DNA from: Eubacteriaceae bacterium
Lineage (GTDB): Bacteria > Bacillota > Clostridia > Oscillospirales > Acutalibacteraceae
Length of the DNA: 64,000 nucleotides
NCBI GenBank assembly: GCA_021770095.1
Contig: JAETRQ010000009.1
Span: 1 to 64,000, forward strand
Reading direction: 5' to 3'
Numbering within the stretch: the stretch's first letter is position 1; the number at the start of each line of letters is the position of its first letter. The position numbers and the translations under genes were made by a program. Below, one piece after another: positions 1-64,000 of the stretch. The notes beneath the pieces are model-generated. The model made no database searches and had not been told where the DNA came from. It worked only from the letters and a program-made list of their open reading frames with translations.

Positions 1-118
1 AAGTGGCAAATACAATAAGGCTTGAACAAAGAGAAAGCCCGCGCCTTGAGACGCGGGTTAGTATCAGTGGCTTTTAGCCCTTGTGCAAACCACCCGTTTC
101 ACGGGTGGTTATGATTAT
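1..118 (-). mobile_element. Possible IS200/IS605-type left end (hairpins only)
   Basis: Two compact hairpins lie here. A 10-bp stem with a 3-nt loop (88-97 with 101-110, core ACCACCCG/CGGGTGGT) is followed, reading leftward on the minus strand, by a stem of CCCGCG (38-43) with CGCGGG (52-57) and then a pyrimidine-rich tract typical of a terminator. A subterminal perfect hairpin plus an inward terminator ahead of tnpA is the known arrangement of IS200-type left ends. Any transposase gene would lie left of base 1, so this is an inference from structure. Alternatively both hairpins simply terminate the leftward gene ending at 119. Confidence 0.4.
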
Positions 119-1099
119 TTATTCTTCAATTTGGCAGTGCATGTATCCCAAATCATCAAATTCAATCTGAATATTTTTTGTGGCTGTTTTGCCTGATTTG
201 AATTTTACGGTCACTTCAATCGTATCTTTCGGTAAATCACTGAGTTTTGTATCAGGATGTTCCATAACATATTCTGTTGCAGCCCAAGTATCAAGGCACA
301 CGTCACTGATTTTATCTTCATCATCGTAGTTTTTTTCTGTAATTTTTTTGCCGGAACGGGTTATATCTTCATAATCTTCATTTTTCACTAAACGGAAATG
401 CGTGTATACATATCCTTGGTATTCCAGGTTGAACTTTTCAACAATATCTTTTGAATCTGTACTGATATTGAAAACATGATAGTCATCAATGTTCATAGAA
501 TTTTCGCCGAAGTATTCAGATAAATCTCGGTTTTTCATGATTTTTTTTAGAAAAGATTTTTGCGTTCTGTCTTCAAGGTCGAATGAATCTATTGCGTTGT
601 ATTCGGCAATTTCTTCATCGTTTAATGGGATTTTTACTATGAAATAGTCATCTCTTTCCTGATGATTATCACGCATATCTTCATCAAATATTTCGAATCC
701 ATAAATATTTGATTTAAACGTAACCTCATCAATATCTTTACCATGAATTTCAAATCCCGTTGTTGTTGAATTGAGTCCCGTCGTTCCCATTTCTTCAAAA
801 TAAACTTTTTCTACCTTACCAAACGGCATTTTGACATCATGATTACTGAGTGGATAGGTCTTTCCGTCATCAGCATAAGCCGTTATTGTAAAATCATTTT
901 GTCTTTGGACTGCAAAATATCCGCCGACAGAACCGCAGACAATTGCAGCTGCAAGTACTGCTGCACAAACCTTTTTGAATATATGTTGTTGTTTGGGCTT
1001 CTTATATGCATTTATTTTTGCTGCCAATCTGGTTTTCATATACAAGTCGGGTTTGATTTCCTCAATTGATTTTTTTATTTCTTTATCAAATTCATGCAT
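119..1099 (-). CDS. Membrane anti-sigma factor-like protein paired with ECF sigma
   Basis: A 326-residue protein with a short charged cytoplasmic N-terminus (about 1-42), one membrane segment (about 43-63, rich in Ala/Val/Gly) and a large acidic extracytoplasmic domain. No enzymatic motif is seen. Its start overlaps the stop of the upstream ECF sigma gene by 8 bp, and its own AAGGAG lies inside the sigma gene, so the two are translationally coupled. The gene order and topology are typical of an anti-sigma factor holding its ECF sigma at the membrane. The function is inferred; there is no clear zinc-binding HxxxCxxC motif. Confidence 0.65.
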   Translation of the reverse strand: MHEFDKEIKKSIEEIKPDLYMKTRLAAKINAYKKPKQQHIFKKVCAAVLAAAIVCGSVGGYFAVQRQNDFTITAYADDGKTYPLSNHDVKMPFGKVEKVYFEEMGTTGLNSTTTGFEIHGKDIDEVTFKSNIYGFEIFDEDMRDNHQERDDYFIVKIPLNDEEIAEYNAIDSFDLEDRTQKSFLKKIMKNRDLSEYFGENSMNIDDYHVFNISTDSKDIVEKFNLEYQGYVYTHFRLVKNEDYEDITRSGKKITEKNYDDEDKISDVCLDTWAATEYVMEHPDTKLSDLPKDTIEVTVKFKSGKTATKNIQIEFDDLGYMHCQIEE

Positions 1100-1571
1100 A
1101 ATTCTTTAACTCCTTTTTTAAAATTTCTCTTGCTCTTTTCAATCGCATTTTGACAGCCGATTCACTCAGCCTGAGAACAGATGATATTTGTTTTACCGTA
1201 TAGTCTTCATAATAAAAAAGGTAAATCACGGTTTTATATTTTTCGTCCATGCTGATAATTTTTGACTGAATGTCTATTGCTTTGTCACTTTCACTCTTGT
1301 TTGACAATATATTTTCATTCAATGGAAGATTATTTGCACGGGATGATTTTATATAATCCTTGCATTTGTTGGTGGTTACCCGTATCAGCCACGCTTTTTT
1401 ATGTTCTTCATTTTTAAAATGAGGAGAGTTATATATCAGTTTTATAAATACTTCCTGCAATATGTCTTCACTTTCCTGCAAACTGCCTGTGTGCAGATAT
1501 GCTATGCGGTAAAGCATTTGTGCATATTCATCATATGCCTGTGCAAAAAATTCATTTTCTTCATTCGTCAT
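1092..1571 (-). CDS. ECF-type RNA polymerase sigma factor
   Basis: About 160 residues, the normal size for an ECF sigma factor with only regions 2 and 4. Region 2 includes EDILQEVFIKL and a KKAWLIRVTTNKCKD segment; region 4 carries a helix-turn-helix around SSVLRLSESAVKMRLKRAR. GGAGG at 1578-1582 is 6 nt from the ATG at 1571 and only 3 nt from the ATG at 1574, so 1571 is preferred. The longer reading frame from 1604 would start upstream of the predicted transcription start. It is cotranscribed with the overlapping anti-sigma gene, probably under its own control. Confidence 0.9.
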   Translation of the reverse strand: MTNEENEFFAQAYDEYAQMLYRIAYLHTGSLQESEDILQEVFIKLIYNSPHFKNEEHKKAWLIRVTTNKCKDYIKSSRANNLPLNENILSNKSESDKAIDIQSKIISMDEKYKTVIYLFYYEDYTVKQISSVLRLSESAVKMRLKRAREILKKELKNYA

Positions 1572-1591
1572 CATCTTCCTCCTTTCAACAA

Positions 1592-1621
1592 TAATACGAA
1601 TCAAATTTATGTTAGGTCACA
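1592..1621 (-). promoter_or_regulatory. ECF-type autoregulatory promoter
   Basis: On the minus strand TGTGACC (1621-1615) is separated by exactly 16 bp from CGTATTA (1598-1592). The AAC/ACC-N16-CGT layout is the known ECF sigma promoter form. It sits just upstream of the ECF sigma gene's ribosome binding site, giving a very short leader and supporting autoregulation. Confidence 0.6.
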
Positions 1622-1737
1622 AAATTTTGCTGTTTTATCTTAATATTACCATTTAATCATATTGTATCTCAAATAACAATGTATTTAAGATATATTACAT
1701 TTTCTAAGAATATGGTGATTTTAAACAAAAATTGTTG

Positions 1738-1766
1738 TTGCTATGCTCATCTTTTTATTGTATAAT
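1738..1766 (+). promoter_or_regulatory. Sigma-A promoter of the GH3 gene
   Basis: TTGCTA (1738-1743), a 17-bp spacer, then TATAAT (1761-1766). Transcription would begin near 1773, so the ATG at 1803 and not the one at 1743 must be the GH3 start. Confidence 0.7.
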
Positions 1767-1802
1767 AAGACTGGTAAAAATTTGAGAGGAGCGTTTTCTG
1801 AT

Positions 1803-4301
1803 ATGAAACACCCGGAAATTGTTAAAAAGATGACTCTGGAACAAAAGGCTGCTTTTGTTTCCGGTTATGATTACTGGCATTTGGAGGAAGCACCTGAGCT
1901 CGGTCTTCCTAAAATTATGATTACAGACGGACCTCACGGTCTGCGTAAACAAAAAGGCAAAGATTATGTTGAGCCTGAAGGACAAAAAAGTAAAGGCGGC
2001 ATAGGTCTTGGCAATTCTGTTCCTGCAACTTGTTTCCCTCCTGCGGCAACTTCTTCCTGCTCATGGGACATGGACCTTCTTGTAAAAGAAGGTGAGGCAA
2101 TGGGGCAGGAATGTCTTAAGGAAAAAGTATCCACCATTCTCGGACCTGGTACGAACATCAAGCGTTCACCGGTTTGCGGACGTAACTTTGAATATTTCAG
2201 TGAAGATCCTCTTCTTTCAGGTAAATGTTCCGCAGCGGTTATCAATGGTGTTCAGTCAAAGGGCGTTGGTACTTCACTCAAGCATTTCTGTTGTAACTCG
2301 CAGGAAGCATTCAGAATGGTTGTTGACGAACTGGTTGATGAACGTGCAATGCGTGAACTTTATATGACCGCATTTGAAATTGCTATCAAAGAGGCACAGC
2401 CCTGGACTGTTATGAATTCCTATAACAAAATCAACGGCGTTTATGCTTCACAGAATGGCTATATTCAGGAAGACATTGCAAGAGGTGAATGGGGATTTGA
2501 AGGTTTGTTTGTAACAGACTGGGGTTCATCCGTTGACCGTATTCCGGGCCTTCAGAACGGTACTGATCTTCAGATGCCTTCATCAGGACCTCTGAATACT
2601 CAACTGATTATTGCTGCTGTTAAAGACGGCAGTCTTGATGAAAAAGTTCTGGATGAACGTGTTGATAAGGTTGTTGAACTTATCGTTAAGTCCAAGCCTG
2701 CCCTTGAAAAGACACATACATTCAATGTGGATGCGCACCATAAAATCGCACAGGAAATTGCAGAAGGTTCAATGGTACTGCTTAAGAATGATGATAATAT
2801 TCTTCCTCTTAAAGCAGGACAGAAAGTTGCAGTTATCGGTGAAATGGCAAAGGCACCAAGGTATCAGGGTGCAGGTTCATCTGTTATCAATCCGACCAAA
2901 CTTGATAATGCATTTGATGAAATGAAAAAACTCGGTGTGGATATGACTTATGCTCAGGGTTATTATAAATCTGCACCTACTAAAAAAGAAAAGAATTCCA
3001 GAAGACCTGAAAGCCAGCTTGTAAGCGAAGCTGTTGAAGCAGCAAAGAAGGCTGATGTTGCTGTTGTATTTGTTGGCCTTACAGAAGAATTTGAGGGTGA
3101 AGGTTATGACAGAGTAGGTATTGATATGCCTGAAAACCATAACGCTCTTGTTGCTAAAGTTGCTGAGGCTAATCCAAATACTGTTGTTGTTCTCGCAGGC
3201 GGTTCAGTTGTATTTATGCCTTGGGTAGATAAGGTTAAAGGTCTTCTCAATTCAGGTCTCGGCGGTCAGGCAGGCGGTGCTGCTGTTGCCAATATCCTGA
3301 CAGGTGTTGTCAACCCGTCCGGTAAAACAAGTGAAACATATCCTGTATCATTTGAAGAAAATCCTACATACGGCAATTATCCCGGCGGTCCTGTTACAGC
3401 AGAACACAGAGAGTCTGTTTATATCGGTTACAGATATTATGATGCAGCTAAGAAAGATGTTGTATTCCCATTCGGTTTCGGTCTTTCATACACAACATTT
3501 GAATACAGTGATATTAAGTTATCAGCTGATAATATTAAGGATACAGATACTTTGACAGTATCTTTCAAACTTAAGAACACAGGTGCTGTTGACGGTGCGG
3601 AAGTTGTTCAGGTTTATGTAGCAGATAAAGAGTCTACTATTTTCAGACCTGAAAAAGAACTCCGTGCATTTACAAAAGTATTCCTTAAAGCAGGGGAAGA
3701 AAAAGAAGTTTCTTTTGAACTTTCAAAAAGAGCATTTGCTTTTTACAATATCAACATTAACGATTGGTGCGTTGAAACAGGTGCGTTTGATATTCTTATT
3801 TCTGCTTCAAGCCGCGATGTTAAACTTTCTGCAACGGTTACTGTTGAATCAACCGTAGAATGTGAAATCCCGAATTACAAGGATGTTGCACCTAACTATT
3901 ATAATGATGTTGAGCATATTACCCGTGAAGATTTTGAAAAGATATACGGCAAACTTCCTAATCCTGAGATTGACAGAACAAAGAAGATTGATGTGTATTG
4001 CTGCCTGAATGATGCAAGACATACTAAATGGGGAGGCAAAATCTGCAATCTTATTGAAAAGATTATGTCCGGTATGGGCAGTGATGCAAATGGTGACGGA
4101 AAGATGCTTGCTGCTATGGCTACTCAGATTCCTGTTCGTAACTTCATTCAGATGTCGATGGGCGTATTTTCACCAAAGATGGCAGAAGGTCTTTTGAAAA
4201 TCCTGAATGATGATGAATCCACATTTGTTGGTTTCTCTATGATATTCTGGAGACTCGGCGGAGCAATTCCAAAACTTCCTGCTCTTCTTAAATCAATATA
4301 A
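1803..4301 (+). CDS. Glycoside hydrolase family 3 beta-glucosidase
   Basis: An 832-residue GH3 enzyme releasing terminal beta-linked glucose (or a related sugar) from oligosaccharides. The N-terminal barrel contains the nucleophile Asp239 in FVTDWGSS and the KHFCCNSQE segment; the second alpha/beta domain (about 300-520) and a fibronectin-like domain (about 570-690) follow. About 120 extra C-terminal residues (from roughly 700) lie beyond the usual core and are of unknown role. No signal peptide is present, so it is probably cytoplasmic and acts on imported oligosaccharides. AGGAG at 1787 and the promoter position fix the start at 1803. Specificity cannot be read from sequence. Confidence 0.93.
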   Translation: MKHPEIVKKMTLEQKAAFVSGYDYWHLEEAPELGLPKIMITDGPHGLRKQKGKDYVEPEGQKSKGGIGLGNSVPATCFPPAATSSCSWDMDLLVKEGEAMGQECLKEKVSTILGPGTNIKRSPVCGRNFEYFSEDPLLSGKCSAAVINGVQSKGVGTSLKHFCCNSQEAFRMVVDELVDERAMRELYMTAFEIAIKEAQPWTVMNSYNKINGVYASQNGYIQEDIARGEWGFEGLFVTDWGSSVDRIPGLQNGTDLQMPSSGPLNTQLIIAAVKDGSLDEKVLDERVDKVVELIVKSKPALEKTHTFNVDAHHKIAQEIAEGSMVLLKNDDNILPLKAGQKVAVIGEMAKAPRYQGAGSSVINPTKLDNAFDEMKKLGVDMTYAQGYYKSAPTKKEKNSRRPESQLVSEAVEAAKKADVAVVFVGLTEEFEGEGYDRVGIDMPENHNALVAKVAEANPNTVVVLAGGSVVFMPWVDKVKGLLNSGLGGQAGGAAVANILTGVVNPSGKTSETYPVSFEENPTYGNYPGGPVTAEHRESVYIGYRYYDAAKKDVVFPFGFGLSYTTFEYSDIKLSADNIKDTDTLTVSFKLKNTGAVDGAEVVQVYVADKESTIFRPEKELRAFTKVFLKAGEEKEVSFELSKRAFAFYNININDWCVETGAFDILISASSRDVKLSATVTVESTVECEIPNYKDVAPNYYNDVEHITREDFEKIYGKLPNPEIDRTKKIDVYCCLNDARHTKWGGKICNLIEKIMSGMGSDANGDGKMLAAMATQIPVRNFIQMSMGVFSPKMAEGLLKILNDDESTFVGFSMIFWRLGGAIPKLPALLKSI

Positions 4302-4310
4302 CTTGTATAA

Positions 4311-4340
4311 AACTGCCTGTATTTTCAGGCAGTTTTTTGT
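4311..4340 (+). terminator. Rho-independent terminator after the GH3 gene
   Basis: AACTGCCTG (4311-4319) pairs with CAGGCAGTT (4326-4334), followed by a T-run. Confidence 0.85.
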
Positions 4341-4368
4341 TGTATTCAGTTTTTTTATATGCTAAAAT
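4340..4368 (+). promoter_or_regulatory. Promoter of the LRR-dockerin gene
   Basis: TTGTAT (4340-4345), 17-bp spacer, TAAAAT (4363-4368) preceded by a TG extended -10. It starts directly after the GH3 terminator. Confidence 0.6.
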
Positions 4369-4388
4369 AATGATCAGGTGGTGATGAG

Positions 4389-5984
4389 GTGAAGAAATTT
4401 ATATCATATTTACTGACTTTGATGATTATTGTTTTCATGTTTGCACAACTTTCATTTGTCACTTTTGCTGATGAACAGACTGTGGATATTCCGGCCACCC
4501 AACTCGGTACATCAGATACATATTATTCTTTTGATGCACAGACAAAAACATTGACAATCAGCGGAGAAGGGGCAACTCCCGATTTTTCAAATTCAACTGT
4601 GCCTTGGTATAATTGGCGCAGTGCTTCAATTGACAAAGTTGTGGTAGAGGATGGCATAACCACGCTTGGCAAATACTTGTTTTGTTATGTTAATGCAAGC
4701 CAATTTGAACTTGCTGATTCCATAAGGACGATTAAAGAAGGCACATTTTATTGCGTTAATAAGACAAAAACAATTGTATTGCCGAATAAACTTGAAAGTA
4801 TTGGCGCTAAGGCTTTTTATTCTTCTTATAATTTTGAAGAAATTTTTATTCCTAAAACAGTTAAGATGATTGGAATGAGTGCTTTTGAAAGTTGTTCCAA
4901 ATTGAGTAAAGTAAACTTTGAAAGTGACTACATGACTGTTTCAATAGGAAGCAAAGCATTTTTCAAATGCCCGATGCTGAAAAGTATTTTTCTACCAAGG
5001 AATGCAAAACTTTCTTCCTATTCAATCGGTTATTCCGCTGCAACAGCAGGGTCTATATATGATGGCTTTAAAATGTATGCTTATAGGGATTCCTCAGCCT
5101 ACACATATGCAGGCAAAAATGTTATTGATTGTGTTTTGCGTGACAGTATGGCAGTTTTTCTTGATGATGTTATAGTCAGAGAATATCTTGCCGGTTCACT
5201 TGATGATACAATGTATTTTACCTTTACACCGCAGGTTACGGATGAATATGCTTTTTCTTCCGACGGTGACGTGGATGTTGATTGTATATTAATTAACTCT
5301 GCCGGTGAAGAAAAGGGACCATATGATGACAATTCAAATTTTGACAGAAATTTTACTGCAAAAGAACTTTTGAATGCCGGAGAAACGTATACATATAAAA
5401 TTAACAGCGATATGTCCGCCGGTGAATTTTCTGTAAAATTGGTTCAGTCACATTCTTATACGCAGGATATTATTCCTCCTGATTTGTATCATGACGGATA
5501 TACAATCAATACCTGTATTTATTGCGGTTATCAGTATAAATTTGATTTTGTTGAACGAACAGGAAAAGATATTTCAGGTACAGTTGTATTAATGGAAAAT
5601 CCGAGCGGGGAACATTCACATAATCTTCCTCTTTGTAATGTTAGCGTTCATTCGGGTGATTATGATACTGTAACGGATGAAGACGGATATTTTTATTTCA
5701 CTGTGCCAAAGACTGCAGAAAGTATAACAATCCGTTCTCCATATGGTGTTGACAGGACTGTTCTTGCAGATAATTGTAACTTAGGCAGTATTGCATTTTT
5801 TGCATATGATTATGTTCAGGACGGATATGTAAATGCAAAAGATTATGCTTGGCTGCGTTCTCGTTTTGGTTCTGATGATAAATCACTTGATTATAATCAA
5901 GACGGTGTTGTGAATCAGGATGATTGGATATATGCCGAAGCGTTTTTTACATATGGGAAAATAACCGAAAGTATTTATGATTGA
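4389..5984 (+). CDS. Secreted leucine-rich-repeat protein with C-terminal dockerin
   Basis: A 531-residue exported protein. A signal peptide (about 1-27) ends before DEQT. BspA-type LRR repeats (about 60-240, e.g. LPNKLESIGAKAFYSSYNF) follow, then a beta-rich region, a carboxypeptidase-regulatory-like fold (about 395-460) and a dockerin at about 478-525. The second dockerin Ca-binding loop DYNQDGVVNQDD is canonical; the first, DYVQDGYVNAKD, has Val at loop position 3. The dockerin implies binding to a cohesin on a scaffoldin or the cell surface. The start is GTG at 4389 with AGGTGGTGA upstream. No catalytic domain is seen, so the likely role is adhesion or binding. Confidence 0.88.
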   Translation: MKKFISYLLTLMIIVFMFAQLSFVTFADEQTVDIPATQLGTSDTYYSFDAQTKTLTISGEGATPDFSNSTVPWYNWRSASIDKVVVEDGITTLGKYLFCYVNASQFELADSIRTIKEGTFYCVNKTKTIVLPNKLESIGAKAFYSSYNFEEIFIPKTVKMIGMSAFESCSKLSKVNFESDYMTVSIGSKAFFKCPMLKSIFLPRNAKLSSYSIGYSAATAGSIYDGFKMYAYRDSSAYTYAGKNVIDCVLRDSMAVFLDDVIVREYLAGSLDDTMYFTFTPQVTDEYAFSSDGDVDVDCILINSAGEEKGPYDDNSNFDRNFTAKELLNAGETYTYKINSDMSAGEFSVKLVQSHSYTQDIIPPDLYHDGYTINTCIYCGYQYKFDFVERTGKDISGTVVLMENPSGEHSHNLPLCNVSVHSGDYDTVTDEDGYFYFTVPKTAESITIRSPYGVDRTVLADNCNLGSIAFFAYDYVQDGYVNAKDYAWLRSRFGSDDKSLDYNQDGVVNQDDWIYAEAFFTYGKITESIYD

Positions 5985-6009
5985 TAAGATAAATTCGTTA
6001 CTTTTTCTA

Positions 6010-6038
6010 TTGAAAATAGTTGACTCTTAATATATAAT
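6010..6038 (+). promoter_or_regulatory. Promoter of the pur operon
   Basis: TTGAAA (6010-6015), 17-bp spacer, TATAAT (6033-6038). The predicted start near 6045 places the true purE start at 6070. The leader is too short for a purine riboswitch. Confidence 0.68.
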
Positions 6039-6069
6039 ATTTGTGATTAATTTACATAAGGAGAATGTT

Positions 6070-6567
6070 ATGAAAAAAGTTGCAATCATTATGGGTTCAG
6101 ACAGCGATTTGCCAATTGTTACTCCTGCTATCAAGCAGTTAAAGGACCTTGGTATCGAAACAGAAGTAAGAGTTATGAGCGCGCATCGTACACCGCAGGA
6201 GGCAAATGAATTTTCTTCAAATGCGATTGAAAACGGTTTTGGCGTTATTATTGCAGCAGCAGGTATGGCTGCACATCTCGGCGGCGTTCTTGCTGCATCA
6301 ACTACTTTACCTGTTATTGGTATTCCTTGTTCTGCAAAGGTGCTTGACGGTATGGATGCAATGCTTGCAACTGTTATGATGCCGCCGGGAATTCCGGTTG
6401 CAACAGTCGGTGTTAATGCTGCTAAAAATGCAGCTATTCTTGCAGCAGAAATTATTGCGGTCGGTGATGCAGACCTTATGGCAAAATTACAGAATATGAG
6501 AAAAGAAATGGCACAGCAGGTTCGTGAAAAGGACGCTGCACTTCAAGAAAAACTTAAGGAGTTATAA
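6070..6567 (+). CDS. purE: N5-carboxyaminoimidazole ribonucleotide mutase
   Basis: The 165-residue PurE converts N5-CAIR to CAIR in de novo purine synthesis. The substrate-binding GSDSDLP near the N-terminus and the SAHRTP motif with the catalytic His are both present, and the length matches class I PurE. AAGGAGAA just upstream fixes the ATG at 6070. It is the first gene of a tight purE-M-N-O-D operon, and its stop overlaps the purM start (TAATG). The partner purK, if used, is not in this window. Confidence 0.96.
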
Positions 6568-7607
6568 TGATGGAAAAGAGTTTCAGCGCTAGTTATGCAG
6601 CAGCAGGTGTTGATGTAACTGCAGGTTACGAATCTGTTGAATTAATAAAATCACATGTCAAAAGAACAAATATTCCAGGTGTAATCGGCGGTATCGGCGG
6701 TTTCGGCGGTATGTTTGAACTGCCTTTCAGTGATTATAAAAATCCTGTTCTTGTTTCAGGTACAGATGGCGTAGGTACAAAAATCAAATTGGCTTTTCTT
6801 ATGGATAAGCATGATACAGTCGGCATCGACTGTGTTGCAATGTGTGTAAATGACATTGCATGTGCAGGTGCCAAACCATTGTTCTTTCTTGATTATATTG
6901 CTTGCGGAAAGAATTACCCTGAAAAAATTGCACAGATTGTTGCCGGTGTTGCAGAAGGCTGTGTGCAGTCGGGTTGTGCCCTTGTCGGCGGTGAAACTGC
7001 TGAGCATCCGGGTATGATGCCTGAACACGAATATGACCTTGCAGGTTTTACGGTCGGTATAGCAGAGAAGGACAAGATTGTTTCCGGTGACAATCTTAAT
7101 GCCGGTAACGCACTTATCGGTGTTGCATCATCAGGAATTCATTCAAACGGATTTTCTTTAATCAGAAAAGTATTTGATATTAATGAAACAACGATTGCAA
7201 AGCATTATGACGAACTTGGCAAAACGCTTGGTGAAGAATTGATAATACCTACAAGAATTTACGTAAAAGCACTTCTTTCTCTTATGGATAAGATTGAAGT
7301 TAATGCTATCAGTCATATCACCGGTGGCGGTTTTTATGAAAATGTTCCGCGTATGCTCAAGGATGGTTATACTGCTGTAATTGAAAAGGACAAGTGTTTC
7401 AGGAAACCTATTTTTGACCTTATTGCAAAAACAGGTAATATCCCTGAAAGAGATATGTACAATACTTTCAATATGGGTACCGGCTTGGTAATGGCAGTTG
7501 ATGCTCAAAAAGCAGATGAAGCAATTGCAATCCTTCAGGCAGCAGGCGAACAGGCTGCAATAATCGGTGAAATCAAATCAGGCGAAAAAGGTGTAGAATT
7601 AGTATGA
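6567..7607 (+). CDS. purM: Phosphoribosylformylglycinamidine cyclo-ligase (AIR synthetase)
   Basis: The 346-residue PurM closes the imidazole ring, making AIR from FGAM with ATP. Characteristic segments include [40 protein letters not shown] and [14 protein letters not shown]. The length is typical. The start overlaps the purE stop by one base and a second in-frame ATG follows immediately; either could be used. The end overlaps the purN start by 4 bp (ATGA), indicating translational coupling. Confidence 0.96.
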
Positions 7608-8227
7608 TGAATATTGCAGTTCTCGTTTCAGGCGGCGGCACAAATCTTCAGGCACTTATTGACGCACAGAACAGCGGAAAAATAAAAAACGGCAAAATCA
7701 CTTGTGTTATATCTTCAAAGCATGATGTCTATGCTTTGGAAAGAGCAAAGAAGAATAATATTCCAACCAAGGTTATCGCCCGCAAAGATTATGACAGCAT
7801 CCAAACCTATACTGCTGCGGTGAGAGACGCTTTGATTGAAGTCAAGGCTGATTTGGTTGTGTATGCCGGATTTATGACTATTCTTGATTCTCAGATAGTT
7901 GAGGCTTTCCCTTACAAGATGATGAATGTTCATCCTGCTTTGATTCCGTCATTCTGCGGCAAAGGATTTTATGGGCTTCATGTCCATGATGCGGTGCTTG
8001 AAAGCGGTGTAAAGGTAACAGGTGCAACGGTTCATTTTGTAACCGAGGATTGCGATGCAGGTCCGATTATTGCACAAAAGGCAATTCCTGTTCATAATGA
8101 TGATACATCCGAAACTTTACAAAAAAGAGTTATGGAACAATGCGAATGGAAAATATTACCTGAGGCAGTTTCTCTTTTCTGTGAAGGCAGAATAAAAATT
8201 AATGGTAATAAAACAGAAATTATTTGA
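7604..8227 (+). CDS. purN: Phosphoribosylglycinamide formyltransferase
   Basis: The 207-residue 10-formyl-THF-dependent GAR transformylase. [13 protein letters not shown] is the N-terminal phosphate-binding loop. The catalytic Asn and His occur in [10 protein letters not shown] and the Asp in TEDCDAGP, as in the E. coli enzyme. It overlaps purM by 4 bp and is followed after 18 bp by purO. The folD gene at the right edge of the window contributes to the same one-carbon supply. Confidence 0.96.
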
Positions 8228-8245
8228 TAAATTGAGGTGCTATTT

Positions 8246-8947
8246 ATGGAAATGAAATCTCTTGCAACTGAGCTCAGTACAAATACTTATCCGGGCCGCG
8301 GTATCGTACTCGGAAAATCAAAAGATGGCAAAAATGCTGTTATCGCATATTTTATTATGGGCAGAAGTGTGAACAGCCGTAACCGAATTTTTGAAGAAAA
8401 TGACAGGGGCGGTATTCGAACAAAAGCATTTGATGAATCAAAAATGGAGGACCCAAGCCTTATTATTTATAATCCTGTTTTGAAATATGAAAACAAAACG
8501 ATTGTTACGAACGGTGACCAGACAGATACAATATATGATTTTATGGCGGATGGTCATTGTTACCGCAAGGCTTTGCTTACAAGAGAATTTGAACCTGATG
8601 CACCGAATTATACACCGAGAATTTCCGGTGTAGTTAAGCCGAACGGTGATTATGTGCTCTCAATTCTTAAATCAAATATGGGTAAGCCGCAGTGTCTCAG
8701 GTATTTTTTTGAATATCCTGCTGAAAACGGACTTGGTCATTTTATCCATACATATAAATGTGACGGAGATCCTATCCCGTCTTTTGAGGGAGAACCGACT
8801 CCGGTTGAAATTGATGGTGACATTGAGTCTTTCACAAACATGATTTGGGATAATCTTAATGAAGATAACAAAGTTTCTCTTTTCACACGTTTTATTAATC
8901 TTGAAACCGGAGAAGAAGAAACAAGAATTATAAATAAGAATAAATAA
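8246..8947 (+). CDS. purO: IMP cyclohydrolase, PurO (archaeal-type) family
   Basis: A 233-residue protein recognised as the PurO family, which closes FAICAR to IMP. Matching features are the N-terminal GRGIVLGKSKDGK strand, RSVNSRNRIF, the VTNGDQTDTIYD segment and YTPRISGVV, in the same order as in the methanogen enzyme. GAGGTG at 8234-8239 is 6 nt before the ATG at 8246, so the upstream GTG at 8237 is rejected. It occupies the operon slot where most Firmicutes carry bifunctional PurH, so an AICAR formyltransferase must be encoded elsewhere. Confidence 0.85.
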   Translation: MEMKSLATELSTNTYPGRGIVLGKSKDGKNAVIAYFIMGRSVNSRNRIFEENDRGGIRTKAFDESKMEDPSLIIYNPVLKYENKTIVTNGDQTDTIYDFMADGHCYRKALLTREFEPDAPNYTPRISGVVKPNGDYVLSILKSNMGKPQCLRYFFEYPAENGLGHFIHTYKCDGDPIPSFEGEPTPVEIDGDIESFTNMIWDNLNEDNKVSLFTRFINLETGEEETRIINKNK

Positions 8948-8952
8948 AATAA

Positions 8953-8975
8953 TGGGGCAGTTATCATACTTGCCC
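8953..8975 (+). terminator. Weak hairpin between purO and purD
   Basis: GGGGCA near 8953 can pair with TGCCCC near 8970. Only a poor T-tract follows, so this is more likely a partial attenuator or processing site than a full stop. Confidence 0.35.
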
Positions 8976-9004
8976 CTAAAAGTATATTATAGGATAGGTG
9001 AATT

Positions 9005-10285
9005 ATGAAAGTATTAGTTGTTGGTGCAGGCGGAAGAGAACACGCCTTAATCAGAAAAATTAAAGAATCGGATAAAGTTGATTCAGTTGCTTGCTGCCCG
9101 GGCAATGGCGGAATATCTTATGATGCACAGTGCTATGATGTGTCTGCAACAGATATTGACGGTGTAGTTGCTCTTGCTAAAGAAATCAAGGCTGATTTTG
9201 TTGTAGTTGCACCTGATGATCCGCTTGTTGCAGGTATGGTTGATGCACTCAATAAAGAAGGATTCAAAACCTTCGGTCCTACATCTGCTGCTGCAATTAT
9301 TGAAGGGTCAAAAGTATTTTCAAAAGATTTAATGCTCAAATACAATATCCCGACAGCAGAGTATAAAGTATTTGATAAATGTGATGATGTTATTACATAT
9401 CTTAAAGAGAAAAACGAGTTCCCTGCAGTAATCAAGGCAGACGGTCTTGCACTTGGCAAGGGTGTTATCATTCCCGAAACACTCGACGAGGCAATTGCAG
9501 GTGTTAAAGAAATTATGGAGGACAAAATATTCGGTGCCTCCGGCAACAATGTTGTTGTTGAAGAATTCTTAACAGGACCTGAAGTTTCTGTACTTGCATT
9601 TACTGACGGAAAATGTGTAAAGCCAATGGTATCTTCAATGGACCACAAAAGAGCGCTTGATGGTGACAAAGGACTCAATACCGGTGGTATGGGTACAGTT
9701 TCACCTAATCCGTATTATACAGAAGATGTTGCAAAAGAATGTATGGAAAAAATATTTGTCCCAACAATCAATGCAATGAACAGCGAAGGCAGAACTTTCA
9801 AAGGATGCCTTTATTTCGGTCTTATGATTACACCGAAAGGACCAAAAGTTATTGAATATAACTGCCGTTTCGGTGACCCTGAAACGCAGGTTGTTCTCCC
9901 ACGTCTGAAAACAGATATTATGGATATTTTTGAAGCAATCAATAATGAAACTCTTGATGAACTTGATATTGAGTGGGACGACAAGGCTTGCACCTGTGTC
10001 ATTATGGCATCAGGCGGGTATCCGAAATCCTATCCTAAGGGAATTGAAATCACAGGACTTGAAAACGGTCAGCGTGAAGGTGTTATTGTTTATCATGCAG
10101 GAACTGCAATACAGGATAATAAGTTGGTTACTGCCGGCGGACGTGTACTTGGTATTACTGCTCTTGGCAACACGCTCGAGGAAGCACTTGAAAAATCCTA
10201 TGCTGCTGTTAATGAAATTAAATTTGATAATGCTCATTACAGAAAAGATATTGGTCAAAAAGCATTAAAAGCAAAAATTTGTTAA
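9005..10285 (+). CDS. purD: Phosphoribosylamine-glycine ligase (GAR synthetase)
   Basis: The 426-residue PurD joins phosphoribosylamine and glycine with ATP. The N-terminal VLVVGAGGREHAL segment, an ATP-grasp core (about 100-290, with KADGLALGKGV and the EYNCRFGDPETQ metal-binding region) and the C-terminal PurD domain are in order. The length is standard. It is the last gene of the pur cluster, 57 bp after purO. Its start has AGGTGA upstream. Confidence 0.96.
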   Translation: MKVLVVGAGGREHALIRKIKESDKVDSVACCPGNGGISYDAQCYDVSATDIDGVVALAKEIKADFVVVAPDDPLVAGMVDALNKEGFKTFGPTSAAAIIEGSKVFSKDLMLKYNIPTAEYKVFDKCDDVITYLKEKNEFPAVIKADGLALGKGVIIPETLDEAIAGVKEIMEDKIFGASGNNVVVEEFLTGPEVSVLAFTDGKCVKPMVSSMDHKRALDGDKGLNTGGMGTVSPNPYYTEDVAKECMEKIFVPTINAMNSEGRTFKGCLYFGLMITPKGPKVIEYNCRFGDPETQVVLPRLKTDIMDIFEAINNETLDELDIEWDDKACTCVIMASGGYPKSYPKGIEITGLENGQREGVIVYHAGTAIQDNKLVTAGGRVLGITALGNTLEEALEKSYAAVNEIKFDNAHYRKDIGQKALKAKIC

Positions 10286-10312
10286 GAAATCGTGAAATTT
10301 TACAATTTGTTA

Positions 10313-10341
10313 TTGACAATTATACAAAATGGAATTATACT
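10313..10341 (+). promoter_or_regulatory. Promoter of the MacA/MacB-like operon
   Basis: Consensus TTGACA (10313-10318), 17-bp spacer, TATACT (10336-10341). Confidence 0.75.
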
Positions 10342-10382
10342 TAATCTACAAATTATAAATTATCAAATCAGAGGTTAGTTTT

Positions 10383-12044
10383 ATGGCAACTGTAAAGAAA
10401 AGTAAGAAGAAGATAATTGTGCCGATTTGCATAGTTCTTGTAATCGTAATTATTGCAGTTTCAGTATTTGCTGTCTTTGGTGCACAGAAAGGTGAAGAAG
10501 TCTCCCTTTATACTATCGGAACTTCGGATATTTATGAAACTGTATCGCTGACAGGCGATGTTAGTTCCGGCACAGTAAAAGAGTATAAGGTTGCAACAGT
10601 AGCAACTGTTAAGGAAGTATTTGTCAAAGTTGGTGACAATGTTAAAGAAGGCGATGTTCTTGCAACATTTAATGTTGAGTCACTTGACGGTCAGATTTCA
10701 TCTCTCAGAACATCTTACAGTGATGCTCTGAACAGTTATAATTCTGCTGTAAAGTCTCAGAAGTCTGCCAAGTCAAAGGCAGAAAAACTTGCAGCTGAGA
10801 TTTCTGACTTGGAAAAGAAAGTCAGCAGACTTCAGTCCGGCTCATCTACAACATCAAAAAGCAAGACTACTGCAAGACCGAACACAACAAAACCTACAAC
10901 TGCTAAACCAAATACAACAGCTGAGGTACCAAGCCAGTCTGTAACAGATGTTACAGAATCAACAACTTCATCAACACCCGGTCTTGGTGATTTGACAAAA
11001 GCTCTTGATGAATTGAATAAAACACTTGCTCAGATGACTGAAGATATGGATCAGTTGTTGGAAGTTACAACAATCATTGCAGAGGATTTGGCTAAGATTG
11101 GTTCTCTTGATGAGTCTCAGATTGCACAGATGATTGTTAAAGACCTTGTTGACAGCGGTATTTCCGAAGAGATTGCCAATGCTATTGTTGATTCAATTGA
11201 TTTTGAGGAATTGGCTAAGGCTGTTTCCGATACAAACGGTGCACAGCTTACTGCAGCACAGATTCAGCTTGTATCCCTTGAAGCACAGCATGCAATTTAT
11301 AGTGCTCAGGCAGATGACACGATGATTAAGGCTCAGAAAAAGGCTGTAGATGCAACTAAAAAGGCATTAGATGCACTTGAACAGCAGAAAAAGGATATGG
11401 AAAACGGATGGATTGCCGCATTTGACGGAACTATCACGGAAGTGGATATTTACAGTGGTGGTCAGACAACCGCACTTTCTACAGGTATTAAACTTGAAAA
11501 TCTTGATCAGATGGCAGTAACTGTAAGTCTTGGCGAATATGATTTACATAAAGTTCGTGTAGGTATGCCGGCAAAGATTACAACTGCATATGGTTCATAT
11601 GACGGTGAAGTTGCTTCTATTGCTCCGACAGCAACAGGCGGTTCTTCAACAGGTCTTCTTGACAGTGTAGGTTCAATGGCAGGAATCAGCGGTCTTTCAA
11701 GTCTTACTGCATCAGGCGCAGGTGTTGAATGTGTGATTACCATTCCGAAAACAGATGAAAATATCACAGTAGGTTTCAATGCGGATGTTGAAATTGAAAC
11801 AGGTGAATATTTGGGTGTAATTGTTGTTCCGATTGAATCTATTAAACTTGAAAAAACAGGTTCGTATGTATATCTCTATAATGAAGAAGAAAATACTGTA
11901 ACGAAAACTTTGATTGAAACAGGTGCAGTATCCGATTCTGAATATGAAGTTAAGTCAGGACTGAAAGCAGGCGACAAGGTTGTTGCTGCTCCGTCAACTG
12001 AATATAAAGAAGATACATTTAAGGTTAAGGTAATTGAGAAGTAA
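10383..12044 (+). CDS. Membrane-fusion adaptor of a MacAB-like export system
   Basis: A 553-residue HlyD/MacA-type adaptor. An N-terminal anchor (about 10-32) is followed by half of a lipoyl domain, a coiled-coil hairpin (about 105-150 and 295-345), the second lipoyl half, and beta-barrel and membrane-proximal domains (about 360-553). The coiled coil is interrupted by a Ser/Thr-rich linker (about 150-200, TTSKSKTTARPN type) and an extra helical segment (about 203-290), making the protein longer than usual. It is probably anchored outside the cytoplasmic membrane and works with the downstream permease. Substrate unknown. Confidence 0.85.
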   Translation: MATVKKSKKKIIVPICIVLVIVIIAVSVFAVFGAQKGEEVSLYTIGTSDIYETVSLTGDVSSGTVKEYKVATVATVKEVFVKVGDNVKEGDVLATFNVESLDGQISSLRTSYSDALNSYNSAVKSQKSAKSKAEKLAAEISDLEKKVSRLQSGSSTTSKSKTTARPNTTKPTTAKPNTTAEVPSQSVTDVTESTTSSTPGLGDLTKALDELNKTLAQMTEDMDQLLEVTTIIAEDLAKIGSLDESQIAQMIVKDLVDSGISEEIANAIVDSIDFEELAKAVSDTNGAQLTAAQIQLVSLEAQHAIYSAQADDTMIKAQKKAVDATKKALDALEQQKKDMENGWIAAFDGTITEVDIYSGGQTTALSTGIKLENLDQMAVTVSLGEYDLHKVRVGMPAKITTAYGSYDGEVASIAPTATGGSSTGLLDSVGSMAGISGLSSLTASGAGVECVITIPKTDENITVGFNADVEIETGEYLGVIVVPIESIKLEKTGSYVYLYNEEENTVTKTLIETGAVSDSEYEVKSGLKAGDKVVAAPSTEYKEDTFKVKVIEK

Positions 12045-12056
12045 GGAGATTTCAGA

Positions 12057-13310
12057 GTGAATATTAACGAAAGTCTGAAAATCGCAATAAAGTGTATTAA
12101 AGCCAACTGGATGCGCAGCCTTCTTACTATGCTTGGTATTATTATCGGTATCAGTTCGGTTATTATGATTATCGGTGCAGGAACCGGTGTTAGAGATTAT
12201 ATCGTCGGATTAATTGAGGATATGGGCTCAAATGCAGTAATGATAAGTGTTGATGCGACAAGTGCTACCGATAATGATTATATTACTCTTGATGATGTTC
12301 AAAATATCAAGACAAAGGTTAAAGGTGTTGAGCGCTGTTCACCAATGCTGATGGGCTTTGGCCGTGCTACTATTGATAAATCCGCAACAGAAGCAACAGC
12401 AATGCTCATAGGGGTTAACAGTGATGTTCAGTTTGCATTAACGAACACTTGCACATACGGAAGATTTTTTACAGATGAAGAATATGATGCCAATGCTCCG
12501 ATTGCAGTAATCGGTACAAATTCAGCAGAAATGGCTTTTGGTTATCAGGATGTTACAAATGAATATATTACTGTTTCATCAAGCGGTAAGTCAATGAAGA
12601 TAAAAGTTTGCGGTGTTGCCAATATTGATGCACTTGCCAGTTCTGTCGGCGGCGGCTCCAATATGATGAGCAGTATGTTCTCAAATGGTTCAGATCAGGT
12701 TGTTGTTGCTTTATTTATGCCTTGTACCACGCTTACGCAGATAACCGGTGCTGATGCAAATCTCAGCAGTGTGTTTGTTATCGCTGAGGAAGGTGCAGAT
12801 TATGATGCTGTCGGTAATTCAGCAGTAAACTATCTTAAATCTGCTCACGGTAATTATTCCAATAATATGTACACAGCACAAAATATGGCAACCTACGTTG
12901 AGATTGTTGATATAATTATGTCCGTACTCACAGCATTTATTGCGTGTGTAGGTGCAATTTCTCTTATAGTCGGCGGTATCGGTGTTATGAACATTATGCT
13001 TGTATCCGTAACAGAGCGAACACGAGAAATAGGTATCAGGAAGTCGCTGGGTGCTAAAACAAGAGTTATTACCATGCAATTTTTGACAGAGTCAATTATT
13101 CTGTGTTTGATAGGCGGTATAATCGGTGTCACGATTGGTGTGGTAGGTGCTTTTGCAGCATGCTCGATAATCAATATTCAGCCTAATATTACATGGTGGC
13201 TTATCCTTGTTGCACTCTTGTTCTCAAGCGGTGTTGGTTTGTTCTTTGGTATTTATCCTGCAAGAAAAGCCGCACAAATGAGTCCGATTGATGCCCTCAG
13301 AAGTGAATAA
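12057..13310 (+). CDS. MacB/FtsX-family ABC transporter permease
   Basis: A 417-residue permease. One membrane helix follows the N-terminal MRSLLTMLGIIIG segment, then a MacB-type periplasmic core domain (about 50-270), then three C-terminal helices (about 280-400) including the conserved ERTREIGIRKSLGAK cytoplasmic loop and the terminal PARKAAQMSPIDALR motif. The start is GTG at 12057, with AAGGAGAT at 12043-12050. It lies 12 bp after the adaptor gene. There is no ATP-binding protein in this operon, whereas adaptor-ATPase-permease is the usual order. Confidence 0.9.
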   Translation: MNINESLKIAIKCIKANWMRSLLTMLGIIIGISSVIMIIGAGTGVRDYIVGLIEDMGSNAVMISVDATSATDNDYITLDDVQNIKTKVKGVERCSPMLMGFGRATIDKSATEATAMLIGVNSDVQFALTNTCTYGRFFTDEEYDANAPIAVIGTNSAEMAFGYQDVTNEYITVSSSGKSMKIKVCGVANIDALASSVGGGSNMMSSMFSNGSDQVVVALFMPCTTLTQITGADANLSSVFVIAEEGADYDAVGNSAVNYLKSAHGNYSNNMYTAQNMATYVEIVDIIMSVLTAFIACVGAISLIVGGIGVMNIMLVSVTERTREIGIRKSLGAKTRVITMQFLTESIILCLIGGIIGVTIGVVGAFAACSIINIQPNITWWLILVALLFSSGVGLFFGIYPARKAAQMSPIDALRSE

Positions 13311-13322
13311 TTAATATAAAAT

Positions 13323-13356
13323 AATCCCTGTAATTTTTAGTTACAGGGATTTATTC
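13323..13356 (+). terminator. Terminator of the MacA/MacB-like operon
   Basis: AATCCCTGTAA (13323-13333) pairs with TTACAGGGATT (13341-13351), followed by T-rich sequence. Confidence 0.8.
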
Positions 13357-13358
13357 TA

Positions 13359-13387
13359 TTGCATATCTTCTTTCTTTATGTTAGAAT
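13359..13387 (+). promoter_or_regulatory. Promoter of the NahK-like kinase gene
   Basis: TTGCAT (13359-13364), 17-bp spacer, TAGAAT (13382-13387). Confidence 0.6.
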
Positions 13388-13407
13388 TGTACAAAAGGAG
13401 AATCGGT

Positions 13408-14502
13408 ATGGAAAATTTGTTGCATATTCTTGAATCATTTAATTTTAAAGGTGACTTGATTGAATGTAAAATATTCGGCTCAGGTCATATTAATACCACG
13501 TATATTGCTACTTACAATGATAACGGAACAGAAAAAAAGTATATTGTTCAAAAGGTAAATACAAATGTATTTAAAAATATTGATGCACTGATGGATAATG
13601 TATTTGCCGTAACATCTTTCCTTAGAGAAAAGATAAAAGAAAACGGCGGCAATCCAAACAGAGAAACGCTGCATTATATCAAGACCAATTCAGGTGATAA
13701 ATATTACAGGGATTCCAATGGTGACTGTTACCGTGCTTACAGATTTGTTGATAAGAGCAAGAGTTGTGACAGTGTTGATTCACCGGAGATATTTGAGAAA
13801 AGCGGAATTGCGTTCGGCAGATTTCAGAAGTATCTGTCAGATTTCCCTGCAACAACACTTAATGAAACAATACCGAATTTTCATAATACAATCTGGAGAT
13901 TTGAAAATGAGTTTATCCCTGCTCTTGAGGCTGATATTCAGGACAGAGCAAAAGAATGTAGGGATGAAATCGAGTTTGTTATTCAAAGACGGAATGATTG
14001 TTCAAAACTGGTTAATCTGATTGAATCAGGTGAGTTGCCTATACGTGTTACCCATAATGATACGAAACTGAATAACGTTATGTTTGATGAGGACACAGAT
14101 GATGCAATCTGTGTAATTGACCTCGATACCGTTATGCCGGGATTGGCTCTTTATGATTTTGGTGACTCAATCCGCTTTGGTGCCAATACTTGTGCTGAGG
14201 ATGAAAAAGATGTGTCAAAAGTCGCAATCAATCTTGATTATTTTGAGGCTTATGCAAGAGGTTTTCTCAGTGAGGCAGGCAAGAGCTTTAATCAGTGCGA
14301 GATTGATAACCTTGCTTTTTCTGCAAAACTTATGACTTTTGAATGCGGTATGCGGTTCTTAACCGATTATCTGAATGGTGATACATATTTTAAAATACAT
14401 TATCCGCAGCATAATCTTGACCGTGCAAGAAATCAATTTGCTTTGGTTAAAGATATGGAAGATAAAATGGGCAAGATGGAAGAAATTGTCAGAAATTTAT
14501 AA
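13408..14502 (+). CDS. APH-fold sugar kinase, N-acetylhexosamine 1-kinase-like
   Basis: A 364-residue aminoglycoside-phosphotransferase-fold kinase. The N-terminus, including FGSGHINTTYIATY, VQKVNTNVF and NVFAVTSFL, closely resembles bifidobacterial NahK, which phosphorylates GlcNAc/GalNAc at C1. The catalytic loop is VTHNDTKLNNVMFD and the metal-binding Asp is in VIDLDTVMPG. AAAAGGAGAA and the promoter place the start at ATG 13408. It is transcribed alone between terminators, so the substrate is not supported by context, and no GNB/LNB phosphorylase is near. Substrate assignment is tentative. Confidence 0.78.
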   Translation: MENLLHILESFNFKGDLIECKIFGSGHINTTYIATYNDNGTEKKYIVQKVNTNVFKNIDALMDNVFAVTSFLREKIKENGGNPNRETLHYIKTNSGDKYYRDSNGDCYRAYRFVDKSKSCDSVDSPEIFEKSGIAFGRFQKYLSDFPATTLNETIPNFHNTIWRFENEFIPALEADIQDRAKECRDEIEFVIQRRNDCSKLVNLIESGELPIRVTHNDTKLNNVMFDEDTDDAICVIDLDTVMPGLALYDFGDSIRFGANTCAEDEKDVSKVAINLDYFEAYARGFLSEAGKSFNQCEIDNLAFSAKLMTFECGMRFLTDYLNGDTYFKIHYPQHNLDRARNQFALVKDMEDKMGKMEEIVRNL

Positions 14503-14518
14503 TTTTATAACCTCATGG

Positions 14519-14547
14519 GCAGTCCCGATTCGGGACTGCTTTTTTTA
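14519..14547 (+). terminator. Terminator after the NahK-like gene
   Basis: GCAGTCCCG (14519-14527) pairs with CGGGACTGC (14531-14539), followed by seven T residues. Confidence 0.9.
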
Positions 14548-14631
14548 TATTTTATTTAGTTATAAATCTATCTGTTTGAGCCAATAATATTATTGCTGTT
14601 TTGTGTACATAAAAAATTAGGGAATGATTAT

Positions 14632-15402
14632 GTGCAGTACAGTAAAGTAGAAATTTGCGGAATTAACACAAGCCAGTTGAAAGTTTTGAAGGAAAGTGAA
14701 AAAATTGAACTCCTGAAAAAAGCGCACGCGGGAGACAAACAGGCAAGGGATGAGTTGATTAACGGTAATCTTCGCCTTGTGCTGTCAGTCATTCAGCGAT
14801 TCTCAAACCGTGGAGAAAATATGGATGATCTTTTTCAGGTGGGGGTAATCGGACTGATAAAAGCGATAGATAATTTTAATCTTGACCTTGATGTAAGGTT
14901 CAGTACCTATGCTGTGCCGATGTGCATTGGTGAGATAAGGCGGTACCTCAGGGATGATAATCCGGTCCGTGTTTCACGTTCCATGCGTGACACTGCTTAT
15001 AAGGCAATGCAGGTAAAGGAACGCCTGATGAATAAAAATCAAAAAGAACCAAGTGTTGAAGAAATTGCCAAGGAACTGGATATGAAAAAGAGTGATGTCG
15101 TTCTCGCTCTTGAGGCAATTGTTGATCCTGTATCACTCTATGAGCCGGTGTATTCCGACGGCGGAGACACAATCTATGTTATGGATCAGGTAGGGGACAG
15201 CAATACCGATACCGACTGGATTGATGAAATTATGATTAAGGATGAAATCAAAAAACTTGACGACAGAGAACGCAATATTATGTATCTGCGCTTTATGCAG
15301 GGGAAAACGCAAATGGAGGTTGCTAAGGAAGTCGGTATATCTCAGGCTCAGGTATCACGCCTTGAAAAAAATGCTCTCAACAGAATAAAAGGACAGTCAT
15401 AA
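14632..15402 (+). CDS. sigG: RNA polymerase sigma-G, late forespore sigma factor
   Basis: A 256-residue sigma-70 family protein that matches SigG. The N-terminal KVEICGINTSQL motif (the SigG/Gin-binding region), NGNLRLVLSVIQRF, DDLFQVGVIGLIKAIDNF, FSTYAVPMCIGEIRRYL and the C-terminal MEVAKEVGISQAQVSRLE are all present. The start is taken as GTG at 14632, because it places the protein N-terminus 4 residues before KVEICG as in Bacillus SigG. SigG directs gene expression in the engulfed forespore. It stands alone here, not next to spoIIGA-sigE. Confidence 0.92.
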   Translation: MQYSKVEICGINTSQLKVLKESEKIELLKKAHAGDKQARDELINGNLRLVLSVIQRFSNRGENMDDLFQVGVIGLIKAIDNFNLDLDVRFSTYAVPMCIGEIRRYLRDDNPVRVSRSMRDTAYKAMQVKERLMNKNQKEPSVEEIAKELDMKKSDVVLALEAIVDPVSLYEPVYSDGGDTIYVMDQVGDSNTDTDWIDEIMIKDEIKKLDDRERNIMYLRFMQGKTQMEVAKEVGISQAQVSRLEKNALNRIKGQS

Positions 15403-15429
15403 TAGAAAATATATAATTGAATTTTAAAC

Positions 15430-15458
15430 TTGCAAATATTTTTTTATAGCCGTATAAT
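15430..15458 (+). promoter_or_regulatory. Promoter of the YoaK-like gene
   Basis: TTGCAA (15430-15435), 17-bp spacer, TATAAT (15453-15458). Confidence 0.68.
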
Positions 15459-15500
15459 AACTTGGGCGATGAAACAGAGTGTTTGCCTAAGGAGATTGGT

Positions 15501-16217
15501 ATGGACAGGGATAAAGAAGAATATTTAGAATGTGAAAAAAGATGGGTGTTCGGTTTTCTTATCTTTATTGCAGGTTTTTATGGTGCATTTACGTATTCCA
15601 TAAGAGGCGGAGTTTTCTGCAATGCACAGACTGCAAATTTTGTTTTGTTTGCAATGGAACTTGGTAAAAAGAATTTTTTCAATGCTTTTTATTATCTTAT
15701 ACCGATGGGAGCATATCTTCTTGGTGCCGTGTTCAGCGAGGCACTGCCTAATCCAATCAAAAAGATGCGTGCAATCAGATGGGATACGATGCTGATTATA
15801 CTTGAGATTTTTGTTGTTGCTTTTCTCGGCTTTCTGCCTGAAAGTGCACCTTTTCAGATTTCACAGGTAGCAATTAATTTTATATGTTCTATGCAGTATA
15901 ATACTTTCAGACAGGCACAGGGAATCCCGAGTGCAACCACTTTCTGTACGAATCACGTAAGGCAGATTGGTGTGTGGATTGTAAAGGCTTTTAAAAACAG
16001 AAGGGATAAAACATATACAAAAATGCTTCTTCATCATACAGTGATGATTATTTGCTTTATCACCGGAGGAATTGTTTCAACTGTTCTTTGCAATAAATTT
16101 GAGGGCAAAGCGATATGGTTTGTACTTATCCCTCTTTTTGTATTGCTTTTTGACTTCCTTTATGCTGATTTGAAAAAGGAAAGACAATATTTTTCTGCTA
16201 AGCCTCACGGACATTAA
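15501..16217 (+). CDS. YoaK family (DUF1275) membrane protein
   Basis: A 238-residue protein with about six membrane helices. The conserved YoaK-family signature is visible: GAFTYSIRGGVFCNAQTANFV near the N-terminus and the central CSMQYNTFRQAQG followed by TTFCTNHVRQIG. AAGGAG at about 15489 fixes the ATG at 15501, after the promoter. The family's function is not established; some members are suggested to be transporters. It forms a single-gene unit with a strong terminator. Confidence 0.85.
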   Translation: MDRDKEEYLECEKRWVFGFLIFIAGFYGAFTYSIRGGVFCNAQTANFVLFAMELGKKNFFNAFYYLIPMGAYLLGAVFSEALPNPIKKMRAIRWDTMLIILEIFVVAFLGFLPESAPFQISQVAINFICSMQYNTFRQAQGIPSATTFCTNHVRQIGVWIVKAFKNRRDKTYTKMLLHHTVMIICFITGGIVSTVLCNKFEGKAIWFVLIPLFVLLFDFLYADLKKERQYFSAKPHGH

Positions 16218-16228
16218 TTTAATAAAAT

Positions 16229-16278
16229 TATACGGGATATTTATTGCACTTCAGCTTTAAATATCCCGTAATTTTTTT
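16229..16278 (+). terminator. Terminator after the YoaK-like gene
   Basis: A stem of about 13 bp, with TTACGGGATATTTA (from 16229) pairing with TAAATATCCCGTAA (16258-16271), followed by a T-run. Confidence 0.88.
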
Positions 16279-16350
16279 ATGAATCATTTACTTATACTAT
16301 GGATTCATATATAATGAATTTGAAAAGTCAATGATTTTTATAAAAAATGA

Positions 16351-16381
16351 TTGACTTTTCCCTTAGGTAAAAGTGTAAAAT
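16351..16381 (+). promoter_or_regulatory. MerR-type promoter with 19-bp spacer and dyad operator
   Basis: TTGACT (16351-16356) and TAAAAT (16376-16381) are 19 bp apart, the over-long spacer characteristic of MerR-activated promoters. Within it lies a near-perfect dyad centred on 16364: ACTTTT-c-CCT-t-AGG-t-AAAAGT (16354-16374). A larger inverted repeat, AAAAGTCAA (about 16323-16331) with TTGACTTTT (16351-16359), precedes it. The regulator encoded immediately downstream probably controls its own operon. Confidence 0.78.
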
Positions 16382-16401
16382 CCCTGCAAGGTGGTGGTCA
16401 T

Positions 16402-16947
16402 TTGCGTATTAAAGATGTTTGCAAAGCAACAGGCTTGACTGATAAGACAGTAAGGTTTTATATAAACAGCGGATTAATCAATCCTGAATATACCGAAAAT
16501 TATGCCGGCAGGAAAAATTTTTCATTCAGTGAAAAGGATATTATTGTTTTAAATAAAATAGCAATTCTCAGAAAATATCATTTTTCCGTAAATGATATTA
16601 AAGCAATGCTTGAGGATAATAACAGTATCAGTGAAATACTTGAAAATCATATTAATCATACAAAGTTCAGTGCTGAAGAAACTTCAATCATACTCAATAA
16701 TCTTCTGAGTGCATCTGTTAACAAAATAAACTCTGTTGATGATTTATGCAATCATTTAGTACAAACAGATGATTTGCCGGTTGAAGTGAAAGAAGTTGAT
16801 TATGAAGCAAAAATTAAAGTATTTTGGAAAAAATTAAAAAAGAAAATCCCTCTGTTGATTGTTTTGGTTCTTGTTGCAGTAATCGTTACAATTGTTGTTT
16901 TTATTTTAACTACAATTTTGTTTGCAAATATATTTAAGACTTTATAG
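16402..16947 (+). CDS. Membrane-anchored MerR family transcriptional regulator
   Basis: A 181-residue protein with an N-terminal winged-helix MerR domain (about 1-70, RIKDVCKATGLTDKTVRFYI), a short helical linker, and an unusual C-terminal hydrophobic segment (about 150-175, mostly Ile/Val/Leu) that should insert in the membrane. The start is taken as TTG at 16402, preceded by AAGGTGGTGG, because the predicted transcript begins near 16388. It shares an operon with two membrane proteins, so it may sense a membrane or envelope signal. The ligand is unknown. Confidence 0.8.
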   Translation: MRIKDVCKATGLTDKTVRFYINSGLINPEYTENYAGRKNFSFSEKDIIVLNKIAILRKYHFSVNDIKAMLEDNNSISEILENHINHTKFSAEETSIILNNLLSASVNKINSVDDLCNHLVQTDDLPVEVKEVDYEAKIKVFWKKLKKKIPLLIVLVLVAVIVTIVVFILTTILFANIFKTL

Positions 16948-16955
16948 GTGATGAT

Positions 16956-17657
16956 ATGCGGATTAAAATAGTCAATGAGAGCAATCAATCTGCTTTTGTT
17001 ATATTTAACTCGGCAGAGTATACTTTTGATCGTTCCAATATTTTGTATATTGAAACGGAAGATACTTTTGCTGACATAATTGTGAAAAAATCCACGCCCA
17101 GCAGTGTGCATATCAATATACTTGATTTACTGCTTGGTATGTTAATCGGTAACGGTTCTGTTACAAATGTGAATTGTGATTACAGTTTCAGGCTTGAATG
17201 TGATGATAACTGTCAGATTATTTTGAAAGAAAACAGATTGTCACCTAAAGAGCAGTTTGTGTATTCATCCTTCTGTGCAGTGTCGGATAGTGCTGAAATA
17301 TCTGATGAAAATTATTCTGTTAATAATTACAAAAAGATAAGGAGAAAGCATACGTTTATCCATTTGTTTTTATTATCGGCATTGCCGCTGGAAGTGTTGC
17401 TTGTTTTGTTTTTTCTGATATTTACGGACAATTATCTGACGATGATAGTACCTGTTTTGCTGATTTTTTTGTTGTTTACAGTACCGAGTTTAAAGCAATT
17501 AAAAGTATTCAAGCATAGAGTGAATAATGAATATGCCAATCAAATTTTAACAGAGCAGTGCACTGTTCTGCGGAGTTCTGACAGTTCTTCTGCCATACCA
17601 AATGAGAGTAAGTTCGATAATTTTATTGTCAGAATATTGAATAAAATGTTCAAGTGA
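16956..17657 (+). CDS. Uncharacterised two-helix membrane protein
   Basis: A 233-residue protein of unknown family. A beta-rich soluble N-terminal region (about 1-130) is followed by two adjacent membrane helices (about 137-160 and 163-182) and a short cytoplasmic tail. It starts 8 bp after the MerR gene and its last 4 bp overlap a GTG at 17654, so it belongs to the MerR operon. The N-terminal half resembles a small beta-sandwich, but no family is recognised. Confidence 0.7.
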   Translation: MRIKIVNESNQSAFVIFNSAEYTFDRSNILYIETEDTFADIIVKKSTPSSVHINILDLLLGMLIGNGSVTNVNCDYSFRLECDDNCQIILKENRLSPKEQFVYSSFCAVSDSAEISDENYSVNNYKKIRRKHTFIHLFLLSALPLEVLLVLFFLIFTDNYLTMIVPVLLIFLLFTVPSLKQLKVFKHRVNNEYANQILTEQCTVLRSSDSSSAIPNESKFDNFIVRILNKMFK

Positions 17658-17665
17658 GGTTTTTT

Positions 17666-18403
17666 ATGTCAGCATTAGAAGCAATCTATTCTGCCGGATT
17701 TATCGGCAATGTTATAGCAGTTCCTGTTTTGAGGGAGATTGCAGCCGTTTTTCTTGCTTTTGCAATATCAAAGGACTGTAAAGCAAGGGATAACGGAAGC
17801 AGTGTTTTATGGGGGATATTTACATTGATTTCACCATTGATTGCAGGGGTAGTCTATGGTATTTACAGCCGATTTTTCAGTGACAGAAAAGCAGAAACCG
17901 ATGTGGATAAAAAGAGAGCAAAATCATCTGTCCGCCTGTGCATACTTGCCGTATTTACATATATTATGTCATTTATTATGCTTATTATATCTGTCATCGC
18001 AATCACATCGGCAGGACTTGCCGGTCAGCAGACAGATGATTTTGATATGTTTATAAGATATTACGATAGAAATCAGGTTGAATATAGTTCACTTGAAGAA
18101 GTGCCGCTTTTTGATAAAGAAAATAATATGTATCATATAGACAATTCATCGTTTTTTATTGTTGGTTCCTATTATGATGATAACGGTACAGAGTATGATT
18201 ATGACAATTCTTATATATCTGAAGATGGTTATTTTTATTATGATGAATCAAAGTCACTGAAAGAAAATGATGACGGATATTTTTATGACGCCGACGGCAA
18301 AAAATATGCATTGATTGATGATTGGATTTATTGGGATAAAGACGGCAAAATCCATTTCACTTCAGGTAAAGTCACAAGTGACAGATTGGCTTTTGATGAA
18401 TGA
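17666..18403 (+). CDS. Membrane protein with Tyr/Asp-rich repeat domain
   Basis: About 245 residues. The N-terminal half has three membrane segments, with the motif SKDCKARDNGSS followed by a GIFTLISPLIAGVVYGIY helix. The C-terminal half is extracytoplasmic, strongly acidic and Tyr-rich, built of short YxxDGxxY-like units (DDGYFYDADGKKY, DDWIYWDKDGK). It is a paralogue of the protein at 48109-48960. The start is set at ATG 17666, with GTGAGG upstream; the frame opens at GTG 17654. Last gene of the MerR operon. The repeats may bind ligand or cations, but function is unknown. Confidence 0.72.
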   Translation: MSALEAIYSAGFIGNVIAVPVLREIAAVFLAFAISKDCKARDNGSSVLWGIFTLISPLIAGVVYGIYSRFFSDRKAETDVDKKRAKSSVRLCILAVFTYIMSFIMLIISVIAITSAGLAGQQTDDFDMFIRYYDRNQVEYSSLEEVPLFDKENNMYHIDNSSFFIVGSYYDDNGTEYDYDNSYISEDGYFYYDESKSLKENDDGYFYDADGKKYALIDDWIYWDKDGKIHFTSGKVTSDRLAFDE

Positions 18404-18435
18404 ATGTAATATACGGATAAATTTAATCATATACT

Positions 18436-18482
18436 TATAGGTAAGTGCATTTAAAGTTTGATGTGCTTGCCTATATTTTTTA
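18436..18482 (+). terminator. Terminator of the MerR operon
   Basis: TATAGGTAAGTGCA (from 18436) pairs, with G-U wobbles, with TGTGCTTGCCTATA (ending 18475), followed by TTTTT. Confidence 0.8.
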
Positions 18483-18521
18483 TAGTTATATTAAATAATT
18501 GTTAAAGTTATAAAGAAAGGA

Positions 18522-18550
18522 TTGACTATTGTTAAAAAATATTATACAAT
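18522..18550 (+). promoter_or_regulatory. Promoter of the EF-G-like gene
   Basis: TTGACT (18522-18527), 17-bp spacer, TACAAT (18545-18550). Confidence 0.7.
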
Positions 18551-18584
18551 ATGCACAAAGATATAGTTAAAAGGGGACTTATTT

Positions 18585-20633
18585 ATGTCATGTAGTTGTG
18601 AAAATATTAGAAATATCACGATTGTTGGTCATGCCTCAAAAGGCAAAACAACGCTTTGTGAATCACTCCTCAATATTGCAGGAGCAACGGAAAGAGTGGG
18701 CAAAGTGGTTGACGGCAATACGGTTTGTGACTTTGATGCTGAAGAAAAGAAGAGAAAAATCGGAATAAACAGTGCTGTTGCCTCAATTGAATATAAGCAG
18801 AAAAAAATGAATTTTATTGATACACCCGGTTTGTTCGATTTTGCTATGGGCAGTGCTGAGGGTATCCGTGCAGCAGATACGGCAGTGATTGTTGTTTCAG
18901 CTCGTTCGGGTCTTGCTGTCGGTGCTGAAAAGGCTTTCAAAAATGCTGGCTCAAAAGGACTTGCAAGGATTTTTGCCGCCACCAAAATGGATGATGACCG
19001 TGCAGATTTCTATAAATGTTTTAATGGCATTGTTGCAAAATTCGGCACACAGGTCTGTCCTATTGTTGTACCTGTACTTTCGGCAGGGAAAGTTCGTTCG
19101 TACTACAATATGATTGAAGATAAAGCGTATGTTTATGATGGAATAAATAAAAAAGAAGTTACTCCTGAGCCTGAAGATGCACCAAGATTTGAGGCAATCA
19201 AATCTGTTTTTGCAGAAGCGGTTGCGTCTACCGATGAAGAATTGATGGAAAAATTCTTTGAAGGTGAAGAACTTACAAAAGAGGATAAAATTAAGGGCTT
19301 GAAACTCGGCGTTGCAGATAATTCCATTATTCCTGTATTCGCATTATCAGGTGCTGCGGGAACTGCGTGTGATATGCTGCTTGATTTTATCGCAGACGTT
19401 TGCCCTGCACCATCATCAGAATATGCGATTGACGGTAATGGTGAACCGGTTGAATTAACGCCTGATGAAAACGGACCGCTTGCTGCAGTTTGTTTTAAGA
19501 CCGTATCAGATGCTTTTGTAGGCAAACTCAATTTCTTCAAAGTAATCAGCGGTAAAATGACATCATCAACCATTCCTTTCAATGCCAATACAGGCAAGGA
19601 AGAAAAGATGGGAAAAATCGTAAAAGTTTTCGGTGCAAAGCAGACAGATGTGTCAGAACTGAAAGCAGGAGACATCGGTGCTGTTACTAAGTTGTCAGGA
19701 TTTTTTACAGGGGATACCATGTGCACCTCCAATAATATTGTAAAACTTGATGGTGTTGTTGTTCCTATTCCTACTTATAAGATGGCAATCAAGGCGGTAA
19801 AGAAAGGCGAGGAAGAAAAAATTTCTGCCGGTCTTTCAAAACTCTGCGAAGAAGATCCTTCACTTTTGTTTAAACATAATAAAGAAACAAAAGAGCATAC
19901 CCTTGCAGGTCTTGGTGAACAGCAGTTGGATGTTACAGTATCCAGACTGAAAGATAAATTCGGTGTTGATGCAGTGCTTGAGACTCCAAAGGTTGCATAC
20001 AGAGAAACGATTACCAAAAAAGTCTCTGCTCAGGGCAGGCATAAAAAGCAGAGCGGCGGTCACGGTCAGTTTGGTGATGTATTTATTGAATTTGAGCCTT
20101 ATGATACGCCCGGCCTTGTTTTTGAGGAACGAATTGTCGGCGGAAGTGTTCCTAAGAATTTCTTCCCGGCAGTTGAAAAGGGACTTAATGAGTGTATGGA
20201 ATCAGGTATCCTTGCAGGTTATCCTATGGTAGGTGTTAAGGCAACTTTGTATGATGGTTCCTATCATCCCGTTGATTCAAGTGAAATGAGCTTTAAAATT
20301 GCTGCCAATCTGGCATTCAAAGAGGGTGTGGCAAACGCAATGCCGATTATTCTTGAGCCGATTGTAACACTCAAAGCAATTGTCAATGATGATGCTATGG
20401 GTGATGTAATAGGCGATATTAACAGACGCCGCGGCAGAGTACTCGGTATGACACCGGCAGGTGACGGTTATCAGGAAATCATGGCAGAAGTTCCTGACGG
20501 AGAGATGACAACATTCTCAACCTCAATGCGTCAGATTACACAGGGAAGAGGTTCATTTACAACCGAATTTGCACGTTATGACAGAGCTCCTGAACATATT
20601 GCTCAAAGAGTAATGGCGGACGCGCAGAAGTAA
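18585..20633 (+). CDS. EF-G-like translational GTPase paralogue
   Basis: A 682-residue protein with the full EF-G domain order: G domain, domain II, III, IV (GRHKKQSGGHGQFGDV) and V (RRRGRVLGMTPAGDG). The P-loop GHASKGKT (15-22) is intact, but the switch II motif reads DTPGLFDF, so Leu83 (codon TTG at 18831) stands where EF-G has its catalytic His. The switch I segment EEKKRKIGI lacks the RGIT threonine, and the G4 motif reads TKMD instead of NKMD. It belongs to the EF-G-like (FusA2) group, not the main EF-G, and may hydrolyse GTP slowly or be ribosome-activated differently. Single-gene unit. Confidence 0.9.
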   Translation: MSCSCENIRNITIVGHASKGKTTLCESLLNIAGATERVGKVVDGNTVCDFDAEEKKRKIGINSAVASIEYKQKKMNFIDTPGLFDFAMGSAEGIRAADTAVIVVSARSGLAVGAEKAFKNAGSKGLARIFAATKMDDDRADFYKCFNGIVAKFGTQVCPIVVPVLSAGKVRSYYNMIEDKAYVYDGINKKEVTPEPEDAPRFEAIKSVFAEAVASTDEELMEKFFEGEELTKEDKIKGLKLGVADNSIIPVFALSGAAGTACDMLLDFIADVCPAPSSEYAIDGNGEPVELTPDENGPLAAVCFKTVSDAFVGKLNFFKVISGKMTSSTIPFNANTGKEEKMGKIVKVFGAKQTDVSELKAGDIGAVTKLSGFFTGDTMCTSNNIVKLDGVVVPIPTYKMAIKAVKKGEEEKISAGLSKLCEEDPSLLFKHNKETKEHTLAGLGEQQLDVTVSRLKDKFGVDAVLETPKVAYRETITKKVSAQGRHKKQSGGHGQFGDVFIEFEPYDTPGLVFEERIVGGSVPKNFFPAVEKGLNECMESGILAGYPMVGVKATLYDGSYHPVDSSEMSFKIAANLAFKEGVANAMPIILEPIVTLKAIVNDDAMGDVIGDINRRRGRVLGMTPAGDGYQEIMAEVPDGEMTTFSTSMRQITQGRGSFTTEFARYDRAPEHIAQRVMADAQK

Positions 20634-20646
20634 ATCATATTAAATC

Positions 20647-20682
20647 AAGAGCAAGGAACATATAATCCTTGCTCTTTTTGTT
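20647..20682 (+). terminator. Terminator after the EF-G-like gene
   Basis: AAGAGCAAGGA (20647-20657) pairs with TCCTTGCTCTT (20666-20676), then TTTG. Confidence 0.88.
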
Positions 20683-20747
20683 TGTTTGTTATATAATTTT
20701 ATATAGGTAAACATGGTGTTTATATCAGATTTTGAAGGTGAAGGAAT

Positions 20748-22208
20748 ATGGCTAATGCTTTAACCAAGAAAAAGAAAATCGGTTACGCCTTTGGTATTTT
20801 TACCGAATCACTGATTTATAATATGTTTTACACATATTATCTGACTTTCCTTGTGGAAATTGTTGGTATTCAGGCGAAGTTTGCTTCAATAGTAATTTTC
20901 ATTTCAATTGCATGGGATGCTGTTACTGACCCTATGATTGGAAATTATACTGACCGCGGCGGTGTGGATAAGCGCAAGGTGATGAAGTTTTCCATACTTC
21001 CTCTTGCCGTAATTTTCATTGTTGCGTGGACCTCAATCGGTGCAGGTTTCACAAGTCAGACTGCAAAAGTATTGCTTTATACTATTATATCCATGTGCAT
21101 ATGGGTGTTTTATACCATGTATACAATCCCATATTATGCAGTGGTTGCTGAGATTACAGAGGATTATGATGAACGTACGCAAATTCGTTCAACCGCTTCT
21201 CTGCTCAATGCGGGCGCAGTCGGTCTCGGCAATGTACTGCCGGCATTAGTGCCTACTGTCGCAATTCTGCTGGGGGAAAGATTTAAAAGCAATTCATACG
21301 CGGTTATTGCTGCTATTATCAGTACTCTGGCAGTCGCATTGGGATTTGTTTGTGTAAAATCACTTGGCGGTGTTTATACTCCAAAACCTGTTCATCCGAA
21401 TGAAAAGAAGATTACAATTAAAGATACTTTTTCCTCTTTCGGTCAGATACTCAAAATGAAACCTGCAAGATTCTTTTTGCTTTTTGTTTTCTTTTTCCTT
21501 ACTGCATCATCCATGATTCAGGCGAATTTGACCTATATGGTTGTTGACTGTATTGGACTTGATTATGATACAGGTATTGTTTATGTCATTGTCTCTATGG
21601 TATTATCCATGGCAATCGTGGTGCCTATTGTTGAAAAAACAGCACAAAAAACAGACAGAAGGACGGCATGTCTGATTTTCCTTTCAATTACTGCCGCCGG
21701 TGAGGTTATTGCAAAGATAGTCGGTCTTGATGCAACAATCGGTGATTTTAAAATTATGGCTGTTGTGTGTGCGTCTCTGCTTGGTCTGGGTGCAGGAACT
21801 TTCTGGACCTTGTTTTATTCAATGGGCTATGATTTGGTCGAACTTGATGAATTCAAAACAGGTAACAGAAGAGAGTCGATTATTACAGCACTCCCTCAGC
21901 TTATCCAAAAGTTTGGTTCAGCATTCGGTATTTTGATGGCAGGTCAGCTTCTGTCTGCATACGGATATGACTCATCAAAAGATACAGCAGGGCAGGAGGC
22001 TCTGATTAAAGTTGTAACAGACCCTCATATTGTCGGCGGTATGGAAAATATATCAACCGTGATTCCGGCAGGATTCTTATTGCTGTCCATTATTGCCCTT
22101 TGGTTTTATCCTATGACAAGGAAAAATGTTAACAAACTGATGGCACAGTTAAAAAAGAAAAGGGCAGGCGAAGAATATTCTTCTGACGGACTTGAAAAAT
22201 TAATGTAG
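20748..22208 (+). CDS. GPH-family sugar:cation symporter
   Basis: A 486-residue, 12-helix transporter of the glycoside-pentoside-hexuronide:cation (MelB-like) family within MFS. The N-terminus KKIGYAFGIFTESLIYNMFYT and the loop AWDAVTDPMIGNYTDR with its conserved Asp residues are family hallmarks. GAAGGTGAAGGA lies upstream. It probably imports a glycoside with Na+ or H+. No glycosidase is adjacent, so the substrate is unknown. The hisC-like gene begins 12 bp later and is probably cotranscribed. Confidence 0.9.
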   Translation: MANALTKKKKIGYAFGIFTESLIYNMFYTYYLTFLVEIVGIQAKFASIVIFISIAWDAVTDPMIGNYTDRGGVDKRKVMKFSILPLAVIFIVAWTSIGAGFTSQTAKVLLYTIISMCIWVFYTMYTIPYYAVVAEITEDYDERTQIRSTASLLNAGAVGLGNVLPALVPTVAILLGERFKSNSYAVIAAIISTLAVALGFVCVKSLGGVYTPKPVHPNEKKITIKDTFSSFGQILKMKPARFFLLFVFFFLTASSMIQANLTYMVVDCIGLDYDTGIVYVIVSMVLSMAIVVPIVEKTAQKTDRRTACLIFLSITAAGEVIAKIVGLDATIGDFKIMAVVCASLLGLGAGTFWTLFYSMGYDLVELDEFKTGNRRESIITALPQLIQKFGSAFGILMAGQLLSAYGYDSSKDTAGQEALIKVVTDPHIVGGMENISTVIPAGFLLLSIIALWFYPMTRKNVNKLMAQLKKKRAGEEYSSDGLEKLM

Positions 22209-22220
22209 AGAGATTGAACT

Positions 22221-23282
22221 ATGGAAAATTTATGGACTGAAAATTTAAGAAATATTGAGCCTTATGTTCCCGGTGAGCAAAGTGCTGAAACAGATATTGT
22301 AAAAATAAATGCGAACGAAAACCCTTATCCTCCGTCACCGAAAGTTGCCGAGGTAATCAAAAATTTTGATGCAGACAAACTCCGGCTTTATCCCAATGCA
22401 AATGCAACACCGCTCAAACAGGCATTGGCTGATTATTATAATGTGGATATTAAAAATGTTTTTGTCGGCAATGGGTCAGATGATGTGATTGCGATTGTTT
22501 TTCAATCTGTATTTAACAGCAATCTGCCGATTGTTTATCCGGATTTGACATACAGTTTTTATCCTGTGTGGTGTTCGTTATTCAATATAAAATACAAAAC
22601 TTATCCTGTGGACGAAAATTTCAGGATTCATGTTGAAGATTATAAAGAGAAAAACGGCGGGGTAATTATCCCAAATCCCAATGCGCCCACTTCAATCGGT
22701 GAGGATTTGGAATTTGTTGAACGGCTGATGGAATATAACCAAGACAGCGTTGTTGTTATTGACGAGGCTTATGTCGATTTCGGCGGAATATCATCTGTTG
22801 AACTTACAAAAAAATATGAAAATCTGCTTGTTACAGGTACTTTCTCAAAATCCCGTTCGCTTGCAGGACTCAGAATAGGTTTTGCAATCGGAAGTGAAAA
22901 GTTAATTTCAGTTCTGGAAGCAGTCAAAAATTCATATAATTCTTATACAGTGGACAGTTTGTCAATTGCAGCAGGCAGGGCAAGTATCCTTGATAATGAA
23001 TATTTCAAATCCACCTGTCAAAAAATTATAAATACTAGAACTCGTGTGACGAATGATATGAGGGCGTTAGGTTTCAAAGTTCTTGATTCGTCAACAAATT
23101 TTATCTTTGCCACAAAAGATGATTTGTGTATGAAGGATTTGTTTGCGTATTTAAAAACCAAAAAAGTATTTATTCGTTACTTTTCTGTGCCGAGGATTGA
23201 AAATTATGTTCGTATTTCAATCGGTACTGATGAAGAGATGGATATTTTTCTCAAAGAAGTAAAGGGGTATTTAAAAGTATGA
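22221..23282 (+). CDS. hisC: HisC-type histidinol-phosphate/aromatic aminotransferase
   Basis: A 353-residue fold-type I PLP aminotransferase. NANENPYPPSP near the N-terminus, VFVGNGSDDVI, VVIDEAYVDF and the PLP-lysine motif TFSKSRSLAGLR are typical of HisC. It converts imidazole acetol phosphate to histidinol phosphate or transaminates aromatic 2-oxo acids. It lies outside any his cluster, between a sugar symporter and a small membrane protein, so the physiological substrate is uncertain. The following gene overlaps its last 4 bp. Confidence 0.88.
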   Translation: MENLWTENLRNIEPYVPGEQSAETDIVKINANENPYPPSPKVAEVIKNFDADKLRLYPNANATPLKQALADYYNVDIKNVFVGNGSDDVIAIVFQSVFNSNLPIVYPDLTYSFYPVWCSLFNIKYKTYPVDENFRIHVEDYKEKNGGVIIPNPNAPTSIGEDLEFVERLMEYNQDSVVVIDEAYVDFGGISSVELTKKYENLLVTGTFSKSRSLAGLRIGFAIGSEKLISVLEAVKNSYNSYTVDSLSIAAGRASILDNEYFKSTCQKIINTRTRVTNDMRALGFKVLDSSTNFIFATKDDLCMKDLFAYLKTKKVFIRYFSVPRIENYVRISIGTDEEMDIFLKEVKGYLKV

Positions 23283-23716
23283 CTACACAAAAAAAGACTT
23301 CAATCCTATTTCTTGCAGTCATTAATTTGATGAATATTGTAGCAGGTATTATGCCGCAGATACAGATGATACAGAATAAAGATATTGTATCCATCCTGCC
23401 GATTACAACTGAAATGAGCGTTGTTCAGATACTGAATCTCAATTTTACTGTTGTGGTTACGGTAATGACTTTAATCAGCATTGTAACAACTTATCTTGTT
23501 ACGGATGTACCGTATTCACCGAAAGAGATTTTATCAAATTGTGCAGGCGTATTTTTAATTATTCCGATAGGTGTTTTGGCTATGGCAGTTTTCAATGCAA
23601 TCAATACACCGATTGCGGCAGATAAGATTTGGATTGTACTCAGCGCAGTATATTATTTTATTGCTTTTGTTATCAATATCGGCTGTGTATTAACAATAAA
23701 ATATGATGCGGACTAA
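23279..23716 (+). CDS. Uncharacterised four-helix membrane protein
   Basis: 145 residues, with four predicted membrane helices at about 9-27, 52-75, 88-110 and 118-140. No motif is recognised. The start overlaps the hisC-like stop by 4 bp, so the two are translationally coupled. Function unknown. Confidence 0.7.
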   Translation: MTTQKKTSILFLAVINLMNIVAGIMPQIQMIQNKDIVSILPITTEMSVVQILNLNFTVVVTVMTLISIVTTYLVTDVPYSPKEILSNCAGVFLIIPIGVLAMAVFNAINTPIAADKIWIVLSAVYYFIAFVINIGCVLTIKYDAD

Positions 23717-23760
23717 ATAAGATTCAGCAAACCATTTGAACGATAATAAATACAGTTTGT

Positions 23761-23795
23761 AAAAGAGATTATGTTCTGATAATCTCTTTTTCTAT
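23761..23795 (+). terminator. Terminator of the symporter-hisC operon
   Basis: AAAAGAGATTAT (23761-23772) pairs with ATAATCTCTTTT (23779-23790), followed by T residues. Confidence 0.9.
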
Positions 23796-23796
23796 A

Positions 23797-23841
23797 TTGA
23801 CAAAACTAATTAAATTAGTTATAATTATAATGAAATTAGTT
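23797..23841 (+). promoter_or_regulatory. TetR operon promoter overlapped by a 17-bp palindromic operator
   Basis: TTGACA (23797-23802), 17-bp spacer, TATAAT (23820-23825). The spacer is filled by a perfect odd-length palindrome, AACTAATT-A-AATTAGTT (23804-23820), and a third copy of the half-site ATTAGTT lies at about 23835-23841. A repressor bound here would block RNA polymerase. The TetR protein encoded 17 bp downstream is the obvious candidate. Confidence 0.78.
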
Positions 23842-23857
23842 AAAAAGGAGGAGCGAT

Positions 23858-24439
23858 ATGCCAAAAAATAATATTAGTGAAGAGCTTATTATTGAAACTT
23901 CTGCTCATATCTCAAACGAAATAGGATTAGATAATCTGTCTTTAAAAATAGTTGCTGAAGAATTAAATATTAAACCGCCATCATTATATAATCATATTTC
24001 CGGCTTAGATAATATTAAAGAAAAACTAATGATTTATGGTTGGAAGCAAATTGAGAATAAGATGATAGATTCAGCGGTCGGCGTAGCCGGATATGAAGCA
24101 TTAAAGAATATGTGTTATGCCTTTTATGATTATGCTACTAATAACAAAGGTGTTTTTGCTGCAATGTTATGGTATAACAAATACGAAACACAAGAAAACA
24201 ATAATTCGACCGTAAGATTATTTGAACTGTTGTTTAAAGTAATGAAGGCTTTAGATATTAGTGAGGATAATATTAATCACAGTATAAGAACCTTGAGAGG
24301 GTTTTTAGAAGGTTTTTCATTACTTGTGAATAATAATGCTTTTGGAAATCCAATATCCATTAAAGAAAGTTTTGATTTATCATTAGAGATAATTATGAAT
24401 GGTATAAAATCTTTAGAAGGAATGAAACGAGATGAATGA
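23858..24439 (+). CDS. TetR/AcrR family transcriptional regulator
   Basis: A 193-residue TetR-type repressor. The N-terminal HTH covers about 1-50 (LSLKIVAEELNIKPPSLYNHI), followed by an all-helical ligand domain of the WHG type (about 75-185). AAGGAGGAG lies 6 nt before the ATG. It overlaps the downstream acetyltransferase gene by 8 bp. Codons are more AT-rich (many TTA, ATA, AGA) than in neighbouring operons, which hints at recent acquisition of the pair. Autoregulation through the upstream palindrome is likely; the inducer is unknown. Confidence 0.9.
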   Translation: MPKNNISEELIIETSAHISNEIGLDNLSLKIVAEELNIKPPSLYNHISGLDNIKEKLMIYGWKQIENKMIDSAVGVAGYEALKNMCYAFYDYATNNKGVFAAMLWYNKYETQENNNSTVRLFELLFKVMKALDISEDNINHSIRTLRGFLEGFSLLVNNNAFGNPISIKESFDLSLEIIMNGIKSLEGMKRDE

Positions 24440-25175
24440 ATATATAAATTTGACTCCGGAAAATATTGATGAAGAACACATATGTTGTGCCATAGGGGAT
24501 AAAAAGCACCAAAATGGAGTCGGCAGTAAAAAGGAATGGATTAAAGATAAATTAAAAGATGGTCATGTTTTCAGAAAATTAAATACAAGAGGAAAAATAT
24601 TTATTGAATATGAGCCAATAGAAACTGCTTGGGTTCCAATCACCGGGAAGAATTATGAATATATTTATTGCTTATGGGTAGCAGGCAGTTTTAAAGGTAA
24701 AGGAATCGGAAAAGAATTACTGGAATATGCAATAAACGATTCTAAAGAAAAAGGTAAAAGCGGTATATGTACTTTGACTTCTAAAAAGAAGAAACCTTTT
24801 ATTAGCGACAAGAAGTTTTTTGAACACTATGGATTTAAAGTTGCAGACAGTATCGGAGATTACGAATTATTAGCATTGCAATTTGATAATAATGATACTC
24901 CTGTATTTAGTGAAAATGCCAGAAAGATGCAAATAGACAGTAAAGATTTTACTATTTATTATAGTCCCGAATGTCCTTATGTAGAATATGAAGTGCAAGA
25001 ACTTAGTGAATATGCAAAGGAGAATCATATTAAAATTAACTTTATAAAAATAGATTCATTGGAAAAGGCAAAAAATGTACCTTGTATTTTTAATAATTGG
25101 GCTAATTTTTATAAAGGAGAATTTGTGTCAAACACAATATTAAATGCAAATTCATTTGAGAAGTTCATTAAATAA
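24432..25175 (+). CDS. GNAT acetyltransferase with C-terminal YoaP-like domain
   Basis: A 247-residue two-domain protein. The GNAT domain (about 1-145) contains the acetyl-CoA loop VAGSFKGKGIGKELL. The C-terminal part (about 160-247) resembles the YoaP-like domain, with SPECPYVEYEVQEL holding a thioredoxin-like Cys-Pro. Such proteins occur beside regulators and are suspected to modify small molecules or antibiotics; no substrate can be assigned. It overlaps the TetR gene by 8 bp and shares its promoter and low GC. Confidence 0.85.
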   Translation: MNEYINLTPENIDEEHICCAIGDKKHQNGVGSKKEWIKDKLKDGHVFRKLNTRGKIFIEYEPIETAWVPITGKNYEYIYCLWVAGSFKGKGIGKELLEYAINDSKEKGKSGICTLTSKKKKPFISDKKFFEHYGFKVADSIGDYELLALQFDNNDTPVFSENARKMQIDSKDFTIYYSPECPYVEYEVQELSEYAKENHIKINFIKIDSLEKAKNVPCIFNNWANFYKGEFVSNTILNANSFEKFIK

Positions 25176-25231
25176 CAAATTACACTTTAGGCGTGAGAAC
25201 TCAGTTCGGTAAAACATAGTTTATATTGCAA

Positions 25232-25262
25232 AAACCGCGGACATTGTCCGCGGTTTGCTTCC
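25232..25262. terminator. Bidirectional terminator between convergent genes
   Basis: AAACCGCGGAC (25232-25242) pairs with GTCCGCGGTTT (25246-25256). It sits between the rightward GNAT gene and the leftward phosphoesterase gene. Confidence 0.82.
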
Positions 25263-25300
25263 TTATAACACGCTATTTATTATATGTTTGTTTTTATGAT

Positions 25301-26392
25301 TTATCCGAAAAAGAATACGAGTATCAAAATAATAATTGCCGTAATTCCAAGACCTGCGAAAAATTTGATTGCTCTTGATACAGCATCAAACATATTTGTC
25401 GGCATAATCTGGAACAATGCATATCTGAATGGTTCTTTTACTTTGTTGCCTACAAGATTTTTGAATCTCAAATCATATGTTTCAAATTCGCCGCCTTTTT
25501 TTAATTCAATAATTCTTACACCGCGGTCTCTACCCGGTCCGTAAACATGAAATCCTGCACCCTGTGTATATCCAAGGTCAATTCCGTCAACTTTTCCGTT
25601 GAAAGAATTGTTATGGTCGTGACCAAAGTACACGCCGAGTACTTCTCCCTTTTCTTTAAATGCAGCAAATTCACCGCTGTTTTCCTGTGGGTCGGCAGGT
25701 GATTCTTTCATAAAACCGGTTTTATTCACTCGGTCGGGGTTAAGAACATAAAATTGATTTGCATGTGTTCTGAATCCTCTGACCGCACCTTTTGTGCTTT
25801 TTTTCACTTCTGTTAAAAGTTCAAATACTTCACACACAGGGATATGCTGAATAACGATTGATGGAATTAATCTGCCGTATTCTGCCTCATATTTGTCTCT
25901 TGTTTTTCTGTACCAATCAATCTGATTTTGATGTACATTGTCATATCCGATTTTTAAATTTGAGTGACTGTCAATCAGATATAACAGGAATTCAAGGTTA
26001 TCGCCGTCTTTTATTTCGATGACATGGTTAGCAACGCCGTCAATGCCTTCTTCACTTTCTCCTATGAAACAGTCGAAATTTTTATATATGTCGAATTGTT
26101 CCTGATTACTCAGTCCTACCTGTCTGTCATGATTGCCGAAACAGACTGAGAAAGGTATTTTTCTGTCTCTTACAGGTTTGGTCAGCTGGGAAAGAACCCT
26201 TTCAACTTTATCTTTGTTACCTTTAAAAGCGGATTTGCCCCAAATCTGGTCACCTGAATATACAACAAGGTCAGGTTCTGCTCTGTCAAGGGCAGCGTTA
26301 ATAAGATCAAGTGTGTCAGGGCTGACTGATGAACCCTCTTGTGTATCGGCAATCTGCATGATTTTGAATGTATCGTTTTTGAATTGTAACAT
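25301..26392 (-). CDS. Membrane-anchored calcineurin-like metallophosphoesterase
   Basis: A 363-residue protein. The metal-binding motifs are ordered as expected: IMQIADTQEG, VYSGDQIWG, CFGNHDRQ and YFGHDHNN. A single hydrophobic C-terminal segment (about the last 25 residues, GITAIIILILVFFFG) probably anchors it to the membrane. AGGTG precedes the ATG at 26392; the frame opens 3 codons earlier at GTG 26401. It is similar in size to purple-acid-phosphatase-like enzymes acting on nucleotides or lipids. Substrate unknown. Monocistronic, with its own promoter. Confidence 0.85.
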   Translation of the reverse strand: MLQFKNDTFKIMQIADTQEGSSVSPDTLDLINAALDRAEPDLVVYSGDQIWGKSAFKGNKDKVERVLSQLTKPVRDRKIPFSVCFGNHDRQVGLSNQEQFDIYKNFDCFIGESEEGIDGVANHVIEIKDGDNLEFLLYLIDSHSNLKIGYDNVHQNQIDWYRKTRDKYEAEYGRLIPSIVIQHIPVCEVFELLTEVKKSTKGAVRGFRTHANQFYVLNPDRVNKTGFMKESPADPQENSGEFAAFKEKGEVLGVYFGHDHNNSFNGKVDGIDLGYTQGAGFHVYGPGRDRGVRIIELKKGGEFETYDLRFKNLVGNKVKEPFRYALFQIMPTNMFDAVSRAIKFFAGLGITAIIILILVFFFG

Positions 26393-26414
26393 AGAATACA
26401 CCTCACTATTTTTT

Positions 26415-26443
26415 ATTTTATCATATTATTATCTTGACTGCAA
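26415..26443 (-). promoter_or_regulatory. Promoter of the metallophosphoesterase gene
   Basis: On the minus strand, TTGCAG (26443-26438), 17-bp spacer, TAAAAT (26420-26415). Confidence 0.6.
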
Positions 26444-26471
26444 CTTTTAATAGATTTATAATATTATAAAT

Positions 26472-26548
26472 CCGCCCGTAGCATAATTGGCTAATGCATT
26501 AGATTCCGATTCTAAAGAGTGTAGGTTCAAATCCTATCGGGCGGACCA
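26472..26548 (+). tRNA. tRNA-Arg (anticodon CCG)
   Basis: A complete cloverleaf: acceptor CCGCCCG/CGGGCGG, D stem GCAT/ATGC, anticodon stem TTAGA/TCTAA with loop TTCCGAT, 5-nt variable loop, T stem GTAGG/CCTAT with TTCAAAT, discriminator A, and encoded CCA at 26546-26548. The anticodon CCG is at 26506-26508 and reads the CGG codon. Confidence 0.96.
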
Positions 26549-26560
26549 ATTTTAGATGTG

Positions 26561-26589
26561 TTGAGTTTTTGTTTTGATTGTGTTACAAT
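26561..26589 (+). promoter_or_regulatory. Promoter of the GH20-M28 operon
   Basis: TTGAGT (26561-26566), 17-bp spacer, TACAAT (26584-26589). Confidence 0.62.
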
Positions 26590-26621
26590 ATCATAAAAAT
26601 AATTATAAGTGGAGAAATTAT

Positions 26622-28193
26622 ATGATTAATTTAATTCCTATTGCTAATAATTACAAAGAATTAGGTGGCGTGTTTGATGCCAATAATCTTACTGTTAAAT
26701 CGGATTTTGATTTGCCTTTGCTGAAACTTGAACGCAATGATGACGGCAATCTTGCTATTATTAAAGACGAATCTTTCGGCAAAGAGAGTTATAAATTAGA
26801 GGTAAATAAAGACAAGATTACTATTACGGCAGGTACAGAAATCGGTGCGTATTATGCATTGCAGTCACTTCGCCAAATCAGTAAATATGAACTCGGCGAA
26901 AGAAATATACCATGTGTTGTTATAAACGATGCCCCTAAATTCAGTTGGCGTGGACTGCATTTGGATGAGGCACGTCATTTTTTCGGTAAAGAGTATGTCA
27001 AAAAATATCTTGATATGATGTTTATGATGAAACTGAATGTTTTTCATTGGCATCTGACCGATGATCAGGGTTGGCGAGTTGAAATTAAGAAATATCCTCG
27101 TCTTACCGAAGTTGGTTCTGTACGTAAATATACGCATATTAACGGCTGGGGTTCCTGTGATGTTATTAACGAGGAATACAGCGGATATTATACCCAGGAT
27201 GATATTAAAGAAATAGTTGAGTATGCGAAAGAACGAGGAATCATGATTGTTCCTGAGATTGACTTTCCTGCTCACGCTGCAGCTGCTCTCGCGGCATATC
27301 CGTGGCTTGCATGCCGTGAACTTGAAAGGGAAGTTCCCGGATATTTCGGCGGTCTGATTCCTGAAAGAAAACTTGGTATTAAAGACTGGAACCGAATTAT
27401 CTGTGCCGGTAATGATAAAACGATGGAATTTGTTTTTGATGTTATTGATGAGATATGTGACTTGTTTCCTGCACCTTACTTCCATATCGGCGGCGATGAA
27501 GCACCGAAGGATGAATGGAAAAAATGCCCTAAATGTCAGGAAAGAATTAAAAAGTATGGGCTGAAAAATGAGGAAGACTTACAGGGCTGGCTGAATAATG
27601 AGATTTTAAAACATCTGAAAACGAAAAATAAGCGTCTTATCGGTTGGAATGAAATCTTGGCAGCAGGTAATCTTGATAAGTCTGTTGTGGCTCAATATTG
27701 GACTCCGAAGAGAGATAGAAATGCAGAAAAACATGCCAACACCGGCGGCAGCATCATCATGTCAAATCATCAGGCATTCTACTTCGATATGTCATACGCT
27801 CAGTATTCACTGAAGAATACATATAATTATACGCCGCAGAAATTTGGTGTTTCTAAAGATAATATCAAAAATGTTTTCGGTGTGGAAGGTGAAGTCTGGA
27901 CAGAATGGATACGCACGACGGAAAGACTTGAACTTCTGGTGTATCCGAGAATGCAGGCACTTGCAGAGACAGCATGGACAATGGATGAAAACAAAAATTG
28001 GACTGATTTTAAAACCAGATTGGATAATTTTAAAGATTATTTCAAACTTTTTGGTATTAACTATGCCGTTGATGCTATATCGCTTCCTAAGGGTATGTTC
28101 TCACGTATAAAAATAAGAAAGAATTTTTATAAAGGCGATACAGAAATGGAAACGAAATTAAATAAAGAATACATTGCAAAAGGAGAAAAATAA
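26622..28193 (+). CDS. Glycoside hydrolase family 20 beta-N-acetylhexosaminidase
   Basis: A 523-residue GH20 enzyme removing terminal beta-GlcNAc/GalNAc. A small N-terminal GH20b domain (about 1-110) precedes the catalytic barrel with FSWRGLHLDEARHFF, FHWHLTDDQGWRVEIK and the catalytic HIGGDEAP (Asp292-Glu293). Trp-rich sugar-pocket motifs such as GEVWTEWI follow. There is no signal peptide, so it is probably intracellular. GTGGAGA precedes the ATG at 26622, and the promoter excludes the longer frame. It is followed after 2 bp by the M28 peptidase gene. Confidence 0.94.
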   Translation: MINLIPIANNYKELGGVFDANNLTVKSDFDLPLLKLERNDDGNLAIIKDESFGKESYKLEVNKDKITITAGTEIGAYYALQSLRQISKYELGERNIPCVVINDAPKFSWRGLHLDEARHFFGKEYVKKYLDMMFMMKLNVFHWHLTDDQGWRVEIKKYPRLTEVGSVRKYTHINGWGSCDVINEEYSGYYTQDDIKEIVEYAKERGIMIVPEIDFPAHAAAALAAYPWLACRELEREVPGYFGGLIPERKLGIKDWNRIICAGNDKTMEFVFDVIDEICDLFPAPYFHIGGDEAPKDEWKKCPKCQERIKKYGLKNEEDLQGWLNNEILKHLKTKNKRLIGWNEILAAGNLDKSVVAQYWTPKRDRNAEKHANTGGSIIMSNHQAFYFDMSYAQYSLKNTYNYTPQKFGVSKDNIKNVFGVEGEVWTEWIRTTERLELLVYPRMQALAETAWTMDENKNWTDFKTRLDNFKDYFKLFGINYAVDAISLPKGMFSRIKIRKNFYKGDTEMETKLNKEYIAKGEK

Positions 28194-28195
28194 TT

Positions 28196-29473
28196 ATGAA
28201 ATTTTCTGATTTTCCACAATCCGTAATTGACGAAAATGTTGATTACACAGTCAAAGAGATTACAAATGTAATCAAGAAGTACGGACCAAGGGAGTCAGGC
28301 AATGAAAATTGTCTTGCAGCCCAGAAACATATTAAAAAAGAAATGGATACTTTTTGTGACGAAACCAGTTTTGAGTCATATAAAATGGCACCAAAAGCAT
28401 TTTTGCATTTCACAAAGCTTGTGTCAGCAGCAGTTATCCTTGCTGTTGTTGTTTGTGCAATTTTGGTTTTCACAAGTGTCATCAGTTTCTTTGTTGCTCA
28501 GTGTGTTGTATGTGGTGTTGTTTTTGTCAGTTTATTCATTACAGCAATGGAATTCCTTTTGTATAAACAATTTATGGACCCGCTTTACAAAAAAGTTGAG
28601 GGCCACAATCTTCTTGGTGTAAGAAAGCCGAGAGGGGAAGTTAAAAAGAGAATTATTATCAGCGGTCATATTGACTCTGCATATGAATGGCGTCATATTT
28701 ATTACGGCAAAAAGTTTCCGCTTATGACAATTTGTATGGGTGCAACAATCGGCGGCGGAATCATTTCTTTCATCCTTTCTGCTATTACAATTATTGCCAA
28801 CTTTGTTGATATGGGTACATTCGGCGACTTTATGCTCAATTATAGTTATTACTTCCATTTCTTTACAGCTTTTGCAATGATTACTCTTTTCCTGTTTGTT
28901 GATTTCAAGACGATTTCACCGGGTGCAAATGATAACCTTACAGGTACTTATGCTGCTGTTACTGCACTGCGTATGCTTGATATGGCAGGCGTTGATTTTG
29001 AAAACACAGAAGTTTGTGCAATGATTACTGACGGTGAAGAAGCAGGTCTCAGAGGCTGCAAGCAGTGGGCAAAAGACCATTATGAGGAATATATGAACAG
29101 CGGTGTTGAGACTGCCGTTCTCTGTGTTGACACACTCACCGACCTTGAATATCTCAATGTTTACAGCCGTGATATGACAGGTACTGTTAAGCATAGCCCT
29201 GAATTCAGTCAGCTTGTTATGGATTCCGCAATTGAGGCAGGTCATGAAGATTTGAAGTTTGCAAATGTATTCTTTGGTTCATCTGATGCTGCTGCATTTA
29301 CGCAGGCAGGTATCACAGCAACTTGTCTTGCGGCAATGGATCCTGCTCCGGCAGATTACTACCATAACCGCCGTGACAGTTATGACCGCCTTGTGCCTGA
29401 GGCAATCAAAACAGGTTATGAAGTAATTCTTTCAACAATTTTCAATTTTGATGAAAAAGGACTTAGTAAATAA
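28196..29473 (+). CDS. M28-family metallopeptidase with internal membrane helices
   Basis: A 425-residue protein. The M28 zinc-ligand set is spread through it: SGHIDSAYE (His, Asp), SPGANDNLTG (Asp), TDGEEAGLRG (Glu), CVDTL (Asp) and YYHNRRDSY (His). Unusually, two pairs of membrane helices are inserted, at about 78-122 before the His motif and about 175-240 between the His and Asp motifs. It is therefore a membrane-embedded aminopeptidase-like enzyme. It follows GH20 by 2 bp; the pair may process amino-sugar- or peptide-containing material. Substrate unknown. Confidence 0.85.
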   Translation: MKFSDFPQSVIDENVDYTVKEITNVIKKYGPRESGNENCLAAQKHIKKEMDTFCDETSFESYKMAPKAFLHFTKLVSAAVILAVVVCAILVFTSVISFFVAQCVVCGVVFVSLFITAMEFLLYKQFMDPLYKKVEGHNLLGVRKPRGEVKKRIIISGHIDSAYEWRHIYYGKKFPLMTICMGATIGGGIISFILSAITIIANFVDMGTFGDFMLNYSYYFHFFTAFAMITLFLFVDFKTISPGANDNLTGTYAAVTALRMLDMAGVDFENTEVCAMITDGEEAGLRGCKQWAKDHYEEYMNSGVETAVLCVDTLTDLEYLNVYSRDMTGTVKHSPEFSQLVMDSAIEAGHEDLKFANVFFGSSDAAAFTQAGITATCLAAMDPAPADYYHNRRDSYDRLVPEAIKTGYEVILSTIFNFDEKGLSK

Positions 29474-29486
29474 TTTTATTAATATG

Positions 29487-29526
29487 CAGAGGACAGGAAA
29501 TATGAATAACCGTCCTCTTCTGTTTT
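29487..29526 (+). terminator. Terminator of the GH20-M28 operon
   Basis: AGAGGAC (29488-29494) pairs with GTCCTCT (29512-29518), then TCTGTTTTG. Confidence 0.65.
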
Positions 29527-29586
29527 GTATAGCCGTGAAGTGAAAAATAAGACAGGATTATAGATTTTTAATGTATAGGTGATATT

Positions 29587-29877
29587 ATGATAGTTAAATT
29601 AGAATTTGATATGTTTTATACAACAATAAAAGTTCCTGATATTTCTGAATATGAACTCCGAAAAGGACTTTATAACCAATTTGAACGCTGGTTAAAAAAA
29701 CAAAAATGCTATACAGAAAAAGTAGGAAGAACTATCGGTTTAATTTATGATGATGACGCGGTAATTAAATGGCTGAAAGAAACGAAATTTATGAATGATG
29801 ATATTGAAATATTAGAAAAACAAAAAAGTATAAATGATAAAAGTTTATATATCTTTGATACAATTATCTATTTTTAA
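29587..29877 (+). CDS. Small uncharacterised protein
   Basis: 96 residues, soluble, with mixed charge and no membrane segment or recognised motif. AGGTGA lies 6 nt upstream of the ATG, and a hairpin terminator follows at 29943. Low GC. I do not recognise the family. Confidence 0.6.
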   Translation: MIVKLEFDMFYTTIKVPDISEYELRKGLYNQFERWLKKQKCYTEKVGRTIGLIYDDDAVIKWLKETKFMNDDIEILEKQKSINDKSLYIFDTIIYF

Positions 29878-29942
29878 TTGCCGGTAAAAATATTGTATTG
29901 TTGTATTCATTTTTAATAGACATTTTTTAGCGTTAAGTATAG

Positions 29943-29990
29943 TAAACCATTGGTTGAGTTGGTTGCTCAACTGATGGTTTATCTTTTTCA
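29943..29990 (+). terminator. Terminator after the 96-residue gene
   Basis: TAAACCAT (29943-29950) with ATGGTTTA (29974-29981), and inner TTGAG (29954-29958) with CTCAA (29966-29970), followed by TCTTTTTC. Confidence 0.7.
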
Positions 29991-30056
29991 ACTATTTTGT
30001 TGTTGCTTTTCTTTCCAATATCGCAATAAAATGAATTTGCAAGGCAGTCGACAACT

Positions 30057-30085
30057 TTGTGAATTTATGAAATGAGGTATATGAT
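30057..30085 (+). promoter_or_regulatory. Promoter of the XRE regulator gene
   Basis: TTGTGA (30057-30062), 17-bp spacer, TATGAT (30080-30085). The transcription start near 30092 excludes the TTG codon at 30089 as translation start. Confidence 0.5.
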
Positions 30086-30139
30086 ATATTGTTTAATTTT
30101 AAGAAAAATGATATGATAAGTACAAGGGAGAGTAATGCA

Positions 30140-30640
30140 ATGGAATTAGGTAAAACAATCAATGAATTAAGAAAAAAGAATAATATGACGCAGGAAGAAC
30201 TTGCAGCGAAATTGGGCGTGTCTGCTCAGGCGGTCTCAAAATGGGAGAATGATTTGTCCTGTCCTGATATTTCACTTTTACCGGATATATCAAAACTTTT
30301 TGGTATATCCGTTGATGAATTGCTGAGCGGAGATTATCACGGAAAGGATATAGTTCATGATAATTCTGATTTCGCCGAACTCCCTGGTCATAAGGACAGT
30401 GATAATCATTTTAAAGATATAAAGAAAATTAATATTGCAGTGGATAATCACGGAAAGATGACAAATGTTTCTTTACCTATAAAACTTGTCAGATTCGGTA
30501 TGAATATCGGCAGTGCTTTCGGCGGACTGACAGATGGTCAATCCCAGATAATTATGGATGCAATTCAAAATGGTTTAAGCGGTGAAATCTTAAAAGTTAA
30601 CGGCGAACACGGAGAGATTGTTACAATATCACTTGAATAA
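30140..30640 (+). CDS. XRE family transcriptional regulator with C-terminal extension
   Basis: A 166-residue protein. The Cro/CI-type HTH occupies about 1-60 (MTQEELAAKLGVSAQAVSKW, ending in the common FGISVDELLSG). An unassigned region of about 95 residues follows, with a conserved-looking stretch INIAVDNHGKMTNVSLPIKL. AGGGAG lies 9 nt before the ATG at 30140; an in-frame ATG at 30113 has no ribosome binding site. The target is unknown; it is monocistronic. Confidence 0.82.
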   Translation: MELGKTINELRKKNNMTQEELAAKLGVSAQAVSKWENDLSCPDISLLPDISKLFGISVDELLSGDYHGKDIVHDNSDFAELPGHKDSDNHFKDIKKINIAVDNHGKMTNVSLPIKLVRFGMNIGSAFGGLTDGQSQIIMDAIQNGLSGEILKVNGEHGEIVTISLE

Positions 30641-30643
30641 AAT

Positions 30644-30672
30644 AAGCCCGAACAAAGTTCGGGCTTTTCTTT
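30644..30672. terminator. Bidirectional terminator
   Basis: AAGCCCGAAC (30644-30653) pairs with GTTCGGGCTT (30657-30666), between the rightward XRE gene and a leftward unknown gene. Confidence 0.9.
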
Positions 30673-30691
30673 GTAATTGTATTCTGTTTTA

Positions 30692-31267
30692 TCAGCAAAT
30701 CAATCCGCTTTCAATCCATGACATAACAGATGGATATTCGAGTTTATAGTTATCAATCTGGTCATGATTTGTGTCAATAAATGCCTGCATTTCTTCATAA
30801 TCTTCAAAATCAAAAGTGAAGTCCTGTTCAAAATCATAAGTGACGGTGAATATCATATCAAAAACATCATCAGCAGAAAATTCTTCAAGCATTTTATCTG
30901 CCACAATTTCAGATGTATGGTCAAGTGCATTTTTGACGGTCAGACCAAAGTCCTCTTCATCAATTTCAATTTCTTCATTTTCTTCACAATATGCAAGAAT
31001 ATCTTCTTCACTGTATCCGAGATTTTGCAGATAGTCAATAACATCCTCGTATCCGGTTTCGTTCACTTCATCGTACATTCTGTATATAAATTCGCCGACA
31101 AGATTTTGCAGTGCCACTGCTTTAATAACAGCATCAATCTCATGCCCTTCCTCATCAGTGATAACAAATCCGTCTTCTTTGAAGTTGTCCCATACCAATT
31201 GATAAAAGCATTTGTGTTTTTCGGTTTCTTCAAATATTGCTTCTTCAATATAATTTTCAATATCCAT
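30692..31267 (-). CDS. Uncharacterised highly acidic protein
   Basis: 191 residues, very rich in Asp and Glu, predicted helical, with no signal or membrane segment. AGGAGGG lies 6 nt before its ATG. The antisense frame over the same bases is hydrophobic and lacks a ribosome binding site, so this strand is preferred. No family is recognised. Confidence 0.72.
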   Translation of the reverse strand: MDIENYIEEAIFEETEKHKCFYQLVWDNFKEDGFVITDEEGHEIDAVIKAVALQNLVGEFIYRMYDEVNETGYEDVIDYLQNLGYSEEDILAYCEENEEIEIDEEDFGLTVKNALDHTSEIVADKMLEEFSADDVFDMIFTVTYDFEQDFTFDFEDYEEMQAFIDTNHDQIDNYKLEYPSVMSWIESGLIC

Positions 31268-31323
31268 GTTTGTCCCTCCTGTTCATGCTTATATTGTAAC
31301 CCATATATCTTCTATTTTCAATA

Positions 31324-31352
31324 TTGCAATAAAACTTTATATAAGTTATAAT
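31324..31352 (+). promoter_or_regulatory. Promoter of nadE
   Basis: TTGCAA (31324-31329), 17-bp spacer, TATAAT (31347-31352). This leaves an AT-rich leader of about 80 nt. Confidence 0.65.
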
Positions 31353-31437
31353 AAAATTTAATAAATTGAATAATTTAATTTAAGACAACAATATTTTAAT
31401 AATTTGTCAATAATGTTTTGATAATATAGGTGATATA

Positions 31438-33330
31438 ATGAACTATGGATTTTTCAGGGTTGCTGCTGCTTCATTAAAGTTAAAGGTTGCAGATCCCGAT
31501 TATAATAAAGATGAAATAAAAAAGTCAATTGATATTGCACTGCAAGAGGGGACAAGGCTTCTTGTTACGCCTGAACTTTCCATAACAGGCTACACCTGTG
31601 CGGATTTGTTTTTTACAAAGGCTTTGCAGGATAGGGCAGACAATGCTCTTTTTGATATTGTCAATTATACCGAAGATAAAAATATTGTTGTAATAGTTGG
31701 AACAATTATACCGTTCTATAATAGTTTATATAATTGTGCAGTGGTTATCAGCAATGGTAAGGTGCTTGGAATTGTACCGAAAACACATATCGCAAATTAT
31801 AATGAATTTTATGAAAAACGCTGGTTCGCATCCGGCAGTCAGTTCACTGCATGTCAATGGATTGATAAATATAATGCAACAATCGGAAATCAGGTTTTCG
31901 ACCTTGGAAACGGAGTCGTTTTAGGAATTGAACTCTGTGAAGATTTGTGGGTGCCGAATCCACCAAGCAGTACACTGGTGTGCCATGGTGCGAATATTAT
32001 TGCAAACCTGTCTGCAAGCGACGAGTATGTATCAAAGGCTGAATATAGAGAAAATTTGATTGCCAATCAGTCAGCAAGATGTATCTGCGGTTATATTTAT
32101 GCAGGTGCAAGTGTATATGAAAGTACAACGGATTTGGTATTCAGCGGTGCTACCTATATTGCAGAAAACGGTACCTTGATTGCAAAAGGTGAGCGTTTCA
32201 GCCGTGATAATGTGATTACGATTGCTGATATAGATGTTGAAAAGTTAACAAGTCAGCGTCGTAATAATATGTCCTTTAAAAACCTGAATACTGAAATTGG
32301 GTTTACTTCGGGATGTGAAGTAAAAAATGATGATAATGACTTAAAATACCGTTTTGTCGATCCTCATCCGTTTGTTCCTGCTGATGATGAAAAACGAAAA
32401 GAAAGGTGCAAAGAAATTTTCGCTATTCAGGCATCCGGACTTGCAAAAAGGATTGAGCATGTCGGATCAAAAGGTGTTGTTGTCGGTATATCCGGCGGAC
32501 TTGATTCAACCCTTGCACTGCTTGTTTGTGTGGAGGCAATGAAACTTTTGGGCAGACCAAACAGCGATATACTCGGTATTACTATGCCCGGTTTCGGCAC
32601 AACTGACAGAACGCACGATAACGCTGTTGAGTTGATGCATTCACTCGGCGTTGCACAAAAAGAAATCAGTATCAAAGATGCTTGTATACTCCATATGAAC
32701 GATATTGAGCATGACAACAGTGTGAAAGATATTACCTATGAAAATACACAGGCGAGGGAACGTACACAGATTCTTTTTGATATGGCGAATAAACACGGCA
32801 AACTTCTTGTGGGAACAGGGGATTTGAGCGAACTTGCAATGGGTTGGTGTACTTATAACGGTGACCATATGAGTATGTATGGCGTTAATGCATCTGTGCC
32901 GAAAACATTGGTGCGATACCTTGTTGAGTATGTTGCAAATGTAAGTGATGATAAAACGGCAGAGATTTTGCAGGATATTCTGGAAACGCCTGTTTCTCCT
33001 GAACTTCTTCCGCCTGATGAAAACGGCAATATTGCACAAAAGACAGAAGATAATATCGGCCCGTATGAACTTCACGATTTCTTCCTTTATCATTTTGTTC
33101 GATTTGGATTTACGAAAGAAAAAATTGTAAAACTTGCTGAAAAAGCCTTCAGCGGCAAATATGACTGTGATACGATAAATAAATGGGCACAGGTATTCTT
33201 TAAGAGATTTTTTATCAGTCAGTTTAAGCGTTCCTGTATTCCCGATTCACCAAAAGTCGGATCGGTTTCACTCAGTCCGAGGGGTGATTGGCGTATGCCG
33301 AGTGACGCTTCATTCAATGCTTTTATTTAG
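31438..33330 (+). CDS. nadE: Glutamine-dependent NAD+ synthetase
   Basis: A 630-residue two-domain enzyme making NAD+ from deamido-NAD+, ATP and glutamine. The N-terminal nitrilase-type glutaminase has its triad Glu46 (TPELSITG), Lys115 (VPKTHI) and Cys167 (GIELCEDLW). The C-terminal ammonia-dependent synthetase carries the ATP PP-loop SGGLDST (352-358) and GTGDLSELAMGWCTYNGDH. Length is in the normal range for the long form. AGGTGAT precedes the ATG. The lipoprotein gene follows after 23 bp and is probably cotranscribed. Confidence 0.95.
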   Translation: MNYGFFRVAAASLKLKVADPDYNKDEIKKSIDIALQEGTRLLVTPELSITGYTCADLFFTKALQDRADNALFDIVNYTEDKNIVVIVGTIIPFYNSLYNCAVVISNGKVLGIVPKTHIANYNEFYEKRWFASGSQFTACQWIDKYNATIGNQVFDLGNGVVLGIELCEDLWVPNPPSSTLVCHGANIIANLSASDEYVSKAEYRENLIANQSARCICGYIYAGASVYESTTDLVFSGATYIAENGTLIAKGERFSRDNVITIADIDVEKLTSQRRNNMSFKNLNTEIGFTSGCEVKNDDNDLKYRFVDPHPFVPADDEKRKERCKEIFAIQASGLAKRIEHVGSKGVVVGISGGLDSTLALLVCVEAMKLLGRPNSDILGITMPGFGTTDRTHDNAVELMHSLGVAQKEISIKDACILHMNDIEHDNSVKDITYENTQARERTQILFDMANKHGKLLVGTGDLSELAMGWCTYNGDHMSMYGVNASVPKTLVRYLVEYVANVSDDKTAEILQDILETPVSPELLPPDENGNIAQKTEDNIGPYELHDFFLYHFVRFGFTKEKIVKLAEKAFSGKYDCDTINKWAQVFFKRFFISQFKRSCIPDSPKVGSVSLSPRGDWRMPSDASFNAFI

Positions 33331-33353
33331 TGAAAATATAGGAGATGTTTATT

Positions 33354-34010
33354 ATGAAAAAGTTACTGTCAATATTAATGGTGCTGGTTATTATGTTTGC
33401 TTTTGCGTCATGCTCGTCAAAAGAATATACGGATACTCCGGTAACCGAAATTGTAACAGACGAAAATGGTGAACCTGTAACAGATGAAAACGGAAATCCT
33501 GTTACTGTTGTTGTAGAAAGTACAACAGGAGAAGAGGCTTCTGCAACAAGCAGCGGGCAGGACACAACTGCACCGTCCGGCAGTGGAGGTTCAACAACTG
33601 CTGCAACGACTGCCAAGGCAAATACTACAGCCAAAACCACCGCAAAGAAAACAACAACCACAACAACAGAAAAACCAACCAAGTCACAAAAAAGAGATAT
33701 AAAAGTTATTGTTGAACTCCCATTCTATAATGAGAAGGAAACAGATATTACAGTATCTTATAGGGTTGATGGTGATAAAAAATATAAAGACCTTGAACCT
33801 AAGAAAAATGTTAAGCTTGATAAAACAGGAAAACAGGAGACTTTCACAATCCCAAATGTTAAGGGTGATGTAGATATTTCTGTTTCATTCTCAGGAACAG
33901 TAGGAGCCAATATTTCAAAAAACACCGCCACTGCAAAGGCAAGTGACAAAGACCAGACCATCACTATCCGTCCTGCAACAGGAATTGAAGTTATGGAAGA
34001 TATGGACTGA
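33354..34010 (+). CDS. Lipoprotein with Thr-rich linker
   Basis: 218 residues. The signal peptide ends in a lipobox-like AFASC (Cys about 20). A Thr/Glu-rich low-complexity linker (about 25-110, with TTAATTAKANTTAKTTAKK) leads to a beta-sandwich-like C-terminal domain (about 115-218) with no recognised family. The start is taken as ATG 33354, because AGGAG abuts the upstream ATG at 33345 too closely. It should be lipidated by the Lgt encoded at 62862. Function unknown. Confidence 0.78.
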   Translation: MKKLLSILMVLVIMFAFASCSSKEYTDTPVTEIVTDENGEPVTDENGNPVTVVVESTTGEEASATSSGQDTTAPSGSGGSTTAATTAKANTTAKTTAKKTTTTTTEKPTKSQKRDIKVIVELPFYNEKETDITVSYRVDGDKKYKDLEPKKNVKLDKTGKQETFTIPNVKGDVDISVSFSGTVGANISKNTATAKASDKDQTITIRPATGIEVMEDMD

Positions 34011-34017
34011 TAATTAT

Positions 34018-34327
34018 AAAGACAGGAAATATAAAAGCTGAGGTTCGGTAACGAAGTGTTGCTTAAAATTATTATCTTTTCAGCTATAATTGCGTTAAAA
34101 AATACCATAAGGCATCAGCCTTGTGGTATTTTTATGCCTTATTTTAACTAAAAATCTAACAATTTTAAGTGCTTCGCAGTTTTGTAGTATGGGAAATTTG
34201 TCTGTAAATATAGTTTAAAAACGCAGCAAGACTTGCGTCTTGCGAGGCTTTTGGGCTGTATTTCAGGCAATTTCCGCGAAAAACCAATATTTCGTTACCA
34301 AACCTCAGCTAATTCCTTGTCTTTTTT
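34018..34327. repeat. Non-coding inverted-repeat element (MITE-like or structured RNA)
   Basis: About 310 bp without a credible gene, bounded by long inverted repeats. Bases 34036-34055 (AGCTGAGGTTCGGTAACGAA) pair with 34291-34310 with one mismatch, and the arms extend outward through GACAGGAA (34021-34028) against TTCCTTGTC. Nested inside are GGGAAATTTGTCTG (34191-34204) with CAGGCAATTTCC (34264-34275), a GCAAGAC/GTCTTGC hairpin (about 34226-34243), and a terminator-like hairpin at about 34099-34133. Ordered nested stems suggest a folded RNA or a non-autonomous mobile element. No certain target-site duplication was seen. Confidence 0.6.
34099..34133. terminator. Terminator-like hairpin inside the inverted-repeat element
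   Basis: AAAATACCA-t-AAGGC pairs with GCCTT-g-TGGTATTTT, flanked by A- and T-runs. It would terminate transcription from the lipoprotein gene in either direction. Confidence 0.7.
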
Positions 34328-34338
34328 GATATTTATTA

Positions 34339-34367
34339 TTGAATTTATGAATGCTTAGTGTTATAAT
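34339..34367 (+). promoter_or_regulatory. Promoter of the pyruvate:ferredoxin oxidoreductase gene
   Basis: TTGAAT (34339-34344), 17-bp spacer, TATAAT (34362-34367), followed by an AT-rich leader of about 70 nt ending in TAGGAGGATG. Confidence 0.7.
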
Positions 34368-34442
34368 TAATAAGGTTAGGTGGATTTTAATAAACCTTTA
34401 AATAACTAAATGATTATTATTTAATTTTAGGAGGATGTTTTA

Positions 34443-37400
34443 ATGGCAAGAAAAAAGAAAACCATGGACGGTAACACAGCCGCAGCGCATGTAAGTTACG
34501 CGTTCACTGAAGTTGCCGCAATTTATCCAATTACTCCTTCATCAAACATGGCTGAAGAAACTGACGCTATGGCTGCAAGAGGAGTAAAAAACATTTTTGG
34601 TCAAACTGTTAAAGTTGCTGAAATGGAATCTGAAGCAGGTGCAGCAGGTGCTGTTCACGGCTCACTTTCAGCAGGTGCTCTCACAACAACTTATACCGCA
34701 TCACAGGGATTGCTCCTTATGATTCCGAATATGTATAAGATTGCCGGTGAGTTGATCCCTTCTGTTATCCATGTATCAGCTCGTTGTGTATCTACTCATG
34801 CACTTAATATTTTTGGTGATCATTCTGACGTAATGGCTTGCCGCCAGACCGGTTATGCAATGCTTTGCTCAGCAAATGTTCAGGAAGTTATGGACCTTGG
34901 TGCAGTTGCTCATCTTTCAACTCTCAAGAGCCGTGTGCCATTCCTTCATTTCTTTGATGGTTTCCGTACTTCTCATGAAATTCAGAAGATTGAAATCTGG
35001 GATTATGATGATCTCAAATCAATGGTTGATATGGAAGATATTCAGGAATTCCGTGCACGTGCTTTGAATCCTGAAAGACCTGTTCTCCGCGGTTCTGCTG
35101 AAAACAGTGATATTTTCTTCCAGCATCGTGAAGCTTGTAATAAGTATTATAACGATGCTGTTGCAACAACAGAAGAATATATGAACAGAGTTAATGAAAA
35201 ACTCGGTACAGATTACAAACTCTTCAACTATTACGGCGCACCTGACGCTGAGAGAGTTATCGTTGCAATGGGTTCGGTTTGTGATACCATTCAGGAAACA
35301 GTTGACTTCCTCAATGCCCGCGGCGAAAAAGTTGGTATGATCAAAGTTCATCTTTACAGACCGTTCTCTGTTAAGCATCTTCTTGATGTTATGCCTGAAT
35401 CCGTTAAGTCAATCTCTGTTATTGACAGAACAAAAGAACCGGGCTCACTTGGTGAACCGCTTTACCTTGATGTTGTTGCTGCACTTAAAGGCTCAAAATT
35501 CCAGGATGTTCCTGTATTCGGCGGCCGTTATGGTCTTGGTTCAAAAGATACACTTCCTGCTCATATCGTCTCTGTTTATAACAATATGACAGCAGATGCT
35601 CCAAAGCAGCAGTTTACGCTTTCAATCAACGATGACGTAACAAACCTTTCACTTGATATTACTGAAAGCCCTGATACTACTCCTGCAGGTACAACTTCAT
35701 GTAAGTTCTGGGGTCTTGGTTCAGACGGTACAGTAGGTGCTAATAAAGACTCTATCAAAATTATCGGTGACAATACCGATATGTATGCTCAGGGTTATTT
35801 CTTCTATGACTCTAAAAAATCAGGTGGTATCACAGTATCTCACCTTCGTTTCGGTTCTTCACCGATAACTTCAACATATCTTATCAACAAAGCAAACTTT
35901 GTTGCTTGTCATAATCCTTCATATGTAACTAAATATGATATGGTACAGGATATTGTTCCGGGTGGTACATTCCTTCTTAACTGTATCTGGACTCCTGAAG
36001 AACTTGACAAACAGCTCCCTGCTTCAATGAAGAGATATATTGCTGAAAATAATATTAATTTCTACACAATCAACGGTATCAAGATTGCAGAAGAAGTCGG
36101 TCTTCCGGGCAGAGCTTCAACAATCCTTCAGTCAGCATTCTTTACAATTTCAAACATCCTTCCTGTTGAAAAAGCAATTGAACTTATGAAGGCTGCTGTT
36201 GTTAAGAAGTTCTCAAAGAAGGGTGAAGCAATCGTTAATGCTAACCATGCAGGTATTGAAAGAGGTTCACAGGAACTTGTTAAGATTGATGTTCCGGAAT
36301 CATGGAAAGATGCAGTTGACGAACCTTCAGAGCTCGTTATTCCTACTGAAAGACCTGAAATGAAGAAGTTCGTTAAAGAAATTCTTGATCCTGTCGGCAG
36401 ACTTCACGGTGATGACCTTCCTGTTTCAACATTTGTTGACTGTGCTGACGGTGTATATCCTCAGGGTTCAGCAGCTTTTGAAAAGCGCGGAATTGCTATC
36501 ACTGTTCCTGAATGGGATGGTACAAAGTGTGCGCAGTGTAACCTTTGTTCAATGGTTTGCCCGCACGCTGTAATTAGACCTGTATGCCTGAATGCTGAAG
36601 AAGAAGCAAATGCTCCTGAAGGTACAAAGATGGTTGACCACAAGAGAGCACCTTATAAATATGCTCTTATCGTTTCAACATTCGACTGTACAGGATGCGG
36701 TTCATGTGCGAATGTTTGTCCTACAAAGTCACTCACAATGAAACCAATTGCTTCACAGATTGCTGAACAAAAGGTATTTGACGCTCTTGTTGACGTTGAT
36801 GCTAAACCTGAAGTTCTTACAAATAACACAATCGGTGTTCAGTACAGAAAGCCTTATCTTGAATTCTCAGGTGCTTGTGCCGGTTGCGGTGAAACACCTT
36901 ATGCTAAACTTGCTACTCAGTTGTTTGGTGACAAGATGTATATTGCTAACGCAACAGGTTGTTCTTCAATCTGGGGTGGTTCTGCTCCTTCAACACCATA
37001 CACTGTTGACAAGAAGGGTCACGGTCCTGCTTGGTCAAACTCACTCTTTGAAGATAATGCTGAGTTCGGTTACGGTATGCTCCTTGCTCAGAAGCAAATC
37101 CGTGAAAGACTTGCTATGGATGCACAGGTTCTTCTTGATACTCCTGTTGCTCAGCAGGCTCAGGCTTGGCTTGACACTTATGAAAATGCTGAAACAAACA
37201 CTGCTGCTGCAGATGCTTTGATTGATGCACTTAAGAACACAACATTCGATGGTGCTGCTGCAGACGCTGCTGCTGATTTCCTTAAGGATTCAGATTATGC
37301 TGCTAAGAAGTATCAGTTCATCTTCGGCGGTGACGGTTGGGCATACGATATTGGTTTCGGCGGACTTGACCACGTTATCGCTTCAAACGAAGATGTAAAC

Positions 37401-37967
37401 ATCGTTGTATTTGATACAGAAGTTTATTCAAACACAGGCGGTCAGGCTTCAAAGGCTACTCCTACAGGTGCAGTTGCTAAGTTTGCTGCATCAGGTAAAG
37501 TTGTTAAGAAGAAAGACCTTGCTCAGATTGCTATGAGCTACGGCTATGTATATGTAGCACAGGTTGCTATGGGTGCTAATGCTGCTCAGTGTCTCAAAGC
37601 ATTCCAGGAGGCTGCTGCGTATAACGGACCTTCTATCATTATCTGTTATGCACCTTGTATCAACCATGGTATCAAGATGCCATTCAATCAGACCGAACAG
37701 AAGAAGGCAGTTGCTGCAGGTTATTGGAATCTCTTCCGTTACAATCCTGACCTCATTGCTCAGGGCAAGAATCCATTTGCTCTTGACAGCAAAGCTCCGT
37801 CTGCTGACTATGTTGAATTCATCGAGGGTGAAACAAGATATTCAGCACTCAAGAGAGCATTCCCGGGCAAGGCAGAAGAACTCTTCGCTATTGCTGCGGA
37901 TAATTCAATTGAAAAGTATAATAAACTTGCAAGACTTGTTGAGTATTATGCTCCTGAAGAAAAGTAA
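34443..37967 (+). CDS. nifJ: Pyruvate:ferredoxin (flavodoxin) oxidoreductase
   Basis: A 1174-residue single-chain PFOR oxidising pyruvate to acetyl-CoA and CO2 while reducing ferredoxin, central to anaerobic fermentation. The order is domain I with YPITPSSNMAEE, domain II, the gamma domain, two 4Fe-4S motifs (CAQCNLCSMVCPHAV and CTGCGSCANVCPTKS), and the TPP domain with CAGCGETPY, a GDGWAYDIGFGGLDH metal/TPP motif and the VYSNTGGQASKATP segment. Codons are strongly biased to preferred forms, consistent with high expression. A consensus AGGAGG and promoter precede it; a strong terminator follows. Confidence 0.97.
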   Translation: MARKKKTMDGNTAAAHVSYAFTEVAAIYPITPSSNMAEETDAMAARGVKNIFGQTVKVAEMESEAGAAGAVHGSLSAGALTTTYTASQGLLLMIPNMYKIAGELIPSVIHVSARCVSTHALNIFGDHSDVMACRQTGYAMLCSANVQEVMDLGAVAHLSTLKSRVPFLHFFDGFRTSHEIQKIEIWDYDDLKSMVDMEDIQEFRARALNPERPVLRGSAENSDIFFQHREACNKYYNDAVATTEEYMNRVNEKLGTDYKLFNYYGAPDAERVIVAMGSVCDTIQETVDFLNARGEKVGMIKVHLYRPFSVKHLLDVMPESVKSISVIDRTKEPGSLGEPLYLDVVAALKGSKFQDVPVFGGRYGLGSKDTLPAHIVSVYNNMTADAPKQQFTLSINDDVTNLSLDITESPDTTPAGTTSCKFWGLGSDGTVGANKDSIKIIGDNTDMYAQGYFFYDSKKSGGITVSHLRFGSSPITSTYLINKANFVACHNPSYVTKYDMVQDIVPGGTFLLNCIWTPEELDKQLPASMKRYIAENNINFYTINGIKIAEEVGLPGRASTILQSAFFTISNILPVEKAIELMKAAVVKKFSKKGEAIVNANHAGIERGSQELVKIDVPESWKDAVDEPSELVIPTERPEMKKFVKEILDPVGRLHGDDLPVSTFVDCADGVYPQGSAAFEKRGIAITVPEWDGTKCAQCNLCSMVCPHAVIRPVCLNAEEEANAPEGTKMVDHKRAPYKYALIVSTFDCTGCGSCANVCPTKSLTMKPIASQIAEQKVFDALVDVDAKPEVLTNNTIGVQYRKPYLEFSGACAGCGETPYAKLATQLFGDKMYIANATGCSSIWGGSAPSTPYTVDKKGHGPAWSNSLFEDNAEFGYGMLLAQKQIRERLAMDAQVLLDTPVAQQAQAWLDTYENAETNTAAADALIDALKNTTFDGAAADAAADFLKDSDYAAKKYQFIFGGDGWAYDIGFGGLDHVIASNEDVNIVVFDTEVYSNTGGQASKATPTGAVAKFAASGKVVKKKDLAQIAMSYGYVYVAQVAMGANAAQCLKAFQEAAAYNGPSIIICYAPCINHGIKMPFNQTEQKKAVAAGYWNLFRYNPDLIAQGKNPFALDSKAPSADYVEFIEGETRYSALKRAFPGKAEELFAIAADNSIEKYNKLARLVEYYAPEEK

Positions 37968-37999
37968 GTTGAATTATTCTTGAAAAATAATATAAAAAG

Positions 38000-38038
38000 G
38001 CGACACTTCATATCGGAGTGTCGCTCTTGTTTTTTTGT
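38000..38038 (+). terminator. Terminator after nifJ
   Basis: GCGACACT (38000-38007) pairs with AGTGTCGC (38017-38024), then CTTGTTTTTTT. Confidence 0.9.
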
Positions 38039-38104
38039 CTGTTTTATATTATTATTTTTATAAAGAACAAATACTCTTTCGTCTGAGAGATAATTGGTGG
38101 TATT

Positions 38105-38902
38105 ATGAATTTTGAAACTTTTCCGAACACTATACAAAAGAAAATTGGAAATCAACCATACCAATATGATAAACTTGGTGAGTCCGATTCCACTGTGATT
38201 CTTTTTGATGATATGGTATTGAAAATCGAAAAAACAAGTTGTCAGTCAGACAGAGAGTATCATATTCTCAATTGGCTGGATAAAAAACTTCCTGTTCCAA
38301 AAATAATCTGTTTTGAAAGAAAAGACGGATTCAATTATCTTCTTATGACAAAACTGGAGGGGTCAATGGCATGTGATACTATCAATATTGATAAACTTGA
38401 CAGTATTGTTGAATCACTTGCAGATGGATTAAAACAACTGTGGTGCATAGATATTACGGATTGCGAATTTAACAGCACCCTTGATGTTAAACTGAAAGAA
38501 GCAAAATATAATATTGATCATAACTTGGTTGACTGCAATGATTTTGAAGAAGGTACATTAGGACCTGACGGATTTAAAGATATTGATGCATTATATTCAT
38601 TTTTGATGAATAACAAACCTGAAGAAGATTTGGTTTTTTCTCATGGTGATTACTGTTTGCCGAATGTTTTTATCAATGATAAAAGTGCTGTTGGTTTTTT
38701 AGATTTAGGTAAGGCCGGTGTTGCTGACAGATGGGCGGATATTGCGTTATGTGTACGTTCATTGAAATATAATATTTGTGATTTGTTTAATCTGCCTTAT
38801 AATCATTATTTGTCATTGAAACAAAAGTTGTATGATTTGCTGGAAATAAAAGAAAATGAAGAAAAATTAAGATATTATATCTTGCTTGATGAATTGTTTT
38901 GA
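38105..38902 (+). CDS. APH(3')-family aminoglycoside phosphotransferase
   Basis: A 265-residue kinase of the type that phosphorylates the 3'-hydroxyl of kanamycin-type aminoglycosides. The Lys40 motif VLKIEK, REYHILNWLDKKLPVPK, the catalytic loop FSHGDYCLPNV (Asp182, Asn187), GFLDLGKAGVADRWADIAL and the C-terminal YYILLDELF all match the APH(3') pattern, and the last is shared with APH(3')-IIIa. Length is the family's usual 260-270. All catalytic residues are present, so it is probably active. A possible promoter TTGTCT-18-TATAAA lies at 38035-38064. Whether it confers resistance cannot be told. Confidence 0.85.
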   Translation: MNFETFPNTIQKKIGNQPYQYDKLGESDSTVILFDDMVLKIEKTSCQSDREYHILNWLDKKLPVPKIICFERKDGFNYLLMTKLEGSMACDTINIDKLDSIVESLADGLKQLWCIDITDCEFNSTLDVKLKEAKYNIDHNLVDCNDFEEGTLGPDGFKDIDALYSFLMNNKPEEDLVFSHGDYCLPNVFINDKSAVGFLDLGKAGVADRWADIALCVRSLKYNICDLFNLPYNHYLSLKQKLYDLLEIKENEEKLRYYILLDELF

Positions 38903-38912
38903 TAAGCAGAGC

Positions 38913-38978
38913 AAATGCGGACAGTCGTTTGAATTTTCCGTCTTAATGGAAATTTAACTGCTGTCCGCATTTTAGTTT
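38913..38978 (+). terminator. Terminator after the APH(3')-like gene
   Basis: AAATGCGGACAG (38913-38924) pairs with CTGTCCGCATTT (38961-38972), with a smaller inner stem between. A T-rich tail follows. Confidence 0.8.
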
Positions 38979-38981
38979 TAT

Positions 38982-39980
38982 TTATGAATGATTGGTTATT
39001 CCGTCAATTTGTATTAATTCTGCTTTTGTGAGTTCGGGATAATCAAGTGCCTTCAGATTTTCAAGCAACTGTGCCTTTGAATGTACTCCAATCAGTACGG
39101 ATGTGATGTCTTCATCTTTAAGCAGCCATTGAATTGCCATTTGAGAAAGTGTCTGACCGCGCTTTTTTGCCATATCATAAAGTTGTTTGATTTGGTGCAG
39201 ACGGAGTTTGTCGCATCCAACATGTGCCTGCAATTTTTCATTGCCGAAAAGTCTGGAGTTTTCAGGAATGCCGTCAGCATATTTATCACTGAGCTGTCCT
39301 TGTGCAAGCGGTGAAAAAGCAATAATACCTTTGTGTTTGCTGACTGCTTCTTTTTTTAAGTCATTTTCTTCAATCGTTCTGTCAAAAATGGAATATCTGT
39401 TTTGGTTGATAATGAACGGAACATGGAAGTCATCACATCTGTGGTGCATTTTGTGCATCGTTTTTCCGTCATAGTTACTCATTCCGATATATAAGGCTTT
39501 TCCTTGTCTCACAATGTCAGACATACACAGCGCCGTTTCTTCAAGCGGGGTTTCGGGTGCCAGACAGTGATGATAGAATATATCCACATAATCAAGCCCC
39601 ATTCGTTTGAGACTCTGGTTAAGTGATGCTGTCAGGTACTTTCTGCTGCCGCCTCGTCCGCCATAGGGACCTTCCCACATCTCATATCCTGCCTTTGTAC
39701 TGATGATTAACTGGTCGCGGTACGGCATTAGGTTTTCTTTCAGAATTTTACCGAAATTGATTTCGGCTCTGCCGGGTTCGGGTCCGTAATTATTTGCAAG
39801 GTCAAAATGTGTTATGCCATGGTCAAATGCGGTCAGGATAATATCTTTCATCGTCTCATAATCATCATTCACACCGAAGTTTTGCCATAATCCAAGAGAG
39901 ATTTTCGGCAAAGCAAGCCCGCTTTTTCCGCAATAATTATAGGTCATTTTATCATATCTTTTTTCATCTGCTTTATACAT
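38982..39980 (-). CDS. gpr: Aldo/keto reductase, YghZ (L-glyceraldehyde-3-phosphate reductase) type
   Basis: A 332-residue NADPH-dependent aldo/keto reductase. The N-terminus KMTYNYCGKSGLALPKISL, THFDLANNYGPEPG, LIISTKAGYEMW and SLKRMGLDYVDIFYHH follow E. coli YghZ closely, including the catalytic Asp, Tyr, Lys and His positions. YghZ reduces L-glyceraldehyde 3-phosphate and other aldehydes such as methylglyoxal. TTAGGAG precedes the ATG. It lies downstream of a terminator that follows the ireB unit and seems monocistronic. Confidence 0.9.
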   Translation of the reverse strand: MYKADEKRYDKMTYNYCGKSGLALPKISLGLWQNFGVNDDYETMKDIILTAFDHGITHFDLANNYGPEPGRAEINFGKILKENLMPYRDQLIISTKAGYEMWEGPYGGRGGSRKYLTASLNQSLKRMGLDYVDIFYHHCLAPETPLEETALCMSDIVRQGKALYIGMSNYDGKTMHKMHHRCDDFHVPFIINQNRYSIFDRTIEENDLKKEAVSKHKGIIAFSPLAQGQLSDKYADGIPENSRLFGNEKLQAHVGCDKLRLHQIKQLYDMAKKRGQTLSQMAIQWLLKDEDITSVLIGVHSKAQLLENLKALDYPELTKAELIQIDGITNHS

Positions 39981-39996
39981 GGTATACTCCTAAAAC

Positions 39997-40026
39997 AAAA
40001 ACCGATTGAGCGACAATCGGTTTTAT
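39997..40026 (-). terminator. Terminator of the leftward ireB unit
   Basis: AAAACCGATTG (about 39998-40008) pairs with CAATCGGTTTT (40014-40024). Read leftward it is followed by TTTGTTTTA. Confidence 0.85.
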
Positions 40027-40061
40027 GCTGTATTTTGTTTTTTGAATGAATATGTTAAGAT

Positions 40062-40358
40062 TTAACTGTTGCTTTTTAATGCACGTTCAAGCCAAACTGC
40101 ACCGAGATCCAGTGCATTGAACAATCCGTTCTTTTCACTTTTCTTAACTATTTTTTCCTTTGGTGATACATCGGGATTGGTGTTGAGAAGTTGAATAACC
40201 ACTTTGCCCGAAACATTTAAATCCTCAATTTTCTCTTCATTAAGTACATTAAGGCAAATTACATATGGATCACTCATATTGCCATAGTAAATTGTTTTGT
40301 CGCATCTGACCAAAGGTTTACCTTTGTATTCAAGAAACTTTTCTTTTTGTTCTGCCAA
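40062..40358 (-). CDS. Uncharacterised protein downstream of ireB
   Basis: 98 residues, soluble, starting with a polar segment then VRCDKTIYYGNMSDPYVICL and a hydrophobic strand-rich middle. No catalytic motif is visible. It starts 18 bp after ireB, with AAGGAGGG as ribosome binding site, and shares its promoter and terminator. In many Firmicutes ruvX and a DUF1292 gene follow ireB, so this protein occupies an atypical position. Function unknown. Confidence 0.72.
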   Translation of the reverse strand: MAEQKEKFLEYKGKPLVRCDKTIYYGNMSDPYVICLNVLNEEKIEDLNVSGKVVIQLLNTNPDVSPKEKIVKKSEKNGLFNALDLGAVWLERALKSNS

Positions 40359-40376
40359 AGATAACCCTCCTTTTTG

Positions 40377-40619
40377 TTAATCGAGATAAGACTTTACCAT
40401 AGCCGCCATAAGTTCATCACGGTCAATTTTCCTGATAAGGCTTCTTGCGTTATTATGAGTAGTGATGTAAGTCGGATCTTCTGACAGGATGTAACCGACA
40501 ATCTGGTTGATTGGGTTATATCCCTTTTCCTGAAGTGCATCAAAAACTTCGGTTAATGTTTCCTTCATAATATCTTCTTTTTCATCGCCGATTCTAAAAG
40601 TCATAGTCTTGTCTGTCAC
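40377..40619 (-). CDS. ireB: IreB family regulatory phosphoprotein (UPF0297)
   Basis: 80 residues, the family length. The typical signature is present: the MTFRIGDE start, [20 protein letters not shown] and [20 protein letters not shown]. In Enterococcus, IreB is phosphorylated on Thr by the IreK kinase and tunes cephalosporin tolerance; a similar cell-wall-linked role is inferred here. GGGAGGTGA lies 7 nt before the GTG start at 40619. Confidence 0.93.
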
Positions 40620-40653
40620 GGTAAAGTCACCTCCCGTAAAGTATTACACAATA

Positions 40654-40682
40654 ATTATATACATAAATTGTTAAAATTACAA
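40654..40682 (-). promoter_or_regulatory. Promoter of the ireB unit
   Basis: On the minus strand, TTGTAA (40682-40677), 17-bp spacer, TATAAT (40659-40654). Confidence 0.62.
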
Positions 40683-40735
40683 TACTTTTTTTGATTATTA
40701 TTTATTTTATGTTAATAATTATATGTTGAAAACAC

Positions 40736-40765
40736 TTGACTTATGAGCCTTTTGTGGTTTATAAT
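40736..40765 (+). promoter_or_regulatory. Promoter of the T-box pheST operon
   Basis: TTGACT (40736-40741), 18-bp spacer, TATAAT (40760-40765). Confidence 0.68.
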
Positions 40766-40771
40766 CACATA

Positions 40772-41010
40772 AGTAATAAATATTATTCAACTGTGATCAG
40801 GTGTAAGTAGACTGTGAATAATGTTACAGAGAGTGTGCGTCAGCTGCAAGCACATACATTATCACGCTTGAATTTCAGCCTGTGAGTTATTGGCGAGAAA
40901 GTAAGTCAATCGTATGAACTGCGTTAAAGTTATTGAGTGGCAGATTTTTCTGCAATTTGAGTGGTACCACGGAATTTTATCCGTCTCATTGATGAGACGG
41001 ATTTTTTTAT
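40772..41010 (+). promoter_or_regulatory. T-box leader controlling pheST
   Basis: The non-coding leader between ireB and pheS carries the T-box motif TGAGTGGTACCACGGA (40958-40973) just before a terminator formed by ATCCGTCTCA (40979-40988) and TGAGACGGAT (40993-41002) with a T-run. A long stem-I region covers about 40790-40895. Its likely specifier codon TTC (about 40874-40876, context GAATTTCAG) reads Phe, in agreement with the genes downstream. Uncharged tRNA-Phe would stabilise the antiterminator and switch pheST on. Confidence 0.88.
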
Positions 41011-41030
41011 TGTTATCAAAGGAGAGAGTT

Positions 41031-42083
41031 ATGGAACATAAGATTAACAGTCTTAAAGAAAAGTTTGAACAGGAACTTGAAAAGATTGAAAGTATGGCTG
41101 AACTTGAAAGCGTTCGTGTTGCATATCTTGGCAAAAAGGGAAGTGTGACCGATTTGCTGAAGGGAATGAAGGAACTTTCAAATGAGGAAAGAAAATCTTT
41201 CGGTGCGAAAGTAAATGAACTCAAGGGTATTGTTGCTGACAGAATTTCTGTAAAAACAAAGGAATTGAAAGAAAAAGAAATTGAGGCGGAAATCAATCGT
41301 ATGCCTGAATTTGATCTGTCAATGCCGTCCAATCTTGACAGGGGTTCTTATCATCCGATTACGCTTGTGCAGAGGGAATGTGAAAGAATATTTAAGTCAA
41401 TGGGATTTACAGTTGAGGATTACAGTGAAGTTGTTACTGACTATGAATGCTTTGAATCACTTAATATTCCGAAACATCATCCTGCAAGAGATATGCAGGA
41501 TACTTATTATCTTGAAAACGGACAGTTGCTCAAGTCACAGACTTCGGCTGCACAGAATGCGATTTATAAAAAATACAGGGATGCTCTCATCAATGATGGT
41601 GTGCCTATCAAAGCAATCTTTCCGGGCCGCTGTTTCAGAAATGAAGCAACGGATGCCTGCCATGAAAACACCTTTTTCCAAATGGAAGGCGTAATGGTAG
41701 ACAAGAATATTTCTATCTCAAATCTTATATATTTTATGAAAACTATGCTTTCAGAAGTTTTCCAAAAAGATATAAAAGTAAGACTCCGTCCCGGATTTTT
41801 CCCGTTCGTTGAACCCGGATTTGAACTTGATATAAGCTGTCTTATCTGCGGCGGTGACGGTTGCCCGTCCTGTAAGCACAGCGGATGGCTTGAACTTTGC
41901 CCTTGCGGTATGATTCATCCTGAAGTATTGAAAGCAGGCGGAATTGACCCTGATGAATATACAGGTTTTGCATTCGGTCTTGGATTAACAAGACTTGTAA
42001 TGATGAAATACGGCATTAAAGATATTCGTGATTTGAACAGCGGCAGTCTTAAGAGTTTGTCACAGTTTACTGATGATGAATAA
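41031..42083 (+). CDS. pheS: Phenylalanine-tRNA ligase alpha subunit
   Basis: A 350-residue class II synthetase subunit. The N-terminal coiled coil (about 1-85) is followed by the catalytic core with motif 2 in GRCFRNEATDACHENTFFQ and motif 3 in FAFGLGLTRLVMMKYGI. A Cys-rich insert (CLICGGDGCPSCKHSGWLE) may bind zinc and occurs in a subset of PheS proteins. GGAGAG lies just before the ATG at 41031; the frame is open upstream through the T-box but that part is leader. Works as an alpha2beta2 tetramer with PheT. Confidence 0.96.
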   Translation: MEHKINSLKEKFEQELEKIESMAELESVRVAYLGKKGSVTDLLKGMKELSNEERKSFGAKVNELKGIVADRISVKTKELKEKEIEAEINRMPEFDLSMPSNLDRGSYHPITLVQRECERIFKSMGFTVEDYSEVVTDYECFESLNIPKHHPARDMQDTYYLENGQLLKSQTSAAQNAIYKKYRDALINDGVPIKAIFPGRCFRNEATDACHENTFFQMEGVMVDKNISISNLIYFMKTMLSEVFQKDIKVRLRPGFFPFVEPGFELDISCLICGGDGCPSCKHSGWLELCPCGMIHPEVLKAGGIDPDEYTGFAFGLGLTRLVMMKYGIKDIRDLNSGSLKSLSQFTDDE

Positions 42084-42100
42084 GAAAGGAGCGGTACATT

Positions 42101-44461
42101 ATGTTTTTATCTATGAATTGGATTTCTGATTTTGTTGATCTTTCAGGTATTGATAAAATTGACCTTATCCATCGTTTTTCACTTTCAACAGCAGAGGTTG
42201 AAAATGAAATTTTCTTTAAAGGCAGTGACATCAGCGGTATTGTTGTTGCTGAAATTAAATCTGTTGAAAACCATCCTGATTCAAAGAAACTCCATTTACT
42301 CAAGGTAGATGCCGGTGACGGAGAACTCACGGATGTTGTTTGCGGTGCCCCTAATGTAAGAGTAGGGCTGAAAACTGCATTTGCCAAAGTTGGTGCAAAA
42401 ATCGGTGAAATAGAGATTGCACCAAGAAAATTAGCAGGTTATACATCAAACGGTATGTGCTGTTCTGAAAAAGAAATCGGTATCAGCGATGATAATTCAG
42501 GTATAATGGAAATTACGGATGATTTGCCGAATGGTACTGATATGAAAGATGCATATCAGATTGATGATATTATTTTTGAAGTGGATAACAAGTCACTGAC
42601 AAACCGTCCTGATTTGTGGGGGCATTATGGTATTGCACGCGAATTCGCTGCTCTTGCAGGCAGAGAACTCAAGCCGCTTGATACGGTTGACCTCAGCAAA
42701 TATAACGATCTTCCGCAGGTTGATATGAAGATAGAAGATAATCTTTGCCAAAGATATTCCTGTCTGCAGGTTGAGAATATCAATACAACCGTAAGTCCTG
42801 TTAATATGCGTATCCGTCTGTTTTATTGCGGAATGAGAGCAATCAATTTCCTTGCAGATTTAACAAACTATTTAATGCTTGAGATGGGTCAGCCGATGCA
42901 TGCTTTTGATTCACGCAAGGTTGAAAAAATCAGAATCAAGCGTTTTGATACTCCATTTGTTTTTCGGACTCTTGACGGTGTGGAACGCGATATTGATGAG
43001 AATACGCTGATGATTTGTAACGGAGACACACCTGTTGCTATCGCAGGTATTATGGGCGGTCTTGATAGTGAAATTGTTGAAGATACCACAACTCTCACTC
43101 TTGAATCTGCAACTTTTAATGCAGTATCCATCCGTAAATCCACTGTTCGTCTTTCACACAGAACAGATGCATCCATGCGTTATGAAAAATGCCTTGATCC
43201 TGAAATGACAGTTCCTGCAATTGCAAGATTTGTTAAGTTGATGACTGATATTGACAGCGGTGTTAAAGTTGTATCTTCACTGACAGATGAATATGCATTC
43301 AAATATGAGCAGGTTGAACTTAATTTTGATAAAAAATTTGTCGACAGATATACGGGTATTGAGATTGATAATGACACAATTGTAAAAACACTCTCATCAC
43401 TCGGATTTAAAGTCGAACTTGATCATGATAATTTCAGTGTGATTGTCCCAAGTTGGAGAGCCACAAAGGACGTTACCATCAAGGCGGATATTATTGAGGA
43501 AATCACCCGTATTTACGGCTATGACAATTTTGATATTCATACTGCCAATGCTCCGCTTTATCCCGTAAGGGCGGATGTTGAAAAGACAGATGAGGATAAA
43601 ATCAAGGATATTCTTGTAAAGCGCTTTTCACTTCATGAACTGCATTCTTATGTATGGGCTTATTATGATGAATATAAGTCACTCGGTATTGAGGTTGAAG
43701 ATAACATCAAACTGGTGAACGCTACAAACCCTAATATTGAAACAATAAGAAAGTCAATTATCCCTACGCAACTTTGTCAGGTGAAAACAAATACTTCATA
43801 TTCTCCTGATTTTGGTGTGTTTGAAATAGGCAGAGTTGTTGAAGGCCTTAAAGCTGACGGTATGTGTGATGAACACAAAAAACTTGCTGTCACTCTGTTC
43901 AGCAAAACAAAGTCTGTTGAGCAGCTTTATTTTGAATTACGTGATATGCTGTCAGTTGTTATTGATGATATTAAACATAAGAAATTTGAATATAAATCAA
44001 TTGACGCAACACATTCTTATGAACATCCCAGAAACCTCAATGCAATTATTTGTGACGGCAAAGCAATTGGTGAAATCGGAATTGTTCATCCTGTCGTATC
44101 AAAGAAAATTGATAAAAAAGCAGCAATTGTGTTTGCTCAGATTGATGTTTCTGATTTTGCATCAATCCAAAATGCAAGTATCAGTTATGAGGAGCCGTCA
44201 AAGTTCCCTGAGATTGAAATTGACCTGTCATTCATCAGCGATAAGTTTGAACCGATTGCACAGGCAATTGCAGATGCAAAAAGCAATCTTATCAAGAAAA
44301 CAGAAGTTGTTGATATTTATGTTGATGAAAACAGCAAATCTATCACAACACGAATCACTTTCTCTCACCCTGAAAAAACGCTTACACGTGAAGAGGTTAT
44401 GGAAATTGCAGATAAAGTGATTGCCACGCTTGAACAGAAGGGCATTGCTCTTAAAAAATAA
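42101..44461 (+). CDS. pheT: Phenylalanine-tRNA ligase beta subunit
   Basis: A 786-residue subunit with an N-terminal EMAP-like tRNA-binding domain (about 40-150), the B3/B4 editing domain (about 210-390, with GMRAINFLADLTNY and ATFNAVSIRKS), B5 (about 400-470), a class II-like core, and the C-terminal FDX-ACB anticodon-binding domain (about 695-786). AAAGGAGCGG precedes the ATG, and it starts 17 bp after pheS. All domains appear complete. Regulated by the upstream T-box. Confidence 0.96.
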   Translation: MFLSMNWISDFVDLSGIDKIDLIHRFSLSTAEVENEIFFKGSDISGIVVAEIKSVENHPDSKKLHLLKVDAGDGELTDVVCGAPNVRVGLKTAFAKVGAKIGEIEIAPRKLAGYTSNGMCCSEKEIGISDDNSGIMEITDDLPNGTDMKDAYQIDDIIFEVDNKSLTNRPDLWGHYGIAREFAALAGRELKPLDTVDLSKYNDLPQVDMKIEDNLCQRYSCLQVENINTTVSPVNMRIRLFYCGMRAINFLADLTNYLMLEMGQPMHAFDSRKVEKIRIKRFDTPFVFRTLDGVERDIDENTLMICNGDTPVAIAGIMGGLDSEIVEDTTTLTLESATFNAVSIRKSTVRLSHRTDASMRYEKCLDPEMTVPAIARFVKLMTDIDSGVKVVSSLTDEYAFKYEQVELNFDKKFVDRYTGIEIDNDTIVKTLSSLGFKVELDHDNFSVIVPSWRATKDVTIKADIIEEITRIYGYDNFDIHTANAPLYPVRADVEKTDEDKIKDILVKRFSLHELHSYVWAYYDEYKSLGIEVEDNIKLVNATNPNIETIRKSIIPTQLCQVKTNTSYSPDFGVFEIGRVVEGLKADGMCDEHKKLAVTLFSKTKSVEQLYFELRDMLSVVIDDIKHKKFEYKSIDATHSYEHPRNLNAIICDGKAIGEIGIVHPVVSKKIDKKAAIVFAQIDVSDFASIQNASISYEEPSKFPEIEIDLSFISDKFEPIAQAIADAKSNLIKKTEVVDIYVDENSKSITTRITFSHPEKTLTREEVMEIADKVIATLEQKGIALKK

Positions 44462-44467
44462 TATTTC

Positions 44468-44504
44468 AGCGGAGAGGGGAATTTATCCTTTCTCCGCTTT
44501 TTTT
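44468..44504 (+). terminator. Terminator after pheST
   Basis: AGCGGAGA (44468-44475) pairs with TCTCCGCT (44491-44498), with inner GG/CC pairing and a following run of T residues. Confidence 0.9.
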
Positions 44505-44524
44505 GTATTATCAATATATACTAT

Positions 44525-44553
44525 TTGCAATATAGATATAAAAGTGGTATTAT
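44525..44553 (+). promoter_or_regulatory. Promoter of the aminotransferase operon
   Basis: TTGCAA (44525-44530), 17-bp spacer, TATTAT (44548-44553). Confidence 0.6.
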
Positions 44554-44593
44554 ATAGTGAATAATTTTTTGATTTAATATTTGGAGGTTTATT

Positions 44594-45850
44594 ATGCTTT
44601 ACACTGAAATGACAAAAGATGAACTTAATGCAGAGCGTAAGGCTCTTAAAAAAAGATATGATGCGTTCAAAGCAAGAGGACTTAAACTGGATATGAGCCG
44701 TGGTAAGCCGGGTAAAGACCAGCTTGACCTTTCAACAGGTATTTATGATATAAAAAATTATGTTGCTGACGGACTTGATGTCAGAAATTACGGAATGCTT
44801 GACGGTATCCCGAGTTGTAAAAAACTTTTTGCTGACCTTCTTGATGTTGATGCAAAGAATGTTATTATCGGTCCTAACGCAAGTTTGACTCTTATGTTTG
44901 ATTATATCTGCCAGTGTTATACGCACGGTGCAGGGGATACACCATGGTGCAAGCTTGATGAAGTAAAATTCCTTTGCCCTGTGCCCGGATATGACAGACA
45001 TTTTACAATCTGTGAGCATTTCGGCATTAAGATGGTTAATGTGCCTATGACAGATGAAGGTCCTGATATGGATGTTGTTGAGGACCTTATTAAGGATGAG
45101 AGTGTCAAGGGTATGTTCTGTGTGCCTAAGTATTCAAATCCTCAGGGCATCACATATTCAGATGCTGTTGTTGAACGTATTGCTAAGATGAAACCGGCAG
45201 CAAAAGACTTCAGAGTGATTTGGGATAATGCTTATTGTATTCATGACCTTAATGATGAAGGCGACGAACTCCTCAATATCTTTGATGTTCTGCCAAAATA
45301 TGATAATGACGATATGGTTATTGAGGTTTGTTCAACTTCAAAAATCACATTCCCCGGTGCAGGTGTTTCTGCTCTTATTGCAAGCGAAAATAATCTTAAC
45401 GCAATCAGAAGCCGTCTTAATGCACAGACAATCAGTTATGATAAGATGAATCAGCATCGCCATGTTCAGTTTTTCGGTAATGCTGACGGTGTTCGTGAAC
45501 ATATGAAGAAGCATGCACAGATTTTGAAACCTAAGTTTGATATGGTATTGAATCATCTTGAAAACGAACTCGGCGGCAAAGGTATTGCAACATGGTTCAA
45601 TCCGAACGGCGGATATTTTATCAGCCTTGATGTTATGGAAGGCTGTGCGAAACGAGTAGGGGAACTCTGTAAGGATGCAGGTGTAACACTCACAACTGTC
45701 GGTGCAACATATCCTTATGGTGTTGATCCTAAAGACAGCAATATCCGTATTGCGCCTTCTTTCCCTCCTGTTGACGAACTGGATTTGGCAGCACAGCTTC
45801 TTTGTATCTGTGTCAGACTTGCGTGTGTAGAGAAGTTGCTTGAAAAATGA
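44594..45850 (+). CDS. Aspartate aminotransferase, class Ic type
   Basis: A 418-residue PLP enzyme of the Ic aspartate aminotransferase subgroup, characterised by the N-terminal LKLDMSRGKPGKDQLDLS. VPKYSNPQGITY, IWDNAYCIHDL and the PLP-lysine motif CSTSKITFPGAGV are visible. It likely interconverts aspartate and oxaloacetate, possibly accepting alanine or other amino acids. TTGGAGG lies 8 nt before the ATG. The next gene starts inside its stop codon (ATGA), so they form an operon. Confidence 0.88.
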   Translation: MLYTEMTKDELNAERKALKKRYDAFKARGLKLDMSRGKPGKDQLDLSTGIYDIKNYVADGLDVRNYGMLDGIPSCKKLFADLLDVDAKNVIIGPNASLTLMFDYICQCYTHGAGDTPWCKLDEVKFLCPVPGYDRHFTICEHFGIKMVNVPMTDEGPDMDVVEDLIKDESVKGMFCVPKYSNPQGITYSDAVVERIAKMKPAAKDFRVIWDNAYCIHDLNDEGDELLNIFDVLPKYDNDDMVIEVCSTSKITFPGAGVSALIASENNLNAIRSRLNAQTISYDKMNQHRHVQFFGNADGVREHMKKHAQILKPKFDMVLNHLENELGGKGIATWFNPNGGYFISLDVMEGCAKRVGELCKDAGVTLTTVGATYPYGVDPKDSNIRIAPSFPPVDELDLAAQLLCICVRLACVEKLLEK

Positions 45851-46635
45851 GATTAGGCGCATCAACATCCTGCTTCTATCCTTTGGAAACTGAAAAGGCA
45901 TTGGAGCAGGTATGCAAACTCGGATTTGAAAAAGCAGAACTTTTTTTCAATGCACCGAGTGAGTATAATGATAGTTTTGTTAAAGAACTTGTTCATATTT
46001 CAAATGATTATGGTACGGAGATAATTTCCGTTCATCCGTTCTCAAGTTTCCTTGAGTCATCCTGTATTTTCGGTGATTATAAAAGAAGATTTGATGATTA
46101 CATTGACTTGTATAAAAAGACGTTTCATGCTGCCGCAAATCTCGGTGCAAAATTCACGGTCATTCATGGTGCGGTGGCTATGCCTAAAATCCCTATCCCG
46201 AATGAAAGGTATTTTGAAAGATTCAAACTCCTTGTTGATTTGGGTAAGCAGGAAGGCATTACAGTCTGTCAGGAAAATGTAAATAAATTCAAAAGCCAGT
46301 CCATTGCTTTTTGTAAAGAGATGCGCAGTGCACTCGGCGATGATTTTAATATGGTGTTTGATATTAAACAGACTGTCCGTGCAGGTGAAGATACATTTGT
46401 ATTTTTAAATGAATTCAAACATCAGATTCGTCATCTCCATATCAGCGATAACGGTGCAAAAGGGGATTGCCTGCCAATCGGCAAAGGCAGTTTTGATTTT
46501 GCCCGATTAAAAGATATTATGGATTCTGCTGATTATGACGGTGACTGTGTTATTGAAATTTATTCCGGCAATCTTGATGTTGCAAAGGAACTAAAAGAAA
46601 GTAAGGTCTATTTAGATAATTTATGGCAACTGTAA
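45847..46635 (+). CDS. TIM-barrel sugar isomerase/epimerase-like protein
   Basis: 262 residues of the AP-endonuclease-2/xylose-isomerase-like barrel family. Metal-ligand-like positions appear in VCQENVNKF (Glu), MVFDIKQT (Asp), HLHISDN (His) and CVIEIY (Glu). Such proteins act as sugar or polyol isomerases or are uncharacterised; the substrate is unknown. The start overlaps the aminotransferase stop by 4 bp, and the end overlaps the EamA gene by 13 bp. Confidence 0.8.
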   Translation: MRLGASTSCFYPLETEKALEQVCKLGFEKAELFFNAPSEYNDSFVKELVHISNDYGTEIISVHPFSSFLESSCIFGDYKRRFDDYIDLYKKTFHAAANLGAKFTVIHGAVAMPKIPIPNERYFERFKLLVDLGKQEGITVCQENVNKFKSQSIAFCKEMRSALGDDFNMVFDIKQTVRAGEDTFVFLNEFKHQIRHLHISDNGAKGDCLPIGKGSFDFARLKDIMDSADYDGDCVIEIYSGNLDVAKELKESKVYLDNLWQL

Positions 46636-47513
46636 GCAACAGAACAAAAGGGATAATATGCATATTGCTTTCTGCACTTTGTTTCAGCGGAATGAGCAGT
46701 TTCATCAACCTTTCAGGTGATGTGCCGATTGCTCAAAAAGTATTTTTCAGAAATTTGGTTGCGTTTGTCATTGCATTTGTCACTTTGGTTAAGAATAAAG
46801 AAAGTTTTAAACCCCATAAAGGATGTTTAAAATATCATATAATTCGGTCAAGTGCAGGATTGCTCGGTGTTTTCGGCAATTTTTATGCTACCACCAAAAT
46901 GGCATCAACTGCGGATGCGGCGATTCTGAATAAGATGAGTCCTTTTTTTACCTTAATCTTTTCGGCAATTTTTTTGAAAGAAAAAGTTAAGCCAAGGCAG
47001 GCTGTTGCTATTGCTATTGCATTTGTCGGTGCTATGTTTGTTATAAAACCAACGATGAGCAATGTTGAACTTTTTCCGTCTGTATGCGGCTTTATCGGCG
47101 GAGTTTGTGCAGGCGGGGCATATACCTGTGTGCGCCATATGGGCAATAAGGGTGAAAACGGCAGGTTTACTGTGTTTTTCTTTTCTCTGTTTTCCTGTAT
47201 GATTACAGCTCCGTACCTTATCTTTAATTTCCATCCGATGAGCAAGGAACAGTGGATATATCTTATTATGGTTGGTATCTGTGCTGCCGGCGGTCAGTTC
47301 TCTATTACTGCTGCTTATACTTTTGCACCAAGCAGAGAAATTTCAATATATGATTATTCAAATGTTATCTTTACTGCTGTGAGCGGATACTTCTTCCTTG
47401 GCGGTCAGATACCGGACTTGTGGTCTTTTGTGGGCTACTTTATTATTTGTGCAATGGCTGTTTGGATGTTTATATACAATAACAAGGAACACAACTTGAA
47501 AAAGCCGAATTGA
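46623..47513 (+). CDS. EamA/DMT-superfamily transporter
   Basis: A 296-residue protein with ten predicted membrane helices in two EamA repeats (about 8-135 and 150-290). The drug/metabolite transporter pattern is visible in KMASTADAAILNKMSPFF and LKEKVKPRQAVAIAIAFVGA. The substrate is unknown; it may export a metabolite of the two upstream enzymes, whose reading frame it overlaps by 13 bp. Confidence 0.88.
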   Translation: MATVSNRTKGIICILLSALCFSGMSSFINLSGDVPIAQKVFFRNLVAFVIAFVTLVKNKESFKPHKGCLKYHIIRSSAGLLGVFGNFYATTKMASTADAAILNKMSPFFTLIFSAIFLKEKVKPRQAVAIAIAFVGAMFVIKPTMSNVELFPSVCGFIGGVCAGGAYTCVRHMGNKGENGRFTVFFFSLFSCMITAPYLIFNFHPMSKEQWIYLIMVGICAAGGQFSITAAYTFAPSREISIYDYSNVIFTAVSGYFFLGGQIPDLWSFVGYFIICAMAVWMFIYNNKEHNLKKPN

Positions 47514-47543
47514 ACGCAACATATTGTTGTAAAGTGAAAATAC

Positions 47544-47572
47544 TTGCATTTTTCTATATGTTGTGTTATAAT
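47544..47572 (+). promoter_or_regulatory. Promoter of nrdR
   Basis: TTGCAT (47544-47549), 17-bp spacer, TATAAT (47567-47572). Confidence 0.66.
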
Positions 47573-47603
47573 ACAAAAAACAGTTGAATCGGAGGGATTC
47601 CCA

Positions 47604-48047
47604 ATGAGATGTCCATTTTGCGGATTTGAGGAGAGCAAAGTAATTGACTCGCGCCCGACTGACGAGAACGAACGTATTCGCCGTCGCCGTGAATGTTTGC
47701 AGTGCAGCAAACGTTTTACCACTTATGAGACAATTGAAGATGTTCCGATTATCGTAATTAAAAAGGACAAAAGCAGGGAAGTTTTTGACCGGAATAAGAT
47801 TCTTAAAGGTATGCTTCGCGCTTGTGAAAAGAGGTCTGTTACTGTTTCTGAACTTGAGACTGCTATCAGCGAGATTGAAGCTACTCTCCAATCTGCTATT
47901 GACCGTGAAGTAACTTCTGCCCGCATAGGCGAACTGATTATGGAAAAACTCAAGATGATTGACGAGGTTGCGTATGTCCGCTTTGCGTCAGTTTATAAAG
48001 AGTTCGACAGTGCCGAAGCGTTTAAGGAAGAAATTTCTAAATTATAA
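47604..48047 (+). CDS. nrdR: Transcriptional repressor NrdR
   Basis: 147 residues. The zinc ribbon uses CPFCG (3-7) and CLQCSKRFTTYE; an ATP-cone domain (about 48-138) follows, starting IIVIKKDKSREVFDRNKI. NrdR senses ATP/dATP and represses ribonucleotide reductase genes through NrdR boxes. GGAGGG lies 7 nt before the ATG at 47604, and the promoter position excludes the upstream frame. No nrd gene is in this window. Confidence 0.96.
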   Translation: MRCPFCGFEESKVIDSRPTDENERIRRRRECLQCSKRFTTYETIEDVPIIVIKKDKSREVFDRNKILKGMLRACEKRSVTVSELETAISEIEATLQSAIDREVTSARIGELIMEKLKMIDEVAYVRFASVYKEFDSAEAFKEEISKL

Positions 48048-48062
48048 TTTTATCATCATATA

Positions 48063-48090
48063 AAGAGTGGATTATTCCGCTCTTTTTTAA
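48063..48090 (+). terminator. Terminator after nrdR
   Basis: AAGAGTGGA (48063-48071) pairs, with one G-U, with TCCGCTCTT (48076-48084), then TTTT. Confidence 0.78.
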
Positions 48091-48108
48091 TAAAGAGGAG
48101 ATACAATT

Positions 48109-48960
48109 ATGTTTGAATATCTTGAATATGATTATATGGATTTTGGTATTAAGTTTGTCGTATTCGGACTGCTTTATTTGCTGTTTATTGTTATGGCACA
48201 GGTTGCTTTGGCGGTTACAGTGAATCGTGACTGCAAAGCAAAAAATAATCAAAAAGCAACAATGTGGACTGTTTTGGTATTCTTTTTCCCGTTTATTGCC
48301 GGAATTGTTTATCTTTGTGTAAGAAATGATGCAAAAAATCTTCCGCAGAAAAGATGCCTCTCCTGCGGTGAAATGTTTGATGCAAGATATGATTTTTGCC
48401 CACGCTGTAATTCATCTGCGTTTGATGTTCAGCCGCCTGAACATACGAATCAGTATAAGAAAAAGGCAAAAACATCATTGATATTCACAATTATCACCTA
48501 TGTTATTGCAATTGTGATGTGTGTTCTGATGTTTGTTCAGATTATGGGTGTGGGTTTTGATGCACTCAAAAATGATTTTGACCCATACGGTTCTCATTTT
48601 GCATATGGGGATGATAACGGCAAAAAGTGCTATTTTGACAAAAAAGGCAATCTTTATACCGAATCAGAAGAAGTTCTCTATTATGACAGAGAAGATAATG
48701 TTTACAGATATGAGGAAGATGATAACGTATTCATAGATGATAACGGTGAAAAATATTATACCTATTTCACTTATGTGGACAGTGATGGTTATTTTGTCTA
48801 TGATGAGGATAACAAAATCTTTATGACTGACGACAGAGCGGATGAAGGCCGTGCCGAATATGTCGACAGCGAAGGTAATAAATATCACTATGCACCGTAT
48901 GTCAGCTGGGACAGTCAGGGCAATCTGGTAGACAGTGCGGAGGGTACACCTTTGAATTAA
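48109..48960 (+). CDS. Zinc-ribbon membrane protein with Tyr/Asp-rich repeat domain
   Basis: 283 residues, a paralogue of the protein at 17666-18403. Both share a helix, a charged loop (NRDCKAKNNQKA here), a second helix with PFIAGIVYL, a third helix, and an acidic Tyr-rich exterior domain of YxDxxGxxY-type units (YYDREDNVYRYEEDDNVF, YVDSDGYFVYDEDN). This copy adds a zinc ribbon CLSCGEMFDARYDFCPRC (about 82-99) between helices two and three. GAGGAG precedes the ATG. No family name is recognised. Confidence 0.75.
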   Translation: MFEYLEYDYMDFGIKFVVFGLLYLLFIVMAQVALAVTVNRDCKAKNNQKATMWTVLVFFFPFIAGIVYLCVRNDAKNLPQKRCLSCGEMFDARYDFCPRCNSSAFDVQPPEHTNQYKKKAKTSLIFTIITYVIAIVMCVLMFVQIMGVGFDALKNDFDPYGSHFAYGDDNGKKCYFDKKGNLYTESEEVLYYDREDNVYRYEEDDNVFIDDNGEKYYTYFTYVDSDGYFVYDEDNKIFMTDDRADEGRAEYVDSEGNKYHYAPYVSWDSQGNLVDSAEGTPLN

Positions 48961-48966
48961 ATAAAT

Positions 48967-48992
48967 AAAAACCGCCGTATGGCGGTTTTTTG
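48967..48992. terminator. Terminator after the zinc-ribbon membrane protein gene
   Basis: AAAACCGCC pairs with GGCGGTTTT around loop GTAT (48977-48980). A- and T-runs on both sides make it bidirectional. Confidence 0.88.
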
Positions 48993-48995
48993 CTG

Positions 48996-49025
48996 AAGGA
49001 CTTGGTTTATCCAAGTCCTTTTTTA
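48996..49025. terminator. Second back-to-back terminator hairpin
   Basis: AAGGACTTGG (48996-49005) pairs with CCAAGTCCTT (49011-49020), followed by T residues. Its right arm abuts the 3' end of the leftward XRE gene, so tandem terminators separate the convergent units. Confidence 0.8.
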
Positions 49026-49247
49026 TCTTTCAGGGTAGTCCAAATCTTTCGGCAATCCTAATATGTAATCTGCTGATACATTAAATAGTTTGCAGAGTCT
49101 TCTTAAATCTTCAAGATTAGGCTCTGTTGTTCCATTTTCTATGAATGAAACTTTCCTTGGTGTTATATTGCATTCTTTTGCAACATCTTTTTGAAGTAAA
49201 TCTTTATCTTGTCTTAATTCTTTTATTCTTATTTGAGCAATGTCCAT
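49023..49247 (-). CDS. Small XRE-family HTH regulator (leftward)
   Basis: 74 residues, almost all Cro/CI-type HTH (KDLLQKDVAKECNITPRKVS, FIENGTTEPNLEDLRRLCKLF, then SADYILGLPKD). CAGGTGAT precedes its ATG. It is divergent from a second 74-residue XRE gene 105 bp away, with palindromes between. Single-domain, phage-repressor-like; the targets are probably the shared control region. Confidence 0.85.
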   Translation of the reverse strand: MDIAQIRIKELRQDKDLLQKDVAKECNITPRKVSFIENGTTEPNLEDLRRLCKLFNVSADYILGLPKDLDYPER

Positions 49248-49273
49248 AATATCACCTGTGTCATTTTACCACG

Positions 49274-49317
49274 GTTAATTATTAACTATTGACATAAAGT
49301 TAAAAATTAACTATAAT
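49274..49317 (+). promoter_or_regulatory. Divergent XRE control region: promoter and two palindromic operators
   Basis: The rightward promoter is TTGACA (49289-49294), 17-bp spacer, TATAAT (49312-49317). A perfect palindrome AGTTAA-AAA-TTAACT (49298-49312) fills its spacer and touches the -10. A second palindrome GTTAA-TTA-TTAAC (49274-49286), sharing the GTTAA/TTAAC arms, lies toward the leftward gene. Both operators could be bound by either small XRE protein. Confidence 0.75.
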
Positions 49318-49352
49318 ATTGTTCAGGGAACTTTAATAATAGGGGTGACACT

Positions 49353-49577
49353 ATGAAATACGAAAATGCACTGCGGAATATCAGAGAGGATAGGGATTTA
49401 AAGCAAAAGGATGTTGCCGAAATTCTGGGTATATCACAACAGCATTACAGCAAATATGAAAACGGAAAAGTGGAATTACCGCTGCGGCATCTGATGACAT
49501 TGTGTGAATTCTATAATGTTTCAGCAGATTATTTTATGGGTTTCACACGTGAAGAAAAGATATTACAGCGACAATAA
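49353..49577 (+). CDS. Small XRE-family HTH regulator (rightward)
   Basis: 74 residues of Cro/CI-type HTH (LKQKDVAEILGISQQHYSKY, then LMTLCEFYNVSADYFMGF). AGGGGTGA lies upstream of the ATG. Similar in size and layout to the leftward neighbour but clearly diverged. Its promoter spacer is occupied by a palindrome, so mutual repression, or repression and autorepression, is likely. No linked phage genes. Confidence 0.85.
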   Translation: MKYENALRNIREDRDLKQKDVAEILGISQQHYSKYENGKVELPLRHLMTLCEFYNVSADYFMGFTREEKILQRQ

Positions 49578-49627
49578 TTCTGATCAAAATATATTGCACA
49601 ACTTCCGCCGGTCTCACAAAGAAGAAA

Positions 49628-49662
49628 ACACCCGATGATTTAATTCATCGGGTGTTTTCTTG
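49628..49662. terminator. Bidirectional terminator
   Basis: ACACCCGATGA (49628-49638) pairs with TCATCGGGTGT (49645-49655), with flanking T- and A-rich ends between convergent genes. Confidence 0.88.
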
Positions 49663-49670
49663 TTGATATA

Positions 49671-50246
49671 TTATTCTTCGTTTTCTTCACTTGTCGGTGT
49701 TTGTTCGGCAGTGTCGTTTGTGTTTGGTTCTGCTTTGTCAAGTGCTTTTTTCTTTTTGATTGGTGCAGGATTGGAATTAACGGTTATCTTTTCAATTCCT
49801 ATTCTGTCACAGATTTCATCACAGATTTGCTGCAACGTATTTTTTGTGGTGAAGCCGAGATTGATTGTTATCTCCTGTTCATTCTTTAACTTCAGAGTTA
49901 ATTTGGATTCTCTGTCAATCATATTTTTTATGAAACTCGGTGCTTCATCTTTTTCCGCTTCAATGCCGACAACATTTTCGTATTCAAAAAGATTATTTTC
50001 ATCAATACCTGTGAATTCAAATTCATCATCACGGAATATTACACTGTGGGACAAGATTTCTTTTGTGGTCAGTATCGCAATGATTAACGCAAAAACCTCG
50101 CATACGATAAAGAAGATGTTTTGCATATTTGCAAATATGATTATCTTCTTGATTGCCATAATTCCAAGGACGATAACTGCAATGTCCAAAATTCCGACCA
50201 CGATTAACTGCATAGGTGACAGTATTTTTACTTTTTTTTCTTTCAT
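49671..50246 (-). CDS. Uncharacterised membrane protein with two helices
   Basis: 191 residues. Two membrane helices (about 12-32 and 42-62) are followed by a PH-like beta-rich cytoplasmic region (about 65-150) and an acidic, Lys- and Thr-rich disordered tail (about 155-191). The start overlaps the stop of the pseudouridine synthase gene by 4 bp. The antisense frame is hydrophobic without a ribosome binding site and is rejected. Function unknown. Confidence 0.7.
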   Translation of the reverse strand: MKEKKVKILSPMQLIVVGILDIAVIVLGIMAIKKIIIFANMQNIFFIVCEVFALIIAILTTKEILSHSVIFRDDEFEFTGIDENNLFEYENVVGIEAEKDEAPSFIKNMIDRESKLTLKLKNEQEITINLGFTTKNTLQQICDEICDRIGIEKITVNSNPAPIKKKKALDKAEPNTNDTAEQTPTSEENEE

Positions 50247-51187
50247 ATGAATTTCCTTTCTTTATAATCATCCAGAAGTTTAATGTTATTTGCTTTGAAC
50301 TCTTTGCCGCTGAGGTAAGAAAGTTCATTGTCGTCACTGAAGTCGAATTTCAGTTTGTAACTGTAAAGTGCTTGTCTGTATCTGCCTTGTTCTTTACCGT
50401 ATTTTCCGTCTCCGTAAAGGGGATGACCGATATGGGCAAGATGTGCTCTTATCTGGTGCGTTCTGCCTGTCATCAGCTCAACTTCAAGCAAAGATGCATC
50501 ATTGTAATAATCAAGCACTGTGTATTTGGTAATAATTCTTTTTGAATTTTCAGTCTTATTATCCGTTACAGTGACCATATTCTTTTTTTCATTTTTAGTC
50601 AGATATGCAGTGCATGTTTCACTCTGATTATCCATTTTGCCGTGAACGACGGTTAAATAAAATTTCTTTATTTCTCTGTTTTTGATTTTATCGTTGATAA
50701 TTCTGAGCGCAGTTGCATTTTTTGTTCCGATTACAATTCCGCCTGTATTCCTGTCAATTCTGTTTGCCAGTGACGGAGTAAATGAAGATTTATCAGGCGC
50801 CCATTCGCCCTTTTCATAAAGATAGCGTTTCAGCCGGGCGACAATATTATCAATATAATCTTTACCGTCAGGATGACACAGAACACCAACACGCTTGTTG
50901 ATTAAAATAATGTTTTCGTCTTCATATATAATGTCAAGTTCATCCGATGCTTTTAAAAAGTCATAATGCTTTTCTTTTATATGCAGAACATCATCGTTGA
51001 GATACAGTTCTAGAACATCGCCGTCATTTAATTTCTGCTCAGGTGTACAGCGCTTTCTGTTGACCTTTATATTTTTTTTTCTGATTTCTTTGAACATCAA
51101 TGATTTTGGCAGTCTGTCAAAAGTTTTGGTTATAAACTTATCCACTCTCTGACCGGCATCATTTTTGTCAATAACAATTTTTTTCAT
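50243..51187 (-). CDS. RluA/RluD-family RNA pseudouridine synthase
   Basis: A 314-residue enzyme. The N-terminal S4 domain (about 12-70, QRVDKFITKTFDRLPKSLM) is followed by the catalytic domain with NRIDRNTGGIVIGTKN, whose second Asp is the catalytic residue, and MTGRTHQIRAHLAHIGHPLYGD. It modifies uridine in rRNA or tRNA; the exact site cannot be assigned, so RluC and RluD types remain open. It starts 11 bp after the upstream 167-residue gene and overlaps the next by 4 bp. Confidence 0.9.
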   Translation of the reverse strand: MKKIVIDKNDAGQRVDKFITKTFDRLPKSLMFKEIRKKNIKVNRKRCTPEQKLNDGDVLELYLNDDVLHIKEKHYDFLKASDELDIIYEDENIILINKRVGVLCHPDGKDYIDNIVARLKRYLYEKGEWAPDKSSFTPSLANRIDRNTGGIVIGTKNATALRIINDKIKNREIKKFYLTVVHGKMDNQSETCTAYLTKNEKKNMVTVTDNKTENSKRIITKYTVLDYYNDASLLEVELMTGRTHQIRAHLAHIGHPLYGDGKYGKEQGRYRQALYSYKLKFDFSDDNELSYLSGKEFKANNIKLLDDYKERKFI

Positions 51188-51198
51188 ATTTTATTTAG

Positions 51199-51702
51199 TC
51201 AGTTGCTCTTATTTTTCTTTTCTTCTTCAAGTTCCTGAATTTCTTTATAGAATATATTGGCTTTCACATAAACCTGAATAAAATCTTTGATTATTTCAGC
51301 CAGTTCACCCTTTTTGTATGGGTTCATCAGTATACGTTCGTCATCATCAATAGCAAGCGGACCCTTCTCTTCATCATTGAAGGTCGGCATTAACGAATAA
51401 TTTGTTTTTGTTTTAACGATTGATAAAAGGGTGAAATCAGCGGTTGCGTTGACAAATCCTTTTTTCTTCGTATATTTTTCTATAGTAGAAAGAGGATTGT
51501 TGTCATTGTGTTTTTTTGTATAGCAATAAGATATAACTTCTTCAATAAAATTCTCAATCTGTGTATCACTGTATGGAGCTTTGAGTAATACAACTTTGTC
51601 AATATCGGCAATGCCGTATTTGTCACTCTCACCGCAGGGGATACCAATCATATTTTCATTTTCATCAACATAAACGGATATTGTGTAAAATTCTTTTTCC
51701 AT
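51199..51702 (-). CDS. Uncharacterised cytoplasmic protein
   Basis: 167 residues, soluble, alpha/beta-like, beginning EFYTISVYVDENENMIGIPC and ending in a charged coiled-coil-like tail (EIQELEEEKKNKSN). Several features (ADFTLLSI, DDDERILMNPY) suggest a small SseB-like or DUF fold, but no family is certain. First gene of the leftward unit with the pseudouridine synthase; AGAGAGG precedes the ATG. Confidence 0.7.
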   Translation of the reverse strand: MEKEFYTISVYVDENENMIGIPCGESDKYGIADIDKVVLLKAPYSDTQIENFIEEVISYCYTKKHNDNNPLSTIEKYTKKKGFVNATADFTLLSIVKTKTNYSLMPTFNDEEKGPLAIDDDERILMNPYKKGELAEIIKDFIQVYVKANIFYKEIQELEEEKKNKSN

Positions 51703-51741
51703 AAATATACCTCTCTGTTAATATAATTATAACTTATATAA

Positions 51742-51770
51742 TTGAAAAAAACAACAGTATATGTTAGAAT
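51742..51770 (+). promoter_or_regulatory. Promoter of the SDR gene
   Basis: TTGAAA (51742-51747), 17-bp spacer, TAGAAT (51765-51770). The start near 51777 requires translation from the GTG at 51787, with a very short leader. Confidence 0.62.
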
Positions 51771-51786
51771 ATTCATTGGTGATTTT

Positions 51787-52455
51787 GTGAAAAAAGTGTT
51801 AATTACAGGCGGGGCAACCGGTATCGGTAAGGCAACTGCGTTATTGTTTAAAGAAAAGGGATATGATGTTTTTATTACATACAATCAGACTGCTCCTGAT
51901 TTTGACGGCGTAACGGCCGTTAAATGTGATTTGGAAAAAGCTGAAGATATTGAAAATCTTTTTTCCAAGGTCGGCAGGCTTGATGTTTTGGTTAATAATG
52001 CAGGTATCAGTCTTATAAAAATGGTGAATGATACTTCTGTTGAAGAGTATGACAAAATAAATAATATTAATGCCAGATCATACTTTTTATGTTCACAAAA
52101 GGCAATACCATCCATGGTTGCACAGCACAATGGTGCTATTATCAATGTTTCTTCTATGTGGGGACAATTGGGTGCGTCGTGCGAAGTTGCTTATTCTATG
52201 AGCAAGGCGGCTGCTATCGGACTGACAAAAGCGCTTGCACAGGAACTTGCACCAAGCGGAATAACTGTGAACTGCGTATGTCCGGGGATTATTGATACAA
52301 GGATGAATGACTGTTTTGATAAATCTGAACTTGAGCAGGAGGTACCGCTCGGCAGACTTGGTACAGTTGAAGAGGTTGCAGATGCAATTTTCTTCTTTGC
52401 TGAAAATGATTATATCACCTCGCAAATTCTTGGTGTAAACGGCGGAATTATATAG
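51787..52455 (+). CDS. Short-chain dehydrogenase/reductase, FabG-like
   Basis: A 222-residue Rossmann-fold oxidoreductase. The cofactor loop is TGGATGIGKA, followed by NNAGIS, the catalytic Ser in INVSSMWG and the Tyr/Lys pair in YSMSKAA. It resembles 3-oxoacyl-ACP reductases, but it is not in a fab cluster, so the substrate is open. Start GTG 51787 follows GGTGAT; the longer frame from 51742 begins within the promoter. The DUF3592 gene follows after 18 bp. Confidence 0.85.
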   Translation: MKKVLITGGATGIGKATALLFKEKGYDVFITYNQTAPDFDGVTAVKCDLEKAEDIENLFSKVGRLDVLVNNAGISLIKMVNDTSVEEYDKINNINARSYFLCSQKAIPSMVAQHNGAIINVSSMWGQLGASCEVAYSMSKAAAIGLTKALAQELAPSGITVNCVCPGIIDTRMNDCFDKSELEQEVPLGRLGTVEEVADAIFFFAENDYITSQILGVNGGII

Positions 52456-52473
52456 ATTTCAAGGAGAGCCATT

Positions 52474-52923
52474 ATGAACTATAAAATTGCACTTATTATT
52501 TTTGGTGCCGGTATGCTTTATATCGGAATCAGAGCATTAATACAGTATGTTCACGAGACTAAGCATTCTTATGTGACAACGACTGCAACGATAGTCGAAT
52601 CTAAAAAAAGCATGCATCATAATGCACACAGTCATGCAGGTTATATCGGTTATACACCTGTTTTTGAATATACTTATAACGGCAGGACTTACAGGGAAGA
52701 ACATCGTGTAACTTCTTCTAAATATAATAAAGATATGGATATTGTGCCTGCCTCAAAATATAAAATTGGTGATACGGTTGAGGTGCGGGTATATGATAAA
52801 AACGGAAAAGTATACGCCGTAATCAATGATGAAAAGAATATTAAATCTACGCTTTATATAGGATTACCGTTAACCATAATCGGCGGAATATTTGTGGCTG
52901 TTGGAATTTATCTGTATATTTAA
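52474..52923 (+). CDS. DUF3592-like membrane protein
   Basis: 149 residues, with one membrane helix at each end (about 5-25 and 127-148) enclosing a beta-rich soluble domain containing PVFEYTYNGRTYREEH and a KIGDTVEVRVY strand, the usual DUF3592 pattern. A His-rich stretch (MHHNAHSHAGY, about 49-59) might bind metal. AAGGAGAG precedes the ATG. Probably cotranscribed with the SDR gene. Function unknown. Confidence 0.78.
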   Translation: MNYKIALIIFGAGMLYIGIRALIQYVHETKHSYVTTTATIVESKKSMHHNAHSHAGYIGYTPVFEYTYNGRTYREEHRVTSSKYNKDMDIVPASKYKIGDTVEVRVYDKNGKVYAVINDEKNIKSTLYIGLPLTIIGGIFVAVGIYLYI

Positions 52924-52993
52924 TTTCGTTTTCAGTAACACTTTCTTTTTCTTTTCATAGGATAGTTTAGAAAAGGGAAAGGGGGTTGCGATT

Positions 52994-53125
52994 ATGGGTT
53001 GCGGATGCAATAGCTGTAATGGTTCTTCATGGATCATCATCCTTATCATCATCCTTTTACTCTGCGGTGGTTGCGGTAATACTTTTGGTAACAACGACTG
53101 CGGTTGTGGCTGTGGCTGTAACTAA
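52994..53125 (+). CDS. 43-residue Cys/Gly-rich single-helix membrane peptide
   Basis: A very short gene with a strong purine-rich ribosome binding site (AAAGGGGGTT) about 8 nt upstream. The product starts MGCGCNSCNGSSW, has one Ile/Leu-rich helix (residues about 13-23), then CGGCGNTFGNNDCGCGCGCN. Nine or ten Cys residues flank the helix. The architecture recalls the tiny YjcZ-type sporulation membrane peptides, but with Cys clusters that could bind metal or crosslink in a spore layer. A terminator follows at once. The function is inferred only. Confidence 0.7.
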   Translation: MGCGCNSCNGSSWIIILIIILLLCGGCGNTFGNNDCGCGCGCN

Positions 53126-53136
53126 GTGAAAGTAAA

Positions 53137-53172
53137 AAATGCACTCGGGAAACCGGGTGCATTTTTATTTTT
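53137..53172 (+). terminator. Terminator after the Cys-rich peptide gene
   Basis: AAATGCACTCGG pairs with CCGGGTGCATTT around GAAA (about 53149-53152), with one G-U, followed by T-rich sequence. Confidence 0.88.
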
Positions 53173-53180
53173 TTCACAAA

Positions 53181-53260
53181 AGTCAAAGAAAGTCAAAAAA
53201 GTTCTTGACTTTTACTGACCTTTGTGCTATTGTAATTACAGAAGGTCAAAGAAAGTCAAA
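53181..53260 (+). promoter_or_regulatory. clpC operon promoter with CtsR boxes
   Basis: The promoter is TTGACT (53205-53210), 17-bp spacer, TATTGT (53228-53233). CtsR heptad pairs flank it: AGTCAAA-gaa-AGTCAAA (53181-53197) upstream, and GGTCAAA-gaa-AGTCAAA (53244-53260) near the start site. A degenerate inverted copy overlaps the -35 (about 53205-53222). The known CtsR site is GGTCAAA-N3-GGTCAAA, so the operon is repressed by its own first product. Confidence 0.88.
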
Positions 53261-53301
53261 GTCAAATGACCTTGTTTAGTATGAAACGGAGTGATAGGAA
53301 A

Positions 53302-53748
53302 ATGAAAATCAGCGATGTAATTGCAGATATGATTCTGGATATGTTTGATGATGAAACACCTACTGTTCAGATTCAGCGCAATGATTTGGCGGCAAAACTC
53401 GGCTGTGTTCCAAGTCAGATAAATTATGTTATAACATCAAGATTTACTCCTGAACAGGGATACAGAATTGAGTCAAGACGCGGTGGCGGCGGATGTATTA
53501 TGATAACCCGTGCCAGCAAAGATGATTCCATTGTGTCCTTAATCAATTCAATCGGGAATTCTATTGAAGAAAAAACAGCAAAATCTTATGTATATAATCT
53601 AAATTATCAGGGCCTTGTAAGTGATAAGGCAGGTCAGATGATGATGGCTGTTATTTCAGATAATAATTTTAAAGGATTGCCGAATGAAATTAAGGATACA
53701 ATACGTGCAAATCAATTTAAACAAATGCTTTTAGCATATATCGATTAA
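53302..53748 (+). CDS. ctsR: Transcriptional repressor of class III stress genes CtsR
   Basis: 148 residues. The conserved CtsR core is clear: KLGCVPSQINYVITSRFTPEQGY followed by the glycine-rich thermosensing wing SRRGGGG. CtsR represses clp genes at normal temperature. The start is set at ATG 53302, with GGAA and an earlier GGAG upstream; the longer in-frame ATG at 53281 would add residues not usual in the family. It heads the ctsR-mcsA-mcsB-clpC operon. Confidence 0.95.
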   Translation: MKISDVIADMILDMFDDETPTVQIQRNDLAAKLGCVPSQINYVITSRFTPEQGYRIESRRGGGGCIMITRASKDDSIVSLINSIGNSIEEKTAKSYVYNLNYQGLVSDKAGQMMMAVISDNNFKGLPNEIKDTIRANQFKQMLLAYID

Positions 53749-53760
53749 GGGGGATTTATT

Positions 53761-54288
53761 ATGTTATGTCAACATTGTAATCAGAATGAAGCAACAACTC
53801 ATATTAAAAAGAATATAAACGGTCAAAAAGAAGAAATGCATCTGTGCAGCCACTGTGCAAGCGAACTTGGTGTTATGGATGAATTCAGAATGCCCGGCGT
53901 GCATGATTTGTTCGGTGATTCATTCCTTGGTAATTTTCTTGGTGCCGGAGTAGCGGCAATGAATTCACTTGCCGGTGTTGACAGGTGTCAAACCTGCGGC
54001 TCATCTTTTAATGATATTGTCAGCAGCGGACATATCGGATGCAGTGATTGTTACAGTAAATTTGAGGAAAAACTTGAACCGTCCATCAAAAAAATTCATG
54101 GCAAAACAAAGCATATCGGTAAATTTATTTCTTATGAAGATAAAACTGAAAATAAAAAGGAAAAAATTCAAAAAGATGACAGTCTGGATGCATTAAGAAA
54201 GCAGCTTGATCAGGCAGTTGCAGAACAAAGATTTGAAGATGCAGCAATACTGAGAGATAAAATTAACGATATTACAGGAGAAAAATAA
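53761..54288 (+). CDS. mcsA: McsA, zinc-binding activator of McsB
   Basis: 175 residues. Four CxxC pairs in two zinc sites (CQHC/CSHC at about 3-39 and CQTC/CSDC at about 77-98) precede a C-terminal UVR motif (LDQAVAEQRFEDAAILRDKI). McsA normally activates the arginine kinase McsB and links it to ClpC. GGGGGATTT precedes the ATG, and the stop overlaps the mcsB start (TAATG). All zinc ligands seem intact even though the partner McsB is degenerate. Confidence 0.93.
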   Translation: MLCQHCNQNEATTHIKKNINGQKEEMHLCSHCASELGVMDEFRMPGVHDLFGDSFLGNFLGAGVAAMNSLAGVDRCQTCGSSFNDIVSSGHIGCSDCYSKFEEKLEPSIKKIHGKTKHIGKFISYEDKTENKKEKIQKDDSLDALRKQLDQAVAEQRFEDAAILRDKINDITGEK

Positions 54289-55022
54289 TGAGCAAATTTA
54301 ACAGCGGTGAAGTTCAGAATACAGATGTAATTCTCAAATCAAAAATCAATCTCGCAAGGAATCTGGATAAAATTCCTTTTCCTTGCAGAATGAGCAACGA
54401 ACTGCGAAAGACGATATGCAAAAAAATATTTGCATCTATACAGAATTCGAAATTCGGCGGCGAATTTGATTATGTTGACCTGAGTGTAAAAAATGATTTG
54501 GACAAGAGAATCCTTGCCGACAAAGGATTAATTACACAGGAAATGGCACAGCAGACTCTATATTGTGCTGTGCTTGTATCAAAAGATGAAAAGATGAGCA
54601 TAATGCTTTGTGAAGAAGAGCATATGATTCTCAATATTATTTGTGATGGTGCGGATATAAAAAAAGCATATGATATTGCAGACAAAATCGACAATATAAT
54701 TATATCGGATCTAAAGATAGCATTTGATAATAAACTTGGATTTCTCACATCGAATCCAATGCACCTCGGCAGCGGAATGAAAGCATCCTATCTGCTTTAT
54801 CTGCCTGCCATTACTGTTACAAATATGGATGCCAAGCTGACCGGTATGGTGAGTAAGCTGGGATTTGAATTAAAGCCTATGTTTGACGGCAATAACTATT
54901 TATATGAATTGTCAAACAATATCAGTATGGGCATCAGTGAAGAAAATGCAATTGATAATTTGACCGCTGTGTGCAGCCTGATTGTTAAACAGGAATACAG
55001 TATAAGAGAAAATACAAATTAG
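54288..55022 (+). CDS. mcsB: Truncated, apparently degenerate McsB-like arginine kinase
   Basis: 244 residues of the ATP:guanido phosphotransferase fold; typical McsB has about 350-360 and a C-terminal phosphoarginine-binding part that is missing here. Several active-site positions differ from the family: the SxRxRxxRN motif reads KSKINLARN (Lys19, Asn21), the EExH-x-R segment is EEEHMIL (Leu115 for Arg), and TSCPT/GLRAS reads TSNPM/GMKAS (Asn156 for Cys, Lys165 for Arg). The frame is clean and lies within the operon, so this is not a sequencing break. It may be a scaffold rather than an active kinase. Confidence 0.85.
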   Translation: MSKFNSGEVQNTDVILKSKINLARNLDKIPFPCRMSNELRKTICKKIFASIQNSKFGGEFDYVDLSVKNDLDKRILADKGLITQEMAQQTLYCAVLVSKDEKMSIMLCEEEHMILNIICDGADIKKAYDIADKIDNIIISDLKIAFDNKLGFLTSNPMHLGSGMKASYLLYLPAITVTNMDAKLTGMVSKLGFELKPMFDGNNYLYELSNNISMGISEENAIDNLTAVCSLIVKQEYSIRENTN

Positions 55023-55072
55023 GCAGGGGATAACTGCATTATAATTATGCCCTGCCTTATGGAGGGATAAGT

Positions 55073-57490
55073 ATGTATAGATTTAATTATTTTACACAGA
55101 AAGCAAATGAAGTTTTAAATCTTGCAATCAAAGCAAGTGAAAATTTCGGTCACAATTATATCGGCAGTGAACACATTTTGTTAGGTCTTGTAAAAGAAGG
55201 AGCAGGGCTTGCTTATTCAATTCTTGACGATAAAGGTATTACTGCCGAAGATATAGAAGGTTTTATTGAAAACAATATCAGTGTCGGTAATCCGACAAGA
55301 TTGACGCCTGATGATTTTACCCCAAGAAGCAAACGTGTACTTGATAATGCTTTTCAGATTGCACGCGGAATGCTCAACAGTTTTGTTGATACCGAACATA
55401 TTTTGATGGCACTTTTGCAGGAAAGTGACTCATACGCAGTACGGTTTCTGAATTCCTGCGGTATAGATGAGCGAGCATTATTTGAAGAAATTGTTGCCTC
55501 AATCGGCAGAGGAACACCCACGGCAGAAAATACAAGACGCGGAAAAAATTCCAAGTCCAAAACTCCGACACTTGATGAGTTCGGCAAAGACCTGACTGTC
55601 TTGGCAAAAGAGGGAAAGATTGACCCTGTTATCGGCAGAGAAGAAGAAATACAGAGGGTTATTCAGATTCTGTCCAGACGAACGAAGAATAATCCTTGCC
55701 TTATAGGTGAACCCGGAGTTGGTAAAACCGCTATTGCCGAAGGCCTTGCGCTCAAAATTGTCAGGGATGAAGTACCTGAACTTTTATCAGGGAAAAAGAT
55801 TGTTGCCCTTGATTTAACCTCTATGGTTGCGGGTACAAAATACCGCGGCGATTTTGAAGAACGAATCAAAAAAGCAATGGATGAAGTCAGAAATGCAAAA
55901 GATGTTATTCTTTTTATTGATGAAGTTCACACAATAATGGGTGCAGGTGCTGCCGAGGGTGCAACGGATGCAGCGAATATTCTGAAACCGTCACTTGCCC
56001 GTGGAGAAATTCAGGTTATCGGTGCAACCACTATTGATGAATACAGAAAAAATATTGAAAAAGATGCTGCACTTGAACGCCGTTTTCAGCCGGTAACAGT
56101 CGGTGAACCTACTGAGGAAGAAACGATTGAAATTCTCAAAGGACTGCGTGATAAATATGAAGCGCATCACAAAGTCAAGATTACAGATGACGCAATTGTG
56201 AATGCAGTAAAAATGTCCTCACGTTATATTGCTGACAGATTTTTGCCGGACAAGGCGATTGACCTGATTGATGAGGCGGCATCAAGAGTAAGGCTGAAGG
56301 CTTATACAGTTCCTGATAATCTCAAGGAAATGGAGAAAGAATTAAAATCACTTGAAGAAGAAAAAGCATCAGCAGTTCGCAGACAGGAATTCGAACAGGC
56401 CGCAGCAATAAGAGATAAGGAAAATAAACTGCAGACTCTGCTTGATGAAGAAAAAGAGAAGTGGAAAAATCTATCCTCTCATCAGGTAAAAGAAATTTCT
56501 ACCGAAGATATTGCGAATGTTGTGTCCCAGTGGACAGGAATTAATGTGAACAGCATAACAAAAGAAGAATCAGAACGACTTATTAATCTTGAAAAAGTTC
56601 TGCACGAAAGAATTGTAGGTCAGGACAAAGCGGTTTCAGGCGTTGCCAGAGCAATCAGACGCGGCAGGGCAGGACTTAAAAATCCAAAGCGTCCTATCGG
56701 TTCATTCATTTTCTTGGGTCCTACCGGTGTCGGAAAAACAGAACTTTGCAAAACGCTTGCAGATACGATGTTCGGTGATGAAGAAGCCATCATCAAACTG
56801 GATATGAGTGAATATATGGAGAAACATACTGTATCAAAATTAATTGGCTCACCTCCGGGTTATGTTGGATTTGATGAAGGCGGACAGCTGACTGAAAAAA
56901 TCAGACGCAAGCCATATTCCGTAGTTCTTTTTGATGAGATTGAAAAGGCGCATCCTGATGTCTTTAATATGCTCCTTCAGATACTTGAAGATGGTGTTCT
57001 GACGGATTCACAGGGCAGAAAAGTAAGTTTCAAAAATGCGGTTATTATTATGACATCCAATGTCGGCGCCTCAAAAATCACCGAACCGCAGAAGTTTCTT
57101 GGATTTGGAGAAAAGGGTGATGAAAATGCGAATATTGAGCAGCTGGTTATGGCTGATTTAAAAAAGACATTCAAGCCTGAATTTCTCAACCGTGTTGATG
57201 AAATTATCGTTTTCTCGCAACTTGAAAAGTCCGATATTGAAGAAATTGCAAAACGTATGCTTTCATCTCTGAAAAAACAGGTGTCGCAGCTCGGAACAGA
57301 AGTTACTTTTACAGATAAAGCAATTTCTGCTGTTGCAGATGCCGGATTTGATAAAGTATACGGTGCAAGACCGCTTCGCCGTGCAATCCAGACGCAGATT
57401 GAAGATAAACTTTCGGAACTGATTCTTGAAAGTAAACTCGGTGAAACCTGTACGGTAGATTTTCAGGACGGCAAATTTACATTTGAATAA
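55073..57490 (+). CDS. clpC: ATP-dependent Clp protease ATP-binding subunit ClpC
   Basis: An 805-residue AAA+ unfoldase. Two N-terminal Clp repeats (about 1-145) are followed by AAA-1 with Walker [10 protein letters not shown] and Walker [11 protein letters not shown], an M-domain with UVR-like [17 protein letters not shown] (about 440-456), AAA-2 with GPTGVGKTE and [11 protein letters not shown], and the D2-small domain with [11 protein letters not shown]. It feeds substrates to ClpP, guided by adaptors such as McsB or MecA. A GGAGGG ribosome binding site precedes it. Last gene of the CtsR-controlled operon. Confidence 0.96.
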
Positions 57491-57497
57491 TAAAAAG

Positions 57498-57530
57498 TCC
57501 CGAGAATTTTTATAATTCTCGGGATTTCTT
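57498..57530 (+). terminator. Terminator of the clpC operon
   Basis: TCCCGAGAATT (57498-57508) pairs with AATTCTCGGGA (57514-57524), then TTTCTT. Confidence 0.9.
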
Positions 57531-57628
57531 ATTTGCATTTATCTGAAATATATTCAACCAATAATTTTGCAGGTAAAAATACATTTTTGCAGATGTAATC
57601 AAATATTTGTATGATTATCTTTTTCATA

Positions 57629-58093
57629 TTATTTCAGTTTTTTTCGGATTTTCTGCAGTTTTGTTCTTACAGCAGAAGCAGTGCAGTCGAGCATATCGCC
57701 GATTTCACTGCTGTTGTATCCGTACAATTTCAGCAAAAGCAGTTGTTGTTCTTTGGGTTTGAGTTTTTCAATCGACAGTCTGATGTCCAGCATGCTTTGA
57801 AAATCATTTTTGTCGGGTGCATCAAAATCCTCAGGAATAATCATTGTTTCAAGTATAATTTTGTTTTTGCGTATTCTGTCATTTCTGACATTTTTAGCAA
57901 TTGAGTAAATCAATGCTTTTTTGTTTTTTATTGCATAATTGTTTGGTATCCATGCCCATAACTGCATAAACACCTGCTGCGTTAAGTCTTCGGCATCTTC
58001 GTTAGTGAAATCTTTTTTGAAGAAGTTTATTATCTTTTTATAATAATCGTCATAGATTTCATTGAAGATGATCAGTGCGTCATTTTTCATCAT
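57629..58093 (-). CDS. ECF-type RNA polymerase sigma factor
   Basis: About 154 residues with only regions 2 and 4. Region 2 includes EDAEDLTQQVFMQLWAW; region 4 has GYNSSEIGDMLDCTASAVRTKL. The start is one of two adjacent ATGs (58093/58090) overlapping the end of the upstream soluble-protein gene, so translation is coupled. Unlike the ECF at 1092, there is no membrane anti-sigma gene downstream. Confidence 0.88.
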   Translation of the reverse strand: MMKNDALIIFNEIYDDYYKKIINFFKKDFTNEDAEDLTQQVFMQLWAWIPNNYAIKNKKALIYSIAKNVRNDRIRKNKIILETMIIPEDFDAPDKNDFQSMLDIRLSIEKLKPKEQQLLLLKLYGYNSSEIGDMLDCTASAVRTKLQKIRKKLK

Positions 58094-58757
58094 ATATAGA
58101 TAATTTTCTTGCAAGTGTTGATTTTGTCTGGATAACACTTTTAATTTTTTTGCTGCACTTTATTGTGCTTCCTGCGGCAAAATGAATGTTTTTATTCAAT
58201 AACGTTTCTTCCTCAACATCGGGAGAAAAGGTTATACTGTTGCCGCAGATTACCAGTGTATTATCCTCAAGCAGTTCTATGAACCTGTTGTCGAATTCCA
58301 TACTGTTGCCGAACGTTTTTGTATGTTCAACAACAAATCCAAGTTCATAGGCAATACCGCTTATGGCAATGAATTGGAGCTTTGCGCCTTTTTCATAAAG
58401 CGTAATGCCGCTTGAGATAAGTCTGACGGGATTATCCATATCAAATTTTTTGATAAATACAGTGCCGCTGGTGCTGTAGATTATGTTGGGGTCATAATTG
58501 TTTTCATCAATTACTGTTATCCCCGAAATTTCACTGATATATGCATCCTTGTCAACAGATAATTCATTCGCAATATTTTTTACTTTAATATTACTGTATG
58601 ATTCGATAACATCCGGTGAAGGATTAATCGGAATAAGGACAGTGGCTGCGTTTATTAATCCTATATTGTCCAATGCTGCTGCAGTATAATTTCTTAAATC
58701 AACAATAGCAGCGTTTAATATACGTTTCTTTTGTTTGTTTTTGCTGAAGATTGACAT
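58080..58757 (-). CDS. Uncharacterised soluble protein cotranscribed with an ECF sigma
   Basis: 225 residues with a Lys/Arg-rich start and end (KNKQKKR and KCSKKIKSV), an otherwise beta-rich middle and no membrane segment. No family is recognised. GAAGGAG precedes its ATG, and an ECF-type promoter lies just upstream. It overlaps the ECF sigma gene by 14 bp, so it may act as a soluble anti-sigma factor or sensor, but that is context only. Confidence 0.7.
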   Translation of the reverse strand: MSIFSKNKQKKRILNAAIVDLRNYTAAALDNIGLINAATVLIPINPSPDVIESYSNIKVKNIANELSVDKDAYISEISGITVIDENNYDPNIIYSTSGTVFIKKFDMDNPVRLISSGITLYEKGAKLQFIAISGIAYELGFVVEHTKTFGNSMEFDNRFIELLEDNTLVICGNSITFSPDVEEETLLNKNIHFAAGSTIKCSKKIKSVIQTKSTLARKLSIYDEK

Positions 58758-58797
58758 AATTTTTTCTCCTTCAATTTATTTTGAGATCTCACCTATA

Positions 58798-58826
58798 CAG
58801 ACGAAGAAAAATTGCAAAGTGTCTCA
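58798..58826 (-). promoter_or_regulatory. ECF-type promoter of the second sigma module
   Basis: On the minus strand TGAGACA (58826-58820) is followed after exactly 16 bp by CGTCTG (58803-58798). This is close to the known ECF consensus TGAAAC-N16-CGTC and indicates autoregulation. Confidence 0.68.
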
Positions 58827-58834
58827 AAAATTTT

Positions 58835-59296
58835 TTATAATTTGCAAAGTATCATCATAATGCCCTGATTTGTAACGTCAATCATTGCATATTCTCCGTA
58901 TCGTGCTGCTCCCGGATTCAGGACATACAGCCCGTCAATATATTCTGAATACTGTACATGCGTATGACCGAACAGGCAGATGTCGGCACCAATATTTTTT
59001 GCATGACTGATTATGGTTGCATATCCGTGCTTAACCATATATTTATGTCCGTGGGTTATGAATACCTTTTTGCCGTTGAATGTAAATTCATCTTCAACCT
59101 TATATGGTGAATAAAAGTCATTATTGCCGACAACTCTTTTGTATTTTATATCAGGATACAGCATCAATACGCTGTCAAAATCATCATCCACATCACCGAG
59201 GAATACAAATAAATCCGTATTATCCATATGTTTTTCAATAATATCAAAAATATTCCCCTGTCTTTTGTGCGAGTCACTGATAACCACAATTCTCAT
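58835..59296 (-). CDS. YfcE/MJ0936-type metallophosphodiesterase
   Basis: A 153-residue minimal calcineurin-fold phosphodiesterase. The motifs are IVVISDSHKR, FLGDVDDDF, VVGNNDF, ITHGHKY and LFGHTHVQ, with all metal ligands present. Small proteins of this kind hydrolyse phosphodiesters in vitro; the cellular substrate is unknown. It is divergent from the following three small genes. No clear ribosome binding site decides an alternative start. Confidence 0.9.
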   Translation of the reverse strand: MRIVVISDSHKRQGNIFDIIEKHMDNTDLFVFLGDVDDDFDSVLMLYPDIKYKRVVGNNDFYSPYKVEDEFTFNGKKVFITHGHKYMVKHGYATIISHAKNIGADICLFGHTHVQYSEYIDGLYVLNPGAARYGEYAMIDVTNQGIMMILCKL

Positions 59297-59359
59297 TCAT
59301 AAATTCCTTGCCTTTTTCATAGATTATATTAAGTATACTATATAGAGGAGTTGTTTTCA

Positions 59360-59596
59360 ATGAACAATAATGATATGAACAGGATTATGCAGAATGCAAA
59401 AAAGAACGGTATTGATGTTAATAAGATGAAAGAGGCAGCCGACAGCGGTAATTTGGATGATTTTATCAACAAAAATCTATCAGCAGATGCAACGAAGCAG
59501 CTGAAAAACGTTTTATCCAATAAAGAGGCAGCAGAAAAACTTTTGTCCACACCTCAGGCAAAGGAGTTAATGAAAAAATTAATGGGAGATAAATAA
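59360..59596 (+). CDS. Small Asn/Lys-rich helical protein
   Basis: 78 residues, hydrophilic, helical, beginning MNNNDMNRIMQNAKKNG. GAGGAG (about 59346-59350) is 9 nt before the ATG at 59360. First of three small genes that run 59360-60249. The sequence (NVLSNKEAAEKLLSTPQAKE) has no recognised catalytic motif. The family is not recognised. Confidence 0.65.
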   Translation: MNNNDMNRIMQNAKKNGIDVNKMKEAADSGNLDDFINKNLSADATKQLKNVLSNKEAAEKLLSTPQAKELMKKLMGDK

Positions 59597-59599
59597 CTT

Positions 59600-59953
59600 A
59601 TGGATAACATTAACGATATAATTTCAAGTCTGAGTGCCGATGATATTGATATGCTTAAAGGTGTTGCATCATCAATACTCGGCGAGCAGCAGGCTGAAGA
59701 GACACCTGCAAAGCAAAAGCAGGACAGTACTTCGCTTGCTGTTCCCGGACTGGGATTGGATAATATTGATTTTGATATGATAATGAAAGCAAAAACAATA
59801 TTTGAAAAAATGAATAATACAAAAAATAAAAATGTGGATTTGATAATGGCGCTCAAACCGCATTTATCACCGGATAAACAAAACAGAGCGGATCAGGCAC
59901 TGCGGATTCTGCAATTGTTTGAAGTTTTGCCGCTGCTTAAGGAGTTGTTCTGA
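59600..59953 (+). CDS. Small uncharacterised helical protein
   Basis: 117 residues, acidic, helical, with segments SLSADDIDMLKGVASSI and LMALKPHLSPDKQNRADQAL. It starts 3 bp after the previous gene and overlaps the next at TGATG. The C-terminal helices resemble short heterodimerisation motifs, but no family is assigned. Probably acts together with its two neighbours. Confidence 0.65.
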   Translation: MDNINDIISSLSADDIDMLKGVASSILGEQQAEETPAKQKQDSTSLAVPGLGLDNIDFDMIMKAKTIFEKMNNTKNKNVDLIMALKPHLSPDKQNRADQALRILQLFEVLPLLKELF

Positions 59954-60249
59954 TGCCGTCATTTTCAGAAGCGGATATTAATGCAGCAAAACGCAGGGTA
60001 CAGGAAATGAGAAACAGGGCGCAGCGATTTGCAGATGAAGATAACGCACCACCTGTGCACAGTGCAAAACAGGAAACACCGCCTCCTGTTGATAATGCCG
60101 GACCATCAAAAGATAATGATGAAACAGAGGATGAAACTGCTAAATCTGATGAAAAATCATTTTTTGTGATTCTTGCTCTTATTTTTCTTTTGTCAAAGGA
60201 AGGAGCGGATAACACTTTAATTCTTGCATTGCTGTATTTATTATTATAA
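59953..60249 (+). CDS. Small protein with C-terminal hydrophobic tail
   Basis: 98 residues. A charged N-terminal half (about 1-35, ADINAAKRRVQEMRNRAQRF) leads through a Pro/Glu-rich linker to a hydrophobic C-terminus (about 70-98, FFVILALIFLLSK...LILALLYLLL) likely to associate with the membrane. It is coupled to the upstream gene by a one-base overlap. Family unknown. Confidence 0.65.
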   Translation: MPSFSEADINAAKRRVQEMRNRAQRFADEDNAPPVHSAKQETPPPVDNAGPSKDNDETEDETAKSDEKSFFVILALIFLLSKEGADNTLILALLYLLL

Positions 60250-60257
60250 ATAAAATG

Positions 60258-60286
60258 TGGAAATTTTGCCAATAATATGTTATATT
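60258..60286 (+). promoter_or_regulatory. Possible promoter of the M16-lgt-folD cluster
   Basis: TGGAAA (60258-60263), 17-bp spacer, TATATT (60281-60286) with TG one base upstream (extended -10). Weak -35, so uncertain. Confidence 0.4.
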
Positions 60287-60316
60287 AGGATAGATATAAC
60301 TATGGGGGAATAAATT

Positions 60317-61597
60317 TTGGATATTAATAAAAGAAAAATTGCTAAGGGAGTGACTTTGTTAGGCGTTAAGGCAGATCATTTTAAAACAAATGAAATTGCA
60401 ATTAGCCTTGCACTTCCGCTTGAAAAAAGTACAGCAAGTGTCAATGCTTTGGTTATTAACTTGCTGTCAAGAAGGAATCATGAATTCGCGTCAATGGAAC
60501 AGCTCAATAAAAAGCTGGCTTATCTATATGGTGCAAGTCTGAGTGCTGCTGTGTCAAAGCAGGGTGAATGTCAGGTGCTTAAAATCGGTATAACCTGCCT
60601 TGATGACAGATTTTCGCTTGACGGCAGCAGTATTTCATTTGAGTGCTTAAAACTTCTGACCTCATTGGTTTTTTATCCGCGTCTTGATGACAACGGCAAT
60701 TTTTATGAAGAAGATATTAAATCAGAACAAAGAATTCTTATAGAAAAAATTGAGTCTGAGAATAATGAAAAAAGAACTTATGTGTTAAGACAGGCAGAAT
60801 CCCTTATGTTTAAGGACGAGCCTTATGGTATTAATAAATACGGCACGATTGAGGATGTCAAAAAAATCACTTCTGCCGATGTTCTTCATGCATGGCATAA
60901 TATGCTGGATACTGCAAAGATAATGATAAGTGTTGTCGGCAATGTTGATTTTGAAGAGACTGCTTCCTATCTTGTTAGTATGTTCAGAACGGTTATCAGG
61001 CATTATACGCCGCTTAAAGATGCTGTTTTTGTGACCTCACGCGGTGATGTTAAGGAAAAGAAGGAACGCCTTAACGTGAAGCAGGGAAAACTTGTTATCG
61101 GATTCAGAGTGAATATGAAACCGGATGATAAACTTACACCGGCAATGCGCACTTTCTGTGATGTGTTCGGCGGCGGACCATATTCAAAATTATTTGCAAA
61201 TGTGCGTGAAAAAATGAGCCTTTGCTACTATTGTTCAGCCAGGTATACAAAACTCAAAAGTTATATTATGATTCAGTGCGGCTGTAATGAAGAAAATATG
61301 GACAAAGCCGTGCATGAAATTCTGAATCAGCTTGAAGAGATAAAAAACGGCAATTTTGATGAAGAATTCAATTCATCAAAAATCGGACTCAGAGATGCTA
61401 TTCTTTCTGTTAATGATACACCGGAATTGATTGAAAACTGGTATTCAAATCAATTAACTGTAAAGAGTATTAAATCACCGGAAGAGTCAGCACAGGAAAA
61501 TGATGCAGTTACCAAAGAACAGGTTATGCACTGTGCAACTTTGCTTAAACTTGACACGATTTATAAATTATCTGCGCCAAAGGAGGATGAAGAATGA
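60317..61597 (+). CDS. M16-family peptidase-like protein, YmfF type (degenerate)
   Basis: A 426-residue protein of the M16 fold. The zinc motif HxxEH is absent in the expected N-terminal place (it reads LLSRRNHEFASMEQ), so it is probably the non-catalytic partner of the next gene. FGGGPYSKLFANVREKMSLCYY is a typical M16 C-terminal segment. The start is TTG at 60317, preceded by GGGGGAA. Its end overlaps the next gene by 4 bp. YmfF/YmfH-type pairs are often encoded together in Firmicutes. Confidence 0.85.
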   Translation: MDINKRKIAKGVTLLGVKADHFKTNEIAISLALPLEKSTASVNALVINLLSRRNHEFASMEQLNKKLAYLYGASLSAAVSKQGECQVLKIGITCLDDRFSLDGSSISFECLKLLTSLVFYPRLDDNGNFYEEDIKSEQRILIEKIESENNEKRTYVLRQAESLMFKDEPYGINKYGTIEDVKKITSADVLHAWHNMLDTAKIMISVVGNVDFEETASYLVSMFRTVIRHYTPLKDAVFVTSRGDVKEKKERLNVKQGKLVIGFRVNMKPDDKLTPAMRTFCDVFGGGPYSKLFANVREKMSLCYYCSARYTKLKSYIMIQCGCNEENMDKAVHEILNQLEEIKNGNFDEEFNSSKIGLRDAILSVNDTPELIENWYSNQLTVKSIKSPEESAQENDAVTKEQVMHCATLLKLDTIYKLSAPKEDEE

Positions 61598-62862
61598 AAG
61601 AAATAAAATCAGCCGTCCTTGGTGAAAAATATTATGAGATTGATCATAAGTCAGGACTTAAAATTTATGTTCTGCCAAAAGAGAATTATTCTTCAACTTA
61701 TGCAATATTCGGTACGAAATACGGTTCAATAGATACTCGATTTAAGCGTTCTGACAGCGACCAGTGGACCGTTGTGCCTGAAGGTATTGCCCATTTCCTT
61801 GAACACAAATTATTTGAAAGCGAGGATTTGGATGCTTTTGCAAGATATGCCAAAACAGGTGCATCTGCCAATGCATATACTTCATTTGATAAAACTTGTT
61901 ATCTGTTCCAGTGCAGTGACAATTTTAAAGATTCACTTGAAATTTTGCTCGATTTTGTAACGCATCCCTATTTTACAAAAGAAACAGTTGAAAAAGAGCA
62001 GGGTATCATCGGTCAGGAAATTACAATGTATTATGACGTTGCAGGATGGATGAGTACTTTCAATCTTCTGAAATGTTTGTATCACAATCATCCTGTCAGA
62101 ATTGATATTGCAGGAACTACAGACTCAATTGCACAAATTACAGATAAATTGCTGTATGATTGTTATAACACATTCTATAATCTTCACAATATGTGCCTTG
62201 CAGTAGTTGGTAATGCTCAGCCTGAGGATGTTTTGGAAGTGTGTGATAAAATGCTTGAAACAGCGCCTGAACTGGAGATTGAGCGTTCTTTTGAAGATGA
62301 ACCGAGGGATATTGTAAAAGATTATGAAGAATATCATCTTGCGATGAATATGCCCGTGTTCTCTTTCGGATACAAAGAAGCGTGTGAAAAACCTGTTCAG
62401 GACCTGAAAACAGTTATTGAGACAAATATCCTACTTGAAATTCTCGCCGGTGATACTTCTGACTTATATATTAATTTGTTTGACAGAGGACTTATCAATA
62501 CTAATTTTTCAAAAGAATATTTTATCGGTTTTGGTTATGAAGCAGTTATGTTTGACGGCGAGAGTGAAAATCCGCAGGCAGTTGCAGATGCGATAAAAAA
62601 AGCTGTTGCGGATTTAAAATCCAATGGAATAACCGATGAACAGTTTGAATCAGCCAGACGTTCATTATACGGCAGAGAAATTATGGAATATAATGATATT
62701 GATTCCGTAGCCAATGCATTTGTCGGTGCACATTTTAACGGCTATTCAATATTCGAAACAATTGGTATTTATAAAAATGTCAAAAAGTCTGATATTGAAA
62801 AACGTCTTGCAAATATGATGAAGGAGAAATACTCTGCATTGTCAGTAGTTAAAGGGAAGTAA
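61594..62862 (+). CDS. M16-family zinc peptidase, YmfH type
   Basis: A 422-residue pitrilysin-fold peptidase. The active-site motif HFLEH in GIAHFLEHKLFES is intact (His, Glu, His), and the downstream Glu lies in the VEKEQGIIGQEI segment. It likely degrades peptides in the cytoplasm as a pair with the upstream protein. AAGGAGG lies upstream, and the ATG overlaps the previous stop. The following lgt gene overlaps its stop by one base. Confidence 0.9.
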   Translation: MKEIKSAVLGEKYYEIDHKSGLKIYVLPKENYSSTYAIFGTKYGSIDTRFKRSDSDQWTVVPEGIAHFLEHKLFESEDLDAFARYAKTGASANAYTSFDKTCYLFQCSDNFKDSLEILLDFVTHPYFTKETVEKEQGIIGQEITMYYDVAGWMSTFNLLKCLYHNHPVRIDIAGTTDSIAQITDKLLYDCYNTFYNLHNMCLAVVGNAQPEDVLEVCDKMLETAPELEIERSFEDEPRDIVKDYEEYHLAMNMPVFSFGYKEACEKPVQDLKTVIETNILLEILAGDTSDLYINLFDRGLINTNFSKEYFIGFGYEAVMFDGESENPQAVADAIKKAVADLKSNGITDEQFESARRSLYGREIMEYNDIDSVANAFVGAHFNGYSIFETIGIYKNVKKSDIEKRLANMMKEKYSALSVVKGK

Positions 62863-63854
62863 TGAGTAATTATACAAGAGTATATTTTGAAGGGCTTGGC
62901 ATTGATTTTGATTTGCCTTCAATTGCATTCACTGTATTTGGCTATGACGTACATTGGTACGGAATTGTTATTGCTTTCGGTTTCTTTCTTGCCGTGCTTT
63001 ACGGCGGAAGAATGGCATACAAGTGGAAAATGAGTCTGGACGGTATGACAGATGTTCTTATCTGGGGTACGATTTTCGGTGTAATCGGGGCAAGAGCATA
63101 TTATGTTGCATTTGAATGGTCATATTACAGTCAGCATCTGGCAGAAATTCCGCAGATATGGAATGGCGGTATTGCAATATACGGTGGTATTATCGGCGCA
63201 ATTATCGGCGCGCTGATTGGCTGTAAAATCGGCAAAATCAATGTTCCTGATTTATTTGACTTAGGTGCACTTGGTCTTCTTATCGGACAAGGTATAGGAC
63301 GATGGGGCAATTTCTTCAATCAGGAAGCATTCGGTACAAACACAACCACAGCACCATTCAGAATGTGGAGTTTGAAAATTCAGGAAGATCTTCAAATGAG
63401 TGCCGATTTGCTTGCCGGCAAAGGTATTGAGGTTGATCCGCAGGTGCCTGTGCATCCGACTTTTCTTTATGAAAGTGTGTGGTGCCTGTTAGGATTTTTT
63501 ATTCTTAATTATATTGTTCATAAACACCGTAAATTCAAGGGCGAAATTTTCCTCCTTTACGGTGTGTGGTATGGTCTTGAAAGGGCTGTTGTTGAAGGAC
63601 TCAGAACAGATTCTCTTTATATCGGAGATACAACTCTCAGAGTAAGCCAGATTCTTTCAATCCTAATAGTTGCAGTCTTTCTTGTGCTTTTGATTGTATG
63701 TTTTGTTAAGTATAAAAAAGGAACTTTGTGGAAGGCATTGGTGCTTGATACAGTTGCAGAAAAAGAAAATGATCATTCAAATGAAAATAAAGATATGAAT
63801 GAAGCAGAAAATTCAGTTGATAAGACGGAGGTTGAAAATGGCACAGATAATTGA
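62862..63854 (+). CDS. lgt: Prolipoprotein diacylglyceryl transferase
   Basis: A 330-residue membrane enzyme attaching diacylglycerol to the lipobox Cys of prolipoproteins. Seven predicted helices, the conserved [12 protein letters not shown] near the N-terminus, the signature [13 protein letters not shown], and [16 protein letters not shown] at the C-terminal face are present. An acidic tail of about 45 residues ([17 protein letters not shown]) extends beyond the usual end. It overlaps folD by 17 bp, and it would process the lipoprotein encoded at 33354. Confidence 0.95.
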
Positions 63855-64000
63855 CGGTAAAGCGGTTTCAAAACAGGTTAAAGAGCAGGTCGCAAAAGAA
63901 ACTGCTCAGTTGAAGGAAAAGGGAATTGTTCCCGGTCTGGCTGTAATTATTGTTGGGGAAGACCCTGCATCACAGGTTTATGTAAGGAATAAAGAAAAAG
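63838..64000 (+). CDS. folD: Bifunctional methylene-THF dehydrogenase/cyclohydrolase (5' part)
   Basis: The gene is cut by the window end; the first 54 residues are visible. They match Fol[32 protein letters not shown] and YVRNKEK, which carries the catalytic Tyr and Lys. GGAGGT lies 7 nt before the ATG, which overlaps the 3' end of lgt by 17 bp. FolD makes 10-formyl-THF used by PurN. Confidence 0.93.

Follow-up and report, generated by a model that had tools for sequence, protein, structure and literature searches.

The best-described relatives of the gene studied here are the McsB arginine kinases of Bacillus subtilis and Geobacillus stearothermophilus (PDB 6tv6, 6fh1). McsB normally marks damaged proteins through phosphorylation of arginine. 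McsA has two roles in B. subtilis, as activator of the kinase and as the factor that holds McsB away from CtsR bound to DNA; once oxidized, it frees McsB, which then strips CtsR from DNA while the kinase is inactive (PMC5506225). Six arginines are essential to the B. subtilis enzyme: the exchanges R29K, R31K, R34K, R125K, R176K, and R207K each left no phosphoprotein signal, as did R337K in the C-terminal domain, and C167S is a kinase-inactive laboratory allele (PMC7235348). The C-terminal domain holds a phosphoarginine (pArg) receptor formed by R337, D338, and R341 with S285 (PMC8370763). On the side of McsA, its C-terminal Arg is needed for stimulation in B. subtilis (PMC7235348), and the loop of Staphylococcus aureus McsB onto which McsA docks is Y147 to Y153 (PMC12467219). 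We met no description of McsB pseudokinases in the open-access literature searched; passages of one article use the word pseudokinase of Pkn5 and arginine kinase of McsB (PMC5177608), and in another McsB occurs only among the references (PMC12599244).

We analyzed a window of 64,000 nucleotides of DNA from a Eubacteriaceae bacterium of the gut (assembly GCA_021770095.1, contig JAETRQ010000009.1). The species belongs to the genus that we take to be GTDB Eubacterium_R, Oscillospirales. The features of the locus are as follows.

53181 to 53197, forward strand: CtsR-type operator 1, AGTCAAA-GAA-AGTCAAA, an exact match to RGTCAAANNNRGTCAAA, presumably the CtsR operator consensus
53244 to 53260, forward strand: CtsR-type operator 2, GGTCAAA-GAA-AGTCAAA, an exact match to the pattern
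53266 to 53748, forward strand: ctsR (PF05848, 106.1 bits; PF17727, 71 bits)
53761 to 54288, forward strand: mcsA, 175 amino acids, with all eight zinc cysteines (NF053706, 127.9 bits, below its cut-off of 210)
54288 to 55022, forward strand: mcsB, putative pseudokinase, ATG start, 244 amino acids, phosphotransferase domain only
54342 to 54350, forward strand: codons of K19 to N21 (B. subtilis R29 and R31), by alignment
54627 to 54629, forward strand: codon of I114 (R125), by alignment
54723 to 54743, forward strand: residues 146 to 152, counterpart of the McsA-docking loop (S. aureus Y147 to Y153), counted from the Cys site
54753 to 54755, forward strand: codon of N156 (catalytic C167), by alignment
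54780 to 54782, forward strand: codon of K165 (R176), by alignment
54873 to 54875, forward strand: codon of K196 (R207), by alignment
55021 to 55057, forward strand: hairpin in the mcsB-clpC spacer (-17.8 kcal/mol; z, -2.1; 5 of 200 shuffles as good)
55073 to 57490, forward strand: clpC, 805 amino acids, with Clp_N, AAA, AAA_2, and UVR domains

The open reading frames and domain matches agree with the initial annotation that mcsB occupies the ctsR-mcsA-mcsB-clpC slot as an intact frame of 244 residues: it runs without a stop codon inside, shares one base with the stop of mcsA, and is followed by clpC. Its product matches PF00217 at 131 bits (cut-off, 22.4), and this homology to the guanido phosphotransferase catalytic domain, together with the operon shared with ctsR, mcsA, and clpC, places it in the McsB homologous family. 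The match to NCBIfam NF002194 reaches 207 bits, below the cut-off of 385; matches to five NCBIfam McsB models end at model position 243 to 258 of 335 to 358, and alignments with the solved McsBs stop where the kinase domain ends. The protein shares with the Bacillus and Geobacillus enzymes a fold, a homologous phosphotransferase domain, and a slot between mcsA and clpC. In length and limits it comes close to 8wtc, an isolated McsB kinase domain (243-residue chain) crystallized with McsA; 8wtc represents a fragment of an active enzyme, whereas in the window the kinase domain is the whole natural product. The window McsB is the sole guanido-kinase match in the 2.39-Mb assembly (rated 100% complete), which holds no second PF00217 gene and so no second, complete McsB.

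Some smaller features of the locus were also seen. The ctsR gene possibly starts at an in-frame ATG at 53302 (by eye), and just upstream of ctsR, positions 53000 to 53125 hold a short Cys/Gly-rich reading frame with a hydrophobic stretch (by eye). The hairpin at 55021 to 55057 overlaps the mcsB stop and stands upstream of the clpC start. On the reverse strand, convergent with clpC, the stretch 57629 to 58757 carries a sigma-factor-like open reading frame (57629 to 58138, the likeness judged by eye) that overlaps one of 225 amino acids (58080 to 58757).

Active-site residues were read by alignment to the 6fh1 chain and are quoted in B. subtilis numbering. The window McsB replaces R29 (K19), R31 (N21), R125 (I114), C167 (N156), T169 (M158), N170 (H159), R176 (K165), and R207 (K196), and it reads NPMH where active McsB has CPTN. 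Unchanged are R34 (R24), E120, E121, and H123, so one of the six essential arginines is retained. The initial annotation had already described the first motif as degenerate (KSKINLARN, in which R34 survives) and Asn156 and Lys165 as standing in for Cys and Arg, and these align to C167 and R176 as proposed; its Leu115 was off by one, since it is I114 that lies opposite R125 in the alignment, L115 falling opposite the next residue. Only R29K, R176K, and R207K are identical to exchanges tested in B. subtilis. Judged by alignment, the protein combines several changes at sites each of which is enough to kill the B. subtilis enzyme, and mcsB would thus encode a retained pseudokinase that lacks kinase activity.

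Relatives share these substitutions, which bears out at the level of sequence the earlier suggestion of a pseudokinase. We searched 36 other genomes of the genus and obtained a PF00217 match in 33, giving 34 McsBs with that of the window; in G002, G017, and G023, PF00217 was not found, an absence not separable from contig breaks. The catalytic Cys is present in none of the 34 (Ser in 27, Asn in 7). Among the essential arginines, R29 is retained in 5 of the 34, R31 in 25, R34 in 34, R125 in 19, R176 in 1, and R207 in 22, and no protein has all six together: one species keeps five, 17 keep four, 7 keep three, 3 keep two, and 6, including that of the window, keep one. E120, E121, and H123 occur in 31, 30, and 34 of the 34, respectively. 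Exchanges of the laboratory type are found naturally: C167S in 27 of 34, R29K in 27, R176K in 29, and R207K in 8. In comparison with the B. subtilis C167S and R-to-K mutants (PMC7235348), the exchanges are the same, but several occur at once, throughout a genus, and with receptor and phosphatase lost as well. The window protein is predicted to keep the kinase fold, and catalytic residues have gone over 34 species, as expected of a pseudokinase.

A profile of the genus McsBs extended the survey to named loci, and among the best 80 of 159, 59 had no Cys (40 Ser, 19 Asn) and the remaining 21 had Cys and the other catalytic residues; many of the 59 come from the same genomes as our numbered set. 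The named loci include Candidatus Eubacterium faecigallinarum and Clostridium sp. CAG:678, the rest being metagenome-assembled genomes labelled Eubacterium, Ruminococcaceae, Oscillospiraceae, or Clostridia and one labelled Bacteroides that is surely a mislabel. A contig scan with the window McsB alone as query gave no match.

The missing C-terminal end, put at about 100 residues in the initial annotation, is real: open frames of the same genus run to 330 to 368 amino acids, that of G029 (238) excepted, against 251 for the window. McsBs that end at the domain border occur in four species, namely, the window species, G029 (L048), Eubacterium sp. HAN015 (L191), and Ruminococcaceae RUG13646 (L237). 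Each of the four genes is followed by a short spacer and then clpC, and no remnant of the C-terminal domain was seen downstream of them in three-frame translations read by eye. Because three other species end at the same border, the short McsB of the window is unlikely to be a chance event or an assembly accident. In a quick tree, G029 and L237 stand together (98), and L191 belongs to a supported group with four McsBs that are all full length; in a more careful tree, the window McsB, G029, and three full-length McsBs make up a supported group of five whose inner branching is not resolved. These positions point to two or three losses of the C-terminal domain.

Such a deletion fits an earlier loss of the receptor site in the genus. 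In active-type McsBs, R337 is present in 66 of 67 and D338 in 65 of 67. Among the genus McsBs that have a C-terminal domain, R337 is found in 0 of 32, D338 in 6, and R341 in all 32, and the other 15 kinase-dead McsBs have R337 in 4 cases and D338 in 6; the S285 column is uninformative, since active McsBs vary there as well. The window McsB has no C-terminal domain and hence no RDxxRA receptor.

We also looked for YwlE, the phosphatase that takes the tag off again, using as query an alignment of six proteins (five with CTGNTCRS and one with CTGNLCRS) in 76 genomes, and the scores split into two groups, at 97.5 bits or more and at 63.3 bits or less. YwlE was found in none of the 21 genus genomes searched. 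Over the 75 genomes with an McsB, it is present in 2 of 35 kinase-dead genomes (G051 and G091) versus 38 of 40 others, the two without it being G256, whose McsB is half eroded, and G322. Counted as independent pairs, the association of kinase death with YwlE loss has five supported pairs and a median p of 0.25, a number too few for significance. The G322 McsB (L111) looks active, yet neither YwlE nor CtsR was found in that genome.

We considered whether YwlE had been overlooked in the window genome. Its sole LMWPc (PF01451) match scores 56.8 bits against the YwlE alignment (YwlE types, at least 97.5) and has the motifs CHGNICRS and DPWYT, as do the 12 other genus copies read, with slight variation in the DP motif. 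We take CTGNTCRS/DPYG to mark YwlE and CHGNICRS/DPWYT to mark the low-molecular-weight protein-tyrosine phosphatase type; the protein thus shares the LMWPc domain with YwlE and is of the tyrosine-phosphatase type. The same motif, CHGNICRS, led us to reject a short match at a contig end in G127 as a cut YwlE. Unlike active McsBs, then, the window McsB is without the Cys, five of the six essential arginines, and the C-terminal domain, and YwlE was not found in its genome. The initial annotation had left it undecided whether arginine tagging was lost or done by another enzyme. Loss is the favored reading: none of the 21 genus genomes yielded a YwlE, and all 32 proteins with a C-terminal domain have lost R337.

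The loss of McsB catalytic residues, as read from the alignments, is genus-wide and recurrent and is not peculiar to the window gene. Residues were read for 116 McsBs of the order, 34 from the genus and 82 others; the latter are G040 plus 81 of 130 non-genus matches, comprising all those below 176 bits, the 30 best, and a spread between. Fifteen of the 82 were classed as kinase-dead (loss of Cys and more). They belong to genera g25 (two), g27 (two), g28 (two), g32, and g34, to family f21 (four), to one g38 species whose five congeners read are active, and to G121, whose congener G246 is active; the least certain case, G051, has lost Cys and one Glu and has all six Arg. No frequency of kinase death follows from these counts, because the 49 non-genus matches left unread may include dead McsBs (two dead ones score above 190 bits). 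A careful tree built with the catalytic and receptor columns removed needs 8 switches to kinase death (8 to 10 in bootstrap trees), and supported branches force at least 5 in the order, long branches making some placements unsure.

In a phylum sample of 299 genomes, 281 had a match, all but that of the window at E 5.3e-54 or better. From scores alone, kinase death might have seemed confined to the order; we rejected this, as two dead McsBs of the order itself, those of G127 (1.2e-56) and G220 (1.7e-58), score equally well. Among the 12 lowest-scoring McsBs outside the order, Cys is missing in 5 and present in 7, so kinase death is not confined to the order. The five (L302, L306, L307, L308, and L309) comprise two with Ser in f84 and, in f56, one with Ser and two with Tyr; the two f84 proteins have lost R125, R176, and R207 as well.

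Next to these losses, the partners of McsB are largely kept. The initial annotation noted that the window McsA keeps its zinc ligands, and all eight cysteines are present in 34 of 34 genus members, as is a C-terminal Arg that aligns by place with B. subtilis R169. A zinc-finger Arg of McsA (B. subtilis R96) was tried as a further lost residue and rejected because it varies in active genomes (37 Lys and 21 Arg of 67). In the g25 McsAs (L077, L078), the N-terminal zinc finger is missing from the open frame read. The docking loop of McsB has a mean column entropy relative to the domain of about 0.67 in the genus versus 0.69 in active McsBs, and the catalytic columns are relaxed. With the McsA cysteines and the docking loop both conserved, the window McsB is predicted to bind McsA.

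In 33 of the 34 genus loci, mcsA has a ctsR frame before it; the remaining locus begins at the end of a contig. Compared with active-McsB genomes, genus CtsRs differ at conserved sites, with L37 changed to F in 33 of 33, E45 to Q in 30, and H101 to A, S, or G in 33 (numbering of the open reading frame, which has 10 extra residues); these substitutions could mean that the contact with McsB is altered or lost. Over the 2.39-Mb genome, the exact operator pattern occurs at two sites, both before ctsR, and a reversed control pattern at one. CtsR may therefore control its own operon alone, as far as exact sites go.

Full-length ClpC homologues of 81 to 89% identity were found in 7 of 10 sister genomes searched and not in G002, G017, or G023. 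We also considered whether the ClpC N-domain has lost its recognition of pArg. Of the columns that active-McsB genomes conserve in this domain, none is lost in over half of the genus; one Arg (at about residue 85), found in 64 of 65 active genomes, has given way to other residues in 8 of the 34 genus members and in 5 of 9 other kinase-dead genomes. Five genus genomes were searched for MecA without a match, and the four active-McsB genomes searched in the family (G149, G214, G279, and G318) lack it as well.

Outside the genus, the partners differ. CtsR is missing from 11 of 15 kinase-dead genomes, and from 2 of 10 others searched (G256 and G322), so CtsR cannot be the general partner of dead McsBs. 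The f21 genomes (L089, L090, L091, and L092) have ClpC and MecA, and CtsR was not found in them. Seven genomes of g25, g28, g32, g34, and G256 (L077, L078, L080, L081, L082, L083, and L084; six kinase-dead plus the half-eroded G256) have mcsA and a dead or eroded mcsB without CtsR or full-length ClpC, and their Clp proteins are limited to ClpE-like (named by eye) and ClpB-sized ones. As neither CtsR nor full-length ClpC was found there, the McsA-McsB pair must have a further role in these genomes. ClpE is a less likely substitute partner, because ClpE of Enterococcus faecalis needs no adaptor (PMC13125188). A protein of 217 to 219 residues follows mcsB in g25, g32, and g34; it is TPR-like in g34, has one below-cut-off match in g25, and has none in g32.

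The initial annotation proposed that the retained McsB serves as an adaptor of ClpC or CtsR, which by analogy with B. subtilis is plausible. We prefer the CtsR side of this proposal. At a probability of about 0.5, the retained pseudokinase would be the kinase-independent half of an McsA-McsB switch on CtsR, left after arginine phosphorylation was dismantled. Probably on the stem of the genus, the kinase active site, the McsB receptor pocket, and YwlE would have been lost, in an order that we infer, with CtsR, McsA, ClpC, and the McsB fold kept throughout. Later, in the window species and three others, the C-terminal dimerization and receptor domain would have been deleted, and what remained is the part to which McsA binds in other bacteria. 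McsA would hold the pseudo-McsB through its zinc cysteines; thiol or heat stress would disturb McsA and free the McsB domain, which would take CtsR off its operators, and this putative release would induce the ctsR-mcsA-mcsB-clpC operon. The switch in the window species is transferred from B. subtilis and would hold by analogy. We prefer it because its requirements, namely, the thiols of McsA, CtsR, operators, and the part of McsB that binds McsA, are all kept and everything that it does not need (kinase, receptor, and YwlE) is lost. Counting against this reading are the kinase-dead genomes outside the genus in which CtsR is missing, the CtsR substitutions of the genus, the small number of supported pairs for kinase death and YwlE loss, the exceptions to that association (G051, G091, G256, and G322), the receptor residues still present (D338 in 6 and R341 in all 32), and the 4 sister-invariant residues changed in the window McsB.

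The main rival, which strikes us as possible and yet rather unlikely, is that pseudo-McsB, together with McsA, acts as an adaptor independent of kinase activity, either activating ClpC or delivering clients such as CtsR or aggregates to ClpC or ClpX, with direct binding in place of a pArg tag. The adjoining clpC with its largely conserved N-domain speaks for it, and if ClpC rests inactive without an activator, the missing MecA would call for another one; MecA, however, is just as absent from the active-McsB genomes of the family that were tested. In B. subtilis, the mcsB C167S strain degrades MgsR faster than the deletion strain does (half-lives, 12.3 versus 17.7 min), which its authors attribute to an adaptor effect that does not depend on the kinase and may involve ClpX (PMC7235348), but ClpC activation and adaptor function of B. 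subtilis McsB depend on kinase activity (PMC5506225). The replaced N-domain Arg of ClpC argues against an adaptor as well, as do the six kinase-dead genomes and G256 that keep mcsA-mcsB where full-length ClpC was not found.

It is very improbable that the window mcsB is instead a decaying pseudogene, harmless since its operon partners carry on. Its branch is long (0.52 to 0.6), it has lost a whole domain, and of 34 positions invariant in 32 full-length sisters it changes 4, where a left-out sister changes 0 to 3. Against this, it keeps the other 30 while having only 117 of 242 majority residues, and G029 keeps 29 of 32 sister-invariant positions; the frame is intact to a domain border that three other species share, with no remnant seen downstream; and none of the 34 genus mcsBs has a stop inside its frame. 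In codon models, whose synonymous sites are saturated and whose values are therefore rough, omega was 0.067 for the quartet with the window gene, 0.068 for that with L191, and 0.125 for that with G029 and L237, against 0.067, 0.070, and 0.097 for full-length genus sets, so the window value equals that of full-length sisters. Dead McsBs of g28 and g34 gave 0.045 and an active set 0.023 (saturated), the dead sets being less constrained; a set of four active McsBs (g39/g40) was excluded as unusable at a tree length of 39. The predicted structure of the window McsB is a confident guanido-kinase fold (mean pLDDT, 89.2; pTM, 0.85), and its best PDB matches are McsB 6fh1 (6fh1_B; TM, 0.88 by query length) and the McsA-bound kinase domain 8wtc. 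We thus see no sign of the decay that the initial annotation had considered and find instead signs of purifying selection on the dead McsB; being preserved, it probably does something other than catalysis.

Scarcely credible is an enzyme of changed chemistry, in which Asn or Ser would stand in for Cys and Lys for Arg, acting on another guanidino or nucleotide substrate: E120, E121, and H123 persist in most of the genus and Arg often became Lys, but R29K, R125K, R176K, and R207K gave no signal and C167S is kinase-inactive in B. subtilis (PMC7235348), the catalytic sites vary between species, unlike those of an active site, and YwlE is gone.

Beyond the CtsR switch of the genus, we tentatively suggest, with the odds somewhat against us, that McsA-McsB is a module of two functions of which the noncatalytic one is more durable. 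The kinase would have been shed repeatedly, both within the order and in further families of the phylum, and the pair would have outlived CtsR and ClpC in some genera, where a partner or client would need neither pArg, CtsR, nor ClpC.

By sequence, writer, reader, and eraser of arginine phosphorylation were lost together in this genus. The kinase and scaffold roles of McsB are hard to part in B. subtilis; here, evolution seems to have parted them repeatedly. These McsBs would be natural separation-of-function alleles, with which the role of McsB without its kinase becomes directly testable, and an mcsB annotation alone does not imply arginine phosphorylation.
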